From NCBI GenBank assembly GCA_933207985.1, contig OW240915.1, positions 122,260,251-122,324,250 on the forward strand: DNA of 64,000 bases, in the 5' to 3' direction. This document shows positions 1-64,000 of this stretch, piece after piece. Within the stretch, counting starts at the first letter, position 1. Every line of letters begins with the position of its first letter. The notes below the pieces were generated by a model. The model did not search any database, was not told the origin of the DNA, and was given only the letters and a program-made list of their open reading frames with translations. Source of the stretch: Pelobates cultripes. Taxonomy: Eukaryota > Chordata > Amphibia > Anura > Pelobatidae. The position numbers were made by a program, and so were the translations under genes.

Positions 1-16
1 CCCTGCACTTTACACT

Positions 17-149
17 GCCGCTGGGGAATGGAGACTGGGCTCCCAATTCCCGGCATATTTCACTGCCGCTGGGGAGTGGAGACTAGGCTCCCAATTCCCA
101 ATAAATCACACGGCCGCTGGGGAATGGAGACTGGGCTCCCAATTCCCTG
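17..149. repeat. 48-bp tandem repeat, almost three units, inside the Trp-rich ORF
   Basis: Units begin at 17, 65 and 113, each starting GCCGCTGGGGA and ending in CCCAATTCCC, so the period is exactly 48 bp. A 48-bp unit is a multiple of three. On the minus strand it adds repeated copies of a short GIGSPVSIPQR-like peptide at the C-terminal end of the adjoining ORF. The array runs to the window edge, so its full length is unknown. Confidence 0.85.
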
Positions 150-833
150 CAGGACCGGTGGAGAGACCTCGGTCCCATCTCCACCGGCCACCTGGGGTTC
201 TTCCCAGTAACACTCCACAATATCTTCCCAGCTGAAAGGGTCTGGATCTGGGTCTCCGCTTCCCTGCTGAGCCTTCTCACTTGAGTGGAACAGATTTTGG
301 TAACCCTGTTCCAGCTCCATCTCTCGGGTCACCAGGTGGACCAGGTCTTGCTCAATTTCGTGAGTGTCGTCCCAGTCATACCTGCTCTCCCTCCACTCAA
401 AGAGATCACTGAACCGGACTTGTGTAGGGCTCCCAAACTCAGGCTCTGCAAAAGTCTCCCATAACAAGCCAGGACCATCAAACTCCTCTCCCTCTGGCTT
501 GTCATGCTCGGCTTTCCAGGGCAGGTATTGTGCCCCATACCACCAGAGTGCCTGGTAGGCATCTTCTAGCCACATCTCCTGCCATACTAGGTGTTCCAAT
601 TTCCTCACCCATTCTTCCAGGGGCTGCTCTCCCAGGAAGGGCATCCGCAGGGCTACTCGCTTCTGCAACCGCTGGTCTTCCTTGGGGAATCTCTCGCCCC
701 GCTGGTACTCCGCAATACCCAGTGCCTGGTACCAGATGCCTTTACGGACTGCATCTCGGTCATCCATTGCACCCTCATCATACTCCACTGCTGGTTCCAT
801 CTCGGTGCTGTCAGGGTCGCTGTACTGGGACAT
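60..833 (-). CDS. Trp-rich acidic protein of an LTR element, function unknown
   Basis: A 257-codon open frame reads from an ATG at 833 to a TGA at 60. The product is strongly acidic and unusually rich in tryptophan, with a core around residues 75-97 containing EEWVRKLEHLVW and a second Asp/Trp-rich block near residues 140-180. The last third contains the repeated GIGSPVSIPQR peptide made by the 48-bp tandem repeat. I do not recognise the family. A diverged plus-strand copy lies at about 20009-20830 (KEWVRELQCLVW, then WLDEAYRALRW), which shows this is a repeated, element-borne gene. The ORF starts 80 bp downstream of an LTR in the same orientation (914-1421), where gag would be expected, but I see no zinc knuckle, capsid motif or protease. 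It could be a gag-like protein of a non-autonomous LTR element. No stop or frameshift is seen in this copy. Confidence 0.6.
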   Translation of the reverse strand: MSQYSDPDSTEMEPAVEYDEGAMDDRDAVRKGIWYQALGIAEYQRGERFPKEDQRLQKRVALRMPFLGEQPLEEWVRKLEHLVWQEMWLEDAYQALWWYGAQYLPWKAEHDKPEGEEFDGPGLLWETFAEPEFGSPTQVRFSDLFEWRESRYDWDDTHEIEQDLVHLVTREMELEQGYQNLFHSSEKAQQGSGDPDPDPFSWEDIVECYWEEPQVAGGDGTEVSPPVLQGIGSPVSIPQRPCDLLGIGSLVSTPQRQ

Positions 834-913
834 GCGTTGCCCTCAAATTGTAAAAATCCACGGAATGGTGTGGCCTGTAGCTGTCCTGTAGTCTGTGGGA
901 ACGATCCCACCAA
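834..913 (-). other. Leader between LTR and Trp-rich ORF, possible primer binding site
   Basis: On the minus strand the LTR ends ...GTTACA and is followed at once by TTGGTGGGATCG, which begins with the TGG expected of a primer binding site pairing with a tRNA CCA end. I cannot name the tRNA. The rest is a short leader up to the ATG at 833. Confidence 0.4.
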
Positions 914-1421
914 TGTAACGGATCGCCTGGCACCCCGACTGGGTACGAATCAGAACCAGGGGCTGGAGGCTCAGCGGTGCTTAGCTGACACAGTGTCCAG
1001 ATTTGGCGTAGGAAAGCCGGGCAGAAAAGCGCTGGCTGCTCGGGGAGCTCCAGAACATCGCCATCGTGTGGCGGATAGGTGTAACCGCGACCACCCAGTA
1101 ACAGTCAATTAAGCTGCGGTTAACCGCAGCTACTGGGTGGTCAATTGCCGGCACACGCTCGTTCAGGGAGGTAAATGGAGGGCACACGCCAGCTTCTGGG
1201 TGGCCAATTAACGGCGCCGGCCGACTTCCCATGGCTCTGGGGAGGCTGATAGAAGTCTGTTTGTTCGGTAGATAGAATCTACAGAACGGCTGTGCAGAAA
1301 GGAAGGAATAAATCTTTCTGCACAGTAAAATTAACCATTTAACTGCCGGTCCATAATCCAAAGGCAGCAGGCGGGCAACCAGGCTCCTCCAATGCAATGT
1401 GGCGAGATTGGTCTCGTCACA
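914..1421 (-). mobile_element. LTR, minus orientation (TGTGACGA...GTTACA family)
   Basis: The plus strand reads TGTAACGGATCG at the left end and GGTCTCGTCACA at the right, so on the minus strand it is a TG...CA LTR. The same ends occur at 10547-11263, 13415-13954 and 58775-59700, and in plus orientation at 15444-16363. The flanks do not match (ACCAA on the left, AGACC on the right), so this is not a clean insertion. On the left it leads into the Trp-rich ORF as a 5' LTR would. On the right it abuts the middle of a gypsy reverse transcriptase. The join on the right is probably a deletion or recombination point. Confidence 0.7.
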
Positions 1422-1422
1422 A

Positions 1423-2544
1423 GACCGCATTGCCAGGGGGCGCTACCTGACCACCATTGACCTGTGTAAAGGTTATTGGCAGATCCCCCTGGCCGAGGAT
1501 GCTATCCTTAATTTGGCATTCATCACCCCATTTGTCCTGTACCAGTTTAAGGTTATGCTATTTGGGATGAAGAATGCTCCGGCTACTTTCCAGCGTATGG
1601 TGGATAGGCTCCTCGATGGCTTCCAGGACTTTGCATGTGCATACCTGGATGACATTGCGGTCTACAGTGAGTCCTGGGAAGACCATTTAGTACACGTGGG
1701 GGTGGTACTGGACAAGATTCAGGCCGCAGGCCTGACCTTGAAGCCAGACAAGTGCATTCTAGGCATGGCAGAAGTGCAGTACTTGGTTCACAGAGTAGGA
1801 TGTGGAAGCCAGAGACCGGAGCCGGCCAAGGTAGAGGCTGTAGCTAACTGGCCCACACCTATCACCAAGACCCAAGTACTGGCCTTCCTGGGGACGGCAG
1901 GGTATTACCGACATTTTGTTCCCGACTACAGTATGGTTGCCAAGCCCTTGACTGACCTGACTAAGAAGAATTTACCTAAGCAAGTCCTGTGGTCTCCAGC
2001 TTGTGAAGCCGCGTTTCAAGCACTTAAGCAGGCTCCTGTAAATGCCCCTGTCCTGGCTGCCCCAGTCCCTAACAAACGTTTCCTTGTACATACAGATGCT
2101 TCCATGTATGGACTGGGGGCTGTGCTGAGCCAGGTCGGGGAAGATGGAGGAGAGCACCCTGTCGCATACCTAAGCAGAAAGTTACTACCTCGGGAAGTGA
2201 CTTATGCGGCAGTGGAGAAGGAGTGTTTAGCCCTGGTCTGGGCACTGAAGAAGTTGAGCCCTTATTTGTACGGGCAGGAGTTTTCCCTTATAACGGACCA
2301 CAATCCCCTTGTCTGGCTTAACCGGGTCTCAGGAGACAATGGCAGACTGCTGAGGTGGAGTTTGGCACTGCAGCCTTACAACTTCACCATCAGCTACCGA
2401 CCCGGTAAGCAGAATGGGAATGCGGATGGGCTATCCCAGCAAACAGACGTCCCTACTCCTTCCCAGTCCGGTCATCCCCAAGTTGACCCGCCAAAGGGTC
2501 AAGCCGGGTCTGCCGGAGTGTTCCACAAGGGGGGAGCCGTGTGA
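1423..2544 (+). CDS. pol: Ty3/gypsy (Gmr1-like) reverse transcriptase-RNase H, 5'-truncated
   Basis: The open frame begins at the LTR junction in the RT fingers (DRIARGRYLTTIDLCKGYW) and runs 374 codons to a TGA at 2542-2544. The RT catalytic YLDD is at 1642-1653, preceded by FGMKNAPATFQRMVD. RNase H follows, with its first catalytic Asp in HTDAS at 2095-2097 and the TDHNPLVWL motif near 2296. The frame ends a few bases inside the LTR, so RNase H is the last domain of this pol. That fits Gmr1-type elements, where integrase lies upstream of RT. There are no stops or frameshifts in the surviving part. Unusual residues include VLYQF and MLFGMKN in place of the more common GLYQF and MPFGMKN seen in the sister copies here. 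Protease, integrase and the RT N-terminus are missing, so it cannot be autonomous. Confidence 0.9.
   Translation, partial: DRIARGRYLTTIDLCKGYWQIPLAEDAILNLAFITPFVLYQFKVMLFGMKNAPATFQRMVDRLLDGFQDFACAYLDDIAVYSESWEDHLVHVGVVLDKIQAAGLTLKPDKCILGMAEVQYLVHRVGCGSQRPEPAKVEAVANWPTPITKTQVLAFLGTAGYYRHFVPDYSMVAKPLTDLTKKNLPKQVLWSPACEAAFQALKQAPVNAPVLAAPVPNKRFLVHTDASMYGLGAVLSQVGEDGGEHPVAYLSRKLLPREVTYAAVEKECLALVWALKKLSPYLYGQEFSLITDHNPLVWLNRVSGDNGRLLRWSLALQPYNFTISYRPGKQNGNADGLSQQTDVPTPSQSGHPQVDPPKGQAGSAGVFHKGGAV
2527..2539 (+). other. Polypurine tract before 3' LTR
   Basis: AAGGGGGGAG followed by CCG directly precedes the LTR start at 2540. The same purine tract precedes the LTRs at 29949 (minus), 28631 (minus) and, in variant form, 35835. 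This is the expected position for the plus-strand primer. Confidence 0.8.
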
Positions 2545-2975
2545 CAGACCCATCTGTATGGACTAAAAGTACTGTGTTCGTCTGTTTTGCCGTTTGCATG
2601 AATTTCCCCGTTCGTATGCTTTGTTTAAGGGAATGTCTTTTTTTTTGTCGAACGGAACTACCGAACGGACGGCCACCCAGAAGAGAAGTGTGCTTCTGGT
2701 TAACCTATTGATCCCAATTAGAATGTTGCGGTTAACCACAGACACTTCTCAATTAAAACCGAATACAGGATGGGCATTGTTCGCATGTCGACCACGAGGC
2801 AGCGGCCATTTTAACTATGCGAAAGCCCAGCGGTGTTCGACGGTTATTCCATGGAACTAAAAACGGACACTTTTTCAACCGAACACCGCTGAAGCCGTCG
2901 ACCTCCCCTTCTCAGTCGACAAAAGCATACGAATACCGGCCGTTCGGGAGATTTAATAACACGAATGGACTTAAC

Positions 2976-3113
2976 CCAGATAGCCTTCCCATGGAGTCAA
3001 TCGCATACCGAAGAACTGTAATAGACTTTAACTCCATGGCGATTGAACTATGCGTATGGGATCTGAGCGCTGTTCGCCAATAATATGCACTCAGATCCAG
3101 GCTATCTGGGGAT
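2976..3113 (+). promoter_or_regulatory. Nested palindrome in U3 of the LTR
   Basis: Outer arms CCAGATAGCC and GGCTATCTGG enclose a second pair (CCATGGAGTCAATCGC with GCGATTG..CTCCATGG type pairing) and a third (GGATCTGAGCGCT with GCACTCAGATCC). The same layout is kept at 29385-29515 and 32550-32690, and parts are kept in 26870-27010 and 10860-10915. Function is unknown. It could form a cruciform or bind a dimeric factor. Confidence 0.65.
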
Positions 3114-3197
3114 GTGTTACACGAATGCAATATGTTCGGCAGTTATAAAGTTATATATTTTTATGTGTTTTGTGATTTGTATTTAAAATGGTGATTT

Positions 3198-3250
3198 GCC
3201 TCTGCTCTGGGAGATAATTGAATTACTTCCCAATTATCTCCCGAGCAGAG
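3198..3250 (+). promoter_or_regulatory. LTR hairpin with GGGAGATAATT stem
   Basis: CTCTGGGAGATAATTG pairs with CAATTATCTCCCGAGCAGAG across a short loop. It sits about 130-180 bp before the TATA-like CATAAATAC. Equivalent hairpins occur at 29246-29290, 32780-32830, 36609-36662 and 15990-16030, across three LTR families. Confidence 0.7.
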
Positions 3251-3718
3251 AGGAGGAAACTGTGATGCATGCTGGGAATATTAGGGGGATGTATGTCCAG
3301 AATGTCCCCATGTCCTTCTGTCATTTCAGTCTCCCATTTGGTCCCCTAGGGGAGTGTCCACCAAGTGGGAGACCTGCATAAATACGGGCAGGTAGCCTAC
3401 AGTAAACTCAGTTCGTGTTTTACCCTCAAAGCGGAGCTTGGTCTCGTTATTGGGGGGATTTTATTACCGGCGACGAGAGACTGCTTACTGGAATTATTGG
3501 CCGCTTGGAAGATATTGGCGTTCGGCTAATATTGGCAGTTCGTGTATTTGGAGCTCGTGAAGGGAAAGAGCCGTACAGGTACCGTTCGGGAGTTTGGAGT
3601 GTTCCCTAGCTGGCGGTTCGCATGGTTATACTGCATACGCTACCAGACCACATTATTGCGAATGGGGAGCATTCACTAAACGGCAGTTTGTACATTTATT
3701 ACTGGAGGTACCGTAACA

Positions 3719-3850
3719 GATATTAGAACCCACAATTGGAACTAAAGATTACGATGAATTAACATGTAGAACTAAAATAAATTTGGCTAAACTAGTGGAA
3801 TTGGTTAAAGGCACAAAAATAAAAAATATAAAAGGGATATGATGGAATAT
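3719..3850 (+). other. Unassigned stretch between LTR and LINE tail
   Basis: A-rich sequence with a short open stretch reading KINLAKLVELVKG in one frame. It may be the N-terminal part of the PLE that resumes after the LINE tail, or the start of another gag. Nothing firm can be said. Confidence 0.25.
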
Positions 3851-4146
3851 AAATATAATAGAGTCCATACAGATGTTCAAACGGCTACTAGATGCATACT
3901 TGCAAGAACAGAATATTCAAGGATATAATCTTTCAATGTAGGGTAATAACTGCTTGATCCAAGGATAAATTTGGCTGCCATTCTGGGGTCAAGAAGGAAT
4001 TTTTTTCCTAGCTTGTTGCAAAATTGTGCTTCAAACTGTTTTTTTTTTGCCTTCTTTTGGATCAACAGCAAAAAACAAATGTGAGGTAGGCTGAACTAGA
4101 TGGACGCAAGTCTCTTTTCAGCTATGTAACTATGTAACTATGTAAG
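3851..4146 (+). mobile_element. 5'-truncated Rex1/CR1-like LINE, 3' end only
   Basis: This matches base by base, with moderate divergence, the last 290 bp of the longer LINE at 53250-53536: the C-terminal coding tail (HTDVQTATRC-type stretch), GCTTGATCCAAGGA, TTCTTTTGGATCAACAGC, GATGGACGCAAGTCTC and the terminal CTATGTAACTATGTAA repeats. 5' truncation is the normal outcome of target-primed reverse transcription. The octamer-type tail TATGTAAC marks the 3' terminus. Confidence 0.8.
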
Positions 4147-5640
4147 AGTTAGAGATTATCCCAAATCAAGAGGAGAAACTCAAAATCTAAATTTTAATCA
4201 AACCAGATTGGATAGTTATCCTAAAAGAACGTATAATCAAAAAATCTGAAATACTAGTACATCTGGATGGGAAACCCCTAAAAGTTTTAAACAAGTGAAT
4301 TGGAAATTATTTTATTTTAGTAACTAGTGATGTGTCATCTTCGTACACATCTATTCCACATGACAGAGGATGTCAAGTAATACGTAGTCAATTGGAAAAT
4401 TCTCAAAAAATGTCCCCAGAATGTATAAATTTTATTGTGAAAAAAGTATAGCTTGGATTTTAGATAATAATTATTTTTATTTTAATAACAAATATTATCT
4501 ACAGCCCAAAGGTACTGCTATGGGGGCCAAGTTTGCCCCCAGTTACGCAAATTTGTACATGGCAGAGTGGGAAAACGAATTTGTATATTACAATACCAGA
4601 TGGGGGTAAATTTGGCTCTGTACCGTAGATATATAGATGATCTTATATTTATATGGAGAAGTAATACAGATGATCTTAATATGTTTTTAAATGATCTTAA
4701 TCAGAATAATTGGGGGCATCGAACTTACTAGTATGTGCAGTACCACTAAAATAGAATTTTTAGATTTAGAAATATATATTGAGGGTAATGAAATTAAAAA
4801 AATATATATTTTAAGAAGGTAGATGCAAATAATGATGTATTATATAATAGTGGACATTATACTCTTTGGTTAAATAACATTCCCAGAGGCCAACTTAGAC
4901 GAATTAGACGAAATTTCACGGATACTGAAATTTTTAAAAATCAAGCACGAGTTTTGAAAGGATGTTTTTTAGATAAGAAATATCCACAACAGTTGGTACA
5001 AGAAGCGTATGAAGAAACTGCTATTTTAGAACAGGATGATCTTATTAACAAGAAAATTACTAGGGAGAATGTGGATAATAAGGAGTTGACTAACATACCA
5101 TTGGTATTTGATTTTAATATTGCACATAAAGATATTTAAAAAAATAGTTAATAAGCATTGGCACTTACTAAGGGAGGATACAGAATTGGCTAAAATCATA
5201 CCACAGAAACCTTTTATTACTTTTAGGGGTGCCCCAAATCTCAATTTTATTTTAACTCACAATCATCCCAGAAAAAATCCACATAAACATTTTATGAATG
5301 AGAAAAAAGGATTTAATTCTTGTGGCAAATGCACTGGATATAAGTACAGTAGGAACAGAACCCTGAAAGGTATAAGTAAATTTAGCAGTACATATAATGG
5401 CAATGAATTTAGTATTAATAATTTTATCACATGTTTTACAAGGAATGTTATTTATCTTTTAGTTTGTCCATGTGGACAACAATACGTGGGGCGAACTATA
5501 CGTCCACTCCATAAAAGAATAGGGGAGCATGTCAACAACATTTTGCAAGGAGTTACACAACATAGTGTTTCAGTACATTTTAAATTAAATGTGCTGAAGA
5601 AGTAGTAAACAAATCTTTTAGAGGGGGTGACCATATTTCC
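4147..5640 (+). pseudogene. Penelope-like element, RT and GIY-YIG endonuclease, decayed
   Basis: Reading across several frames, the segment carries in order an RT palm motif (SDVSSSYTSIPHDRG near 4328-4365), the PLE hallmark QPKGTAMGAKFAPSYANLYMA at 4501-4562, and the catalytic YRRYIDDLIFIW near 4620-4655. After the RT there is a linker, then the endonuclease: FRGAPNLNF near 5221, a Cys motif NSCGKCTGYK near 5317, and the GIY-YIG core with VIYLLVCPCG and YVGRT at 5446-5495, ending near 5605. These are the two catalytic domains of Penelope-like retroelements. There are stops and frameshifts in the RT and a large loss at the N-terminus, where only a low-complexity stretch (4147-4300) remains. 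The element continues into a 3' region with a hammerhead ribozyme. Confidence 0.85.
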
Positions 5641-6540
5641 AAAATAGGAAGAGGTTCATAGGTTAAAGACATTGGAACCATATGGTTTAAACATAGAATT
5701 TGATCTTTTTAATTTGTATAATTTGTAAGAATATTTTAAAATTTTATATTATAAATCATATTCTAGTACTATGTATAATAATCTCTCCTCTTTTTCTATA
5801 ATTTTGTATTTTAGTGTTCTTTGCATCTCCTGTTTTAAACAAGTAACATTATTATATTTTATATTATGTTTTCAATTTGATATATAGTATCTTAGTCGTT
5901 TTTACCATGTTTTTTATCATGATTTATAATTCAAATGTAAATATTTTCTTGTTTATTATACAATGTTTATTATTATTTTACACTGGTGTGTATTTCTATA
6001 AAGATATATATTGCAACCTTGAATTATGCCTAACATTTGAATAGTTTAGTAGATTTTCCTCTGGTTAAATAAATTCAGTGTCCAATAAAGAAGCCATTTA
6101 GATACTGACCTATCAGTAAGCCATTTTTGCGGACTTATTTGGGTGAACACGCCTCTTTTTTAGGACTTCTACACACTGTGGTGTGATAATGAGCTGATCT
6201 GATGAAGCCTGAACCCCTCGGCGAAACGCGTCATCATGCTCTGACGTCATTATGCTAGCCACCTGCTAAGCCCTGCCTCCCGGAAGTGTTGGAATCAGGA
6301 AGTCTTTCGGCACACAGAGACTCTGTACAGCCGGCACCGAAATAGAGACTGCATAGACCAGCACTAACCATATGGAGGAGAAAAGATAAAGAGGGACTTA
6401 CCTGCCTGATACAGCGATCTTTTTAAAGAGTCAATAAAGGATTTTACTTCACCACAGTTTCCAGCCTGTATCATTGCATAAGAAGCCATTAAAGTTTAGA
6501 GCAGACTTGATTGCTCTACCCTTGTGAGTGTTTTTGGTTC
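5641..6540 (+). mobile_element. PLE 3' non-coding region
   Basis: AT-rich sequence to about 6060, then a segment with the hammerhead motif (6191-6241), a TGACGTCA site (6242-6249) and a CCGGAAGTG site (6280-6288). The same combination (ribozyme-like fold, CRE-like and ETS-like sites) recurs in the two other PLE terminal regions of this window at 40476-40834 and 51680-51950. The end near 6540 is a guess. Confidence 0.55.
6191..6241 (+). ncRNA. Type I hammerhead ribozyme in PLE terminal region
   Basis: Stem I is GAGCTGAT (6191-6198) with ATCATGCTC (6233-6241), eight pairs with one bulged T. The core box CTGATGA is intact (6199-6205). Stem II is GCC/GGC (6207-6209, 6220-6222) with a ten-base loop. 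GAAA is at 6223-6226. Stem III is minimal (A-U plus one C-G pair around CGCG), and the cleavage site is TC at 6231-6232. There is one extra A between the core box and stem II compared with the textbook fold. Hammerheads of this short-stem-III type are known from Penelope-like elements, which matches the adjoining PLE. Confidence 0.8.
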
Positions 6541-6984
6541 ATATTTTCTTAATATTTATATTTTAACATATTACCCTATGATTGTGCATTTCCCCTTCTC
6601 TTTTTGAGACACATATTGGATTGCTGACAGAAGCTTTAAAGCAAATTCCATAATTGGGAAAGCTAGGTATTGTTTTTTTATTGCACAAAATTGCTGCACA
6701 AAAAATAATTTTGTTTGCACGTTTTGTAAATTTATATTTATATATTTAAGTGTGTTGCACATTGATGCACTTGATCACTTTGTTTGTACAATATTGCACA
6801 AATTATTTTCACTGTTAAAAATTATTTTGAGTCTTAAAGGCACAACGCACTTTATTTCTTACATTGTCTTAGTATAGATGATTGAGCTTTTTTCACTGTA
6901 TATAGTGCTGCTTATTAGTAATTATTGTTGTTTTATAATTCAGCGCCATAATATTACTTGTGTGTTTTTATCACTTTATATCTG
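6541..6984. other. AT-rich stretch with no recognised feature
   Basis: Low-GC sequence with repeated TTGCACA words. I see no coding motif, terminal repeat or RNA gene here. Confidence 0.4.
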
Positions 6985-8448
6985 TGTGAACAAGAAAGTG
7001 TTTTCTGGGATTAGGAGCAGCCAGGACAGGGGCATTTTTCAGGGCAGAACTACTGCCTCCACTTTGGCGGGTTCTAGCTTCTGTGTCCCACAACCCACTC
7101 GGTGTCCTAGGTATTGTACCTCTGCCATCCCTAGGGTGCACTTACTGGGCTTTAGAGTTAATCCTGCTTCCCTGATCCTGTCCAGCACAGCCCCCACATA
7201 TACTAGGTGTTCATCCCAAGTATCGCTGTAAATGGCGATGTCGTCCAGGTATGCACAGGCATAGTCCTGGAGGCCATCTAACAGCCGGTCCACCATCCGT
7301 TGGAAAGTGGCTGGGGCGTTCTTCATCCCGAATGGCATGACTTTAAGCTGGCACAGGCCAAAGGGGGTGATGAAGGCGGACTTGGAGACAGCATCCGCTG
7401 CTACCGAGATCTGCCAGTATCCTTTACATAGGTCAATGGTGGTGAGGTGTCGGTCCTGATCCATTCTATTGAGCAGCTCATCTATGCGGGGTAGGCATCG
7501 GAGACCGTCTTGTTGTTGAGTCTCCTGTAGTCCACACAGAACATGGTAGTCCCATCTTTCTTTGGGACTAGGACTACTGGGGAGGCCCAAGGGCTTGTGA
7601 ATGGTTCGATAACCCCTATCTGGAGCATCTCCTGGATCTCCTGTAGCATGCTCGGTAGCACAGCCTCCGTTACCCGGTATGGAGTCTGTCGTAGAGGCTG
7701 TTGGTCGGGGTCTCCACTCTATGGGTGGCCAGGGAGGTTTACCCTGGTAGGTTGGAGAAGGTCGTTCGCTTCGCGAACAACATCTTTTACCTGTCTGCAT
7801 TTGTTTTTGGTTAGTTGGTCCCCTAACTGGACCTCTTCTATGGACCCTACCTGAGTCCCATCCTCCAGGAGGTCAGGCAGGGGAAGATTGCCATAATCTT
7901 CTGAGGCTGGAGCGCAAATGGTGGTGATATCCTCTGTCCGCTCGTGGTAGGGCTTGAGCATGTTCACATGTAACAGGCGTTGGACTCCAGTACCCGAGCA
8001 CGGGCCGATCACATAGGTAGTGTCCTCTTTCCGTTCCACTACCCAGTATGGGCCCTGCCAGGCAGCCTGTAGCCTGTCATGTAAAAAAAAGCTTCTGTCC
8101 AACTTGAAAGCTACAGCTTCTGGCGCCCCAATCATACCATGTGCATTGGCGTCTCTGGGCTGCCCGGAGGTTCCCTCGCACCAGATGGGTGAGTTCCTCC
8201 AGCCGGTCCCTAAACTCCAGCACATATGGAACGATGGGCGTCCCATCCTGTTTCTCAGCTCCCTCCCAGTGCTCCCGCACTCGGTCTAAGGGTCCCCTCA
8301 CTCTCCGCCTGAACATTAGTTTGAACAGGGAGAACCAAGTCGAATCAAGTGGCACCTCTCGATAAGCGAACAGGAGATGGGGCAGGAATTTCTCCCAATC
8401 CTTGTAAGTCGCTGCAAAGGTACGGAGCATTTTTTTTACGTACCGTTG
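6985..8448 (-). pseudogene. pol: Gmr1-like pol: integrase C-terminus, RT and start of RNase H, broken
   Basis: Reading on the minus strand from 8448: integrase core end (DWEKFLPHLLFAYREVP near 8390), GPY/F-type C-terminal domain (AAWQGPYWVVERKEDTTYVIG near 8075-8010), the HVNMLKPYHERTED linker, then RT. The RT has LTTIDLCKGYWQI, FGMKNAPATFQRMVD and YLDD (7230-7241). At about 7050 the frame jumps from AKVEAV to NAPVLAAPN of RNase H, a deletion of roughly 60 codons, and the copy ends near 6985 at FLVHT. There is a frameshift in an A8 run near 8090 and another between 7480 and 7740. Integrase sequence runs directly into RT, the reverse of the usual Ty3/gypsy order and the same as in the other Gmr1-like copies in the window. 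Confidence 0.85.
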
Positions 8449-9308
8449 AAGCACTGTCACATCCTGCTCTGTTCTGCGGAGATGTCCTACCTTGGCTTTT
8501 GTTATCCAGTACTCTTTTTACAATTCTTGTTTAGTTTTTCTTGGTTTTTCTGGTTCTCTATTCCATGTCTGGTTTTCTTTATGCTGGGTTTTCTGGGTTA
8601 ATTCCTATATTCCATTCCTGGAATTCCCAGTCTCTTGGATTCCTTTATATGTTTGTTTTATGTTGCCACACACTTTCCTTTTCCATTAATCCATTTTGTT
8701 TCAGTTGGTTCCTGCAGGCAGTTGCTCCAAGACCTCTGCCCCTTTCTTGCAGGTAAGTGCTGTGTGTATTTTATTATTGTTTATTTAGTCATGCATATCT
8801 AGGCAGATAGGAACCCACTGTAATTGGAGTACTTTGGCACAGTGGTGGGCTGCATACATCTTGGCCATTTATGTATGTCTAAATCTCCAATGTTTTACAT
8901 ATATAGTACTTAGTTATTTATCCTCTTGTTTTGCCTTGAATCTCTTGTCTTGTTTTATTTTGTCTTGTATTTCCAGTTCATGTACAGTCCTGTCCTGCCC
9001 TGCCCTGTTCTTGTTTTCCTCATGTCATTTGTACATATCCGGGTTCTACTTTCTGTCCTGCTCCGGTTCTGGGTTCTCCTAGTCTTGTTTTGGTGTCTAT
9101 TCTAGTCTTACCTTGTTTCTGTACTGGATACATGTCTACTGCAGAGCCTCCCTACCCAGTTCCTAGGAGGTCTGCATATTGTCATCTAGCACCTGGGATC
9201 CGCAGAAACTGCATCAGGGCCCTGGTATGTGGCTTCACAACGCTGGTGCTCAACACCAGGGAGCGTGTGGTTGCCCAGCACCTGGCCCTGATAATCCATT
9301 TCCACACA
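8449..9308 (-). mobile_element. LTR-like insertion replacing the integrase core
   Basis: The pol reading stops at CAACGGTAC on one side and at IEDPFGRVTVEIT on the other, so the 860 bp between them is foreign. On the minus strand it begins TGTGTGGAAATGG and ends AGGATGTGACA, a TG...CA pair typical of LTRs. The interior is C/T-rich on the plus strand with many hydrophobic but meaningless open frames. No 5-bp duplication flanks it, and about 130 codons of integrase are missing, so deletion accompanied or followed the insertion. Sequence of similar character lies at 15012-15443 and 60145-60707. Confidence 0.5.
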
Positions 9309-9835
9309 GTGATCTCGACAGTTACTCTGCCGAATGGATCTTCGATATTGAGTATGCCGGTCCCCCCCCTCTTCCCCACTTTCTGGAAGACAATGCAGGT
9401 CTGGCAGTATTGCCTCAGATCCTGGGAGATGCCTGGCCAGAAGAAATTTTGAGTGAGCCGAGACACCGTCCTGCTCCTGCCCAAATACGCCACCAGCTGC
9501 TTGGTGGTAGTATGGGCTGTAGCTGGTTCCTTCCTCACTGCAATATGGTATAACCTCCCCTGTGGTGGCTTTGTCCCTCTGACCTTCTCAAACTCAGCAG
9601 GGGTATCCCAGGGTAGGGGAACCGGGTCAGGGGTAGGCTCACGGAGCTCAGGGTTTAGGTAGTGGTTATGGACAGCCTGGGTGTATGGTCAGGAATGGTT
9701 CCCAGAGAGAAGGGGGTTGACTCGGGGGGCTTGCCAACAGGGCTTTCTACGGGACTGCCACGCCGCCCGCACTTCTCGGTCTGGCGGCATTCCCATGAGG
9801 CAATGGGAGTACCGCCTGTGGCAAAACTAGCCACT
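9309..9835 (-). pseudogene. pol: Gmr1-like pol: linker and integrase zinc-binding domain, partial
   Basis: On the minus strand the sequence reads PLPWDTPAEFE (near 9610), a linker, then QNFFWPGISQDLRQYCQTC and the second half of the H2C2 integrase zinc finger, and stops in the first strand of the integrase core. The first His pair of the zinc finger is degraded. This is the upstream half of the element interrupted by the LTR-like insertion at 8449-9308. Sequence from 9720 to 9835 may belong to the same linker but cannot be aligned. Confidence 0.75.
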
Positions 9836-9857
9836 TAAGACTGCATTTTTATGTATG

Positions 9858-10490
9858 TGTTACTATCCTTTTAAAGACTATAAGAACCAAGTGAATACCT
9901 GTATAGGCATATTATACGAATGAGAGCATTCGTATGCTGGCAGCAAGAAAGCCACCAGCATTCATACAGTAGTTTCACGAATAGTGAATTTCAACCCTGT
10001 TCATGAAACAAATTAACTACCAAATGGGAGACCACACACAGGAGGTTGTGTGGCTCCCATTACATATTGCAACAATGTTTCATTCAATAATTATCAAGAT
10101 TCAGGGTGGCCGCCGTTCGGCTACCGACCACGCGGCGGTCGGCCTTCTTGGATCCTTTGTTAGCCCAGCGGTATTTGGTCGCCGAGCACCTGGAACTAAA
10201 ATCGGCTACTCGACGGAACAAATACCGCTGGACTTCCAGGCCGTTCGGGAGCACCGGTCATTCGGTAGTTTGTTCTCCTATTGACAATCGATCCTTTGAA
10301 TACGAATGTAAAATAATATGTGGTTTGTGCTGCGCTCGGTTAGTTGTACTTTGAATACGAATGTAAAACAGCCAACCAGCGTTCGGCAGTAACCACACGA
10401 ATAAAGAGGAGAAGCAGCAGTTCGACGGAACGAACCATTCAGATAAAACCAGTGTTCGGTAGATATGGCAAAATATACGAACTACTGGTG
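9858..10490 (+). mobile_element. Probable 5' LTR and leader of the 10.5-13.4 kb Gmr1-like element
   Basis: The stretch starts TGTTACTATCC, like the LTR at 35835 (TGTTACAAAAG), and has the same U3 palindrome (AGCGGTATTTG at 10167, CAAATACCGCT at 10219-10229) with TGGAACTAAAA between the arms. A 19-bp direct duplication (TTTGAATACGAATGTAAAA) is at 10297 and 10351. The 3' end of the LTR is not clear, so the right border is set at the gag start. Confidence 0.5.
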
Positions 10491-10491
10491 A

Positions 10492-11953
10492 ATGGAGTCG
10501 AATTATGCAACCTTAAAACTAACCACGCTAAAAGAATTATTGGAAGTGTAACGGAACCGCTGGCACCCCGACCGGGTACCTTCCGCCGACGGATGCTCCT
10601 AGTGCTTTCCGAGGACTCCAAGCACTCTGCCTGACACCATAACCACTACAGACCCCACGAACCGCCGCAGCTTGGTTGGGGTCTCGCCGTCTCCACCCAC
10701 TCTGGACCCAGGACCAGGGTCCAGCTTCCAGCAGGTCGACCTCTCTCCGAATTCCAGAGAGCAGGAACAGGAACAAGCTCTTAGCAGAGCTTAGTGATTA
10801 TACCCTGGGGAGTATAGTGAGTATAGCAATCCCCAGAGTGTAGTTTCTCCAATCCCTATCCCCAGATAGCTCGGATCTGAGCGCCCAATCTAGATGAACA
10901 GCGCTCAGATCCCATGAACAGAGTAGATTTTCCACGGAGTAAAGCATAGCAAGGGCTGTTGAGAAACCAAGAAGGGACAAAAGCAGTCAGTTCCAATTGG
11001 TTTGGCAGTGTGCCTGGGACAACGCCCTGCTGGAGAACAATAGACAGGAAACGGGGGAGGGGAAGAAACACACCTTCCCATGGATTCAAATGGGAAGAAA
11101 CTGTCTTTAGAAGCCAATAAGCCCCAAATAGTCTTTTTAAATGGCAATACACCCCAGGGCCATAGTCATGAGGAAGGAGGCTGGCAATCAGGCTCCTCCA
11201 AAAGCCGGGGGCAAAAGGCAGCTTGTCACCTAACAATCCAGGGACAAAAGGCATTTCGTCACAGGAAGCAAGGGGAAAAAATGCCAGCAAGAAAACCAAG
11301 GCAACCCTTGTGGCAGAACTGATGGAAGGAGACAGAGAAACCACTGCAGCAGCTCCACAGGGAATAGACCCCACTGAATTTGACAGGGAGATGAGGAGCA
11401 GACTGGCCTTTTATCCAGAGACCCCCTCCGTGGAGATAGTGAACCGACTGACGGCGGACGTACAGGAGTACCTAGTAGTCAGACTCCAAGCAAATCAGCG
11501 AGCTGGAGAAAGAGCCACAAGGCCTGTCAGCACTACTCCAGGGAAAGCCAAAATTCCCTATCAAGCTTTTAAGAGCTATACAGAAGCTGACGGCAATGTA
11601 GATGACTACCTGCAAGATTTTGAGAGGTTGTGCCAACTACAAGACATCAGCGCGGCGGATCGGGTACCTCTACTAGCAGGGAGACTATCCGGTCGCGCAG
11701 CCGCAAACCACACACCCTGCAAGAGACCGCCAAGCTGGCAGACAAGTTCCTAAATACCCAGAGGGACCAGCGCACCCCAAACCGACCAGTTCGTACCCCT
11801 ACACCAACGGTACCAGCTGTGACCTCCACCATCCAGTCACGACCTGGGGTAAGCCAAAACACCTACACCACCAGGTATCCTACACCTCCTCCGATTCATT
11901 GCCACACCTGCAACCAGCAGGGGCATATCCAGCGAGACTGCCCACGCAACTGA
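10492..11953 (+). pseudogene. gag: Gmr1-like gag, split by a solo LTR and frameshifted
   Basis: The ATG at 10492 opens a frame with a helical, SAP-like N-terminus (TLKLTTLKELLEA) that breaks at a GGAAG target duplication and resumes at 11264 with ARGKNASKKTKATLVAELM. Next comes a capsid-like block near 11555-11690 (YQAFKSYTEADGNVDDYLQ, FERLCQLQ). A deletion plus frameshift near 11700 joins this to a Pro/Thr-rich tail and a CCHC zinc knuckle (CHTCNQQGHIQRDC, about 11902-11943). The stop is at 11951-11953. Structure and position match a retrotransposon Gag, the RNA-binding shell protein. The inserted LTR and the later frameshift make this copy non-functional. Confidence 0.8.
10547..11263 (-). 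mobile_element. Solo LTR in gag with perfect GGAAG duplication
   Basis: The plus-strand ends are TGTAACGGAACC and ATTTCGTCACA, so this is an LTR in minus orientation of the same family as 914-1421 and 58775-59700. It is 717 bp and flanked on both sides by GGAAG (10542-10546 and 11264-11268). Gag coding sequence reads through cleanly when the LTR and one GGAAG are ignored, which confirms both borders. Confidence 0.9.
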
Positions 11954-12063
11954 CCCAGGCCAAGTTGGAATAATGCAATCCCTGGCAACCGAGCAGCCGT
12001 AAACTGTGTGCAAGCGGAACAGTATGGAGCACCATTCCAATGGAAGAACCACTGGGGGCGCTA

Positions 12064-12414
12064 CATGAGGTAAACCCCATCCAGGCTGCCTCGGATAAAT
12101 GACAGGAGGTACATATGGAGGGGAAAAAGGTACGAGGACTTTGCGACTCTGGGGCTACCTTAACGCTAGTCCGGAATCATCTGTTACCTAAACATAATTT
12201 AACTGGAGACTGTGTTGCTGTACGGGTGGCAGGGGGGGCGATTTACAAAGTACCCACTGCCAAAGTACATTTGAATTGGGGAGCGGGGCACGGTAATGTG
12301 GAGGTGGGGATGATGCAGGATTTACCCACTGACGTCATTTTGGGCAACGACCTGGGGGAACTGACTTCAGCTTTGTTCTCCAACACACCGCGCAGGAAGC
12401 GTATCTGGTTGTGA
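12064..12414 (+). pseudogene. pro: Gmr1-like aspartic protease domain
   Basis: The frame opens with a linker (NPIQAASDK then a TGA near 12100), followed by the retropepsin active site LCDSGATLTLV at about 12139-12171. The usual flap-region GGAIYKV, then the conserved VHLNWG and the C-terminal VILGNDLG motif (around 12336), complete a single-domain protease of about 95 residues. The active site is DSG, where the copies at 31.5 and 37.6 kb have DTG. It is read after gag and directly before the integrase region. The frame ends at a TGA (12412-12414) where homologous copies continue in frame. Confidence 0.8.
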
Positions 12415-13400
12415 CCCAGCAACAGGCCCGCACCACAGCTCCGCCTAACCACTCTGAGGCTCAGGTAAGCAATGAACTCCCCATGGCCGCTGTCATGCCC
12501 TGGGTGACCCCCATTGAATTTGGTTCTGAAGTGGCCCAAGATCCTTCCCTGCAGATATACAAAGATCGCATAGATAAAGACCAGGCAGGACTAGATGGGG
12601 AGAGATACACCTGGGACAAGGGGCTGCTATACCGCCACGCAGAAAAGGTAGTGTCCGGTTCCATACCCTTGCCCGTTAAACAGTTAATAGTGCTTTGAAA
12701 GTATAAACTGGAACTATTACGCATAGCCCATGATATTCCCCTGTCTGGGCACTTAGGAATAAGCCGCACTAAGCACAGGCTGACCCAGAACTTCTTCTGG
12801 CCAGGTATCTCACAGGATGTTAGACGATATTTCCAGACCTGTGAAACCTGCCAGAGGGTAGGGAAGAGGGGAGACCGATACAAAGCTCGGCTCCGTTCTC
12901 TCCCTATAATTGAGGAACCCTTCAGTAGGGTGGCGGTAGATATCATAGGACCCCTAGCCAAACCCAGCCCATCCGGCAAGAAATATGTCTTGACTGTAGT
13001 GGATTATGCCACTAGATACCCTGAGGCAGTGGCCTTGACGAACGTGCACGCGGAAACAGTAGCAGATGCCCTGATGCGAATATTCTCCCGCGTGGGATTT
13101 CCCCGGGAAATTATTTTGGATAGGGGCACTCTGTTTATCGCCGAAGTCACACACCAGCTCTGGAAGATATGTGGGGTACAACAAATCTTGAACTCTGCTT
13201 ATCACCCCCAGTCTAATGGGCTCTGTGAACGATTTAACGGAACACTCAAACAGATGATCTGTACGTTCATAGACACTCAGAAAGACTGGGAAAGGTTTCT
13301 ACCCCACTTACTATTCACCTATAGGGAAGTACCCCAAGAATCCACCGGATTCTCTCCTTTTGAACTGTTTGTCTGGGAAGCCACAAGCCTAGCCTCGTAG
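12411..13400 (+). pseudogene. int: Gmr1-like integrase directly after protease, truncated
   Basis: A linker with MPWVTPIEFG leads to the integrase. One in-frame TGA lies at 12696-12698, then the frame continues with the H2C2 zinc-binding domain (AHDIPLSGH, then CETC near 12845) and the DDE core: first Asp in VAVDIIGPL near 12933, second in ILDRGTLF near 13115, Glu in GLCERFNGTLKQ near 13225. The second Cys pair is preceded by YFQTC. The reading stops making sense after FELF at about 13375, just before an LTR at 13415. Protease followed at once by integrase, without RT between, is direct evidence for the Gmr1-type gene order. Confidence 0.85.
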
Positions 13401-13414
13401 CTCCCAGGTTCGAG

Positions 13415-13954
13415 TGTAACAAGTGATTATAGCTCCAGGTAGGATGATCCCCGACACGGGGATCGAAGACAGTGTGCGCAGACCGGTTCGGGAGCCGAAT
13501 TCTCCCCCTGGTGGGCATTTGGTGATACGAACTGGCAGCCACAGAGGGGAAGAATTCGCCACTTGTTCCCTTGCGGTCTGGGGTTTTCACACCTTGTTAG
13601 TGAGGTGTGAACATTCTAAGTAAACTTTCTAAATGGAGTGCCGGGGTGGTCCATCACACGGGGCTCCGTGCGCCGGAGCGCCCCCGTGTGGTTGACACTT
13701 GTCGTCTGTGGTTTTCACACCTCGTTAGTGAGGTGTAAAAATTCTAACTACACATTCTAAATGTGGTATCGGGGTGGTCTGGTACATGGGGTTCCGTGCG
13801 CCGGAAGGAGTCGGGGGTGTTAAAATGTATTGTGCAAGATTTATGGGAAAAATTACAGAAAGGGATAAATTAAAAAGTGGGAACACACATTCTAGGAGGG
13901 TATATCCACACATAGAAAAAGGGCAATTCACAGTTAGGCAGCGGTCCCGTCACA
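13415..13954 (-). mobile_element. LTR, minus orientation, with internal duplication
   Basis: The plus-strand ends are TGTAACAAGTGATT and GGTCCCGTCACA, matching the family of 58775-59700, and the first 35 bases align with that LTR (AGTGATTATAGCTC). A block of about 130 bp is duplicated inside it: GGTTTTCACACC with a GTTAGTGAGGTG hairpin near 13573 and again near 13710. The flanking five bases do not match, so no target duplication is visible. Confidence 0.65.
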
Positions 13955-15011
13955 TACCCCAATTAAAACATGCCTGAATTTAGTTATGCATATTGACTTT
14001 GGGTGTATATCTAAAAAAAACTTTCAAAAGGTGCAGTTCATATGCCTGCAGCCTTTGCAAGCTCTACTCTTTTTTCCACAGCACAGAGGTTCAGTCTATA
14101 CCATGGAAATCTCACTGTGAAGTCTTTCATTCTCAGGCATGAACACATGCAGTGAAGGCGGAGCTAGGGAGAGCCAGCGGAAGATCAAGAGAAAGAAGCA
14201 AGAGTTGGGGATCAGAGGTACAATGAGCCGAGTCATGTGGATGCTTACTTACAGGTTCAATGTGACTGGGGGAAGCCGTGGCAGATGTGCTCTAGCACAG
14301 CGGGTTTGCCACTTCTGTTAGCTCAACAGAGCTAACAGAGGGAGGAAGAAAAGCACCCTGGCTTTTTAAAAATTTTTTTATTGTTTAGCGAAGTTTTTCA
14401 AATACAAAGAGGCATCAAACTATTGCCAAATTGCAATGGTTGTACAGAAAGAGAATGGTGCTGTACTTTCTATTTTGACACTGTTAATTCAATAGAAAAT
14501 TAAAGAAAAATGATCAAATCAAACATCATCAAATAAAAAACAAATGCTTGGCTTTAAGACAAAGGAGAAATGATATATGGATTGTAGTTAGTCATATTAC
14601 GATAATGTATCCATGAAGAGATAACACTCTGATATTGAATCGGTCACTTAGAGCCAGGCATCGTACGGATTCCAGGGACAGAACCTTGTAATCCGATTCA
14701 ACCGCCTGACATACAAAGGGACAGGTCTTATACTACCAGCAGCAGTAGCAGAGCAACACATACACAGCAGAGTGGATCAGCTGCATTTTGGGCATACATT
14801 GAGGTGTCATCATCTACTAGCCGAGATCTAATTGCCCACTCACCACTCCATTCAAAGTTGTTTCAAAATGTGTAAGTATTATAAAATCTGTCAGTAACAA
14901 AAATAAAAAAATAAATCTAATAAAACTGCTCCTACTTCTTCTCCTCCTTTTTTAAATTGCGTTTTATTGCAGTTTTATTGTTACTTTCCTGAAACATCTT
15001 GATTTTATAAG
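13955..15011. other. No recognised feature
   Basis: Mixed-composition sequence. An A/T-rich part at 14365-14580 and the short hairpin GTTAGCTCAACAGAGCTAAC at 14318-14337 are visible. No coding motif or repeat border was found. Confidence 0.4.
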
Positions 15012-15443
15012 TTAAAATTCTCTTTGTCAGGGTTTCTATGCTGTTTTAAACAACAACCCTTCCTTACTCTGTGTCTGAGCGATTCAGCTGCTTTTAATGA
15101 TCAGCTCCTTTCATTACTGTTGCCACGGTTACTCAACTGGTTGTTATTAGTCAGCCCCTTTTGCTAATTAGTGCAGCATATTTCAGCAGGAAGTCCCAAT
15201 ACATCCTTGCCCTTGTGTTTCCACATAAGATTTCCTGTGTGTTCCTGGCTTTCTCTGGTCTCTTGATCTATTCTGACTACCCGCTTTGGTGCCTGATTCA
15301 TGCTTGCCTCCTGGACTTTGCTTTTGGATTATATTCATTTTGCTATTCTTTTTATTCATAAATGTGTCTTGCATCTACTTTCTGTCTCTGTCTGGTTCCT
15401 GGTCCCTAACACTCCTGCTCCCACTTTCTTTTCAAATACATAC
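15012..15443 (+). mobile_element. C/T-rich interspersed repeat, unclassified
   Basis: It starts TGTCAGGGTTTC and is rich in CTGGTTCCTGG-like and CTGACTACC-like words. The style resembles 60145-60707 and 8449-9308, which also start TGTC or end in TGACA. It runs into the solo LTR at 15444. No coding potential. Confidence 0.35.
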
Positions 15444-16363
15444 TGTGAAGAAATCCCCCTTTTGGTACACTATTTCTGCCCATTGCATTCCCTTTTGTTA
15501 CACTATTTCTGCCCATTGCATTTGGTAGATGTAACTACCGAACAAAGACCACCCCTCTGGCTCGTTAAACATCAAAGACTGATTCAATTGCTACCTCTGT
15601 CTGTGCGACCAGCGTTCGTACAGCCGAACGCTATGTGGCAGAGAAAACTGCGGCCATCTTTGTTCATGTGAACAAAGGCAGCGGGACTTGGTCGTCGAGT
15701 GTCTGGAACTGAAAACGGACACTCGACTTCCTGAACACTGGTCTCAAACAGACGAACGCTGGAACTCTACTTACCGAATAGCTAGAAGAGCGCTATTCGG
15801 TACTTTGGTGCATTCGACAGAGGGGCACAAACGCTGCTAGGAGCCAGAGGGATCCATTGATTTTGAGAACCCCTGAACCGATCTGGGTGACATTCGAATA
15901 TGTTGGTCACCCAAATCAGGGCTATCAGGGGACATGTTATTTGTGGGGATCCAGTTATTGGGGAAAAAAGGGATTTTTCAGCCCGGAGATAATTAAGTTA
16001 TTATTTTATCAGACTTAATTATCTCCAGGGCTGGGGGGGGGGAACTGTGGGTGTGTGTTAAAGTTTCTCAGTATATGATTGGTGAATATTTGTCCCTCCC
16101 TGAGGGATGTCCCCTTGCATGGGGACTTGCATAAAAGCTGTGTGTATCCATTAAAAGTTAGTTCATCTTGTACCCTTCTTCTTGACTTCGGCTGATGTTT
16201 GGGGATTCGTGTGTTTCACTAAGGGAATCATCTTGTGAAGCTATTGGGATTACTATATGGTTCGTCTATTCTATCTACGGAATGGAGGGCTATAATCACT
16301 AAGGCTCTGGCGGTTCGGGAGGAAACTACCGAATGAGGTTTAAATATACTTGGTTTCTTTACA
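15444..16363 (+). mobile_element. Solo LTR, plus orientation, near-matching 5-bp duplication
   Basis: It starts TGTGAAGAAATCC and ends TTTCTTTACA, 920 bp against 926 bp for the relative at 58775-59700. Near the 3' end the shared segment ATAATCACTAAG...GTTCGGGAGGAA aligns with the minus strand of that copy. The flanks are CATAC (15439-15443) and CGTAC (16364-16368), a 5-bp duplication with one transition. A TATA-like GCATAAAAGC is near 16130, and the GGAGATAATT hairpin is at 15990-16030, with a tandem TTTCTGCCCATTGCATT duplication near 15470-15520. Confidence 0.8.
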
Positions 16364-19029
16364 CGTACCTTTAACCATCTATTACCTCCACAGAAACAGT
16401 TTCTGTGAGCTGACTGAGCTGATCTTTTGCAAATTTAAGGATTGTAATTTGAAAATGGTGAGTTTTCAAACAATAAGTCAAAAGTGTGTGGGCAAATGGC
16501 AACTCGCCCCTTTCACCCTTAGTAGATATATCTTGTTTTTTTTCAATTCTGAAGAATTATCTGCTGCTACACACTGACTGTGTGAGAAAGCAGTGTTCTT
16601 CTCAGGGTGGAAGGGGCGCGTGGGTTGTCAGTTGCCCTCTTACTTTATCCATTTGTTTTTTGAAAATTACCCTTTTTAAAAGTTTATTTTTCTTTTGCTC
16701 TGATCTCCCCTTTATTATTATTATGAGAAGATTGCAAAATTGTTAAATCAATATTAAATCAAGGCCCAAGTTCTCACTGCTTTTTAATTAAAATTGTATA
16801 ATATAATTTTGACAACTCCCTGTTGCCTTTTCAAAAGGCATTAGGCTAGGCAATATAGTAGCAACATTTGTATAGCAGTACAATACTAGGCACCTTTTCC
16901 TGCCCTTTTGCATGTCTGAATAAATTTTCCAATTTGTTTGCATGGGAAAAAAATGTAAGCTCAAATGAAGATAAGCACAATATTCTATGTTGTTGCAATA
17001 TTCTGGGCATACTGCATAGAGCTCCTGAATCATCCAAACAGAGTGCAAGTGTCTTATCAAATCACTCGGGGCATCTGGACAGTGGGCAGATGTCTTGTAA
17101 GCTGCGCTCTTACATGTATGAACTGCTCATGTCACTTGCATAAACTAACTTAAGCAAAACTCCTTTTTGTATGACTATAATAGCTGGGTTTTTTTTAAGT
17201 TTTGTCAGAAGCTTCTCTTGTGAATGGATGAATAGCTACTAATCTAAGACTCTAGGTGTTGTTCTACAATAGATCAATTGGTGTCGGTGATATATTACTT
17301 TTAGGCTTTTGCCAAGAGACTCCTGGTGCAAGCGTGATGTTGATTTTCTCCATTAATCAGTGATGTATTACTTTATTCTTTTAAAATCCTTGTAATTAGA
17401 AATATTATACTAGGTTATGTTTAATAATGTTTGTAAATATTATTTAATGTTACTATTGATCTATGTAATAAAAACCTTTTATTATTCACCCACTCAATTG
17501 GTGTCATATCCTGCATTCTTGAATCTCACAAATAAACATAGCAAAACAGCAACATTAAATCATGGCAATACAATTACCATATTTCTTGGATTAGACATAA
17601 GAAAATGTTGTGCAACATGTGCTGGTAGAAGGTTAAATAGAATTCTCCTATTGTCAAGTTTTACTCTTTCCATGTCGTCCCTCTCTTCTTCTGCCTATAA
17701 TAAAATAAAAGTCAATTCATATGATAAATATGTTATAATGTTTTTATAAGTGATGTACATCAACAAAGACAATTTCAAATACATTTACTTTATATATGTG
17801 TATTCGCATTCAATTTAAAATTCTTCTTTAGCTTTCACTGTAAAAACCAATGGTTTCTTACCCGAAGAAAAGAAAATGTCAGTTTATTCTTTTTACTTTG
17901 CAGCTTGCATGAATATAATGGTAACCTGTCATGTCTATAGGAGATGACTTGATAATCAACGTGCTTTAGATCAGTAGATCCAATGGATTCCCTATGATCT
18001 TCTAGAGATCAGTAGTATTAACCAATCATAGTATTAACCACTATAAAACAAGAATCAGGCCTTGACCACAATATCTCGCACAAGAGGGTTGCAGTTTGTG
18101 CTTAATGGAAGACATACAGGTTAAATCTTATACTGTACATGTTTAGATTATGATTTAGCTGGGGGGTGAGTTGTTTCCGTTTAGCTATATAACCGTTCGA
18201 TTTTTTTTTGCAGAATCTGATATATCTCAGTATACCTCTATTCCAGGTGGGCAGAGTGTGATTTACGGAAAGGCATTACTGAGGAATTAATCTGCCAAGT
18301 CTGTTGGGCAGTAGAACACAGGCAGTGTTGTTCACTAAAGTGAATGGAAAGGGAATTCAAAGAAAATTTAAGTCCAAAATAATTTCCAAGCCAGCTATGT
18401 TTCCAGTTCGGTTTCTATGACCTTACATTTGAAATTCACTTGTAAGTAATATATATCAAAATGAGAGAAGGGCTACAGTCAAACATGGATAATATGTTAG
18501 AAAAAAAATGCATATGAAACTGTTAAATTGGAAATCAGCTGCAACTGATGAATGAAAACATAGTTTTGATAAGATAATGTTAACAGTAGCCTGAAGCTAG
18601 AACAAAAGAGATGAAAACAAAATGTAAAATTTTGCTGGAAAGATAATCCAATTAAACCTAGTTGTTATAATGAATATAGCATGTTCTTTTACATGCAACA
18701 TGCATATGGGAGAATACCCAGAGATGTAAATAATGTTGATCAGATATAAACAAAAACTGAATTTTATAACAAGACACAGAGGGTTGTACTATGCTTTTCT
18801 CTTTGTTTACTACCTTGTGGCAGCAGCAAAAAAAAAAAAAAAAACAATAAAAAAAAAACACAATATCCATATCCTAAAACAAAGAAACCAATGCACACAT
18901 AAACACACATGAAAAGGAGATATAACAAAAAAAAAACAAGTGATAGATAGCAAGATAGCCCATATGTGGCTCAGAGGGTGGGTTCCTGCACCAGCATAGG
19001 CTAGGTACACAATTGTCCAGCATCTCCAC
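16364..19029. other. No recognised feature; possibly unique or ancient repeat DNA
   Basis: About 2.7 kb of 35-40 percent GC sequence with no domain, terminal repeat or tandem array, other than poly-A runs at 18827-18860. Short open frames on both strands have no recognisable motif. This is the longest stretch I cannot assign. Confidence 0.4.
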
Positions 19030-19225
19030 ACTGTCCCATGGAAGCATTCAGCTGTCCATCTCCCAAACACTGGAGATAAAGAGCAAGTACCCCCTACCCA
19101 CCCGTGATCCCTGGCCCTGAATGCCAGCATTTCAAAATTCCTGGCATTTGAAATGCTGTCATTCCGTCTGGTGGAGAAGGACAGTTTTAAAAACCTGATG
19201 GCGATATTGGACTGCAAAAAATGCA
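19030..19225 (+). pseudogene. hAT transposase fragment
   Basis: One frame reads SLALNASISKFLAFEMLSF then RLVEKDSFKNLMAI at 19109-19205, a segment that I recognise as the part of hAT (ZBED-like) transposases just after the BED zinc finger. Upstream, SISQTLEIKSKYP is visible with a one-base frame change and a TGA where Arg would be expected. The fragment breaks at CKKCTAGC. The next downstream part of a related transposase is found on the minus strand at 48840-49256. Confidence 0.7.
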
Positions 19226-19685
19226 CCGCAGGCTGCAAATGTTTTGTTTTTTTATATGTCCCAATATTTTGGGGGAAACCCCAATAAAAAAAAAAAAAAA
19301 CCCTAAACAAAATAGGTATTGGCTACCTACTCCTCCTCCACCGCTGCTTCCACCTACACCTCCACGGTCACCACCTCCTCAACCTATGGGTCACTTAGTA
19401 TAAACTATGTATTTTATGTTATTTTAAGTGATTCCCCTACCCACATTTGTTTGCAGGGCACTTGTCCTACTCTTACCCCCATTTTACTTCCTTTTGCAGC
19501 CCTCTAGCCCTTTCCAGGACTTTTTTAGAGGCACTTTAGTGCCCAAAAGTTTGGGTCCCCATTGACTTCAACAGGGTTTGGGTTCAGGGTCAAGTTCTGG
19601 TCAAGTTCGAGCCCGAACTCAAACTTTTTGCTGAAGTTCAGCCGAACTCAGCGAACTCGAACATCCAGGTGTCCGCTCAACTCTA
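19226..19685. mobile_element. hAT element remnant with terminal sequence
   Basis: A CTCCTCCTCCACC-rich stretch (19332-19385) is followed by an end of dense GTTCG/CGAAC words from 19560 and the terminus TCAACTCTAG at 19685. Read from the outside, the end is CTAGAGTTGAGCGGACACC, close in form to the TAGTGATGTCGCGAAC end at 46338. It belongs with the transposase fragment just upstream. Confidence 0.6.
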
Positions 19686-20008
19686 GATATAAGTAGACAT
19701 TTTGATGATTTATTAAAGTATTTCACTGTAAATAATTCCATAATAATTCAAAAGAGCCATAATATACATAGGATGAATTTGTGCTATATTAGTTAAATTT
19801 AGTTTTAAAGAAACAGAAAGATTAATTGATGATGGTATTCATTTATGGAGAAATGATGTATAATTGAATTCCTCATTCAAGCTTTAGGGGGCAAGAGTCT
19901 TAAATTTAAAAATACATTGTGATTCTTTCTGGAGTATTTGTTGATTGAAATCCCCCTTTCTAGGGTTTGGTAACTCGGGATATGGAGTGAGCTAGCCCCT
20001 GGGCAGCG
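19686..20008. other. No recognised feature
   Basis: AT-rich sequence ending at the first alignable part of the Trp-rich pseudogene. The beginning of that element, including any 5' LTR, is not recognisable. Confidence 0.35.
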
Positions 20009-20830
20009 TCCCCATATGAGGAGGGGCTCCAGTGGAGACTACAAGGCGCACTGGCCCAGGAGCATGGCCCTGTTTTAGCGGAGGAGGAGCTGGTATGGAG
20101 AGATGTGTTCCGGCGAGAGCTTTGGCACGAGGCCCTGAAATGTACGGGAGGTCCATGGGAAGAGAGACTCCCCAGTCCGGAACAGCGTCAATGGAAACGA
20201 GATACTGAGGATGCCCTTTAAAGAGTGGGTCAGGGAACTCCAGTGCCTGGTCTGGCTGAAAATGTGGCTGGACGAGGCATACCGGGCGCTACGGTGGTCC
20301 TCAGTCCAGAGGTGCCCTTGGATGAATGGTGGCGATACGACATAGTGAAACGACTATGACATTCCTGGTCTGCTATAGGAGACATTGAGGACAGTGACTT
20401 TGGTAGCAAAGAAGAGTCTTGGTATTGGGGAATCCGGGAATACCGAGCGGATGCACTGGAGCTCCCTGATCCTACGGGGCTGGGACCAGATATCACCCGT
20501 CTGGTCATGGTTGAATGGGAAGTGTTGGTTCCTCATCCCAGCGACAGTATGAGTTAAAGGAAGAGGAGACAACCAGTTTCTCTCCCCAGATGCAGCTGTA
20601 ATTACTGGGAGTGGAGACAATCGGTCTCCCTCTCCAGTGGCAAAGTGCAAACCCAGCGGAAGAGCTGGCACCAGAGTCCCAGAGGCCACCCATGACCGCA
20701 GCGATTAACAGGATGCAAAGCTGCAACAGACTCTACAAACTACTCTCATCATCCTCAGCCAGATGGAAAAACCGCAGCGACCCGGTGGTGGAATGGCCGG
20801 AAGGGCACGGTTGTTTGGGTGGGATTTTTT
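20009..20830 (+). pseudogene. Second copy of the Trp-rich LTR-element gene, broken
   Basis: Translation shows the same architecture as the minus-strand ORF at 60-833: a block rich in Glu/Trp (ELVWRDVFRRELWHEALK), then KEWVRELQCLVW and WLDEAYRALRW, then an Asp/Trp block (EESWYWGIREYRADALEL, PDITRLVMVEWEVL), then a TIGLPLQWQ stretch at the place of the 48-bp repeat peptides. It has a frameshift near 20218, and in-frame stops near 20556 and 20598. The two copies differ at most positions but conserve the Trp and acidic pattern, so the protein was under selection. Unlike the first copy this one lies about 250 bp before a polypurine tract and LTR, so a whole element of this family may contain little besides this gene. 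Confidence 0.65.
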
Positions 20831-21070
20831 ACAGGCTCAGGAACTCCTGTGTACCGGAGCCTGGGCTGGACGGCCTCCCAGGCTAAAGGCACCTTATGTT
20901 TAAGCCACCTTGCACATAGGAGCTGCAGAGTGCAACGCCGGCCAGCCCCCAGGACTGTAGGGGCTGGCCCGAGGACAAGTGCTGTTGTGGGCATGGCACT
21001 AACAGACTATGTGTTCACTCCAGACAGCAGCGAGCTGACCCATGTGGATCATGCTGTGGCTGTCAGAGGT

Positions 21071-21086
21071 GGACAAGGGGGAAATG
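21071..21086 (+). other. Polypurine tract
   Basis: GGACAAGGGGGAAATG immediately precedes an LTR-like TGTAATGG start, in the position of a plus-strand primer. Confidence 0.6.
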
Positions 21087-21960
21087 TGTAATGGACTGTG
21101 ACCCTTGCTTAACTGATATTGTTGGGGATCGCCCCACCTGCTCATGCTGGGGATCACCCTACCTGCTCCTACAGGAGCTATAATCACTGTCCGGAAGAGA
21201 TCCAGGAGCCACATGACTGTAATTGGACTGTCAGCGAGGCAGACCACGATTGCAAGTGCTCCCTACCTGGGAGCTATGAGTCCAGGCTAGTAGCTGCCCA
21301 AAGAGTGCTCACTCTGGTTCTACCTAGGTGGAGATATCCACCAGAGAGAGATGTGAGCCCTGGCAGACACTCTGAAGCTATGAGTCGGCTTCACAGCCGC
21401 AGAGTCCCGCTGGCTGCCTGGAAGTCCACACCGACCAATAGGTTTGCACCCTTTCAACCGATAGGCTGGCATGAGTAAAGGGCTCAGCCCAGGACACCTC
21501 CCCTCCCTGAGCACTAATTGGTCGCTACATGGCTTAAGAGACCAATAGGAGAAGAAGCCACTATGCAAACTGGGTTTGAGCCCTTTTTACTGATAGTCTA
21601 GCACAAGTTAAAAGGCTTAGCTTGGAACCCCTCCCCTCCATGAGCACTGATTGGACGCTGCATGGTTTTGGTGTGAATTTGAATTTGAATCTGCTGGCCT
21701 AAACCAAGTGATTTTGTGGAACTATTTTCGGGTATGTACAGAGCCTCAAGCCCAGAATTTATACGATGATTTCTTGGGCTCTGTATATCTGATAGCTCTG
21801 CTATTTGCAGAGATTATAGCTGGAACCAGGAGCTATTTGGGGATGTATTATGTGTGGGGTTGTTTTATGTCTTTGCTATGTTTTGGGGTATTGGAATCAT
21901 GAATGTTAATCATATGTTTCACCAAGAGAGTTGGAATGTTGTGATTCTTTATTGAATTGA
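21087..21960 (+). mobile_element. 3' LTR of the Trp-rich element, probably truncated
   Basis: It starts TGTAATGGACTGTGACCC after the polypurine tract. It contains two imperfect direct repeats of about 130 bp (CTGAGCACTAATTGGTCGCTACATGG near 21510 and TGAGCACTGATTGGACGCTGCATGG near 21640) and a segment GGAGCTATTTGGGGATG like the GGCTATCTGGGGATGTG of the family 1 LTRs. The TATA and R region seen in other LTRs is missing, so the 3' part is probably lost where PLE sequence begins. Confidence 0.55.
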
Positions 21961-21974
21961 CCTGTTGGAGAATC

Positions 21975-22770
21975 CTTCACCTGAACTGTTGGAAGGTCTT
22001 GCCTATATACTGTTTTCCACAGTCACAGGTGATCAGGTAGACCAGTCTTGTGCTGCCACAGTTTATAAAGACATTCGTTAATACTTTGGTTCTAGTTTGG
22101 TTGGACACTGTAAATGTAGTTGGTTCTATATATTGACACTCTTTACAGTGTCCACATTTATTTGTTCCTTTGGTACTGTTGAGCCATGTGGAGTTTGTTG
22201 TTTTAGAACCCATATGGCTATGTACCAATTGATTTCTGTTAAGATTTTCAAACATAGGAATAGAGCCAGTCCATTTGAGCATTATGTCATCTATATATCA
22301 ATACCATTCAAGATGAATTCTTGGTATATATTATATTCTGAAGAATTGACGACACACTGCTCCTTCCAACCAAAAAATAAGTTTGCATAACTCTGTGCGC
22401 AAGATGTTCCCATCGCATTTCCGGTTAGCTGAAGGTTAAACTTCCCATCGAACATAAAGTAATGATGTAATAAGATGAAAAGAAGAAGTGCCAATATAAA
22501 TTGTTTTTGTGGTTTGTTCATATTGGATTGATTCAAGAAGACTCTACAGGCAAGTAGACCCTTCTCATCTGGAATATTACTGTAAAGAGATACTACATCC
22601 AGGCTTCCTAACAGTGTATATGGTGGGACTTGTTGGTTCTCAAGAGCACTTAATGTGCCTTTTGTATCCTGTAAGTGGGAAGGAAGCTGTTTAACCATAG
22701 GACGTAGAAATTTATTTTTAAAAATTGTTTTTATATAACTTATTATATTTAAGTGTTTTCTTAAATACAT
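21975..22770 (-). pseudogene. Penelope-like element, RT and GIY-YIG pieces with internal deletion
   Basis: On the minus strand from 22770: LPSHLQDTKGTL, the palm motif SLDVVSLYSNIPDEKG (near 22590), the PLE hallmark LTGNAMGTSCAQSYANLFFGW (near 22430-22370) and the start of the catalytic motif (GIDI, then a frameshift, near 22290). The reading then jumps to LNRNQLVHSHMGSK near 22230, so about 200 residues of RT thumb and linker are gone. The endonuclease follows with CGHCKECQYI, VLTNVFINCGST and the GIY-YIG core VYLITCDCGKQYIGKTFQQ (near 22040-21990). The catalytic IDD is damaged, so this copy is dead. Confidence 0.85.
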
Positions 22771-23619
22771 ATATAATAAAACATCACCATTCTATTTGAG
22801 AAGTTTGTTAAATACAAAATACAGATCACAAAAGATTACATTACATTACAGTCCAAAATTCTTTCAACAATGCACCACCTCTAGTTGCCATATATAAATG
22901 TATCCCTGATTGAAATCAAAGAATTATAATGCGTAACATTCTTCTCCTCCATGCATTCTTCCATACATACATACATACATACTTTGTTCAAACATATATT
23001 TCAATAGTATTGGAGCATTAAGGATCATTTTATACATAACATAATTTGGGCTATGGGAGTATTGCTTAGTGAGACCTTCCATCCTATGCCTTCCCCCTTC
23101 CCCTCTATATACAATGACATTGACAGTGTCCTTTAACATCCATTTTAACAAAATGTTACTTGTCGTGGTGAGCATCATACCCATGAGGGACTAGTTATTT
23201 AAGACAAGTTTAAACCATGGTGACCAAATTTTATAATATGAGGTTAAATTACTATTCCTTGTATAAAAGTAATATTCCATTTTCCTTTGATGTGAGATTT
23301 GACTTATTATTTATGCCCATTCTGGAAGGTTTACTCTATGCCATTCTCTGGCTATACATTTCTTAATTGCCAATAGGATATTAATTATTAGATATTTAGT
23401 GTGTTTATCTGACCTAGGTAGTTCTAATGATCCCCTCAGTTTCGTTTTTAATCTTATACAATTTTGAGATCATTAATCTGTGGATTAATTTATAGAAAGT
23501 TTCCTGTAAATTGACAGAATGTACCTCCGGCCAGGTTTTACACCAAGTCTGGAAAGAGAATTCTTTATCAAAATCTCTTTTTCCATTTTCCTATAGAAAT
23601 AATAAGAGGGGAGTTCTGA
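22771..23619. other. Unclassified repeat-like DNA with a short CATA microsatellite
   Basis: CATACATACATACATACATA at 22963-22982 is a short microsatellite. The rest looks like the 3' region of an old interspersed repeat, which continues at 26215-26404 after the TTAA elements. I see no coding motif. Confidence 0.35.
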
Positions 23620-25056
23620 TTAAAGGACCACTATAGTGCCAGGAAAACATACTCGTTTTCCTGGCACTATAGTGCCCTGAGGGTGCCCCCACCCTCAGGG
23701 ACCCCCTCCCGCCCGGCTCTGGAAAGGGGAAAGGGTTAAAAACTTACCTTTTTCCAGCGCTGGGCGGAGAGCTCTCCTCCTTCTCTCCTCCTCCGATCCT
23801 CCTCCTGGGCTGAATGCGCACGCGCGGCAAGAGCTGCGCGCGCATTCAGCCCGTCGCATAGGAAAGCATTTACAATGCTTTCCTATGGACGCTTGCGTGC
23901 TCTCACTGTGAAAATCACAGTGAGAAGCACGCAAGCGCCTCTAGTGGCTGTCAATGAGACAGCCACTAGGATTAGGGGGAAGGCTTAACCCATTAATAAA
24001 CATAGCAGTTTCTCTGAAACTGCTATGTTTATAAAAAAAATGGGTTAACCCTAGAAGGACCTGGCACCCAGACCACTTCATTAACCCCTTAAGGACGAGG
24101 GCGGTTCAGGACCGTCATCGGCATTTTACCTTGAGGACGGTCAGCGCATCAAGCGGTCTGGGGCTACCTGATAGCCCGTGTTCCCCGGCGATCGTCTTCG
24201 GTTTGTGGGGAGACTGCCTGCAGCGCAGACAGTCTCCCCACGGCAGATTAGGACCCCTGTGGCCATGTGATAGCTCAACACAGCGATCACATGGTCACAA
24301 TAGGTGTCCATAGTGCTGCCTGCAGGGGGACTGCCTGTACTGACAGGCAGTCTCCCTGCAACTGTAAAATCAAAAAAAAAAATTAAAGTTAATGGTAATA
24401 AAAAAATAATAATAATTATATATGTATAAATATGATATATAGACATATATTATATCTATATAATATATGTCTATATATCATATATATAATGTCATACTAA
24501 GTGTATTTTTATATTAATATGTACTTATATTAATATAAAAATACACTTATAATTAAATTACACACGTATATATATAATATATATAATAACTATATATATT
24601 GTATATATATATTATTATAAAATATAACTAATAAGTAATTTAAATTAAATAATTTTTTTAAAAATAATAATAAAAAATTTTAAAAATTATATAGCTATAT
24701 GAAATTTTATTCTAACTGTATTTTAAAATTAATATATATATATTTATATCAAAATACACTTAGAATGAATTTGTATATATATCTATGTATATAAAAATAA
24801 ATAAAAATAATAAGAAATATACATACGTCCATATACAAAATTACATAAATAATTATATAAATATACACGTAGACTTCAAATATATAAATATGCATATATA
24901 TTTAAATTCTACGTGCGTATTTATGTAATATTTTTACATAATTCAGTAATTTTATTGATTGCAATTTGAGGGACCTGCCTGCCAACCCAGGCCGAAATTC
25001 CAGAGAATTTAATTGGCTAGCACTGTATTTTACCCTGTAACGTTCTACGACACCCT

Positions 25057-25305
25057 AAAACCTGTACATGGGGGGTACTGTTTTACTCGGGAGACTTCGC
25101 TGAACACAAATATTAGTGATTCACAACAGTAAAACATATCACAGCGATGATATTGTCAGTGAAAGTTACTTTTTTTGCATTTTTCACACACAAACAGCAC
25201 TTTTACTGATGATATAATTGTTGTGATACGTTTTCCAGTTTTTAAACACTAATATTGTGTTCAGCGATGTCTCCCGAGTAAAACAGTACCCCCCATGTAC
25301 AGGTT
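25057..25305. repeat. Foldback 1 of the inner TTAA element
   Basis: Arms of about 57 bp, from AACCTGTACATGGGGGG to AATATTAGTG and back from CACTAATATTG to CCCCCCATGTACAGG, separated by about 130 bp. The arms differ by a few bases only. Confidence 0.85.
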
Positions 25306-25458
25306 TTATAGCATTTTTGAAAGTTACAAGGTCAAATATATGGGTCAAATATTTTTACATTGAAAATGGCCAGGTTGGTTACGTTGCCTTTGAGAGCGTA
25401 TGGTAGCCCAGGAATGAGAATTACCCCCATGATGGCATACCATTTGCAAAAGAAAACA

Positions 25459-25660
25459 ACCCAAGGTATTGCAAATGGGGTATGTCCAGTCTTTTTTAGT
25501 AACCACTTGGTCACAAACACTGGCCAAAATTAGCGTTCAATTTAGTTTTTTTACTTTTTTCACACACAAACAAATATGAATGCTTACTTTGGCCAGTGTT
25601 TTGACTAAGTGGCTACTAAAAAAGACTGGACATACCCCATATTGAATACCCTGGGTTGTC
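25459..25660. repeat. Foldback 2 of the inner TTAA element
   Basis: Arms of roughly 75-80 bp containing GGGGTATGTCCAGTC and its partner GACTGGACATACCCC, with a loop of about 40 bp. This second foldback lies 150 bp from the first. Confidence 0.85.
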
Positions 25661-26407
25661 TACTTTAAAAAAAATATGTACATGTGGGGTGTTATTCAGA
25701 GATTTATGACAGATAATAGTGTTACAATGTCACTATTGATAAATTTTTAAAATGTATGTTTTGAAACCGCAATATCCTACTTGTACCTATAGCCCTATAA
25801 CATGCAAAAAAAAGCAAAAAAGCACGTAAACACTAGGTATTTTTAAACTCAGGACAAAATTTTGAATCTATTTAGCAGTTTTTTTCATTCGCTTTTGTAG
25901 ATGAGTAAAAGATTTTTCAAGTAAAAGTCAAAAAACATGTATTTTTTTCAATTTTTCATCAGATTTTTGTATTTTTTAAAATTAAAATACATGAGATTAT
26001 ATAAATAATGGTATGTAAAGAAAGCCCATTTTGTCCTGAAAAAAACAATATATAATTTGTATGGGAACAGTAAATGAGAAAGCGGAAAATTACAGCCAAA
26101 CACAAACACCACAAAAGTGTAAAAATATTCCTGGTCGCAAATGTACAACATCGCAAAAACAGTCCAGTCCTTAAGGGGTTAAGCTGAAGTGGTCTGGGTG
26201 CCTAGAGTGGTCCTTTAACTATTAATGCATTCTTTACTCTGGAGAATAATTTATTCCTGTATTGTTTCTTAATAAAATCATCACGAATAGATAGGGTTAG
26301 TGATAGGGTTATGTTTGAAAAAGTTTTTAATCTTGAAACAGGGAAAAACGACCCGACCTATTAGGTTATAATCTTCCTTCAGCTGGTTAAATATTCTTAT
26401 GGCTATG

Positions 26408-27205
26408 TGTAACAGCACCCCGAGTAGGGAAGGGGTTAACGCCACCAAAGCTGTCCTTTTTCCCGAACGTGAAGTCAGCTACTGAACACTCCTAAGCGCC
26501 GAACAGGAATCATACGAATTATTCCCCCAAGTACGAGACAAGGCTCTGGATAGAGGGTCAAGCAGGATTTGTTTAATGGAGGCTACATGTCAGCCTTTTA
26601 TACAGGTCTTCCAGCAAGGGACACTTCCATAGGGACCAGGTGGAAGACAGACAGTTTTTACAGTAACCAATCATGTACAAGTACAGAATGCAAACACTCC
26701 CACAAAACAGTACAACTCCTCCTCTCTATCCTGGAGATAATAGGGTTAAGTGCTTGAAGTAACTCAATTACCTCCACTGATAGAGAATATCCCCATTTTA
26801 CAGTAATGGTAAAAACGCATAAAAATACATATTTCCAAATATACCGAATGGAGCCCCCACATTCAACGTATCCCCAGATAGCTTAGATCTGAGCGCTAAA
26901 TATAACCGAAGAGCGCTCAGATCCCATATATGCAGTGCAATCGCCATGGAGTTAAAGTCTTGTACATTGTGCGTTCGACTAAATGAATGAGCTCCATGGG
27001 TTTGCTATCTGGTACAGTTCTGTTCGTGCATTGTCAATTTATCAAACGGCACACCGTTCGTATGAACTTGAAACAGAACGATGGAGGGTCGGTAAATTCA
27101 GCGGTGTTAGTGGGAAGTCGTGTCCAAAATCAGTTCCATGAGATTGTAGACGAACACCGCTGGGCGTTCGGCTGTCTAAGATGGCCACCACCACGTGTTC
27201 AGGAA
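26408..27205 (-). mobile_element. LTR, minus orientation, 5' end missing
   Basis: The plus-strand left end is TGTAACAGCACCCC. It shares with family 1 LTRs the GAGGGTCAAGCAGGATT R-region segment, the ATCCCCAGATAGC...GATCTGAGCGCT palindrome (26868-26935) and the AGCGGTGTT/CGAACACCGCT pair at 27100-27109 and 27151-27161. It fades out at about 27205 before the expected TGTGAC start, so the U3 end is lost. Confidence 0.75.
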
Positions 27206-27802
27206 TAATGAGGGGATGGACTTTTGGCGCCTGTGCTTTGTATATGCGGCAGCTTGGTCTTCCCTAACCAGAGTCTCTTCTTTCTGGTGGTGTAGTTGGA
27301 TTGCAGAAAGGGGTGCGGGGAGACAGCGCCAGTCGAATTGTTCTCAGATCCAGTGATATATATAATGAACAAAGAAACTTAATATAGTGTAGTATATTAA
27401 AAATATTGGTGAAGTATAGATAACAGAAACGCACTTACAATTTTCTGGAGCTTATGTTCAGATTGATGCGCATGGATGGAACAATCCCCGTCTGTGGATA
27501 TAATGGTAGATCCAGGTACTTCTTTGTGAGTTTTTTGTTCTCAGGCTGTGAATTGTTGTACCACTGGTCGAGAGTCAGATGTCAAACAGAGAGAAAATAC
27601 AGGTATTGCTCAATCCTATAAGGCTTGGGTGGTATGATCCCCACCGAGGATGTTCCTGTGAGAATCTTCAGGATAAAATTCCAGGATAAAAAATGCCAGG
27701 ATAAAAAAATGTATATTTTTTCAAAGATAGGTCTAGAGTCTCCAAAGCAGTATAACCCAATAAGCTTTATTTGGAGATAATAGAAGGTATAAAATTGCTA
27801 AT
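27206..27802. other. Unassigned; probably 3' flank of a minus-strand PLE
   Basis: It lies directly beyond the minus-strand hammerhead-like motif in the place of PLE terminal sequence. No coding motif is visible. Confidence 0.3.
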
Positions 27803-27845
27803 AACACTAACGCGTTTCTCCTTTAACAGGCTTTTTCAAAGTGTT
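27803..27845 (-). ncRNA. Hammerhead-like ribozyme, minus strand, U3-A8 core
   Basis: On the minus strand: stem I AACACT with AGTGTT (27840-27845 and 27803-27808, six perfect pairs), core box TTGAAAA, one extra A, stem II centred on CCT/AGG, GAAA, CGCG and TT cleavage site. Against the consensus CTGANGA the box has C3 to U and G8 to A. These two bases pair with each other in the folded ribozyme, so the pair is kept as U-A. Confidence 0.6.
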
Positions 27846-28344
27846 TACAGTGTGTGAGACCTATCTTGTTTAAATAGCTTAAAAACAGGTGATGTGGTTG
27901 GTCATGTGACCAGGAGTTAATTAGTTAAAACATTGTATACAGTAAAATATAAACCAATATAAACAAAAAAATAAATAGATGTTATTACATAGAAAAATAG
28001 ATAACATTCTAATAAAATTTATTTTAAAAACAGAGGTAGTATTTCATTTGTAAGGTGGCTTTAAGAAAGGGGAAACCAAGATGGCCACCACAATTACCAT
28101 AATGGGAGCATACAGATGGTCACCGCCAGTGTAAGTAAATGAACTTGCTTCAAAAGATAAAAATAAAAATAAAAGTAAGGAACTTGAGGGGGGAAAGTGG
28201 GAAGGAGAATGTGATGTATCTCCCCTTAAAACGAGCATTGTCTCAAAAGAAACCCTTTTACTATGGATACCAAGTAAAAGTTTTTCCCTGGGACAGGGGT
28301 ACAAAAAGGGAAAAAGAGAATAACTAACACCATTAACTCATCAC
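27846..28344. other. No recognised coding feature
   Basis: A moderately AT-rich stretch between the hammerhead-like motif and a PLE N-terminal fragment. Low-complexity AAATAAAAATAAAAG is near 28150. Confidence 0.35.
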
Positions 28345-28560
28345 CAATTTCAGGGTCCGGCATCTTTAACCTATCCAATAAAATACTAAACGCTACAGAA
28401 CTAGCTGTTCTGAGTAAAGGCCTAAAATACACCCCAACCCGTAAATTTGATCAATTCTCAGCCTTCATCGATATTAATAAATTTGTTCGAAAGGCAACCT
28501 TTAAAAGGTTTTATATAAGCAAAACAGAAGAATACCCAACTAACAGGAAACATACGAACA
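28345..28560 (+). pseudogene. Penelope-like element, N-terminal RT fragment
   Basis: One frame reads NLSNKILNATELAVLSKGLK, YTPTRKFDQFSAFIDINKF and VRKATFKRF. This is the conserved opening of PLE reverse transcriptases, equivalent to LSDKLLTEAHLSLLSKGLTF in the copy at 41.8 kb. It ends where minus-strand LTR sequence begins near 28560. Confidence 0.75.
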
Positions 28561-28772
28561 ACCGGTAATAACCAAACAAACAGACAAATCAAGTTTTAAA
28601 TAATAATCCAAAGGCAGAGAGGTCTGCCACATGGCTCCCTCCTTGTGGGACACTCCAGCAGACCCGGCTTGATCCTCCATGGGTTAACTTGGGGATGTCC
28701 GGAACTAGGAAGCTGGAGAGACGTCTGTTTCCAGTGCAAATTCTTGTCCATAAAGATATGGGGTAAGTTTCT
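28561..28772 (-). pseudogene. End of another Gmr1-like element: RNase H tail and start of its 3' LTR
   Basis: On the minus strand, KKLTPYLYGQEFALETDVSPAS (28772-28705) is the RNase H C-terminus with a deletion to the terminal region. A purine tract AAGGAGGGAG follows, then an LTR start TGTGGCAGACC at 28631, related to TGTGACAGACC of family 1, running to about 28561. This older copy was the target for the element ending at 28773: the LTR border falls inside its RNase H coding sequence. Confidence 0.75.
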
Positions 28773-29949
28773 TGTTACGGTACCTCCAGTAATAAATGCA
28801 CAAACCGCCATTTAGTGAATGCTCCCCGTTCGCAATAATGTGGTCTGGTAGCGTATGCAGTATAACCATGCGAACCGCCAGCCAGGGAACACTCCAAACT
28901 CCCGAACGGTACCTGTACGGCTCCTTCCCTTCACGAGCTCCAAATGCACGAATCGCCAATAGCAGCCGAACGGCAATAGTTTCCAAGTGGCAAATAATCC
29001 CAATAAGCAGTCTCTAGTCGCCGGTAATAAAATCCCCCCAATAACGAGACCAAGCTCCACTTTGAGGGTAAAACACGAACTGAGTTTACTGTGGGCTACA
29101 TGCATGTATTTATGCAGGTCTCCCACTTGGTGGACACTCCCTTAGGGGACCAAATGGGAGACTGGAATAACAGAAGGACATGGGGACATTTCAGACATAC
29201 ATCCCCACAATATTCCCAGCATGCAACACAGTTTCCTCCCCTCTGCTCGGGAGATAATTGAGAAGTAATTCAATTATCTCCCAGAGCAGAGGCAAATCGA
29301 CATTTTAAATACAAGTTACAAAACACATTAAAATAGATAACTTTATAACTGTCGAACGTATTGCATTCGTATAACACATCCCCAGATAGCCTGGATCTGA
29401 GTGCATATTATTGGCGAATAGCACTCAGATCCCACACACATGGTTCAATCGCCATGGAGTCAAAGTCTATTACAGTTCTTCAGTATGCGATTGACTCCAA
29501 TAGAAGGATATCTGGGGTAAGTCCATTCGTGCCTTTAAATCTCTCGAACGGCCGGTATTCGTATACTTTTATCGATTGAGAAGGGGAGGTCGACGGCTTC
29601 AGCGGTGTTCGGTTGAAAAAGTGTCCGTTTTTAGTTCCATGGAATAACCGTCGAACACCGCTGGGCTTTCGCATAGTTAAAATGGCCGCCACCTCGTGGT
29701 CGACATACGAACGACGACCACCCTGTATTCGGTTTTAATTGAGAAGTGTCTGTGGTTAACCTCAACGTTCTAATTGGGATCAATAGGTTAACCAGCAGCA
29801 CACTTCTCTTCTGGGGGGCCGTCCGTTTGGTATTTCCGTTCGACAAAAAAATACATTCCCTTAAACAAGGCATACGAATGGGGAAATTTATACAAACGGC
29901 AAAACAGACGAACACAGCAATTCTAGTTCATACAGATGGGTCTATCACA
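28773..29949 (-). mobile_element. 3' LTR, family 1, minus orientation (1177 bp)
   Basis: On the minus strand it starts TGTGATAGACCC after an AAGGGGGGAG polypurine tract and ends GGTACCGTAACA, matching 2540-3718 nearly end to end. The three U3 palindromes are present (29601-29662, 29385-29515, 29246-29290). It is the 3' LTR of the pol at 29950-31447. Confidence 0.9.
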
Positions 29950-31447
29950 CGGCTCCCCCCTTGTGGAACACTCCGGCAGACCCGACTTGACCCTTTGGCG
30001 GGTCAACTTGGGGATGACTGGACTGGGAAGGAGTAGGGATGTCTGTTTGCCGGGATAACCCATCCGCATTCCCATTCTTCTTACCGGGTCGGTAGCTGAT
30101 GGTGAAGGGCTGCAGTGCCAAACTCCACCTCAGCAGTCTGCCATTGTCTCCTGAGACCTGGTTAAGCCAGACAAGGGGATTGTGGTCCGTGGTAAGGGAA
30201 AACTCCTACCCGTACAAATAAGGGCTCAACTTCTTCAGTGCCCAGACCAGGGCTAAACACTCTTTCTCCACTGCCGCATAACTCACTTCCCGGGGTAGTA
30301 ACTTTCTGCTTAGGAATGCGACAGGGTGCTCTCCTCCATCTTCCCCGACCTGGCTCAGCACAGCCCCCAGTCCATACATGGAAGCATCTGTATGGACAAG
30401 AAAACGTTTGTTTGGGACTGGGGCAGCCAAGACAGGGGCATTCACGAGAGCTTGCTTCAATGCCTGAAACGCGGCTTCACAAGCTGGAGACCACAGGACC
30501 TGCTTAGGTAAATTTTTCTTAGTCAGGTCAGTCAAGGGCTTGGCAACCGTACTGTAGTCGGGGACAAAACGTCGGTAATACCCTGCCGTCCCCAGGAAGG
30601 CCAGCACTTGGGTCTTGGTGATAGGTGTGGGCCAGTTAGTTACAGCTTCTACCTTGGCTGGCTCTGGTCGCTGGCTCCCACAACCTACCCTGTGACCCAA
30701 GTACTGCACTTCTGCCATGCTTAAATGGCACTTGTCTGGCTTCAAGGTCAGGCCAGCGGCCCGAATTTTGTCCAGCACCACCCCCACGTGTACTAGGTGT
30801 TCTTCCCAGGACTCACTGTAGACCGCAATGTCATCCAGGTATGCACATGCAAATTCCTGGAAGCCATCGAGGAGCCTATCCACCATACGCTGGAAGGTAG
30901 CCGGAGCATTCTTCATCCCAAATGGCATGACCTTAAACTGGTACAGACCAAATGGGGTGACGAATGCCGACTTAGGGATAGCATCCTCGGCTAGGGGGTT
31001 CTGTCCGAGTGTCTCGACCTTATGCACAGCTAGGGTAGTATACCCAGGTTCTTGGGAGAACGTCGCCTGCTTCTCCCACAGAAGCTGTCTTGCCTGTACC
31101 TTCTCTGCAGGGTTCAACCGGTCCCCTAGCTGTACAAGACTAGTAAGGTCAGTCTGGGGATCCTTCTCTAATAAGTCAGGTAAGGGTAAATTCTCAGGGT
31201 CGTCAGTAGCTGGGGCACATACTGCCGCAACGTCCTCTGGTCTCTCCTGATACTCCTTCAGCATGTTCACATGAAAGGATCGCTGAATCCTTTCATCTGC
31301 ACAGCTGGCTATAAGATAGGTAGTATCACATACCTGAGCTAACACTTTATACGGGCCCTGCCAAGATGCTTGCATCTTGTTCGTCTTCACAGGCTTGAGC
31401 ACCAGAACTTTCTGCCCTACCTGGAAGATCCGCTGTCGGGCACCCCT
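29950..31447 (-). pseudogene. pol: Gmr1-like pol: integrase C-terminus, RT (internal deletion), RNase H
   Basis: Read from 31447 on the minus strand: GARQRIFQVGQKVLVLKPV and the GPY motif ASWQGPYKVL of the integrase C-terminal domain, HVNMLKEYQERPEDV linker, FSQEPGYTTLAVHKVET, then a jump from LGQNP to LAEDAIPKSAFV that removes about 110 residues of the RT fingers without changing frame. FGMKNAPATFQRMVD, YLDD (30830-30841) and RNase H with HTDAS follow. At 30206-30208 a TAG replaces a Gln codon after YLYG. In the same frame the protein would run on to the end at the LTR. Integrase is again upstream of RT. The start at 31447 is an inversion-type joint with plus-strand protease sequence. Confidence 0.9.
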
Positions 31448-31449
31448 GC

Positions 31450-32135
31450 ACGAAGCTAACCCTGTGTATGCCGCCAGCGACAATAGACAACACCACCGGC
31501 AAGAGGTACTGCTGGAGGGTCGTCCCACACAGGGGTTAAGAGACACCGGAGCCACGATCACCTTGGTACAAAGCCGATTAGTCCCAGAGCACAAGCGCTC
31601 TCCTGACACAGTAGCTGTCCAGGTGGCTGGAGGGGACATTTACAAACTACCCACTGCAAAGGTACATTTGGATTGGGGTGCGGGGAAAGGACTTGTGAGG
31701 GTGGGGATTATGGATAATTTGCCAGCCGAAGTTTTGCTGGGAAACAACCTGGGACCTATGACCTCAGCTTATGCTCCTTCTTACAACGCTGAGGCACATC
31801 CCGTGACGACCCGGTCACAAGCAGGATGAGTGCAAGACCAGTGCGGGAGGCTCAGGTAAGACTTAACCCGACTGTGACCACCCCTCCTGCCCCTTTGCCC
31901 TGGGACACCCCTGCAGCCTTTGAGGCTGAGACCAAAACTGATCCGACGCTCCAAAAATATAGGGAAAGGGCTGATACAGGGACTGGGGGATCCGACCAGG
32001 AGACTTTTGCATGGGAACAGGGCCGACTGTACCGACACACAGAGAAGAAGGGCCACCGGAGGAGACAGTTAGTGATACCCCACAAGTATAGGCGGGATAT
32101 CCTCTGGGTGGGTCATGATATTCCCTTAGCCGGGC
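31450..32135 (+). pseudogene. pro: Gmr1-like protease, linker and integrase N-terminus
   Basis: On the plus strand, NPVYAASDNRQHHRQEVLLE leads to the retropepsin site LRDTGATITLV (about 31533), GGDIYKLPTAKVHLDWG and AEVLLGNNLG. The frame ends at a TGA (31827-31829) and continues one base over with AQVRLNPTV and LPWDTPAAFEAET. It then reaches RRDILWVGHDIPLAG, the start of the integrase zinc-binding domain, where a solo LTR cuts in at 32136. The rest of this integrase resumes at 33273. The upstream gag and 5' LTR are missing because of the joint at about 31448. Confidence 0.85.
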
Positions 32136-33272
32136 TGTGACAGACCCATCTGCCTGGACTAAAAGTACTGTGTTCGTCTGTTTTGCCGTTTGCATGAATT
32201 CCCCCATTCGTATGCTTTGTTTAAGGGAACGTCGGTTTTTGTCGAACGGAACTACCGAACGGATGGCCACCCAGAAGAGAAGTGTGCTGCTGGTTAACCT
32301 ATTGATCCCAATTAGAACGTTGCGGTTAACCACAGACACAGAATACCGGGTGGTCGTCGTTCGTATGTCAACCACGAGGCGGCGGCCATTTTCACCATGC
32401 GAAAGACCAGCGGTGTTCGACGGTTATTTCATGGAACTGAAAACGGACACTTTTTCAACCGAACACCGCTGAAGCCGTCGACCTCTCCTTCTCAATCGAC
32501 AAAAACATACGAATGCCGGCCGTTCGGGAGATTCAACAACACGAATGGACTTAACCCAGATAGCCGTCCCATGGAGTCAATCGCATACCGAAGAACTGTA
32601 ATAGACTTTGACTCCATGGCGATTGAACTATGCGAATGGGATCTGAGCGCTATTCGCCAATAATATGCACTCAGATCCAGGCTATCTGGGGGTGTGTTTA
32701 CACGAATGCAATATGTTCGGCAGTTATAAAGTTATGTATTTTTATGTGTTGTATGACATGTACTTAAAATGGCGATTTGCCTCTGTTCTGGGAGATAATT
32801 GAATTACTTCCCAATTATCTCCCGAGCAGAGGGGAGGGAACTGTGATGCATGCTGGGAATATTGTGGGGATGTATGTCCAAAATGTCCCCATGTCCTTCT
32901 GTCATTTCAGTCCCCAAGTGGGAGACCTGCATAAATACCGGGCAGGTAGCCCACGGTAAATCAGTTTGTGTTTTACCCTCAAAGCGGAGCTTGGTCTCGT
33001 TATTGGGGGGATTTTATTACCGGCGCCTAGAGACTGCTTATTGGAATTATTTGCCGCTTGGAAGATATTGGCGTTCGGTTAATCTTGGCAGTTCGTGGAT
33101 TTGGAGCTCGTGAAGGGAAAGAGCCGTACAGGTACTGTTCAGGAGTTTGGAGTGTTCCCTAGCTGGCTGTTCGCATGGTTTTACTATACACGCTACCAGA
33201 CCACATTATTGCGAACGGGGAGCATTCATTAAACAGCGGTTTGGGCATTTTATTACTGGAGGTACCGTAACA
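32136..33272 (+). mobile_element. Solo LTR, family 1, inside integrase
   Basis: TGTGACAGACCC to GGTACCGTAACA, 1137 bp, very close to the LTR at 2540-3718. It is flanked by CGGGC (32131-32135) and TGGGC (33273-33277), a 5-bp duplication with one transition. The integrase coding sequence reads across the site when the LTR is ignored, so the borders are certain. It has the same palindromes and TATA-like site as its relatives. Confidence 0.92.
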
Positions 33273-34489
33273 TGGGCACTTGGCAGTAACCCGTACCCTG
33301 CACCGTATTACCCATACCTTGTTCTGGCCAGGGGTACATGCAGATGTGAGGTCATATTGTAATACGTGCGAGGTCTGCCAACGGGTAGGCAAGCGAGGAG
33401 ACCACCCCAAGGCACACCTCGTTAACATGCCCATCATCGACGAACCATTTAGCCGGGTAGCCATCGATTTAGTTGGGCCACTAGCCACCCCTAGTCCCTC
33501 TGGTAAGAGATACATTCTTACCATAGTGGACTATGCTACCCGCTACCCAGAAGCTGTGGCTTTATCTAATATCCAGGAAGACACGGTGGCTAATGCATTA
33601 GTGCAGTTATTTTCGCGGGTAGAATTCCCTATGGAGATCCTTCCGACAGAGGATCGCAGTTCACGGCAGAACTGACCCAGCAGCTATGGCAGGTTTGCAA
33701 AATAAAATCCCTTCTTAGCTCCCCGTACCACCCCCAGACCAATGGGTTATGTGAGCGGTTCAACGGAACCCTCAAGCAGATGTTAAAAACCTTCACTCAT
33801 GAGTATAGGGACTGGGAACGTTTTCTGCCGCACCTACTGTTTGCTTACCGGGAGGTGCCCCAGGAAACCACCGGGTTCTCTCCCTTTGAGCTGTTATACG
33901 GGCGCAAGGTATGGGGCCCCTTGAACCTGATCCATGAGCACTGGGAGGGAAAGACCGAGAACGCCGGGGTCCCCATCGTGCCTTACGTACTGGAGCTCCA
34001 GGACCGAATGGAGCAATTGGCTAAGTCAGTCCAGGCCAACCTCCAGGCGGCCCAGGGGCGACAGAAAGTTTGGTACGACCGGGGGGCACGGCAGAGAAGC
34101 TTCTGTCTCGGGCAGAAAGTCATGGTACTAAAACCAGTTAAGGCAGACAAGCTACAAGCAGCCTGGCAGGGTCCCTACCAGATAGTGGAGAAGAGAGGGG
34201 ACACCACTTATGTAATTGCCAGCTGTCACAATGAAAACTTAAGAAAGATATTTCACGTGAACATGTTGAAAGAATACTTACAGAGACCAGAGGAAGTGTC
34301 AGCCATATGTAGCCCTGCGCACGAGGACGCAGATAGTCTCCCCATACCCGACTTATTAACCCCTAACTCCCCAGTTGAAATAGTGAGCCAAGTGCAGATC
34401 GGGGACAGACTTAGCCCATTTGAGAGGGAGCAGCTACACAAACTGCTCCGAGAGAAACAAGCCATGTTCTCCCAAGAACCAGGGTACAC
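33273..34489 (+). pseudogene. int: Gmr1-like integrase, continuing from 31.45-32.13 kb
   Basis: After the solo LTR the frame resumes with HLAVTRTLHRITHTLFWPG, the zinc-finger Cys pair CNTCEVC (near 33355), the core with Asp in AIDLVGPLA (near 33467), then a one-base frameshift near 33640. The core goes on with ELTQQLWQVC and GLCERFNGTLKQM (catalytic Glu near 33758), FLPHLLFAYREVPQETTGF, the C-terminal domain with AAWQGPYQIVEKR (near 34165) and HVNMLKEYLQRPEEV. The second catalytic Asp region is disrupted by the frameshift. The frame then passes into the pre-RT linker FSQEPGYT near 34480, again showing integrase before RT. Confidence 0.9.
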
Positions 34490-35752
34490 TGATCCACCAA
34501 GTAGATACCTCTGGCCAAAACCCTTTGAGACAGGCGCCCTACCGAATTCCGGAGGCAGTAAGGACAGGCATGAAAAAAGAAATAAATGAGATGCTGCGAC
34601 TAGGGGTCATTGAAGCTTCCGATAGTCCCTGGGCATCCCCGGTGGTTCTGGTCCCCAACAAGGACGGCACCACCAGATTCTGTGTGGACTACCGGAAACT
34701 CAATGACAAAACTGTCACCGATGCCTACCCCATGCCCAGAGTGGATGAGCTGCTGGATCGCATAGCCAGGGGGAACTACCTAACTACCATTGACCTCTGT
34801 AAGGGTTACTGGCAAATCCCCCTGGCCAGGGAGGCTGTCCCCAAGTCGGCCTTCGTCACCCCGTTTGGTTTGTACCACTTTAAGGTCATGCCGTTCGGGA
34901 TGAAGAATGCCCCCGCTACATTCCAGCGCTTGGTGGACAGACTTCTTGATGGCTTCCAGGAGTTTGCCTGCGCATACCTGGACGACATAGCGATGGCTCA
35001 TGTGGGAATAGTCCTGGATCAGATTCGGGCCGCCGGCCTGACTCTAAAGCCAGAAAAATGTCACTTTGGGATGGCTGAGGTTCAGTACCTGGGTCCCCGG
35101 GTAGGCTGTGGGAAGCAGCGACCGGAGCCGGCTAAAATAGAAGCGGTCGCCAACTGGCCCACTCCACACACTAAGACCCAAGTGCTAGCCTTCCTGGGTA
35201 CCGCTGGGAGATTTGTACCTGAGTATAGCGCCATTGCCAAACCCCTGACTGACCTGACAAAGAAAAACCTTCCGCGACAGGTCCTGTGGTCTCCCCACTG
35301 TGAAACTGCTTTCCAAGCACTCAAAACTGCGTTGATTAATGCTCCTGTTTTGGCTGCCCCAGCCCCTAATCAACGTCCATACAGACGCTTCCATGTTCGG
35401 GCTGGGAGCTGTCCTCAGCCAAGTAGGAGATGATGGGAAGGAACACCCGATTGCCTACATCAGTCGAAAACTCCTACCACGCGAAGTCAGCTATGCCGCG
35501 GTAGAAAAGGAGTGTTTGGCTCTGGTGTGGGCATTAAAAAAGTTAACACCCTATTTGTATGGACAAGAGTTCACTCTGGTTACAGACCATAACCCGCTGG
35601 TGTGGCTCAACCGGGTCGCTGGGGACAATGGCAGATTGTTACGCTGGAGCTTATCCCTGCAACCCTTTAATTTTACAATCACCTACCGACCTGGGAAGCA
35701 GAACGGCAACGCCGACGGATTATCCCGGCAAACAGATCTCAGCCCAGCATAA
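34490..35752 (+). pseudogene. pol: Gmr1-like RT and RNase H
   Basis: A frameshift near 34490 leads into QAPYRIPEAVRTGMKKEINE, DYRKLNDKTV, LTTIDLCKGYWQIPLA, FGMKNAPATFQRLVD and the catalytic YLDD at 34975-34986. Just after YLDDIA about ten residues are lost before HVGIVLDQ, and three more after GTAG. A second frameshift near 35370 moves to the frame of HTDASMFGLGAVLSQ (RNase H), which continues through EKECLALVWALKK, TDHNPLVWLN and GNADGLSRQTD to the stop at 35750-35752. Apart from the two frameshifts and two small deletions the domain is complete, which makes this the most complete Gmr1-like RT in the window. Confidence 0.92.
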
Positions 35753-35821
35753 CTCTACGAGTCTGGACAGCCTTAGTCTGCCCCGAAAAGGGGTCAGACA
35801 GTGTCTGCCAGAGTGTTCCAC

Positions 35822-35834
35822 AAAGAGGGAGCAT
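35822..35834 (+). other. Polypurine tract before LTR
   Basis: AAAGAGGGAG, then CAT, ahead of the LTR start at 35835. It replaces the AAGGGGGGAG tract of family 1. Confidence 0.75.
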
Positions 35835-36998
35835 TGTTACAAAAGTCTGGAAATAACTATGTTACTGTTTGCTAACCAATGGATACTGTTTGTCCCTGTA
35901 TAAGTTTCAAATGAAAGAAGCACGAATGGATTACCCGAACCATTATAAAGACTCCATTCGTGGTACGAACAGGGGACCCCCCAGAGCTTGGCGTGTGCCG
36001 CCACTTAACCCCGTCACCCCGCAAACTACCGAACAGTCGACCACCCGGCCAGCGGCGTGTGGCAGCCATTAACCACCCAGGTGGCTGCGGTTTGCGGTTA
36101 ACCACAACTTAATTGATAGGCCTGGGGGCATCGTCGTTTGCATCAAAAATACCGAATGGGATCTACCGAACTACCAACCGAACGACGACCCCCTACAGCG
36201 GGCCGCGTGGCGATCATTAACTTGTGGTTTCTGTGGTTAACCGCAGGTCAAGTACCCTTCTACCAGGTGGTCCTCGTTCACGTACCGAACGAGTCCCACT
36301 ACCAGACAGACAGCGGGACTTCGCATGAACTGATACCCGAGTCTAGTTCCACGAGTTAGAAGCGAGGTCCCGTTGCCCGCCAAACCATCAGAAAACATGG
36401 CCGCCAACAGAGACTAACAATCCAAAATGCCGAACGGACTTTATACGGCAGCAACCGTCCGTTCTGTTCGTGGGATTTAAGCGCCATTCGCCTGTTTAAT
36501 GCATACGAACGCGAGCCTTTAGATGAGTGGTAGAATGAGTGGTTTCCCTATTAATGTAAAAGTTATAGATTTTCATGCAGTTTTCTGGGACATAATAAAA
36601 CGTGGTCTTTTGTGCGCTTGGAGATAATTAGATTGTAAAACCGTTGGCCTCATTATCTCCAAGCTGGGCGGGTACTAATTCAAATAATACACTGTGTTGT
36701 GATTGTGATATTTGTCTGTACTGTACCTGTATTCCATCAGGTCCACAGGGGGCTGTCCTTGGACCTGAGGAATCACATAAATTGCCATGCTATGTACCAG
36801 TAAAGCCAGTTCGTTTTGACCCTCAACTTGCAGCCTCGACAAATGTTGTAGGGATCCGGGATATTGATGCTTATATCGTGCTTGGGGATATTCTACATTT
36901 GCAGCTTACTACCGAAAGACCTCCATTCGACTCTCTGCAGCGGGAACCAGGACATCCAAGCGATCAACCCTCCTGCTAGACCGGGGGCAATCGTAACA
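35835..36998 (+). mobile_element. 3' LTR, family 2 (1164 bp)
   Basis: TGTTACAAAAGTCTGG to GGCAATCGTAACA. It differs from family 1 in U3 but keeps the GGAGATAATTAG/CATTATCTCC hairpin at 36609-36662 and an R-like GACCCTCAACTTGCAG segment near 36818. The right border abuts minus-strand integrase coding sequence of another copy exactly at its GHDVPLAG motif, so the element inserted there. Confidence 0.88.
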
Positions 36999-37735
36999 GC
37001 CTGCTAACGGCACATCATGCCCAATCCGCAGAATCTCCTGCCAGTATTTTGCAGGTACCACTAGCTGTTTATTCTGCGGAGGGGTACTCGGTTTCTGGGA
37101 CGGTTTCGGGATCCTGTACAGCCTATCCCCCACCCATCTACCCCTTCTCCCCCAGAATCGTCCCTGGCCCTTTACTTTGCTAACGTCAGGTCTTCCCTAG
37201 TTTCCTTCCCGTACATCTCTGGGGTATCCCAGCCTAAAGGGGCCTGGTCTAAGGTACAAGTCGGGGTAGAGAGTCTTACCTGGGTCTCAGCAGCAGGTGG
37301 GCCAGTCTCGGCGGCACGAGTCTGGGCACGGGTCGTGACAGCGTCCACTTCAGCGGGACCCATGGGAGCGAAGGCTGAAACAAGGGGCGCCAATTCATTG
37401 CCAAGGAGGACATCTGCTGGTAAGTCCTTCATGACCCCCACATTCACATGTCTAGTGCCCACTCCCCAATCCAAATGTACCCAGGCAATCGGTAGACGAA
37501 ACACGGCACCCCCGGCTACTCGCACTGCGACCGTGTCTCCGGTATGTTGGGCTTCGGATACCAGGTGCTTCTGAAGCAAAGTCATGGTTGCACCGGTATC
37601 CCGTAGACCACTGACCTCCTTCCCATTGACCTTTACACATTGCCGGTGGTGCTGTCTGTTGTCCCGGTGGGCAACTTGAACAGGGTCTGCCTCCCTTTAC
37701 ACACTCCAGGCCCCCTTTTAGAGGTCTTCTCCTTT
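36999..37735 (-). pseudogene. pro: Gmr1-like protease, linker and integrase N-terminus (insertion target)
   Basis: On the minus strand from about 37660: APPAMCKG, VNGKEVSGLRDTGATMTLLQ (retropepsin DTG, near 37590), GGAVFRLPIAWVHLDWGVG, ADVLLGNELAPLVSAFAP, continuous in frame with VTTRAQTRAAETG and the linker to GWDTPEMYG, then NKQLVVPAKYWQEILRIGHD at 37075-37015. It stops at the LTR of the plus-strand element. In this copy protease and the integrase linker share one frame, which supports a continuous PR-IN polyprotein. It is probably the upstream part of the minus-strand element whose downstream part is at 29950-31447. Confidence 0.85.
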
Positions 37736-37737
37736 TA

Positions 37738-37945
37738 CTGATTTATTTAACCAATCATTGTTAACAGAAGTAGTCCAAGAAGACTGGAAATTAGCAAATG
37801 TTTTGGCAATTCACAAGAAAGGTAGTAGGAAGGAATCAGGCATCTAAAGGCCAGTAAGCCTTACTTCAGTAGTGTAGAATGTAAAAGAAACCAAGTTAAA
37901 GGATAGGATTGTAGAACACCTAAAATCACATGGATCTTATTGATA
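37738..37945 (+). pseudogene. Rex1/CR1-like LINE reverse transcriptase fragment
   Basis: One frame reads LTDLFNQSLLTEVVQEDWKL, ANVLAIHKKGSRKESGI, stop, RPVSLTSVV, stop, ETKLKDRIVEHLKSHGSY. These are the first conserved RT blocks of non-LTR elements (W..A.V..IHKKG and the RPVSL motif). It probably belongs to the same family as the LINE at 52.1-53.5 kb, just upstream of the part preserved there. Both ends are truncated. Confidence 0.75.
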
Positions 37946-38732
37946 TTTTTGATTGGGTAACTGATTCCTCTTTTGCAACTGCCATCAAAACAAAACACTA
38001 AGCCCTCAGTGAGAACTATCCTAACAACCTACTTTTCTACTCAGCCCTTACCTTTTGTGTCACTATACACCATTAATTCTAGCATGTAAGCTCATTGAGC
38101 AGGGCCCTCAATCCCTCATGCATATCACATGGTCATCCAACCAACATTCTCTTTGCCATTTACATTCCTTCCTAAATGTCTGTGCGTTCCACACATTGCA
38201 ATCTCAAGTCCAACATTGTTGTGTATCCCGCAAAGGTCATTTACAGGTTCCATTCTTTATCATATTTATGGCTCCATTTTTTCATTTTGCTTCAAAATCC
38301 CGCAATATTGATATATATATATATATATATTTCTCTTCCACAGCCCTTATTATTACTTTAATAACAAAGTTCATACATGATTATTACATCTACAATGGAT
38401 TTAAAAATGGTAACAACCAATTGTAGACTTACACCTTCTTTCGAATATAGTAGATATTATTACCCATTACTTTTAAAAAAAAGGTTTATTGTAAATATAA
38501 CGCTGTAGTATACCATGACATTGGATCGAATTACATAGGGGTTAGTTGCGATTACATAGATCAGGAGTAAGATGGAGAGTGGTTACATGGTGAGACATTA
38601 CATCCCAGGTATGGTTTTCAGATATGTATTACATAATAGCAGAGTATTAGAGTCACAAAAATGAGTCATATAGTGCATAAGACATTCTGGAAGTTGTGTT
38701 TTGCGTAGGTATCTGAGCATAGCTGGTGTATT
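37946..38732. other. Unassigned, with short AT microsatellite
   Basis: ATATATATATATATATATAT at 38311-38330. The segment TGTAAGCTCATTGAGCAGGG near 38088 resembles a word found in many vertebrate interspersed repeats, but I cannot name the family. Confidence 0.35.
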
Positions 38733-39044
38733 TTATAAAACAACCACAAATAAATGCTTTGAGGCCAGCCAATTTGGGTCCAGGGGTGAGTCAGGGACTT
38801 TATTGTGCTTAAAGTAGTTTTGACAATCTTGAGAAATGTGTGATACGATGAAGGGGTCAGTCAAAAGGAATTCATTTTGTTTCCAGGTACTCTGACCACG
38901 GTTAGGGAAATGTTCCTTAATAGATAAGGTGATCAGGGTGTGGTCTGACCAGGACATCGATAAATAGATATTATGTGCTGCAGTGTGGTGAGTGATGCAC
39001 CAGGTGTCGACAAAGTTATGGGTTATGAGTATGTGAACTGCCAT
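38733..39044 (-). pseudogene. L1-like LINE endonuclease C-terminal fragment
   Basis: The minus strand reads NFVDTWCITHHTAAHNIYLS, then MSWSDHTLITLSI, then RGQSTWKQNEFLLTDPFIVS. This is the end of an apurinic-type endonuclease: the DTW block, the SDH motif with the catalytic Asp and His, and the W..N..LL.D linker typical of L1-type ORF2. The middle (around the YSRIDY block) is missing. Frame is open for 103 codons. Confidence 0.7.
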
Positions 39045-39935
39045 GCCTTGACGTGGAAGGTGAGCTTACATTGAATGGCCATTGGAGTTACTAAATAAAC
39101 CTCCAATTATTTAAATATATATATACAGGGATTTGGACTAGTGCGCAGGTAACTTTTTTGTTTTTTTATTGTATGTATTGGGGCTGATGTGTGCAATGGT
39201 CGCTGCTGCCGCCCAAGAGTAGTGAGATCTTGTGCACAGGATTTATTTTTGTGCATTTGTATAATCATTTATTAACAAGATCGACCCAAATGGTAGAGGA
39301 AACCTCCAGAGTGCTGCAATTCCTCCTCAAGTTGTGGAAGCCATGCGGTCCAGAAGCATGTGTGAAGATCATGGCGCTGTAACTTTGTCTTTTGAGGAGT
39401 TTCTTTAGCACAGATTTGTTGGATGAGTTTGGTGGATTGTCTAAGTGATAGGGGTATTGCAACCTGGAGCAGTCTCCTACCATCTTCAGGCGTGAATATG
39501 GGTTTATCATTTCAGTTCCGTTTAACAAGCAACTTCTCCCTATTTGTATTGTATATTTCCTGCATGTAGCACTGTTGTAATAGGTGCAAACATGCGCTGC
39601 TTACACATAATCACCATTGGCGTGGGCCGGGCTCAGGGGTTGCCACCTTCCATAGTGGGTCCTCAGAGAAGGGGGTTGCTACTGGGCAGTATATTTGTAA
39701 TCGGCAGACATTTTGTGCTAAAATAGAAATTAAAAGTGTCTACTGCCAGCCACACTTAAAACAAAGCTGACTCAATTTTGGTATCTTCAGGCTAAGAAGG
39801 ACCCATCATTTCTTGCTTTCTGTAACTCCAGCCATTCAAGCCTGAGCTAAGCAATGCGTTATATAAACAAAGCAAGTGATAAGGAATGAAGTCTCACAGC
39901 AAGGATGGGGTGGAATACAACCCAGAGAGACAAGT
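39045..39935. other. No recognised feature
   Basis: Mixed sequence with no domain or terminal repeat that I can identify. Confidence 0.35.
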
Positions 39936-40475
39936 ATACATTATTATATATATATATATATAAATATATATATATATACACACACATCTACCCACTATAC
40001 ACTTAATAACTATTATATTATATACATATAATTAGTATTACATTAATAATATAGACTATTTATTGATAAATATCAATGACAAATATCATATTATTTAATA
40101 AATGTTAGTTGAATAGAAATAATCTTACACACAGCTTCACACAAGAAGACCAGAAAGCCAGACACTAGTGACAGATAACACCTATTAATTCATTTTACTT
40201 TCGGAATCTTACAACGTCCCATTGTAAGTAAAAGGGTGAAATTAAGGTTAGGAGGTGTCAATTCTAGAATTAAGATGGAAATTGCTGCCACAAAACGGGG
40301 TAAATCCTTTGAACTGGCAGCAAAATTGAGTTATAATAACCATTATAGATAAGCCAAATTACATCAAAATCATAATCCCATTAAGTTAACTCTTTCCGGG
40401 ACAAGAAATTTTGGTGATGTAATTGCACCATCTACTGACCAAAACTAGATAATACTAGATTAGGTAGACACCCCT
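39936..40475. repeat. S repeat, copy 1 (with AT tract)
   Basis: An AT microsatellite (39936-39977) followed by about 500 bp ending TAGGTAGACACCCCT. The same block is found at 44925-45184 (partial) and 45544-46081 (full, with AT tract), with only a few differences. Each copy lies next to the ribozyme-bearing P repeat. Confidence 0.85.
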
Positions 40476-40834
40476 ACCTCACGTGACGTTCTGTGCGGCT
40501 TCCAATCACTTCCGGGTTCTAACGGGCAGACACTTTCCACTTCACTGCTCCATTGGGTAAGTGCACATTTACATATTTTTGTATTTAATATATATACACT
40601 AGATTGTTATGCATTCAATGATCTTGAAAAAGACCCGGCAGGGTTGAAACGTCGATTGATTTTTGTTGTATACCACACATGGATTAATAAAGCACCATTT
40701 TTTCTAATATTTGAAGACCTGTGAGTGCATCTTGACTTTTTCATTTCTATATAATTGACGCCTAAGATTTGCACCCAGGCAAGCAATACACTGCTTTCCC
40801 TTTTTTTGGTGTGTGCCAAGCTATTATCTTTTTA
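40476..40834 (+). mobile_element. P repeat, copy 1: PLE terminal repeat (pLTR) with ribozyme
   Basis: 359 bp from ACCTCACGTGACGTTC to TATTATCTTTTTA. The full copy at 45185-45543 is nearly identical and a truncated one is at 44797-44924. It contains a CRE-like GTGACGTT (40483-40490), an ETS-like CACTTCCGG (40507-40515) and the hammerhead-like fold at 40619-40658. Direct terminal repeats that hold a hammerhead are a known property of Penelope-like elements. There is no TATA box in the expected place for a TATA promoter; TATTTAATATATATAC at 40582 is AT-rich only. Confidence 0.8.
40619..40658 (+). ncRNA. Hammerhead-like ribozyme, U3-A8 core (copy 1)
   Basis: Stem I TGATC with GATTG (three Watson-Crick and two G-U pairs), box TTGAAAA at 40624-40630, one extra A, stem II GACCC/GGGTT with GGCA loop, GAAA at 40646-40649, then CG and the TC cleavage site at 40652-40653. 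Stem III is reduced to almost nothing, so any activity would be expected in tandem or dimeric form. Confidence 0.6.
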
Positions 40835-41788
40835 CATATTTGGGTGGTACGTCCCACCTTCTTGAGCACCCCTATTATTTATTACCTCTATTTTTTGTGG
40901 ATTGGTTCTGCCTCTTTTTTTCAAGCTGATACAGCATTAGGATTAGCAAGATCAGGAGCTCTAGCGGATACGGCTGAAACATTATCCATCAGTGATGAAC
41001 ATGCTTTATCTGTTTTATGGCCTCGTTCTACTAAAGATCTCTCACATACTAATACACCTAAAGAATTATACAATGATTTACTTAAGTTGAAAAGACGTGA
41101 GATTGACCTGGACTTGCACGGAGTTTTCATATCAGATTATTATCGTGCCAAAAGAATCCCTAGGGGATTCAGAAACGCCCCCACTATTGGGAGACAAAAT
41201 CCAGATTTTTGCAAACGCTGGATCAATATTGCAAACAAGTGCTCACTAGATTGGATGGTCATAGTAGTAGAGGAGGTCGGGAAGGAGTTAATCCAGGTGA
41301 AGAAATCCATTCAGGAATTTGAAGCAACTAATATCACTTCTTTACAAGCACCAACAGCAAATGAGATGTTGATTAAATTACAAGATGACATTCATAAATA
41401 TCAGAATGATTTAATCCGTTTAAAAAAACAAAAATTAAGTAAAGTTAACCACGACTATACACATCATCAGGTGTATAGATGGCTTAGTGGTATGGGCATG
41501 AACACTAGGAATGCTCCTCCCAGATTTAGACCTCGTATCTCTAGACCCTCCTTACAGACGATTGACATCAGTTCAGGGGAATCGGCTTCCGATGCAGAGT
41601 CCAAAGACACTAGACATCAGTCCAGACCTGAACCTTTTTTAGGAGTGGGCATCCATCATCAGGACCCTCCAGGCATGAGTACAGAAGCCAGCGGCACAGA
41701 AAAAAGAGACCACCCAGGCGAGGGAAAAAGGGTCACCAGATATGCCAACACAGCTGCAAAACCCCCATCACAGAAGAGACGTCCGTAG
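40835..41788 (+). CDS. Penelope-like element N-terminal ORF
   Basis: An open frame covers 40769-41788, but its first 22 codons lie in the P repeat, so the element-specific part starts after 40834. The N-terminal 35 residues are hydrophobic, then a helical region (SISDEHALSVLWPRSTKDLS, ELYNDLLKLKRREIDLDLHG) and a coiled-coil-like block with many Lys and Gln (about residues 180-215). The last third is basic and rich in Ser, Pro and Arg. I recognise no catalytic motif. Its stop (41786-41788) overlaps by four bases the first codon of the RT frame at 41785, in the other frame, so translation of RT would need reinitiation or frameshifting, or this could be a decay frameshift. It is probably the N-terminal extension seen ahead of RT in Penelope-like elements. 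Confidence 0.6.
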   Translation, partial: HIWVVRPTFLSTPIIYYLYFLWIGSASFFQADTALGLARSGALADTAETLSISDEHALSVLWPRSTKDLSHTNTPKELYNDLLKLKRREIDLDLHGVFISDYYRAKRIPRGFRNAPTIGRQNPDFCKRWINIANKCSLDWMVIVVEEVGKELIQVKKSIQEFEATNITSLQAPTANEMLIKLQDDIHKYQNDLIRLKKQKLSKVNHDYTHHQVYRWLSGMGMNTRNAPPRFRPRISRPSLQTIDISSGESASDAESKDTRHQSRPEPFLGVGIHHQDPPGMSTEASGTEKRDHPGEGKRVTRYANTAAKPPSQKRRP

Positions 41789-44001
41789 TATTTAACCTTT
41801 CAGACAAATTACTGACTGAAGCACATCTTAGTCTTCTTAGTAAAGGTTTAACGTTTATTCCTGTTAAAAAACCTCAGGCATTTTCTGTTGAAATTGATAT
41901 GTATAAATTACAACGCACTCTGTATGCTAATGAATACAGAAAAGAAAGCTCTACATATCAACCAAGTCCTTTTATCATCAAAGAGAAGAAAGATATTAAA
42001 TCTAATAATATGACTATCAAAACTTTTGTACAGACCATACACAAGGATGCGTTAAAGATTATAAAAAAAACATCCAAATACAGACCTAATTTAACTCCGG
42101 ATGAAAAAGCTGCACTCCAAGATCTTCGAGAAGATACTAATATTGTCATTCACCCTGCAGACAAGGGTGGAGGTGTTGTGATCCAATCTTATCAACAATA
42201 TAAATGTGAAATTATGCGTCAGTTGAATGACACATCTACATACCTGAGACTTACTTATGATCCTGTACAGTCATTCCAAAAAAAGATCCAGAAACTCATT
42301 GAAATTGGCTTACAAGCTGGTTATGTGGATTCAAATACAGCAAAGTACCTATATGTCACTCATCCTATACATCCGGTGTTATACACTTTACCTAAGATCC
42401 ACAAATCCAGTAAAAACCTGCGTGGATGACCCATAGTGTCGGCTAGGGGTGGTCTTTTAGAACCAATCGCCAAATACGTGGATTACTATTTACAAGTTTG
42501 TGTCAAAGAGTTACCATTTTGCCTTAGGGATACTCAGGATTTCCTTGATCAACTTAGAGATCTTGAAAAGGATACACAGCGCAAGTTTATATTTGCTACT
42601 TTGGATGTACAAAACCTATACACGGCAATACCCCAGGTAGAAGGTATAGAAGCCGTCCGGATGACGCTCTCCAAATCCTTGGTGTATAAAGGCCCGCCTA
42701 TTGAATTTATTTTAGAATTACTCACAATTGCATTGTCTTGTAATTATTTCAAATTTGAAGGCAACTTCTTTTTGCAAACATCAGGGAATGCTATGGGGGC
42801 GGCTATGGCTCCCTCATATGCTAACATCTTTATGTCATGGTTTGAACAACAATATATTTTTACAATATATGCGAAGAAAATATTAAAATATTTCCGATTT
42901 GTGGATGACATCCTTCTCTTGTGGACTACTTCACAGCAGGAATTAGAAGAAATGGTACAACAATTGAATATGCTACCGACTACAATAAAATTCACTCTGA
43001 ATTATAACTGTGATCAAATTCATTTTTTGGACATTCTATTATATAAGAAAACAGGCGAAATCGGTTATACCTTACATCGAAAAGAAACTGATAGAAACAC
43101 AATTTTATCAGCTACTAGTTTTCATCCTCAACATTTAAAGGACTCCCTCCCTATTTCGCAGTTCCTTAGAGTTCTACGCTATAATAGTGATATACCTCAA
43201 ATGAATCTTCAATTGGCTGAAATGAAGCAACGTTTTATTGATAGGGGTTATGCCCCACAAATATTGGATACTGCGGAACAGAGAGCTAGAGAACACATTT
43301 GTTCAGAGAAAAACATCAAATCTATAAAGACACAGCTTTTTCTACCTATGACTTACCATACAGCAACAGTAAAAATAAAAAACACTATACAAAGACATTG
43401 GGATATGATCCAAGCAGACAATAATCTTCCCTCAATTTTTCAACAACAACCTATGATCAGCTATAAAAGGAATCGAAACCTTAGGGACCTATTGGTCTGC
43501 AACGATCCAACACAATGTTACAAGAAAAAAACATGGATTATAAAGAAAGGCTGCTTTAAATGTACTGGATGTGTGACCTGTAGCCACATGCTAACTGGTA
43601 CCTCCTTTGCCCATCCGCATACGGGCAAACGAATACCGATCAGTCATCATATTACTTGTACCACAGACCATGTCATCTACATGGTGACTTGTCCATGTGG
43701 ACTATCTTATGTAGGCAAGACCGATCTCACTTTACGTGATAGGATCAGAGGACATCAATCTGGGATCATGACGGCATACCGTGACCATACTACTGAAAAA
43801 CCAGTGGCCAAACATTTTTTGGCTATGCAACACCATCTACCCACGCTTACATTTATCGGTATTGATCATGTTCCACCGCTGGATCGAGGGGGAGACAGAT
43901 CCAAAACTCTCTTACAGAGAGAGGCTTATTGGATCTATCATTTGGATACAGTAACCCCTAGAGGGTTAAATGAAAATATTGTGTACTCTATGTTTTTGTG
44001 A
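41785..44001 (+). pseudogene. Penelope-like RT and GIY-YIG endonuclease, one in-frame stop
   Basis: The frame starts NLSDKLLTEAHLSLLSKGLTF and runs through DLREDTNIVIHPADKGGGVV and LPKIHKSSKNLRG to a TGA at 42427-42429. It then continues in the same frame to 44001. Further motifs are PIVSARGGLLEP, LDVQNLYTAIPQVEG (42604-42648), the PLE hallmark QTSGNAMGAAMAPSYANIFM and the catalytic FRFVDDILLLW (VDD at 42901-42909). The endonuclease has KKGCFKCTGCVTCSHM (Cys-rich zinc site, near 43551), then VIYMVTCPCG and YVGKTDLTLRDRI (GIY-YIG core, about 43672-43745), and the closing LLQREAYWIYHLDT. A TGA in place of a likely CGA Arg codon is the only obvious lesion in 739 codons. Compared with the other five PLE copies in the window this is by far the best preserved. 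Confidence 0.92.
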
Positions 44002-44796
44002 TTATAGTTTCTTATCCAGCAGTAGCATTGGTAATTTTACTAGTTCTACGGCAATATAGTGATATTACACAAAAAATTTCCCTTTACTATTGTGATAAAG
44101 ATTCTAAGATTTAGTATGTTTAGTGATTCATCGTAGATATATCTTTTGACTCCTATCTAGATGTGCTGTTTTTCTACTTATTTGATGTACCTATATGCCA
44201 TTAGCTCCCTGACGTAGTTATGTTTATTACATAGGACATGATGCCTTTGTGTCAATGTTTCATTTTTTCAGGCCAGTAATTTGTATATGTATTGTCTTTT
44301 ATTTTGTGACAGAGTATGTCCGTATAGCGCTTTGAGCTCTTTCCTTTTAATTTTCATTAGAGTATCATATTTTCTTGTATATGAGTTATTATCATATATA
44401 ATAATCTTTTCTTATTCTTTAGGAATTAGAGTATTATCTCTTTTTCTTTTTTTCTTTTTTCTTTTTTAACATATTGTGATATGAATATATTTGAACTCTT
44501 GCTTTGTTTTTAACCTATTTGATGCCATGATTTAGATTTGATGTAATACACTGTACATTTTGTGTGTAATAGTTTTTCTCACTCATGTGACACTATCACT
44601 TTATTTGCATGTTACTACACTGGCTTTTTCACTTCATTTATATCTATTTCTGGCATCAGTGATCACTTTATTCTGCTGATAGCTAACACTATCAACTCTC
44701 CTTCACAGCAGCTTGTGTTCCTTGCGCTCGGTAAGCGTTTCAGTCTGTTTGTATATTTTCACCATGGCTACCATTCTCCTCCGTCGGACGTCCCGA
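44002..44796 (+). mobile_element. PLE 3' non-coding region
   Basis: T-rich sequence between the RT-endonuclease stop and the truncated P repeat at 44797. No further coding motif. TTTTTCTTTTTTTCTTTTTT runs are near 44440. Confidence 0.5.
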
Positions 44797-44924
44797 TCAC
44801 GTGACGTTCCGTGCGGCTTCCAATCACTTCCGGGTTCTAATGGGCAGACACTTTCCACTTCACTGCTCCATTGGGTAAGTGCTCATTTACATATTTTTGT
44901 ATTTAATATATATACACTAGATTG
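44797..44924 (+). mobile_element. P repeat, truncated copy without ribozyme
   Basis: It matches the first 128 bp of P, including GTGACGTTCCG and CACTTCCGGGTT, and stops at CACTAGATTG, about ten bases before the ribozyme stem I. It joins directly to the S repeat. Confidence 0.8.
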
Positions 44925-45184
44925 TCCCATTGTAAGTAAAAGGGTGAAATTAAGGTTAGGAGGAGTCAATTCTAGAATTAAGATGGAAATTGCTGCCACA
45001 AAAACGGGGTAAATCCTTTGAACTGGCAGCAAAATTGAGTTATAATAACCATTATAGATAAGCCAAATTACGTCAAAATCATAATCACATTAAGTTAACT
45101 CTTTCCGGGACAAGAAATTTTGGTGATGTAATTGCACCATCTACTGACCAAAACTAGATAATACTAGATTAGGTAGACACCCCT
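44925..45184. repeat. S repeat, partial copy 2
   Basis: It begins inside S at TCCCATTGTAAGTAAAAGGG and runs to the S end ACACCCCT, where a full P repeat starts. Confidence 0.85.
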
Positions 45185-45537
45185 ACCTCACGTGACGTTC
45201 TGTGCGGCTTCCAATCACTTCCGGGTTCTAACGGGCAGACACTTTCCACTTCACTGCTCCATTGGGTAAGTGCACATTTACATATTTTTGTATTTAATAT
45301 ATATACACTAGATTGTTATGCATTCAATGATCTTGAAAAAGACCCGGCAGGGTCGAAACGTCGATTGATTTTTGTTGTATACCACACATGGATTAATAAA
45401 GCACCATTTTTTCTAATATTTGAAGACCTGTGAGTGCATCTTGACTTTTTCATTTCTATATAATTGACGCCTAAGATTTGCACCCAGGCAAGCAATACAC
45501 TGCTTTCCCTTTTTTTGGTGTGTGCCAAGCTATTATC

Positions 45538-45543
<6 letters not shown>
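45185..45543 (+). mobile_element. P repeat, full copy 2
   Basis: Same length (359 bp) and almost the same sequence as 40476-40834. It leads directly into an AT tract and S copy 3, not into PLE coding sequence. Confidence 0.85.
45328..45367 (+). ncRNA. Hammerhead-like ribozyme, U3-A8 core (copy 2)
   Basis: Same fold as at 40619-40658, but stem II is GACCC/GGGTC, so the closing G-U wobble of the other copy is a G-C pair here. The box is again TTGAAAA. Confidence 0.6.
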
Positions 45544-45592
<49 letters not shown>

Positions 45593-46081
45593 CTACCCAC
45601 TATACACTTAATAACTATTATATTATATACATATAATTAGTATTACATTAATAATATAGACTATTCATTGATAAATATCAATGACAAATATCATATTATT
45701 TAATAAATGTTAGTTGAATAGAAATAATCTTACACACAGCTTCACACAAGAAGACCAGAAAGCCAGACACTAGTGACAGATAACACCTATTAATTAATTT
45801 TACTTTCGGAATCTTACAACGTCCCATTGTAAGTAAAAGGGTGAAATTAAGGTTAGGAGGTGTCAATTCTAGAATTACGATGGAAATTGCCGCCACAAAA
45901 ACGGGGTAAATCCTTTGAACTGGCAGCAAAATTGAGTTATAATAACCATTATAGATAAGCCAAATTACGTCAAAATCATAATCACATTAAGTTAACTCTT
46001 TCCGGGACAAGAAATTTTGGTGATGTAATTGCGCCATCTACTGACCAAAACTAGATAATACTAGATTAGGTAGACACCCCT
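45544..46081. repeat. S repeat, copy 3 (with long AT tract)
   Basis: An AT dinucleotide tract at 45542-45586, then the S block to ACACCCCT at 46081. After that the flank is new (CCAGTTCCC). Confidence 0.85.
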
Positions 46082-46337
46082 CCAGTTCCCTACTGGCCTG
46101 ATCAACTAATGACATGCAGAAAGTTTGGCCCTTTAAAAAGTAAGAACAAAGGGAAGAAAGGGCACACAGATTCAGGACACACATTGAGGAGACACTCTGG
46201 GACTGACACTCAAATCTGACATTCAAAGACTTATACTCTTTGAATATATTTAAACTCTCTTGAAACAACTTAAGAAACAATTTCCTGGGACTATCTGCTC
46301 ATCTGATAAGAACATCTACAACATAACTGGTAATTAT
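46082..46337. other. No recognised feature
   Basis: A spacer between S copy 3 and the hAT terminus. Confidence 0.35.
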
Positions 46338-46671
46338 TAGTGATGTCGCGAACCCAAAACTTTCGGTTCGCGAACGGCGAACGCGAACTTCCGCAAATGT
46401 TCGCGAACCGCGAACCGGGCGAACCGCCATAGACTTCAATGGGTAGGCGAATTTTAAAACACACAGGGACTCTTTCTGGCCACAATAGTGATGGAAAAGT
46501 TGTTTCAAGGGGACTAACACCTGGACTGTGGCATGCCGGAGGGGGATCCATGGCAAAACTCCCATGGAAAATTACACAGTTCATGCAGAGTCTGGTCTTA
46601 ATCCATAAAGGGCAGAAATCACCTAACATTCCTGAATCACAATGGATATGGATTGACACCTGACATATGAC

Positions 46672-47247
46672 ATATTGACACCTTGACATATGGATTGACA
46701 CCTGTCCTCAGAGACCCTGATACACACTGACACAGAGCAGAATAGGGACTGTTCCTCCTACATAGGGTCACTTGGCAGATATGGATTGACACCTGTCCTC
46801 AGGATCCCTGATACACACTGACACAGAGCAGAATAGGGACTGTTCCCTCCTACATAGGGTCACTTGGCAGATATGGATTGACACCTGTCCTCAGAGACCA
46901 TGATACACACTGACACAGAGCAGAATAGAGACTGTTCCCCTACATAGGGTCACTTGGCAGATATGGATTGACACCTGTCCTCAGAGACCATGATACACAC
47001 TGACACAGAGCAGAATAGAGACTGTTCCCCCTACATAGGGTCACTTGGCAGATATGGATTGACACCTGTCCTCAGAGACCATGATACACACTGACACAGA
47101 GCAGAATAGAGACTGTTCCCTCCTACATAGGGTCACTTGGCAGATATGGATTGACACCTGTCCTAAGGATCCCTGATACACACTGACACAGAGCAGAATA
47201 GGAACTGTTCCCCCTACATAGGGTCACTTGGCAGATATGGATTGACA
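46672..47247. repeat. Minisatellite, about 91-bp unit, six to seven copies
   Basis: GGCAGATATGGATTGACACC recurs with spacing of 90-92 bp (repeat points at 46776, 46868, 46958, 47049, 47141 and 47232). Each unit includes CTGATACACACTGACACAG and CATAGGGTCACTTGG. Units differ by small indels and substitutions. Confidence 0.9.
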
Positions 47248-48562
47248 CTGTCCACAAGGACAAGCTGCAGGCTTCCTGGCAGGGCCCATACAAGGTGGTA
47301 GAGCAGGTTTGTGATACCACCTTTGTGATCGGTGCGGTCACAGGCACGGGAGGCAAGCGCATGCTCCATGTGAACATGCTCAAGCCATACCACAAGCGCA
47401 CGGAAGAGGTAACCGCGATCTGTGCACCTGCCACTGAAGATTATGATAATTTGCCACTCCCAGATCTCCTAGACCTAGAGGGCCAGAGCGGAGACCTGGG
47501 AGAAGTACAGTTAGGAGAACAGTTAGACCCCCAGGAGCAAACCCAGGTCCAAAGACTAATCCAGGACAAGGGGGCCATGTTTTCCAACCTACCTGGGTAC
47601 AGTCCGTTAACCACTCACAAAGTTGAAACCATATACCAGACCCCCCCTCGCCAAACCGCCTATCGCATACCCGAAGCAGTTAAAGAAAATATTCAGAAAG
47701 AAATTGAGGAAATGATGCATTTAGGGGTGATAGAACACTATGACAGCCCCTGGGCCTCCCCGGTAGTACTAGTACCGAAACGGGACAGCACGACCCGTTT
47801 CTGTGTAGACTACCGGAGGCTAAACGATTAAAGAACCTCAGACGCCTACCCTATGCCCCGGATAGACGAGCTCCTAGACAAAATGGCCAGAGGCCAGTAC
47901 CTCACCACAATAGATCTGTGCAAGAGGTACTGGCAAATTCCATTAGCCGAGGACGCCATCCACAAGTCGGCATTTGTCACCTCGTTTGGCCTGTATTAGT
48001 TTAAGGTCATGCCATTCGGGATGAAGAATGCCCCGGCTAACTTTTAGAGGATGGTAGATCGGCTACTGGATGGGTTTCAGGAGTATGCCTGCACCTACTT
48101 AGATGATATAGCCATTTTTAGCTGCTCCTGGCCCGAACACCTGACCCACATAGGAGCCGTACTAGACCGGATTAGGGAGGCCGGACTGACCCTAAAGCCC
48201 AGTAAGTGCCATATAGGAATGCGTAAAAACCTCCCCAAGATAGTAGTATGGGCCCCAGAGTGTGAACAGGCCTTCCAACAGCTCAAGAGGGCGCTCATTA
48301 AATCACCTGTACTTTCTGCTCCTGATCCAACTAAACACTTTCTCGTCCATACAGACGCTTCTATGTTTGGATTGGGAGCAGTACTGAGCCAAGTTGGAGC
48401 AGATGGCGGCGAGCAACCCGGGGCTTATCTAAGCCGGAAATTTTTGCCCAGTGAAGTAGATACACTGCCATTGAAAAGGAGTGCCTGGCGGTGGTGTGGG
48501 CCCTCAAAAAGCTGCCACCTTACTTGTATGGACAACCGTTTACCTTACTCACAGATCACAAC
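47248..48562 (+). pseudogene. pol: Gmr1-like pol piece inside the hAT element
   Basis: It opens in the integrase C-terminal domain (KLQASWQGPYKVVEQVCDTT), passes the HVNMLKPYHKRTEEV linker and enters RT: FCVDYRRLND then a TAA (47829-47831), LTTIDLCKRYWQIPLAEDA, stops at 47998 and 48046, and YLDD at 48096-48107. After KCHIGM a deletion removes about 75 residues and joins to KNLPKIVVWAPECE. RNase H has HTDASMFGLGAVLSQ, then a frameshift near 48460, and stops abruptly at LLTDHN. No LTR, polypurine tract or target duplication is present at either end: the left end fuses to the 91-bp array and the right end to the 174-bp duplication. Confidence 0.9.
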
Positions 48563-48838
48563 AAATTTGGGGCACTGCGCGTGCAATCTAATGTGCCACC
48601 AGATAGGAGTGGTGTGTTAAGTAGTACTATTCTTATCAGTTTAATCCCTGTTACGTCCCCTATCAAGGGACATGTATATGGCATCGATTTTAGGAACCGG
48701 GAGATGGAAAAAGATGCTTGGTCGGTCCTCCTTCTTCAAATTTGGGGCACTGCGCATGCAATCTAATGTGCCACCAGATAGGAGTGGTGTGTTAAGTAAT
48801 ACTATTCTTATCAGTTTAATCCCTGTTACGTCCCCTAT
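48563..48838. repeat. 174-bp tandem duplication in the hAT element
   Basis: ATTTGGGGCACTGCGC...GTTACGTCCCCTATC appears from 48566 and again from 48740, with few differences. The second copy is cut short at 48838. Confidence 0.85.
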
Positions 48839-49256
48839 CCGTTGATGTGGAGCAAGACGCAGCAGCAGAAGAGGACTCAGCCAAGGTGGTTATGGAAGAG
48901 GATGGAGTAGGAGGAGTAGAGGAGGTGGCAGCAGGCCTGCCTGCAAGTCGTGGCGGTGTCACCAACTCCTCTGCAGAGCCACGCATTCCATGCTTGGCAG
49001 CCGTCAGCAGGTTTGCCCAATGCGTAGTGTAGGTGATATACCTGCCCTGACCGTGCTTTGCAGACCAGGTATCAGTGGTCAGATGGACCCTTGCCCCAAC
49101 ACTGTGTGCCAGACATGCCATTATTTCCTTTTGCACAATCGAGTACAGGTTGGGGATTGCCTTTTGTGAAAATAAATTTTGTCCGGGTACCAGTGAGTGA
49201 GTGGTGGTACTGGGCACAGTATCCACTGTGAGCCTGACACATCCGCTGGCAGACAA
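48839..49256 (-). pseudogene. hAT transposase fragment
   Basis: The minus strand reads FSQKAIPNLYSIVQKEIMAC, then SVGARVHLTTDTWSAKHGQG and RYITYTTHWANLLT. This matches the hAT (ZBED-like) catalytic region around the first acidic residue in the LTTDTWS motif. The frame runs 146 codons, but the C-terminal third (EELVTPPRLAGRPAATSST) is Ser/Pro-rich and may be from the adjoining repeat. It is the next segment downstream of the transposase piece at 19030-19225, though from another copy. Confidence 0.75.
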
Positions 49257-50060
49257 CTAACTGCTATTCAATCTATAACAGTGAAAAAAGTTTTTTGTTT
49301 TTAAATGCAAGCTATTATGACACCAGATATGAGTGGCACTGTAAACTGGCAGAGTACACGCTGTAGGGCTGACACACCCGCTTTGAGACAACTAACTGCT
49401 ATTCAATCTATAACAGTGAAAAAAGGTTTTTTTTTTAAATGCAAGCTATTGTGACACAGTGAGTGAGTGGTGGCACTGGGCACAGTATCCACTGTGAGCC
49501 TGACACACCCGCTTTGAGACAACTAACTGCCATTCAATCTATAACAGTGAAAAAGGTTTTTTGGTTTTAAATGCAAGCTATTGTGACACCAGTGAGTGAG
49601 TGGTGGCACTGGGCACAGCATCCACTGTGAGCCTGACACAGACGTTGGCAGACAACTAACTGCTATTCAATCTATAACAGTGAAAAAAGTTTTTTGGTTT
49701 TAAATGCAAGCTATTGTGACACAGTGAGTGAGTGGTGGCACTGGGCACAGTATCCACTGTGAGCCTGACACACCCGCTTTGAGACAACTAACTGCTATTC
49801 AATCTATAACAGTGAAAAAAGTTTTTGGGTTTTTAAATGCAGCTATTGTGACACCAGTGAGTGAGTGGTGGCACTGGGCACAGTATCCACTGTGAGCCTG
49901 ACACAGACGCTGGCAGACAACTAACTGCTATTCAATCTATAACAGTGAAAAAAGTTTTTGGGTTTTTAAATGCATGCTATTGTGACACCAGTGAGTGAGT
50001 GGTGGCACTGGGCACAGTATCCACTGTGAGCCTGACACAGAAGCTGGCAGGCAGGCAACT
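49191..50060. repeat. Tandem array, about 133-bp unit, seven copies
   Basis: CAGTGAGTGAGTGGTGGCAC recurs at 49457, 49590, 49722, 49855 and 49989 (spacing 132-134), with a variant second unit near 49321. Each unit ends in a T-run and AAATGCAAGCTATTGTGACAC. It overlaps the start of the transposase fragment. Confidence 0.9.
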
Positions 50061-50172
50061 GCAATTACATTACACAGAAAAAAAAAAAAAGACTGATTTT
50101 CTAGCCCTAAAAAGGGCTTTTTGGGGTGCTGTCCTTACAGCAGAGATCAGATGAGTCCTTCAGGACTGTAGT

Positions 50173-50248
50173 GAAAATGAGCAATTCGTAAAATGTATTA
50201 TATTAAAAGATATATTAAATCAAAAACCTTTTATCACAATTATTTGTA
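50173..50248. repeat. Left arm of a 76-bp inverted repeat pair
   Basis: GAAAATGAGCAATTCGTAAA onwards; its inverted partner is at 51597-51672. The 1.5 kb between holds PLE C-terminal and 3' sequence. Confidence 0.85.
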
Positions 50249-50319
50249 TCAGGAATTTTTAAAGTGCGTGTCTTTTTTCCTCTAGATAATGTTTGGATAC
50301 ACTGTGGTTAACAAATTTC

Positions 50320-50394
50320 CGTTGGATATTATAGATGTGTTCCCTAATCCTTTAAAAACACAGATTAGGGAACACGTCTATAATATCCAACGGT
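50320..50394. repeat. 31-bp foldback at the 5' end of a truncated PLE
   Basis: Left arm 50320-50350 and right arm 50364-50394 are inverted copies (30 of 31 match) with a 13-base loop. The right arm is PLE coding sequence (IREHVYNIQR). The left arm is its inverted duplicate. Confidence 0.88.
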
Positions 50395-50560
50395 CTCATA
50401 ATGGTCTCATAATGGAGACCAAAAAGGTATGGACTTCAAAGGAATTGATAAGGTTATGGTACACTGAAGAGGAGACGATAATGACTGTATCTTGGGTCTG
50501 GCAGAAATAAAGTGGATGTTTGAACTAGACACTTTGTTCCCACAAGGGTTGAACGTTGTT
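50364..50560 (+). pseudogene. Penelope-like element, endonuclease C-terminus
   Basis: QIREHVYNIQRSHN is the helix after the GIY-YIG motif and, after a frameshift, LAEIKWMFELDTLFPQGLN is the closing motif of PLE endonucleases (compare AYWIYHLDTVTPRGLN at 43.9 kb). Everything upstream is lost by 5' truncation. PLE 3' non-coding sequence follows. Confidence 0.8.
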
Positions 50561-51596
50561 ATGCTAGTAGGGTTTTTAGAATTGGAACTCAACTGCAGCT
50601 TGTAGAACTCCTTAATTACAATAGTGAAGAAACAGAGAATCTTTAAATTATTAATACTGTAGCTTTAAGAAAAGAGAGGATTGCTGGCAATTAGAGAATC
50701 AACGAAGTTTTAATGATTGTGATAAACTTAAGTGAAAAGCATATAGGTAATAATTCAATAAGAAGAAATTGCTGGTTATAGCAAACAATACAAAGTTCGT
50801 CAATAAGTATTTCCTCAGAGATGTATTGAATAATATTCTTTAGGTTGATAGGAATAATCTTCAATAGAATTAGTATGCAGGTAGCAGAGAATATTTGCAA
50901 AGCAAGAAACAGTTCATAGTGGTTAAGATTGATAGGAGTTATCCTCAATATAATTAATGTGTATGCAGCAGAGAGGATTTGAGCAAGCAAGAAACAGTTC
51001 ATTAATAACTGAGATTCCAGATAATAAATTGGAAGTTATACTTAAGATTAATGTGAATTGTCCTCCAAGAGATCAGTATTAGAGTCCACTTGTTAAATGG
51101 TAAAGTGTCCGTTCTCCAGTAATCCTCTAGCGGATGAAGCATAATCCTTTTATCTTCAAAGGTTTAGGAAGGCTTGTGAGAGAAGCTTGTGGAGCCGACG
51201 TTGATTTCGAAAATAAATACATATTTATAATAATATTTACTAAATATTTTTCATCCCCTTTTTTCCCCCCTTGTTTCTCTCCTTCTTTTTATTTTTTACA
51301 ATTATGTTCTATTTTTTGTACATGAGTATTTACTGTCTGCTTTTTAATTATCTCTTATTGGAAATGAGAATTCATTGTCTATTTATGATCTGTATACCTA
51401 GTTGTTTACAATGTCTTTAAGGTTTATGTTATTCCAATTTTGCACAGTAACTTGTAATATTATATTTTAAGAATTAGTAAGCATATATTTTTATAACAAG
51501 TATCAGGTATTAATTCTCTTTTTAATGAACAACATGGTCTGCATATGATCAATTTTCTTTTTACAGTGTTAATGTGTTTAATATAGGGATTCATGG
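50561..51596 (+). mobile_element. PLE 3' non-coding region with repeated AAGAAACAGTTCAT blocks
   Basis: Two similar blocks of about 120 bp (GCAAGCAAGAAACAGTTCAT near 50900 and 50985, each before GATTGATAGGA or similar) lie in AT-rich DNA. No coding motif. Confidence 0.5.
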
Positions 51597-51672
51597 TACA
51601 AATAATTGTGATAAAAGGTTTTTGATTTAATATATCTTTTAATATAATACATTTTACGAATTGCTCATTTTC
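51597..51672. repeat. Right arm of the 76-bp inverted repeat pair
   Basis: The inverted copy of 50173-50248, ending ATTGCTCATTTTC. Confidence 0.85.
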
Positions 51673-51679
51673 CCTTTTA

Positions 51680-52050
51680 ACTTATTTAATGTTTCCCGAG
51701 AATAATGTTGACGTCAGTCGTTTTAGTTCTGAGGTACGTCTTGGCGTCAATATCGGAAAAGTGTGACCGGAACCGGATGTGGACAGTGACATCGGGACGT
51801 GATGACGCAGATTACATCCCGGCGCAGAACCTGGAAGTGAAGAGCCGCGAGCACGGTGAAAAAGGTGCCAAGAATGGATTTAAAAGACTGCACACCAAGG
51901 ACATGCACATTACCTCCGACGAAGGCATACTGCCGAAACGCGTCAGGTGTTTTTGGACTAACTATTTATGGGACTTTCCTTTATTTTTACTGTTTTTATT
52001 TGTTTCCTGTATTGGAACAATAAAGTTTTCTGTAACCCCCTGAATCTGTG
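51680..52050 (+). mobile_element. PLE terminal region with CRE/ETS-like sites and degenerate hammerhead
   Basis: GC-richer than its surroundings. TGACGTCA is at 51709-51716 and ACCGGAACCGGATGT near 51766-51780, then the hammerhead-like motif at 51912-51948 and a T-rich tail with AATAAAG at 52019. The layout matches the other PLE terminal regions in this window. Confidence 0.6.
51912..51948 (+). ncRNA. Degenerate hammerhead ribozyme (U4 to C)
   Basis: Stem I ACCT/AGGT, box CCGACGA (51916-51922; consensus CTGANGA), one extra A, stem II GGC/GCC with ATACT loop, GAAA (51935-51938), CGCG and TC cleavage site (51943-51944). The single core change at U4 would be expected to impair cleavage. Confidence 0.65.
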
Positions 52051-52139
52051 TCTTGGAATTACACCATACAGTATATTTTGAAGAGCCCAGCTGAAGTCCA
52101 GCTGACGTGTTTTGTTCAAGGCATGAAGTTTGAGTCAGC

Positions 52140-53536
52140 GTGTTAAGTATTTTTGTTTATTTCCAGAGATAGATTGTATTCTACGAAGAAGTAAGTAGAA
52201 GTATAGATCAGGGTGTTGTAGTGGATGTGATCTACTTGGATTTTGCCAAGGCATTTGATACGGTTCCTCACAATAGGTTAGTCTTCAAACTAAAAGAAAT
52301 TGGTCTAGATGAATATTCTTGTTCTTGGGTAGAACATTGGCTTAAGGATAGAATACAACTAGTTGTAATTAATGGTAAATTTTCAGGCTGGACAAAAGTG
52401 GTAAGTGGTGTCCCTCAGGGTTCTGTTTTGGGACCACTTCTATTTAACATATTTATAAATGATCTTGAAATAGGCATTGAAAGCCATGTATCAGTGTTTG
52501 CAGATGACACAAAACTTTGTAAAGTAATAAAATTTGAGGAGGATATTGCTTTGCTGCAGAGAGATTTGGATTGATTGGGGGACTGGGCACTAAAATGGCA
52601 GATCAAATTTAACATAGAGAAAGCAAAGTTTTGCACTTCGGGGGTTAAGAATGCACAAGCAACTTACACACTAAATGGTAGTGAATTAGGGATAACCACA
52701 CACGAGAAGGATTTGGGAATTGTTATAGACAACAAATTAGGCAGCAATATGCAATGTCAATCTGCAGTTGCTAAGGCCAGTAAGATTTTGTCATGTATAA
52801 ATAGGGGCATAAATTCTCGGGATGAAAATATAATTTTGCCTCTTTATAAATCGCTGGTAAGACCACACCTTGAATATGCTGTGCAATTTTGGGCGCCTGT
52901 TCTAAAGAAGGATATCATGGCACTGGAGAGGGTCCAGAGACGAGCTACAAAATTGATAAAAGGAATGGAGTATTTTAGTTACGAAGAAAGGTTAAAAAAA
53001 TGTAATCTGTTTAGTTTGGAAAAACGGCGCCTGAGAGGGGATATGATAACTTTATACAAATATATTCGGGGCCAGTACAAACCTTTATCTGGAAATCTAT
53101 TCATAAAGGGCTATACATAGGACACGAGGTCACACATTTAGGCTGGAAGAAAGGAGATTTCATCTAAGGCAAAGAAAAGGTTTTTTTACAGTAAGAACAA
53201 TAAGGATATGGAATTCTCTGCCTGAAGAGATGGTTTTGTCAGAGTACATACAGATGTTTAAACTGAAATTGGATAAATACTTACAAAAACAAAACATACA
53301 GAGATATAATTTCTAATTAGTGGGGTAATAGCTGCTTGATCCAAGGAGACACCTGACTGCTATTTTGGGGTCAAGATGGAATTTTTTCCTAGTTTGTGGC
53401 AAAATTGGAAGCGCTTCAGACCAGTTTTTTTGCCTTCTTTTGGATGAACAGCAACAACATTTGTGAGGAAGGCTGAACTTGATGGACGCAAGTCTCTTTT
53501 CAGCTATGTAACTATGTAACTGTGTAACTATGTAAT
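52140..53536 (+). pseudogene. Rex1/CR1-like LINE, RT half and 3' end
   Basis: The frame begins VVDVIYLDFAKAFDTVPHNR (RT block with the first catalytic Asp), then WLKDRIQLVVINGK, SGVPQGSVLGPLLFNIFIND and the catalytic FADDTKLC near 52495-52520. A TGA at 52572-52574 interrupts before LGDWALKWQIKFN. The second frame runs to 53120 with EKDLGIVIDNKLGSN, RPHLEYAVQFWAP, LERVQRRATKLIKGM and EKRRLRGDMITLYKYIRGQY, after which small frameshifts lead through the C-terminal RLEERRFHLRQRKGFF stretch. The 3' end has GATGGACGCAAGTCTC and TATGTAACTATGTAAC repeats. The 5' half, including the endonuclease, is missing. Confidence 0.9.
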
Positions 53537-55649
53537 TGGGGTAATATCAATTGTATTTATTGGTGTACTCTCACCATTTCTTTTGTATACAGTAACTTAT
53601 AATAACATAATGACATATTTATAAAGGAAGACAATAAAATAAAATAACTCCCCTATCTGCAGAATTAGCAATATGCAAATCTACCTGAATATGCAAATTA
53701 ACAAGCCTTACTATTCAGGTAGAGCATATAAGCTGTTGCTACCAACAAAGGGCGCTATACAGGTTTCATAGCCAAACCCACCTAGTTGGAAGCAAGCATC
53801 AGCGGGACAGGAAAGTACACAAAACAATTAACAATAAACAAACACATTATACATGCCTTGCACCAATAAAGGGCATGGGGTAACTTCGACATAGACGTAG
53901 TCTAGGGTCCAGCATGAAGTGTCCATCACAGGTTACTTTTTTGTCCAAAGATTTTAATTTGGAAGCCTCCACTAAGGAGTTATGGGCATCCAGCTCTTTT
54001 GTCATTCTTCTAGGTATCTGACTATGGCCTGAATATCAGCTCTGATGTCTGAGGCAATTTTTGATAGATCTATATTGTAAGGGCAATTTTAACACCTGTA
54101 GCAGGGACATCTGTGGTGGGGCTCAGAGGTGTCTGCATAGATCAGTGTGTGCATGCATGGATTAGTGTATGTCTCTTTGTGTGTGTGTCTGCATTGGTGT
54201 GTTGGCATGGGTCAGTGTGTGTCTGTATGTGTGCATCTGCATGGGTCACTGTGTAGGTGCATCAATCTGTGTGTATCTGCTGGAATGTATCATATTGTGT
54301 ATATGTGTCTGTGGACATTTTTGTGTGGCAATGTATGTGTGTTTCTGTGTATAGCAATATGCAACTGTGTGTGTGTATTTGTGAATACATATTTGCATGC
54401 AATCGCCAATATTTAACACAAACACACCCCTACATGCACATGTCAACATTAAAAACACATCCCCGCAATCAACCATTAGCACTACATAACAAACATTGCA
54501 TTCAAACACTATCATTACACACACCTCTGCATTTAAATGCCAACACTCCACACTTACAGACTCCCTACATTTAAACATCACAATTATACACAAATTCACA
54601 AACATATATACACAAATATACTCCATACAACTGTTGGGGAAAATAGAAGAAAGTTTTGGTGACAAGCTGCTCTCGTTGGGATCTGATATCCCTAATTTTG
54701 GTACTTGACTACAGTAGCTGGAGGATGCTTAAGTGGCCTCAACCCCACAGGAACAAGCTTACATTATAAGTGAAGAGTAGAGGTACAGCGATATACTAGA
54801 CAATAAGAAATACAATATAGTGTAGTATATTAAGTTTTCCAGTGTGTGTATTAATATACTCTTTATATTATTATTTTTGCCATTTACACTCATATGGATT
54901 AGAGCCTGATAAAAACAGGTTCAGATCTCACAGGTGGCCATCTTCTGTACTTATCAGTATACACTCAAAGGGAAACAAAAGCATAGCAGCATCTGATGAA
55001 TTACAGTAAAAATATAAGTGAACAGCACTGACAGTAAGGACCTTGCTCACCTTGTTTAGAGCCAATGAAACCCGGCTCTGGGATATACAGCTTGTGTGTC
55101 TCTAAAAGGGACACTTCCCTTCTTTAGTTCAGGAAGCAGATGGAATGGAAGTTGCACGGACTAGATATCTTTAAACTAATTATACATTTATTGCAACAAA
55201 TAAAATAGGTAAAGAAAGACAAATCTATAAAATCAGTGTAATATAAAAGTCTAAAGGAGCTCCAATCCACTGAAACACGTTTTGCAATGTCCTGTGGCTT
55301 TCTCAATTGGTACCTGCTTCCTCACAAGATTGGTCTATTAAATTTCGGGTCAGTTTTCAGATTGGTTCCAGCACTTGTGAACACCAAGAACACCTTGTTT
55401 TTTTGGGTTTTTTTTAAAATCTTGCTCAACAGCTGGTTCTGATTGCCACTCTGCAGACAAAATTGGATTACATAAACAATAGGGGCAGGAGAATTCATCT
55501 CTGCATTTACGAACAACTTTTACCACATGGGGAACCCCCAGAAAATGTCCCACTTACCCTACAAACTGCATTTAACAAGATCTTAAATAAATCTATGGAT
55601 GCCCCAATTAAGCTGGGATCATAGGGTTCTCAGGTCAAGAATTGTCTCA
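53537..55649. other. No recognised gene; low-complexity TG/CA-rich stretch
   Basis: 54130-54400 is rich in TGTGTGT words and 54420-54620 in CACA/ACAT words, giving long but meaningless open frames on both strands. From 55124 to 55560 there is an unclassified stretch that contains a weak hammerhead-like motif on the minus strand. Nothing else can be supported. Confidence 0.4.
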
Positions 55650-56000
55650 TAAGACACACCCAGTAACAATATTTTTCACGTGCACCAAAAAAGCAGATAC
55701 TACACAAGTCCGATACAATGGACGCTATACAATTTTAAGGCCATGCTGTCCTTGTGCTACAGCACCTTTCACCGTCCACCCTTCTGGCCAGACAATTCTT
55801 AAAGTCATTGGCATCTGCTATCCAGGAAAAAAGTCTTTGCTACATGTGACCTGTCTTCCACCACGGAAACACACACACCATTACTTAACCTCAAGAGGTC
55901 TTGGCTTTACGACAGGCTTTATCCCTGCCAGAGGTTTATGTTGAGAACTGGACAGGACTACCAAGGACTACCTCCATACTCTTACCACAGAGGAACTGAT
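55650..56000 (+). pseudogene. L1-like LINE ORF1 C-terminal fragment
   Basis: One frame reads GHAVLVLQHLSPSTLLARQF and LKSLASAIQEKSLCY, then VFHHGNTHTI and PQEVLAL. The pattern (a strand, the LSP.TL..R motif, a long helix, then strands before a P-E/Q segment) is the C-terminal domain of L1-type ORF1 proteins. Stops interrupt it. It lies about 400 bp before the endonuclease start of an ORF2, in the right order. Confidence 0.6.
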
Positions 56001-56394
56001 GGTAGAAAATGTCAAATTAAAAACTGACAATTTCCCCTCAAGCACCATGTGCTGATAATGTCCATACAGATTCAGTGGCATGAATGTCTATCAGCAGCTA
56101 GTCGAGTATTTATATCTGATATATTCAAGGACAATAATTTAGTTATGCTCTAACTGAAATATAATTACAGATGCTGTCATGTCTACTTTTGACACTTCTG
56201 TTCACCCACCAAAGAAGGGCTTATTGTCATTATCCCTGGGATCCCCCAACTCCCATTAGGAATCTCCTGTATTATGAAGATGGTTTTATAATTGTTCTCA
56301 TTTTTTAATTTTGTGTAGTTATGGTTTATTTGTTTTGTGGCTCTTGTTTATAAGAAAATGTCATAGTCCTACTTTATTGGCAACTCAATGCTAT

Positions 56395-57085
56395 ATTTTA
56401 CCAATATGGCTCAATTTACTTTAATGTCCGTGAATGCTAGGGGATTGAATACACACACACACACAAAAAAAATAAAAAATAAGAGAATTAATCAGATCTA
56501 AGTGTGTTTCCTCCAGGAATCCCACTTTAGGGATGAATAAGCCCCTCCATCAAAGGGGTACTTTAGTAATTTCATAGAAAGTAAGTCTAAAGAGGTTTTC
56601 CAACTCTGTAATCTTTACGCATGTCGAAGTTTAATTGACTCTCAGGGAATATTTATATTTGTTAAAGGCTATAGCAACAATGTGTTGTTTACATTTTCTA
56701 ATATGCACCTAGTACAGTTCAGATTTTTTTTTTTTCTCAAAGCAGGTTTTAACAAAATTGGATGATTTTGTCAGGGCACTGTTGTTGATGGTGACTGGAA
56801 CATAGTACTCAACCAGGCTCTAGACAGCTATTCTAGATGCAGAGACACACAGGTGGGTATGAGGAAGTTGTTGCATAACCACCAACTTTTTGACTGATGG
56901 CATAGCTTACATCCTAAGGTCCGGTACTAATCCTATCACTCTAACGTTGCCCACACATACCTAAGACTACACATATTTTTTTTTTTTTATCTCCCATAGG
57001 TTTGTTCATCTATTACAAACAACCCATATTGGCTACATTACATGGTCTGACCACACCCCAGTATCTATTACCACACAAATAGAAC
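56395..57085 (+). pseudogene. L1-like LINE ORF2 endonuclease, decayed
   Basis: It starts MAQFTLMSVNARGLN, followed by FLQESHFRDE (LQE motif), SQGIFIFVKGYSNN, then frameshifted parts, and ends with TWSDHTPVSI at about 57044-57073, the catalytic SDH block of apurinic-type endonucleases. An ACACAC run and A-runs near 56450 interrupt the start. RT is absent: the copy is cut at 57085. Confidence 0.7.
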
Positions 57086-57113
57086 CTGTTTTAGATTGAT
57101 AAATCTGACACAT

Positions 57114-57265
57114 GACCTTCACACTTCCCAAAAGCACACACTGACACATGCAATAAATTACTAGCATTACTGAGCTGAACACTAGACACATGACCTCCAC
57201 ACTTCCCAAAAGCACACACTGACACATGCAATAAATTACTAGCATTACTGAGCTGAACACTAGAA
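57114..57265. repeat. Tandem duplication, about 75-bp unit
   Basis: CATGACCTTCACACTTCCC...ATTACTGAGCTGAACACTAGA is repeated once (about 57114 and 57189) with a single-base difference in the compared core. Confidence 0.85.
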
Positions 57266-57769
57266 CTGACCTAGGAAGGTGGCTGATAAAAGTTTGAAAT
57301 CACTCTTACTCTAGCAGGAAAATACAGTTTTTATATTATTATTTATCTTATATTACTTTGCCATTTTCTAAATAACCCTGCAAATTAAGTAAAATAGATA
57401 GGGTTAAGCACTAAAGTGAGAATTGAAAGTGAATTTCACATTTAATGGCAGAATAGCTAACCTGAAAGCTAAGCTATTATTTTCCAGTGTGGCCATTTTG
57501 ACCTTACATTTGAAATGCCCTTTGAATTATTATTTTAGGGAGTAGCCCTGTCAGAGGTTGTGAGTATTGTATTGGTGTCACAGGAAGATACAAGGACTGG
57601 GGGAAGAGAGCAACTGAGGGGCAGAGAATGAAACAATCATGAAAAAGGAGGAGAGACATTGAGGAAGGAACGTGTTCAAAGTGAATTTCAAATTTGTAAA
57701 TTTTAAATTTCAGTGTGAGAAACAGTAAGTTGTAAAATAAGACTTATGGATGGGATGTCAAGAATGGAT

Positions 57770-57869
57770 GTGCTCACCCCATATTGCAGTAGACTCCCAG
57801 TCTGCCATAAACAGCTATGCTAACCTGTTTATGGCAGACTAGGAGTCTACTGCCATATGGGGTGAGCAC
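57770..57869. repeat. 45-bp foldback at the 5' end of a truncated PLE
   Basis: Arms 57770-57814 and 57825-57869 match at 43 of 45 positions with a 10-base loop. The right arm belongs to PLE RT coding sequence; the left arm is its inverted duplicate. Confidence 0.88.
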
Positions 57870-58774
57870 GCTTGGAGCCTGAACCTGGTCTCCTACTACC
57901 GATGCATTGATGATCTTTTTTTTTTTTATTTGGAACGGGACTACAGAGAATCTTAATATTTTTTTATAACATCTTAACACCAACAACAAAAGCTATTATT
58001 CTCACCTCAGAATATGATAAATGTAATATGAATTTTTTTAGACTTATAGATTTTTATTAAAGATAACTAAATCAACACTTAAAAAAAAACAAAACAAAAA
58101 AAACATGCTGTTATAGACCAAGGTAGCTGTCACTGCAGTTCTTGGCCTAACAGCATTCCTAAAAGCCAATTTTTAGGGATAAGAAGAAATTGTTCCCTGA
58201 TAGAAGGCTATAATGACCATTTCCAATTTAAAAACAAAAAAAACCTGTTTTTAGATAAAAACTATCACAAAGAAAATTTAGTGAACACTATAGAAAAGGT
58301 GCAACAACAAGACATAACTTATATTTTAACACATAAAACTAAAGCAACCAATGATACACCAGTGCTACCCCTTATTTTTGACTATAATAATAAAAAAAAA
58401 AAATTAAAAGGATTGTCAAAAAACATTGGCACATCCTCCTTCAGGATAATACCTTAAAACTAACCAACCCAGACCTCATTTACCACCAACAGTCCAGGTT
58501 TTATCAGTATCTCTATTTGAATAAAAAAAGGAAAAGAAAAACATAAATCCTGGATTGTTGGTGGTCCATGGGGTCCACTACCTTAAAAGTTTTGATCCCA
58601 AATTATATTTAGAGGGGCACCGAATTTAAAAAGCTATTTAACAAACAGCTACACAAAGGAATGCAATAACACACAAAACACTCTATGCAATTAGACTGTT
58701 TTTTATAAATGTAAAAAGTGCGCTGTTTGTAAATCCACAGATTCCACTAGTAATAAAATAACAGAGTTCATGTC
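57825..58774 (+). pseudogene. Penelope-like element, RT end and linker (5' part of split copy)
   Basis: Reading starts in the palm (AIWGEHAWSLNLVSYYRCIDD with catalytic IDD near 57898-57906), then IPKSQFLGIRRNCSLIEGYN (near 58165-58230), KGL-type linker and RGAPNLKSYLTNSYTKECN (near 58613), and a Cys motif CKKCAVCKSTDST at 58710-58750. An A/T-rich insertion-like stretch and poly-A runs break the frame near 58080. At 58775 a solo LTR interrupts; the GIY-YIG core resumes at 59701. Confidence 0.8.
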
Positions 58775-59700
58775 TGTAACGAACGCTAGTATATCATATG
58801 CTCATTCGTTTGGTTCCTCCCGAACTGCTAGGTACTTAGTGATTATAGCTCACAGTTCAAGCACTGATTCGTATGTTCACCAAGAACCCAAGTGCAGCAT
58901 ACAAGTAAATCCCACTGTTTCAGCAATCACATCCCCAAACATCAGTTGAGACTAGATGAAGGGTACAACAACGCTTTATTATGCCACACACGGCTTTTAT
59001 GCATAATCCTGTGCAAGGAGTCTTCCACCCAACCCACAGGGGGTTCCTACCCAGGATCCTCTGTATCTCTTTGTCTCCCAGGTACAGAAAGCCCGTCCCA
59101 AATACAAAGGGGGTCTTCCACACCCAATTACAGGGATCTTCATCCCCAGGATCCTCTGCGCCTAGGAGCCCGGGGCGTGGGAAAAGGGACCCAGTTTCCT
59201 GCCAAACTGGCCAGTGCCCCAAAAGTGTCCCTACCAATCTCCAGAACGCCCACACATGCATTTCCCGACTGGTCTCCATTCGTGCGGCTCCTGTGCGAAC
59301 CCCAGACAAGGGAAGCGTCTCCTTTTTGGGATACGAATGCTCCCCCCGGGTGGCTGCCATTCCATATAGACGAACTCCACCCAGGCGGGAGCATTCATAT
59401 CCCAAAAGGAGACACTTTCCATGTCTGACGTTCGCACAGGAGCCACACTCATTAATTACTTCCCTTGTGGTTTTGCACGTATGTTGCAGGTGCAAACATT
59501 CTTATCAATTGGTGTGAACATTCGAATGGGGCACCAGGGTGGTCTGGGTTTGGGAGACGTATGACGTATGAACACTCCTAAATGGGGAACAGGGCATAAT
59601 ATGTGAAAAGCTAGGGGAAACACAATAATACAAAGGGGAAAATACACAAATGAATGAAGAGGGGTCCTGCCACAGGCACCAAGGTTGTAGTTTCGTCACA
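58775..59700 (-). mobile_element. Solo LTR in PLE with perfect ATGTC duplication
   Basis: The plus-strand ends are TGTAACGAACGC and TTTCGTCACA (926 bp). The flanks ATGTC at 58770-58774 and 59701-59705 match exactly. On the minus strand a TATA-like GCATAAAAGC precedes AATAAAGC, giving the orientation. Long open frames on both strands inside it have no known motif. Confidence 0.92.
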
Positions 59701-60144
59701 ATGTCGAAAATATGTAATTAAAGATCTAATTACATGTAATAAAAAGAATGTGATCTACCTACGGAAGTGCCCTTGTGGCCTCCAGTACGTGGGCATGACG
59801 ACTGGATGTTTAAAAATTAGATTGGCACAACACTTCAGGAACATCAGTAAAGGTTACAAAAATCACAGTGTGTCAAAACATTTTCAGATTCATTTCATTT
59901 CCATTTTTATGTCATATCTTGTAAAGCAATACCAAACAATATTATTATTCGTGCATTTTTATTTCAAGACCGTATTCTTACAAAAGTCTGCAAAGGTGAC
60001 ATTATACTATGTAAATAAATTATGTTCCTTTAAAGTGACAGTATCACATTTCTTCATTAACCTGTGGTTGGGTTCCAAATAACTAATTAATTCAACCAGA
60101 GCCTTATATAGGCATACAAATGTGCAAATTACCATGGAGAGTGG
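59701..60144 (+). pseudogene. Penelope-like element, GIY-YIG endonuclease (3' part of split copy)
   Basis: CRKYVIKDLITCNKKNVIYL continues from the Cys motif upstream of the solo LTR, with the GIY-YIG core VIYLRKCPCGLQYVGMTTGC and LKIRLAQHFRNI (about 59748-59850), then NHSVSKHF. From 59890 the frame no longer resembles PLE proteins. GIY-YIG endonucleases nick the target during PLE insertion. Confidence 0.8.
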
Positions 60145-60707
60145 TGTCACGGTTCTCCCTGTGTTATCCAGAAAGCTAAGCGTAGCCACCCCACAAGGGG
60201 AATTGATCCTGTACCCTAAGCCTGCTCTCCTGTCTCTCAGCTACTTCTGAACTTACAGTTCTAGCCCTCTTTACCTGGCCTTGTCTGCAGCACTAGGGGG
60301 CTGGATGTCTCCTTTGATTACTACTTGTCTCTTTAAGTCCACCTGTGGCATCTTTGAAATTGGCTGCTCGTTATCCAGCTATATAACACTGCCTCTCCCT
60401 GAGGGCAGTGTCAGTTCATGGTATCCTGTTTCTTGTTGCTTAAGACTGACTTGGCTTGTGACCCCTGCTACTGAATCTTCATTATTGCCTGTTGGCTGCC
60501 TGCCCTGACCTTTAGAGCATTGCCTGACTACTTTCCTGGATTTGCCCTTGTCTGTTTCCTCGTACCTAGTTATTGTTCCTGCCAAGCCCCCGTGCACAGA
60601 TTCACAGCCCAGGTAGTTTCTTACCTAGTTACCGTTGGTTGTGTTTATCTGCAAGGGTGAGCAAACATCTCTGCACTTCAGACTCCAACCAAGGTAAGAC
60701 CATTACA
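60145..60707 (+). mobile_element. LTR-like C/T-rich repeat
   Basis: It starts TGTCACGGTTCTCC and ends AAGACCATTACA, TG...CA over 563 bp. The flanking five bases (AGTGG and GATGG) agree at only the last three, so an LTR is suggested, not shown. Confidence 0.4.
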
Positions 60708-60753
60708 GATGGCAATATAAAAAATATTTTAGGTAAAAATGAGATGAACTGGC

Positions 60754-61525
60754 TGTAACGGCTACCCAGCTGGTGAGGGGTACCTGCCATTGGAGACGTC
60801 CTTTTCTAGGCAAGCTGCTGTGAAGTAATGGAATTCTTATTCCCATCCACAATATCCAATTGTATAATCCAGGAGTGCTGTAAAATCAGGCAGAGTAACA
60901 GTACCATAAATCCCCTCCAAGAACGAGACGAGGCTACTTTTTGAAGGGTCAAGTAGAACTGATGTTTATTGACAGGGGGTCTCCTTTTATGCAATCTTGC
61001 CCTCTGAAAGGCTACACCCACATAATTACTACAACAGCCAATTACATACATGGTTCAACCCCCACGTCTCCTCCCCTCAGATAACATGTAACACAATTAA
61101 AACAGACACAATTTTAACTACATTCTGGATGTACCCCAAAACCAGGGGGTACACCTTTAAGTACAGCACTTAATAGCTCTCACTCAGGGGAACAATATAT
61201 CCAAATTTGAGGTCATTCGGTTGAGGGGTTCGGGAGTTCGGGTTCGGGAGTTATGGGTCTTTGAAGTTTTGACCGACCGCACAGGTTTTCCAGCCGAAAA
61301 GAGTTCCATAAGTTTTGGCCTTGCGGTGGGTCTCCGTTCGTGCATAAAAACCCCACAAACCCCTTGCCATCCACAGTAATCCTGGTGTTCACCTGAATCC
61401 CCATGACTGCTTAAACAAAACTACCGAACGGCCGGTCGTTCGGTAGTTCCAGCACGAACTTACGAGCTCCTGGAGGTCTCAGCGGTGTTCGCCTGTTTTT
61501 AGTTCCATGCGTTGAAGGAATATTG
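60754..61525 (-). mobile_element. LTR, minus orientation, U3 end missing
   Basis: The plus-strand left end is TGTAACGGCTACCC. On the minus strand it has GCATAAAAGG and TCAATAAACATC, a TATA-like and poly-A signal pair, and the TACTTTTTGAAGGGTCAAG segment matches R of the other LTRs. AGCGGTGTTCG at 61481 is one arm of the shared U3 palindrome; the second arm is missing because the LTR breaks off near 61525. Confidence 0.75.
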
Positions 61526-61526
61526 A

Positions 61527-61589
61527 CCCCTTAAGGACACATGACATGTCATGATTCCCTTTTATTCCAGAAATTTGGTCTTTAAGGGG
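61527..61589. mobile_element. 63-bp MITE with CCCCTTAAGGAC ends
   Basis: Ends CCCCTTAAGGAC and GTCTTTAAGGGG are inverted repeats, flanked by TTGA (61523-61526) and TTAA (61590-61593). It has the same ends as the 2.1-kb element at 24085-26174 and is the shortest form in this window. The centre contains the palindrome CATGACATGTCATG. Confidence 0.8.
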
Positions 61590-61604
61590 TTAAACAATTA
61601 ATCT

Positions 61605-62030
61605 GTCAGTATTGTATAAATTGAATTATTTTGTATATGTAGTAGCAAGCTCTTTTCAGAACTGCTTGCAAAACATAACTGAAAGGAAGTCACAAGCTAT
61701 GACAGTTTCTATGTATCAGGACATGCCTAACCACAATGTATATGTGATATTTTGTAAGATTAGATTATTGAATGTAACAGCAGAAACTACTTCCTCTTTT
61801 ATGTATCTTGTGTAACCTTTTTGTAACCTTTTGTAACCAATATTCGTGACAAATATTGTATAAGTACAGAGCATTTTGAATACATTGTCAGAAGATTATG
61901 GAAAGCAAAGAGTGTGTGTCTGGTTAATACGCTTCCATAAAAATCTTCCCTGAATATTCAGCTGACAATCGAGGGTTGGAGAATAGTGACCAGAGGGACC
62001 GAGTCACCAGATTAGCAGATTTACCTTTCA
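61605..62030 (+). mobile_element. Retrovirus-like LTR, 3' border at 62030, 5' border uncertain
   Basis: The right border is fixed by the primer binding site three bases after TTACCTTTCA. A TATA-like TGTATAAGTA is near 61857. CCTTTTTGTAACCTTTTGTAACC near 61819 is a short duplication. The left border could be any TG near 61605-61630. This sequence is unrelated to the gypsy LTRs in the window. Confidence 0.6.
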
Positions 62031-62033
62031 GCT

Positions 62034-62051
62034 TGGTGTCAGAAGTGGGAT
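62034..62051 (+). other. Primer binding site matching tRNA-Leu
   Basis: TGGTGTCAGAAGTGGGAT begins with the TGG that pairs with tRNA CCA and resembles the well-known tRNA-Leu primer binding site of vertebrate endogenous retroviruses. It begins three bases after the LTR end. Confidence 0.75.
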
Positions 62052-62067
62052 TGTAGCCAAAACCATT

Positions 62068-62080
62068 TTGGGTGAGTAGT
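62068..62080 (+). promoter_or_regulatory. Splice-donor-like site downstream of the primer binding site
   Basis: TTGGGTGAGTAGT contains GGTGAGT at 62071-62077, close to the consensus splice donor. A donor between primer binding site and packaging region is the usual retroviral layout. Confidence 0.5.
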
Positions 62081-62212
62081 AATTACTTGTGTCTATCTTG
62101 ACGCCCTGAATCTATGATCCCCATGGTTTTGTAAGTCTACATCATTTTAGGAAAGGTTATTTAGTATATGTGTTTTATGTGACTCAGTTTTACATAAGGT
62201 CCCGTTAAATTA

Positions 62213-62348
62213 GTCTAGTAAGGGAACTAGACAGAGAGACATATGTATTTCTAGTAAGTGAACTAGAGAAGGTCTAATAAGAGAATTAGACAGATAAAGT
62301 CTATAAAGTGATATAGACAGAGAATTTAGTATATACGTGAATATACTA
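62213..62348 (+). ncRNA. Five tandem covarying hairpins with a shared hexaloop
   Basis: Hairpin 1: GTCTAGT-AAGGGA-ACTAGAC (62213-62232). Hairpin 2: TCTAGT-AAGTGA-ACTAGA, extended by a G-U and an A-U pair (62248-62269). Hairpin 3: GTCTAAT-AAGAGA-ATTAGAC (62272-62291). Hairpin 4: GTCTATA-AAGTGA-TATAGAC (62299-62318). Hairpin 5: TAGTATAT-ACGTGA-ATATACTA (62327-62348). All stems are perfect for six to eight pairs although their sequences differ, and the loop is A, A or C, G, N, G, A in every case. The position, about 160 bases after a primer binding site, fits a retroviral leader RNA signal such as packaging. Confidence 0.85.
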
Positions 62349-64000
62349 CGATAGTGTGCACAGAGTTTCAGGTTCACCTTGTCCACCCTCTAATTGTCAT
62401 TAGTTAAGCCTGGTTGTGAGTGTGAATAAGTGTTTGAAAGATTTTTCCTAGGAATGGGAAATTACCATGCAAGAATATGAAGTAGTTAACTTTTCTTGTT
62501 CATATGTATTTTATGCTTAAATAAGGTTTATAATCATTAGTGCTGACTGTAAGGATATGAAATAGTTAAACTCTTTTTGCTTTATATGCTAACCCTGAAA
62601 ATATACTCACTGAGAATCTTGTTAAAGCACATTTGTAGTGTCCATGTCTTTATTGCAAACAATGATTCTCCATCAATTGGGTGATTGTCTATACTGGGGA
62701 CACACTTTAGTAAGTTAGTAGTGTGTCCACCCTGAGTCAGCAGTATGGGAAATGTGAGTTCAGGTCCTGAGTGACCAATATATATATGTATATAAGATAC
62801 CAATACTGTATATTAGAAAAGAACTGACTCGCAGGTTGTACCTGATAGACCTACTTAAATCTTTTGTTTTATTCTTTCTGTTGCATAGAAGGATAAGTTT
62901 ATTACTCTGTTTTATTGCAAGTTATTTCACATGGGATCTGTGTGCCTGGTATGATTGTTAATTTAATACCATAAGCCCACTACACTTTCTATGTGAGTGG
63001 AATAGTGTAAATGTGTTGCATTGTTTGCATGATGAGCTCAGTATTTTTATAACTGAGACAAAAAGTCACATCATTAGTATTTGAAAGTTAATTCCCCATA
63101 TGTGATTAATTGTATAGAAACACCAATCAGCACATCTTCCCTGCCCTGTGTGTTTGTTGCAAAGGATCCATACTGTTAATATGATTTTTGTTTGTAAATA
63201 AGAGCAACATTTACATTTTCAGCGGTCCAACACATGCTTCATTTTGCGCTGTAAACTAACCTTTTTTATTGCAACAGATTCCTTTTAAATGATCCAGTGT
63301 AATAACTACTGCATATGTTTTGTGTCTTCTATGTCCCACATTATATGTGTTCTGTTCTTTTAAATTGTGGTATATAGCCTAGATCAGAGATTATGGACAA
63401 AGGTTTCTACCTGTTTTACTAAGGCTCTTGGAGACTGACCGGTCTAAGGTTTGCCATGCCTTTTAAACATGGTATAGAATAATTTTTTTTTTAAGTCTCT
63501 GAGAGTTCTATAAGATTCTGGTGAAACCATTTCTGTGTAATCTGGTCCAAATGTTTGCTCAATTTCTATAAGATTTAAATTGATGCAGTATCATCTCAGA
63601 TTAGTTAATGGAAGTTTCATAAAAATATTTGAGTTATGAGCGCGCTATATAAATGGATCCTTTCTCTCTATATACAATACTATAGTAGATTAAAGTAATG
63701 AAGTTAATAAGAATTAAAAATAAATAAATAAATAAATAAATAAAAAGTATACATAAGAATCCCTAAAATAAATCTAATACAAACTGAAAATGGTATCCCT
63801 TACAATAATATGTTCTGAGTACAGCTGTTAACTGTTTATTCTGTGTAAATGGTGACTGTGATAATCTGTGAAGTGTGCAGCTGGAAAGTGGTTTAATTTA
63901 TATGTTGCTGTGTTGTTTTAAATTATATTTGAATCAGTTTGTCTCAGTCTAATGATACTGATAAAAATGCCAGTCAAATAACCCCATCAAATAACGGTTT
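62349..64000. other. Putative retroelement leader or unassigned DNA, no coding found
   Basis: AT-rich sequence without a recognisable gag or other retroviral motif up to the window edge. If it is an internal region, gag must lie beyond 64000 or has been lost. The microsatellite AAATAAATAAATAAATAAAT is at about 63718-63743. Confidence 0.4.

What the first reader, a model, noticed from the sequence alone, without database searches (positions are those of the whole stretch)
62213..62348. Five tandem hairpins with different stems but one hexaloop (A-A/C-G-N-G-A)
Within 136 bases there are five perfect stem-loops with six to eight pairs each. The stems change in sequence by paired substitutions (GTCTAGT, TCTAGT, GTCTAAT, GTCTATA, TAGTATAT), while the loop stays AAGGGA, AAGTGA, AAGAGA, AAGTGA, ACGTGA. 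Covariation with loop conservation between neighbouring units is strong evidence of selection on an RNA that presents the same loop five times. The array is about 160 bases downstream of a tRNA-Leu primer binding site and a splice-donor-like site, where retroviral packaging or dimerisation signals lie. I know of no described element with this repeated hexaloop. A Gag nucleocapsid or host RNA-binding protein reading A-N-G-N-G-A loops is an inference.
Basis: partly seen in the sequence, partly recalled or inferred. Interest (0 to 1): 0.95.

Follow-up and report, generated by a model that had tools for sequence, protein, structure and literature searches.

The report
Five-hairpin packaging array in endogenous retrovirus
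A recently copied endogenous retrovirus family in which no gag was found carries, after a predicted splice donor, five predicted RNA hairpins whose stems differ by paired changes while the loop stays AAGNGA in nearly all copies, and this array likely marks its RNA for packaging by the Gag protein of a related virus in the same genome.

Summary
Five perfect hexaloop hairpins lie at 62213-62348; none of 20,000 shuffles gave more than three. All seven stem pairs covary between units. In 39 of 40 copies read, unit 5 has loop AAGTGA; the window's ACGTGA is private, so the family motif is AAGNGA.

The array lies between a conserved splice-donor motif and a gag-start remnant, in a young LTR element: TGCGT target duplication, LTRs differing at 3 of 491 aligned bases, 55 exact copies of a 39-base array segment. 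No gag was found in this copy or in 3-kb pieces of 20 others, so the family is probably copied in trans.

Gag-coding sister families carry a different series of six to seven small hairpins at the same place, mostly followed by [AC]GG. In the two nucleocapsids read there is one zinc knuckle.

I read it as a modular Gag-binding packaging array: anatomy and covariation shown, folding predicted, function inferred. Closest known: the MLV GACG hairpin pair. A new variant of a known kind; no match in Rfam, none in the paper listings seen.

The parts
61508..61512 (+). Target-site duplication TGCGT (5' copy); the 3' copy follows the 3' LTR at L355:2455-2459, beyond the window
61513..62030 (+). 5' LTR, TGAAGG...TTTCA, 518 bp; 3' LTR at G000:C4:122332214-122332704 (L355:1964-2454), 3 substitutions in 491 aligned columns, 27 gap columns
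62034..62051 (+). Primer binding site TGGTGTCAGAAGTGGGAT (tRNA-Leu type; the tRNA assignment is recalled, not computed)
   Evidence: identical in 25 of 40 copies; 9 have one extra A and 6 other changes
62070..62077 (+). Splice-donor motif GG|GTGAGT, predicted; present in 40 of 40 copies, one of them as GGTAAGT
62213..62232 (+). Hairpin unit 1, GTCTAGT-AAGGGA-ACTAGAC
62250..62267 (+). Hairpin unit 2, TCTAGT-AAGTGA-ACTAGA (stem can extend by a U-G and a U-A pair)
62272..62291 (+). Hairpin unit 3, GTCTAAT-AAGAGA-ATTAGAC; seven copies carry a pair-preserving U-G here
62299..62318 (+). Hairpin unit 4, GTCTATA-AAGTGA-TATAGAC
62327..62348 (+). Hairpin unit 5, TAGTATAT-ACGTGA-ATATACTA; loop AAGTGA in 39 of 40 copies
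62600..62676 (+). Piece resembling sequence just upstream of the PBS (LTR) in one family B copy (77%), and in family 2 copies, marking a composite leader
62745..62774 (+). Gag-start remnant, ATGGGAAAT... nine codons and then TGA; the stretch around it aligns with the gag start of sister loci
62682..64000 (+). Body in which no gag was found; 93-94% identical to one family B copy over 62682-62793 and 62794-63239; body stretches matched in 20 of 20 other copies sampled

Best explanation
The five hairpins are a covarying leader array, predicted to fold in the RNA, of an endogenous retrovirus family in which no gag was found, and they likely act as repeated landing sites by which Gag, through its nucleocapsid zinc knuckle, would select the unspliced RNA for packaging. 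Shown by sequence: the paired changes between units, the near-fixed AAGNGA loop across copies, the position between a splice-donor motif and a gag-start remnant, the recent multiplication of the family, and gag-coding sister families with a different hairpin series at the same place. Inferred: that the hairpins form in the RNA; that the RNA is packaged in trans by a sister-type Gag; that the G-N-G of each loop is what the zinc knuckle grips; that several weak sites give avidity; that only unspliced RNA carries the array because it lies downstream of the donor.
For: Structure and covariation. Between units 14 of 14 stem columns vary while 5 of 6 loop columns do not. 194 of 200 units in 40 copies keep all pairs and AAGNGA; 34 of 40 copies keep all five. 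Diversity among copies 0.0084 in the array against 0.0138-0.0289 in the five other stretches averaged. Complete, young LTR insertion with TSD and PPT, with no gag found in this copy or in 20 others sampled, so what is kept should be cis-acting. Splice-donor motif in 40 of 40 copies. Leaders of gag-coding sisters (families A, B and 2) have six to seven tandem hairpins at the same position. In the two sister nucleocapsids read there is one CCHC-type knuckle. Literature: HIV-1 nucleocapsid knuckles grip the two G of G-N-G in the GGAG and GGUG loops; MLV nucleocapsid, with one knuckle, grips an exposed G in a linker beside a hairpin (PMC7599994, passages).
Against: No binding, probing or packaging data. 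Sister families do not share the loop, so no second lineage confirms AAGNGA. No gag-coding element with the AAGNGA array was found among the copies sampled, so the partner is a guess. Isolated MLV hairpins do not bind MLV nucleocapsid (PMC7599994). The array is low but not lowest in diversity: 108 of 974 windows of its size, itself included, are as low or lower. The whole leader fold is unexceptional (z -1.83). In the sister arrays covariation is thin: 2 of 40 pairs change on both sides (26 of 500 shuffles reach it), further pair types are no more than in shuffles (500 of 500), fold energies are only moderately low (z -2.07 to -2.24), and the minimum-energy folds merge sister hairpins 4 and 5.
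Confidence: 0.55

Rival explanations
1. The array binds a host RNA-binding protein for export, stability or translation of unspliced RNA, and not Gag.
For: Same anatomy: an iterated loop in the leader, downstream of the donor motif. A co-opted retroviral RNA element that controls gene expression is reported (PMC8579622, search listing and start of abstract only).
Against: No gag to translate was found in the family, and the array sits where packaging signals lie. Loops differ between sister families, which a fixed host protein would not favour.
Confidence: 0.2
2. Dimer linkage: the hairpins join two genomes through loop-loop or stem-stem pairing, as the MLV GACG pair does.
For: The stems are near-palindromes and could form extended duplexes; the MLV GACG loops join RNAs (PMC5874298, passages).
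Against: AAGNGA is not self-complementary, so loop kissing is unlikely (sequence). Stem sequence is free to change while the loop is fixed, the reverse of a stem-based dimer site.
Confidence: 0.12
3. Mutational origin without selection: tandem duplication plus template switching that perfects inverted repeats, so that arms change together.
For: Units 1, 3 and 4 are tandem duplicates. Between units no pair is changed on one side only, and only one cell is a U-G, as arm copying would give.
Against: It does not explain why 5 of 6 loop columns stay fixed while all 14 stem columns vary, nor why unit 5 with an unrelated stem has the same loop, nor a second hairpin series of other sequence at the same site in sisters.
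Confidence: 0.1
4. Passenger: the array is carried along in a successful recombinant leader and does nothing now.
For: The family is young (3 of 491 LTR differences), so conservation among copies may reflect recency; the leader is a composite.
Against: The between-unit covariation is shared by the 40 copies read, apart from a few damaged units, and so predates their spread; array diversity is below that of the flanking stretches averaged.
Confidence: 0.1

Closest known systems
GACG hairpin pair (SL-C, SL-D) of the murine leukemia virus packaging signal
   Same: Neighbouring hairpins with the same loop in the leader of a class I retrovirus (PMC5874298, passages); position downstream of the splice donor is recalled
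   Different: Two hairpins and a GACG tetraloop engaged in loop-loop contacts; here five hairpins and an AAGNGA hexaloop that is not self-complementary
HIV-1 SL2 and SL3 loops read by nucleocapsid
   Same: A G-N-G presented in a hairpin loop (GGUG, GGAG) (PMC7599994, passages)
   Different: Tetraloops, one hairpin each, and a two-knuckle nucleocapsid; the sister nucleocapsids read here have one knuckle
MLV UCUG linker site beside hairpins
   Same: A G next to a hairpin read by a one-knuckle nucleocapsid (PMC7599994, passages); compare the hairpin-[AC]GG units of the sister families
   Different: In the window family the repeated G motif is in the loop, not in the linker
UUYYGU hexaloop hairpins of coronavirus SL5
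   Same: Related hexaloops on several neighbouring stems (PMC10705266, start of abstract in listing)
   Different: Another virus group, another loop, branched and not tandem
Frog ERVs of class III: XtERV-S and a leucine-PBS relative in the African bullfrog
   Same: Frog ERV with a leucine primer binding site (PMC8278194, passages and section 10)
   Different: ERV-L-like gag-pol; the word packaging does not occur in the text. The sister pol here matches gamma-type enzymes
VL30-type non-autonomous retroviral elements
   Same: A family thought to be mobilised by proteins of other viruses (PMC4859993, search listing; details recalled)
   Different: No repeated-loop array is recalled for them

Membership tests
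Retroviral LTR element | LTR pair with TG...CA ends, target duplication, PBS, PPT | tested here: met
Class I (gamma-like) retrovirus | Gag, in-frame TAG, gamma-like RT and RNase H, class I Env | tested here: inconclusive
   In sisters: Gag then TAG with the frame going on into protease (family A); RT and RNase H pieces (family 2) match XMRV/MLV-type entries, the RT piece also Pr125Pol entries (which virus the p80 entries come from is partly recalled). Window copy: only an Env piece, TLV_coat E 2.7e-8
Class III / ERV-L (often tRNA-Leu, recalled) | ERV-L-type gag-pol | tested here: inconclusive
   Leu-type PBS present; sister RNase H matches XMRV/MLV-type entries best; no ERV-L sequence was compared
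Retroviral packaging signal | Stable predicted hairpins between splice donor and gag start | tested here: met
   donor is a motif, gag start a remnant
Retroviral packaging signal | Needed and sufficient for packaging; binds Gag or NC | not testable with these tools
   no experiment
MLV GACG hairpin pair | GACG tetraloops | tested here: not met
   loops are AAGNGA hexaloops
Any Rfam family | Match at the gathering score | tested here: not met
   0 matches in the 64-kb window
Iron-responsive element (recalled definition) | CAGUGN hexaloop and a bulged C in the stem | tested here: not met
   first loop base A, no bulge, two of five family loops lack GUG

The most novel reading that the evidence does not exclude
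Retroviral packaging in this lineage is written as a modular, countable array: five hairpins each present one G-N-G loop as a Gag docking unit, stems are free as long as they pair, and related viruses in the same genome have a wholly different seven-hairpin array with hairpin-[AC]GG units at the same spot. Packaging specificity would then evolve by exchange of whole arrays, letting a gag-less element hijack another virus's particles.
Probability: 0.4. Interest if true: 0.85.

Novelty: new variant of a known kind. Interest (0 to 1): 0.72.

Why it matters
How Gag picks its genome is understood in few retroviruses, mostly from leaders in which sites are embedded in complex folds (my own knowledge). 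Here nature offers five near-equal copies of one candidate site in 136 bases, with natural variants, and sister families in the same genome with another array at the same place. That makes the questions of valency (how many sites are needed), of loop against linker recognition, and of how parasitic elements capture a helper virus's particles directly testable on short synthetic RNAs.

Tried and rejected
Chance hairpins: rejected. DNA-level inverted repeats for a DNA-binding protein: rejected by reasoning, because such sites keep the arms and free the spacer, whereas here the spacer is fixed and the arms vary. Simple repeat: the other clusters of hexaloop hairpins in the window are mostly (TA)n runs. 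Iron-responsive element: not met. Descent of the array from the sister array: local alignment not above block-shuffled controls (230 of 500 and 439 of 500 as good), so I treat the two arrays as unrelated in sequence.

In the own genome the three-loop pattern has 517 + 573 matches, fewer than its backwards control (2042 + 1870); only the first places were listed (contig C1 and one of C2), and among those the matches with hairpin arms are this family by my reading, the rest other sequence, much of it G-rich repeats. The 20 Gag_p30 loci fetched show no TGGTGTCAG and no ANGNGA hairpin of stem 5 or more on either strand (one search had scanned one strand only), but they hold about 1.5 kb on each side and may miss the leader. 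L417 is LINE-like by my reading. The Env search of the genome did not complete.

Shared against private variants, counted by hand: 0 of 5 variants found in two or more copies damages a stem or loop, 6 of 13 private ones do; too few to claim.

Rows dropped: L398 was left out of alignment A3 because its leader reads N, so six of seven family-2 loci were used; 22 of 40 copies were left out of A1 as duplicates of the 18 distinct arrays.

Full report
The observation. The window holds five perfect hairpins with six-base loops at 62213-62348, as described. They are the minimum-energy fold of the stretch (z -4.98, 0 of 200 shuffles as good) and keep high pairing probability in the longer leader, unit 5 least (0.64-0.69). 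The whole leader fold is unexceptional (z -1.83). In 20,000 dinucleotide shuffles of the stretch none had four or more such hairpins and one had three. A looser count (stems of five or more, loops of three to nine) is less extreme: 1 of 2,000 shuffles reached five. Aligned as units of 20 bases, all 7 pairs change on both sides somewhere, all 35 cells are standard pairs, and 0 of 500 shuffles reach any of the five measures. Units 1, 3 and 4 are tandem duplicates at 81%, but they too differ by paired changes.

What it belongs to. The window lies in a 3.09-Gb genome. The hairpins are in the leader of an LTR element whose 5' LTR is 61513-62030. Its 3' LTR lies about 10 kb on, beyond the window, after a purine tract AAAGAGGGGAAAA, and both ends carry the duplication TGCGT. 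The LTRs differ at 3 of 491 aligned bases, with 27 gap columns, so the insertion is recent. The primer binding site is of tRNA-Leu type (assignment recalled); 25 of 40 copies have it unchanged. A splice-donor motif GG|GTGAGT at 62070-62077 is in 40 of 40 copies, one as GGTAAGT. The array starts about 140 bases after it.

Copies. The leader query had 127 candidates, of which 40 were scored; all 40 matched, at 96-100%, and I read these 40, the window's own included. An exact 39-base stretch of the array occurs 55 times (25 + 30). In 39 of 40 copies unit 5 has the loop AAGTGA; the window's ACGTGA is private. Thus the family loops are AAGGGA, AAGTGA, AAGAGA, AAGTGA, AAGTGA. 194 of 200 units keep all pairs and AAGNGA, and 34 of 40 copies keep all five. 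Between units all 14 stem columns vary, while 5 of 6 loop columns do not. Mean diversity among copies is 0.0084 in the array against 0.0138-0.0289 in the five other stretches averaged; it is low but not lowest (108 of 974 windows are at or below it, itself included).

The body. tblastn with two sister Gag pieces found no gag in window 61000-64000, in the 9 kb that follow in this copy, or in 3-kb pieces from 20 other copies. All 20 pieces match the window's 62700-64000, and 19 of 20 also match the next 3 kb of this copy. Of seven interior open stretches scanned with Pfam, one matches above its cut-off, an Env piece (TLV_coat, E 2.7e-8). So the family probably spreads with proteins made elsewhere, and what its leader keeps should be cis-acting.

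Sister families. A pattern for the same PBS with another following base found 16 places. Seven of them (family 2: L397, L398, L400, L401, L402, L407, L410) share the LTR end, PBS and donor region at 75-78% with the window. Two read a Gag that begins MGNNQS, and downstream of L401 Pfam finds a zinc knuckle, protease, RT and RNase H. A search with a Gag piece of L401 gave 868 candidates, 150 scored. Among them are matches at 90-93% in open frames of 622-628 aa (family A) and a large group at about 70-75%, most of which have one TGA and one TAA (family B). I read one leader each of A (L414) and B (L416; taken as one element with the gag match 2 kb on). In the family A copy a TAG separates Gag from the frame that continues towards protease, and between capsid and that stop there is one CCHC knuckle, CFNCGQHGHWRNEC; in L413 its last C reads G (Pfam zf-CCHC E 1.3e-5). 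The RNase H piece matches XMRV/MLV-type solved structures best; the RT piece matches p80 entries of that type and Pr125Pol entries (virus names of these entries partly recalled).

A second array at the same place. From about +140 to +323 after the PBS, families 2, A and B carry six to seven small hairpins in a row: in L414 GAGAC..GTCTC, TTAGAC..GTCTAA, GGGTT..AACCC, GTATCTA..TAGATAC, GTATCT..AGATAC, GAGACT..AGTCTC, GTGTTC..GAACAC. In each of the three leaders compared (L414, L416, L401) five of seven are followed by [AC]GG, one by GGTT and one by neither. Such counts of hairpins are rare in shuffles (A 0, B 0, L401 2 of 2,000), but the fold energies are only moderately low (z -2.07 to -2.24), and the minimum-energy folds merge hairpins 4 and 5 into one. 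Across eight leaders 99% of cells pair; of 40 pairs 32 never vary, 3 vary on one side, 3 depart only by unpaired cells and 2 change on both sides. That last number is reached by 26 of 500 shuffles, the number of pair types by 500 of 500, the other three measures by 3 of 500, so covariation here is weak. One unit is missing in L400 and one arm in L407 and L410, so the series varies. The two arrays are not alignable above shuffles, although the PBS-donor segment upstream is. The family B copy shares the window family's body (93-94%; L415) but has the second type of array. The window leader at 62600-62676 resembles sequence just before the PBS of that copy, thus its LTR (77%), and of family 2. 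I infer that the window family is a recombinant: an LTR and leader with the AAGNGA array joined to a B-type body.

Mechanism. Zinc knuckles of retroviral nucleocapsid grip exposed G: in HIV-1 the two G of G-N-G in the GGAG and GGUG loops, in MLV, which has one knuckle, a G in the UCUG linker beside a hairpin (PMC7599994, passages). The AAGNGA array offers a G-N-G in each of five loops, and the sister arrays offer a G pair at the foot of most hairpins. I propose that both are packaging arrays with repeated Gag docking sites, downstream of the donor so that only unspliced RNA has them. This function is inferred. Against it stand the lack of any experiment, the lack of a gag-coding partner with the same loop among the copies read, and the report that isolated MLV hairpins do not bind MLV nucleocapsid. 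A host protein, dimerisation or a mutational origin are rivals.

Novelty. No Rfam family matches in the window at its gathering score. Nine literature searches of a PMC library were answered; no title or opening abstract in the listings describes an iterated AAGNGA hairpin in a retroviral leader. That library lacks most subscription journals. A frog ERV with a leucine PBS is reported, of class III (PMC8278194, passages and section 10). Repeated loops in a leader are known from the MLV GACG pair (PMC5874298, passages), so this is a new variant of a known kind.

I rescanned the 20 Gag_p30 loci on both strands and the PBS tallies, corrected the tally of sister pairs, the PBS count and the class III row, and added the sister fold results that weaken the parallel.

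Noticed in passing
G000, e.g. C1:301170436-301171032: A very large Gag_p30 expansion: 2,527 candidates, 150 scored, many with the same score (167.3 bits) and often in frames of 649 aa, which suggests a massive recent retroviral burst.
   Followed up: partly
G000:C4:138649273-138649767 and C9:106290766-106291158: Sister-type gag matches that lie in open frames of 2,843 and 1,500 aa without a stop, unlike the 622-628 aa of others; a gag-pol fusion or a captured gene.
   Followed up: no
G000, e.g. C1:74392574-74393092: Many copies of family B gag list one TGA and one TAA inside, as if an already broken gag had been multiplied; whether the stops are at the same place was not checked.
   Followed up: partly
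61513-61891: U3 seems exchanged between subfamilies while U5, PBS and the array are kept: matches to the window LTR start at about 61513 in most copies but only at 61787, 61843, 61879 or 61891 in others.
   Followed up: partly
61523-61593: An inverted repeat with TTGA and TTAA at its ends lies inside the LTR and looks like a small DNA transposon captured by U3.
   Followed up: no
46688-47253 and 49191-50039: Long tandem repeats with periods 91/183 and 133/265.
   Followed up: no
42430-44001: A 523-aa open frame that by eye resembles a Penelope-type reverse transcriptase with a GIY-YIG end; not scanned.
   Followed up: no
L402:2505-3020: Gag of this family-2 copy is interrupted by what by eye looks like a Tc1/mariner transposase.
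   Followed up: no
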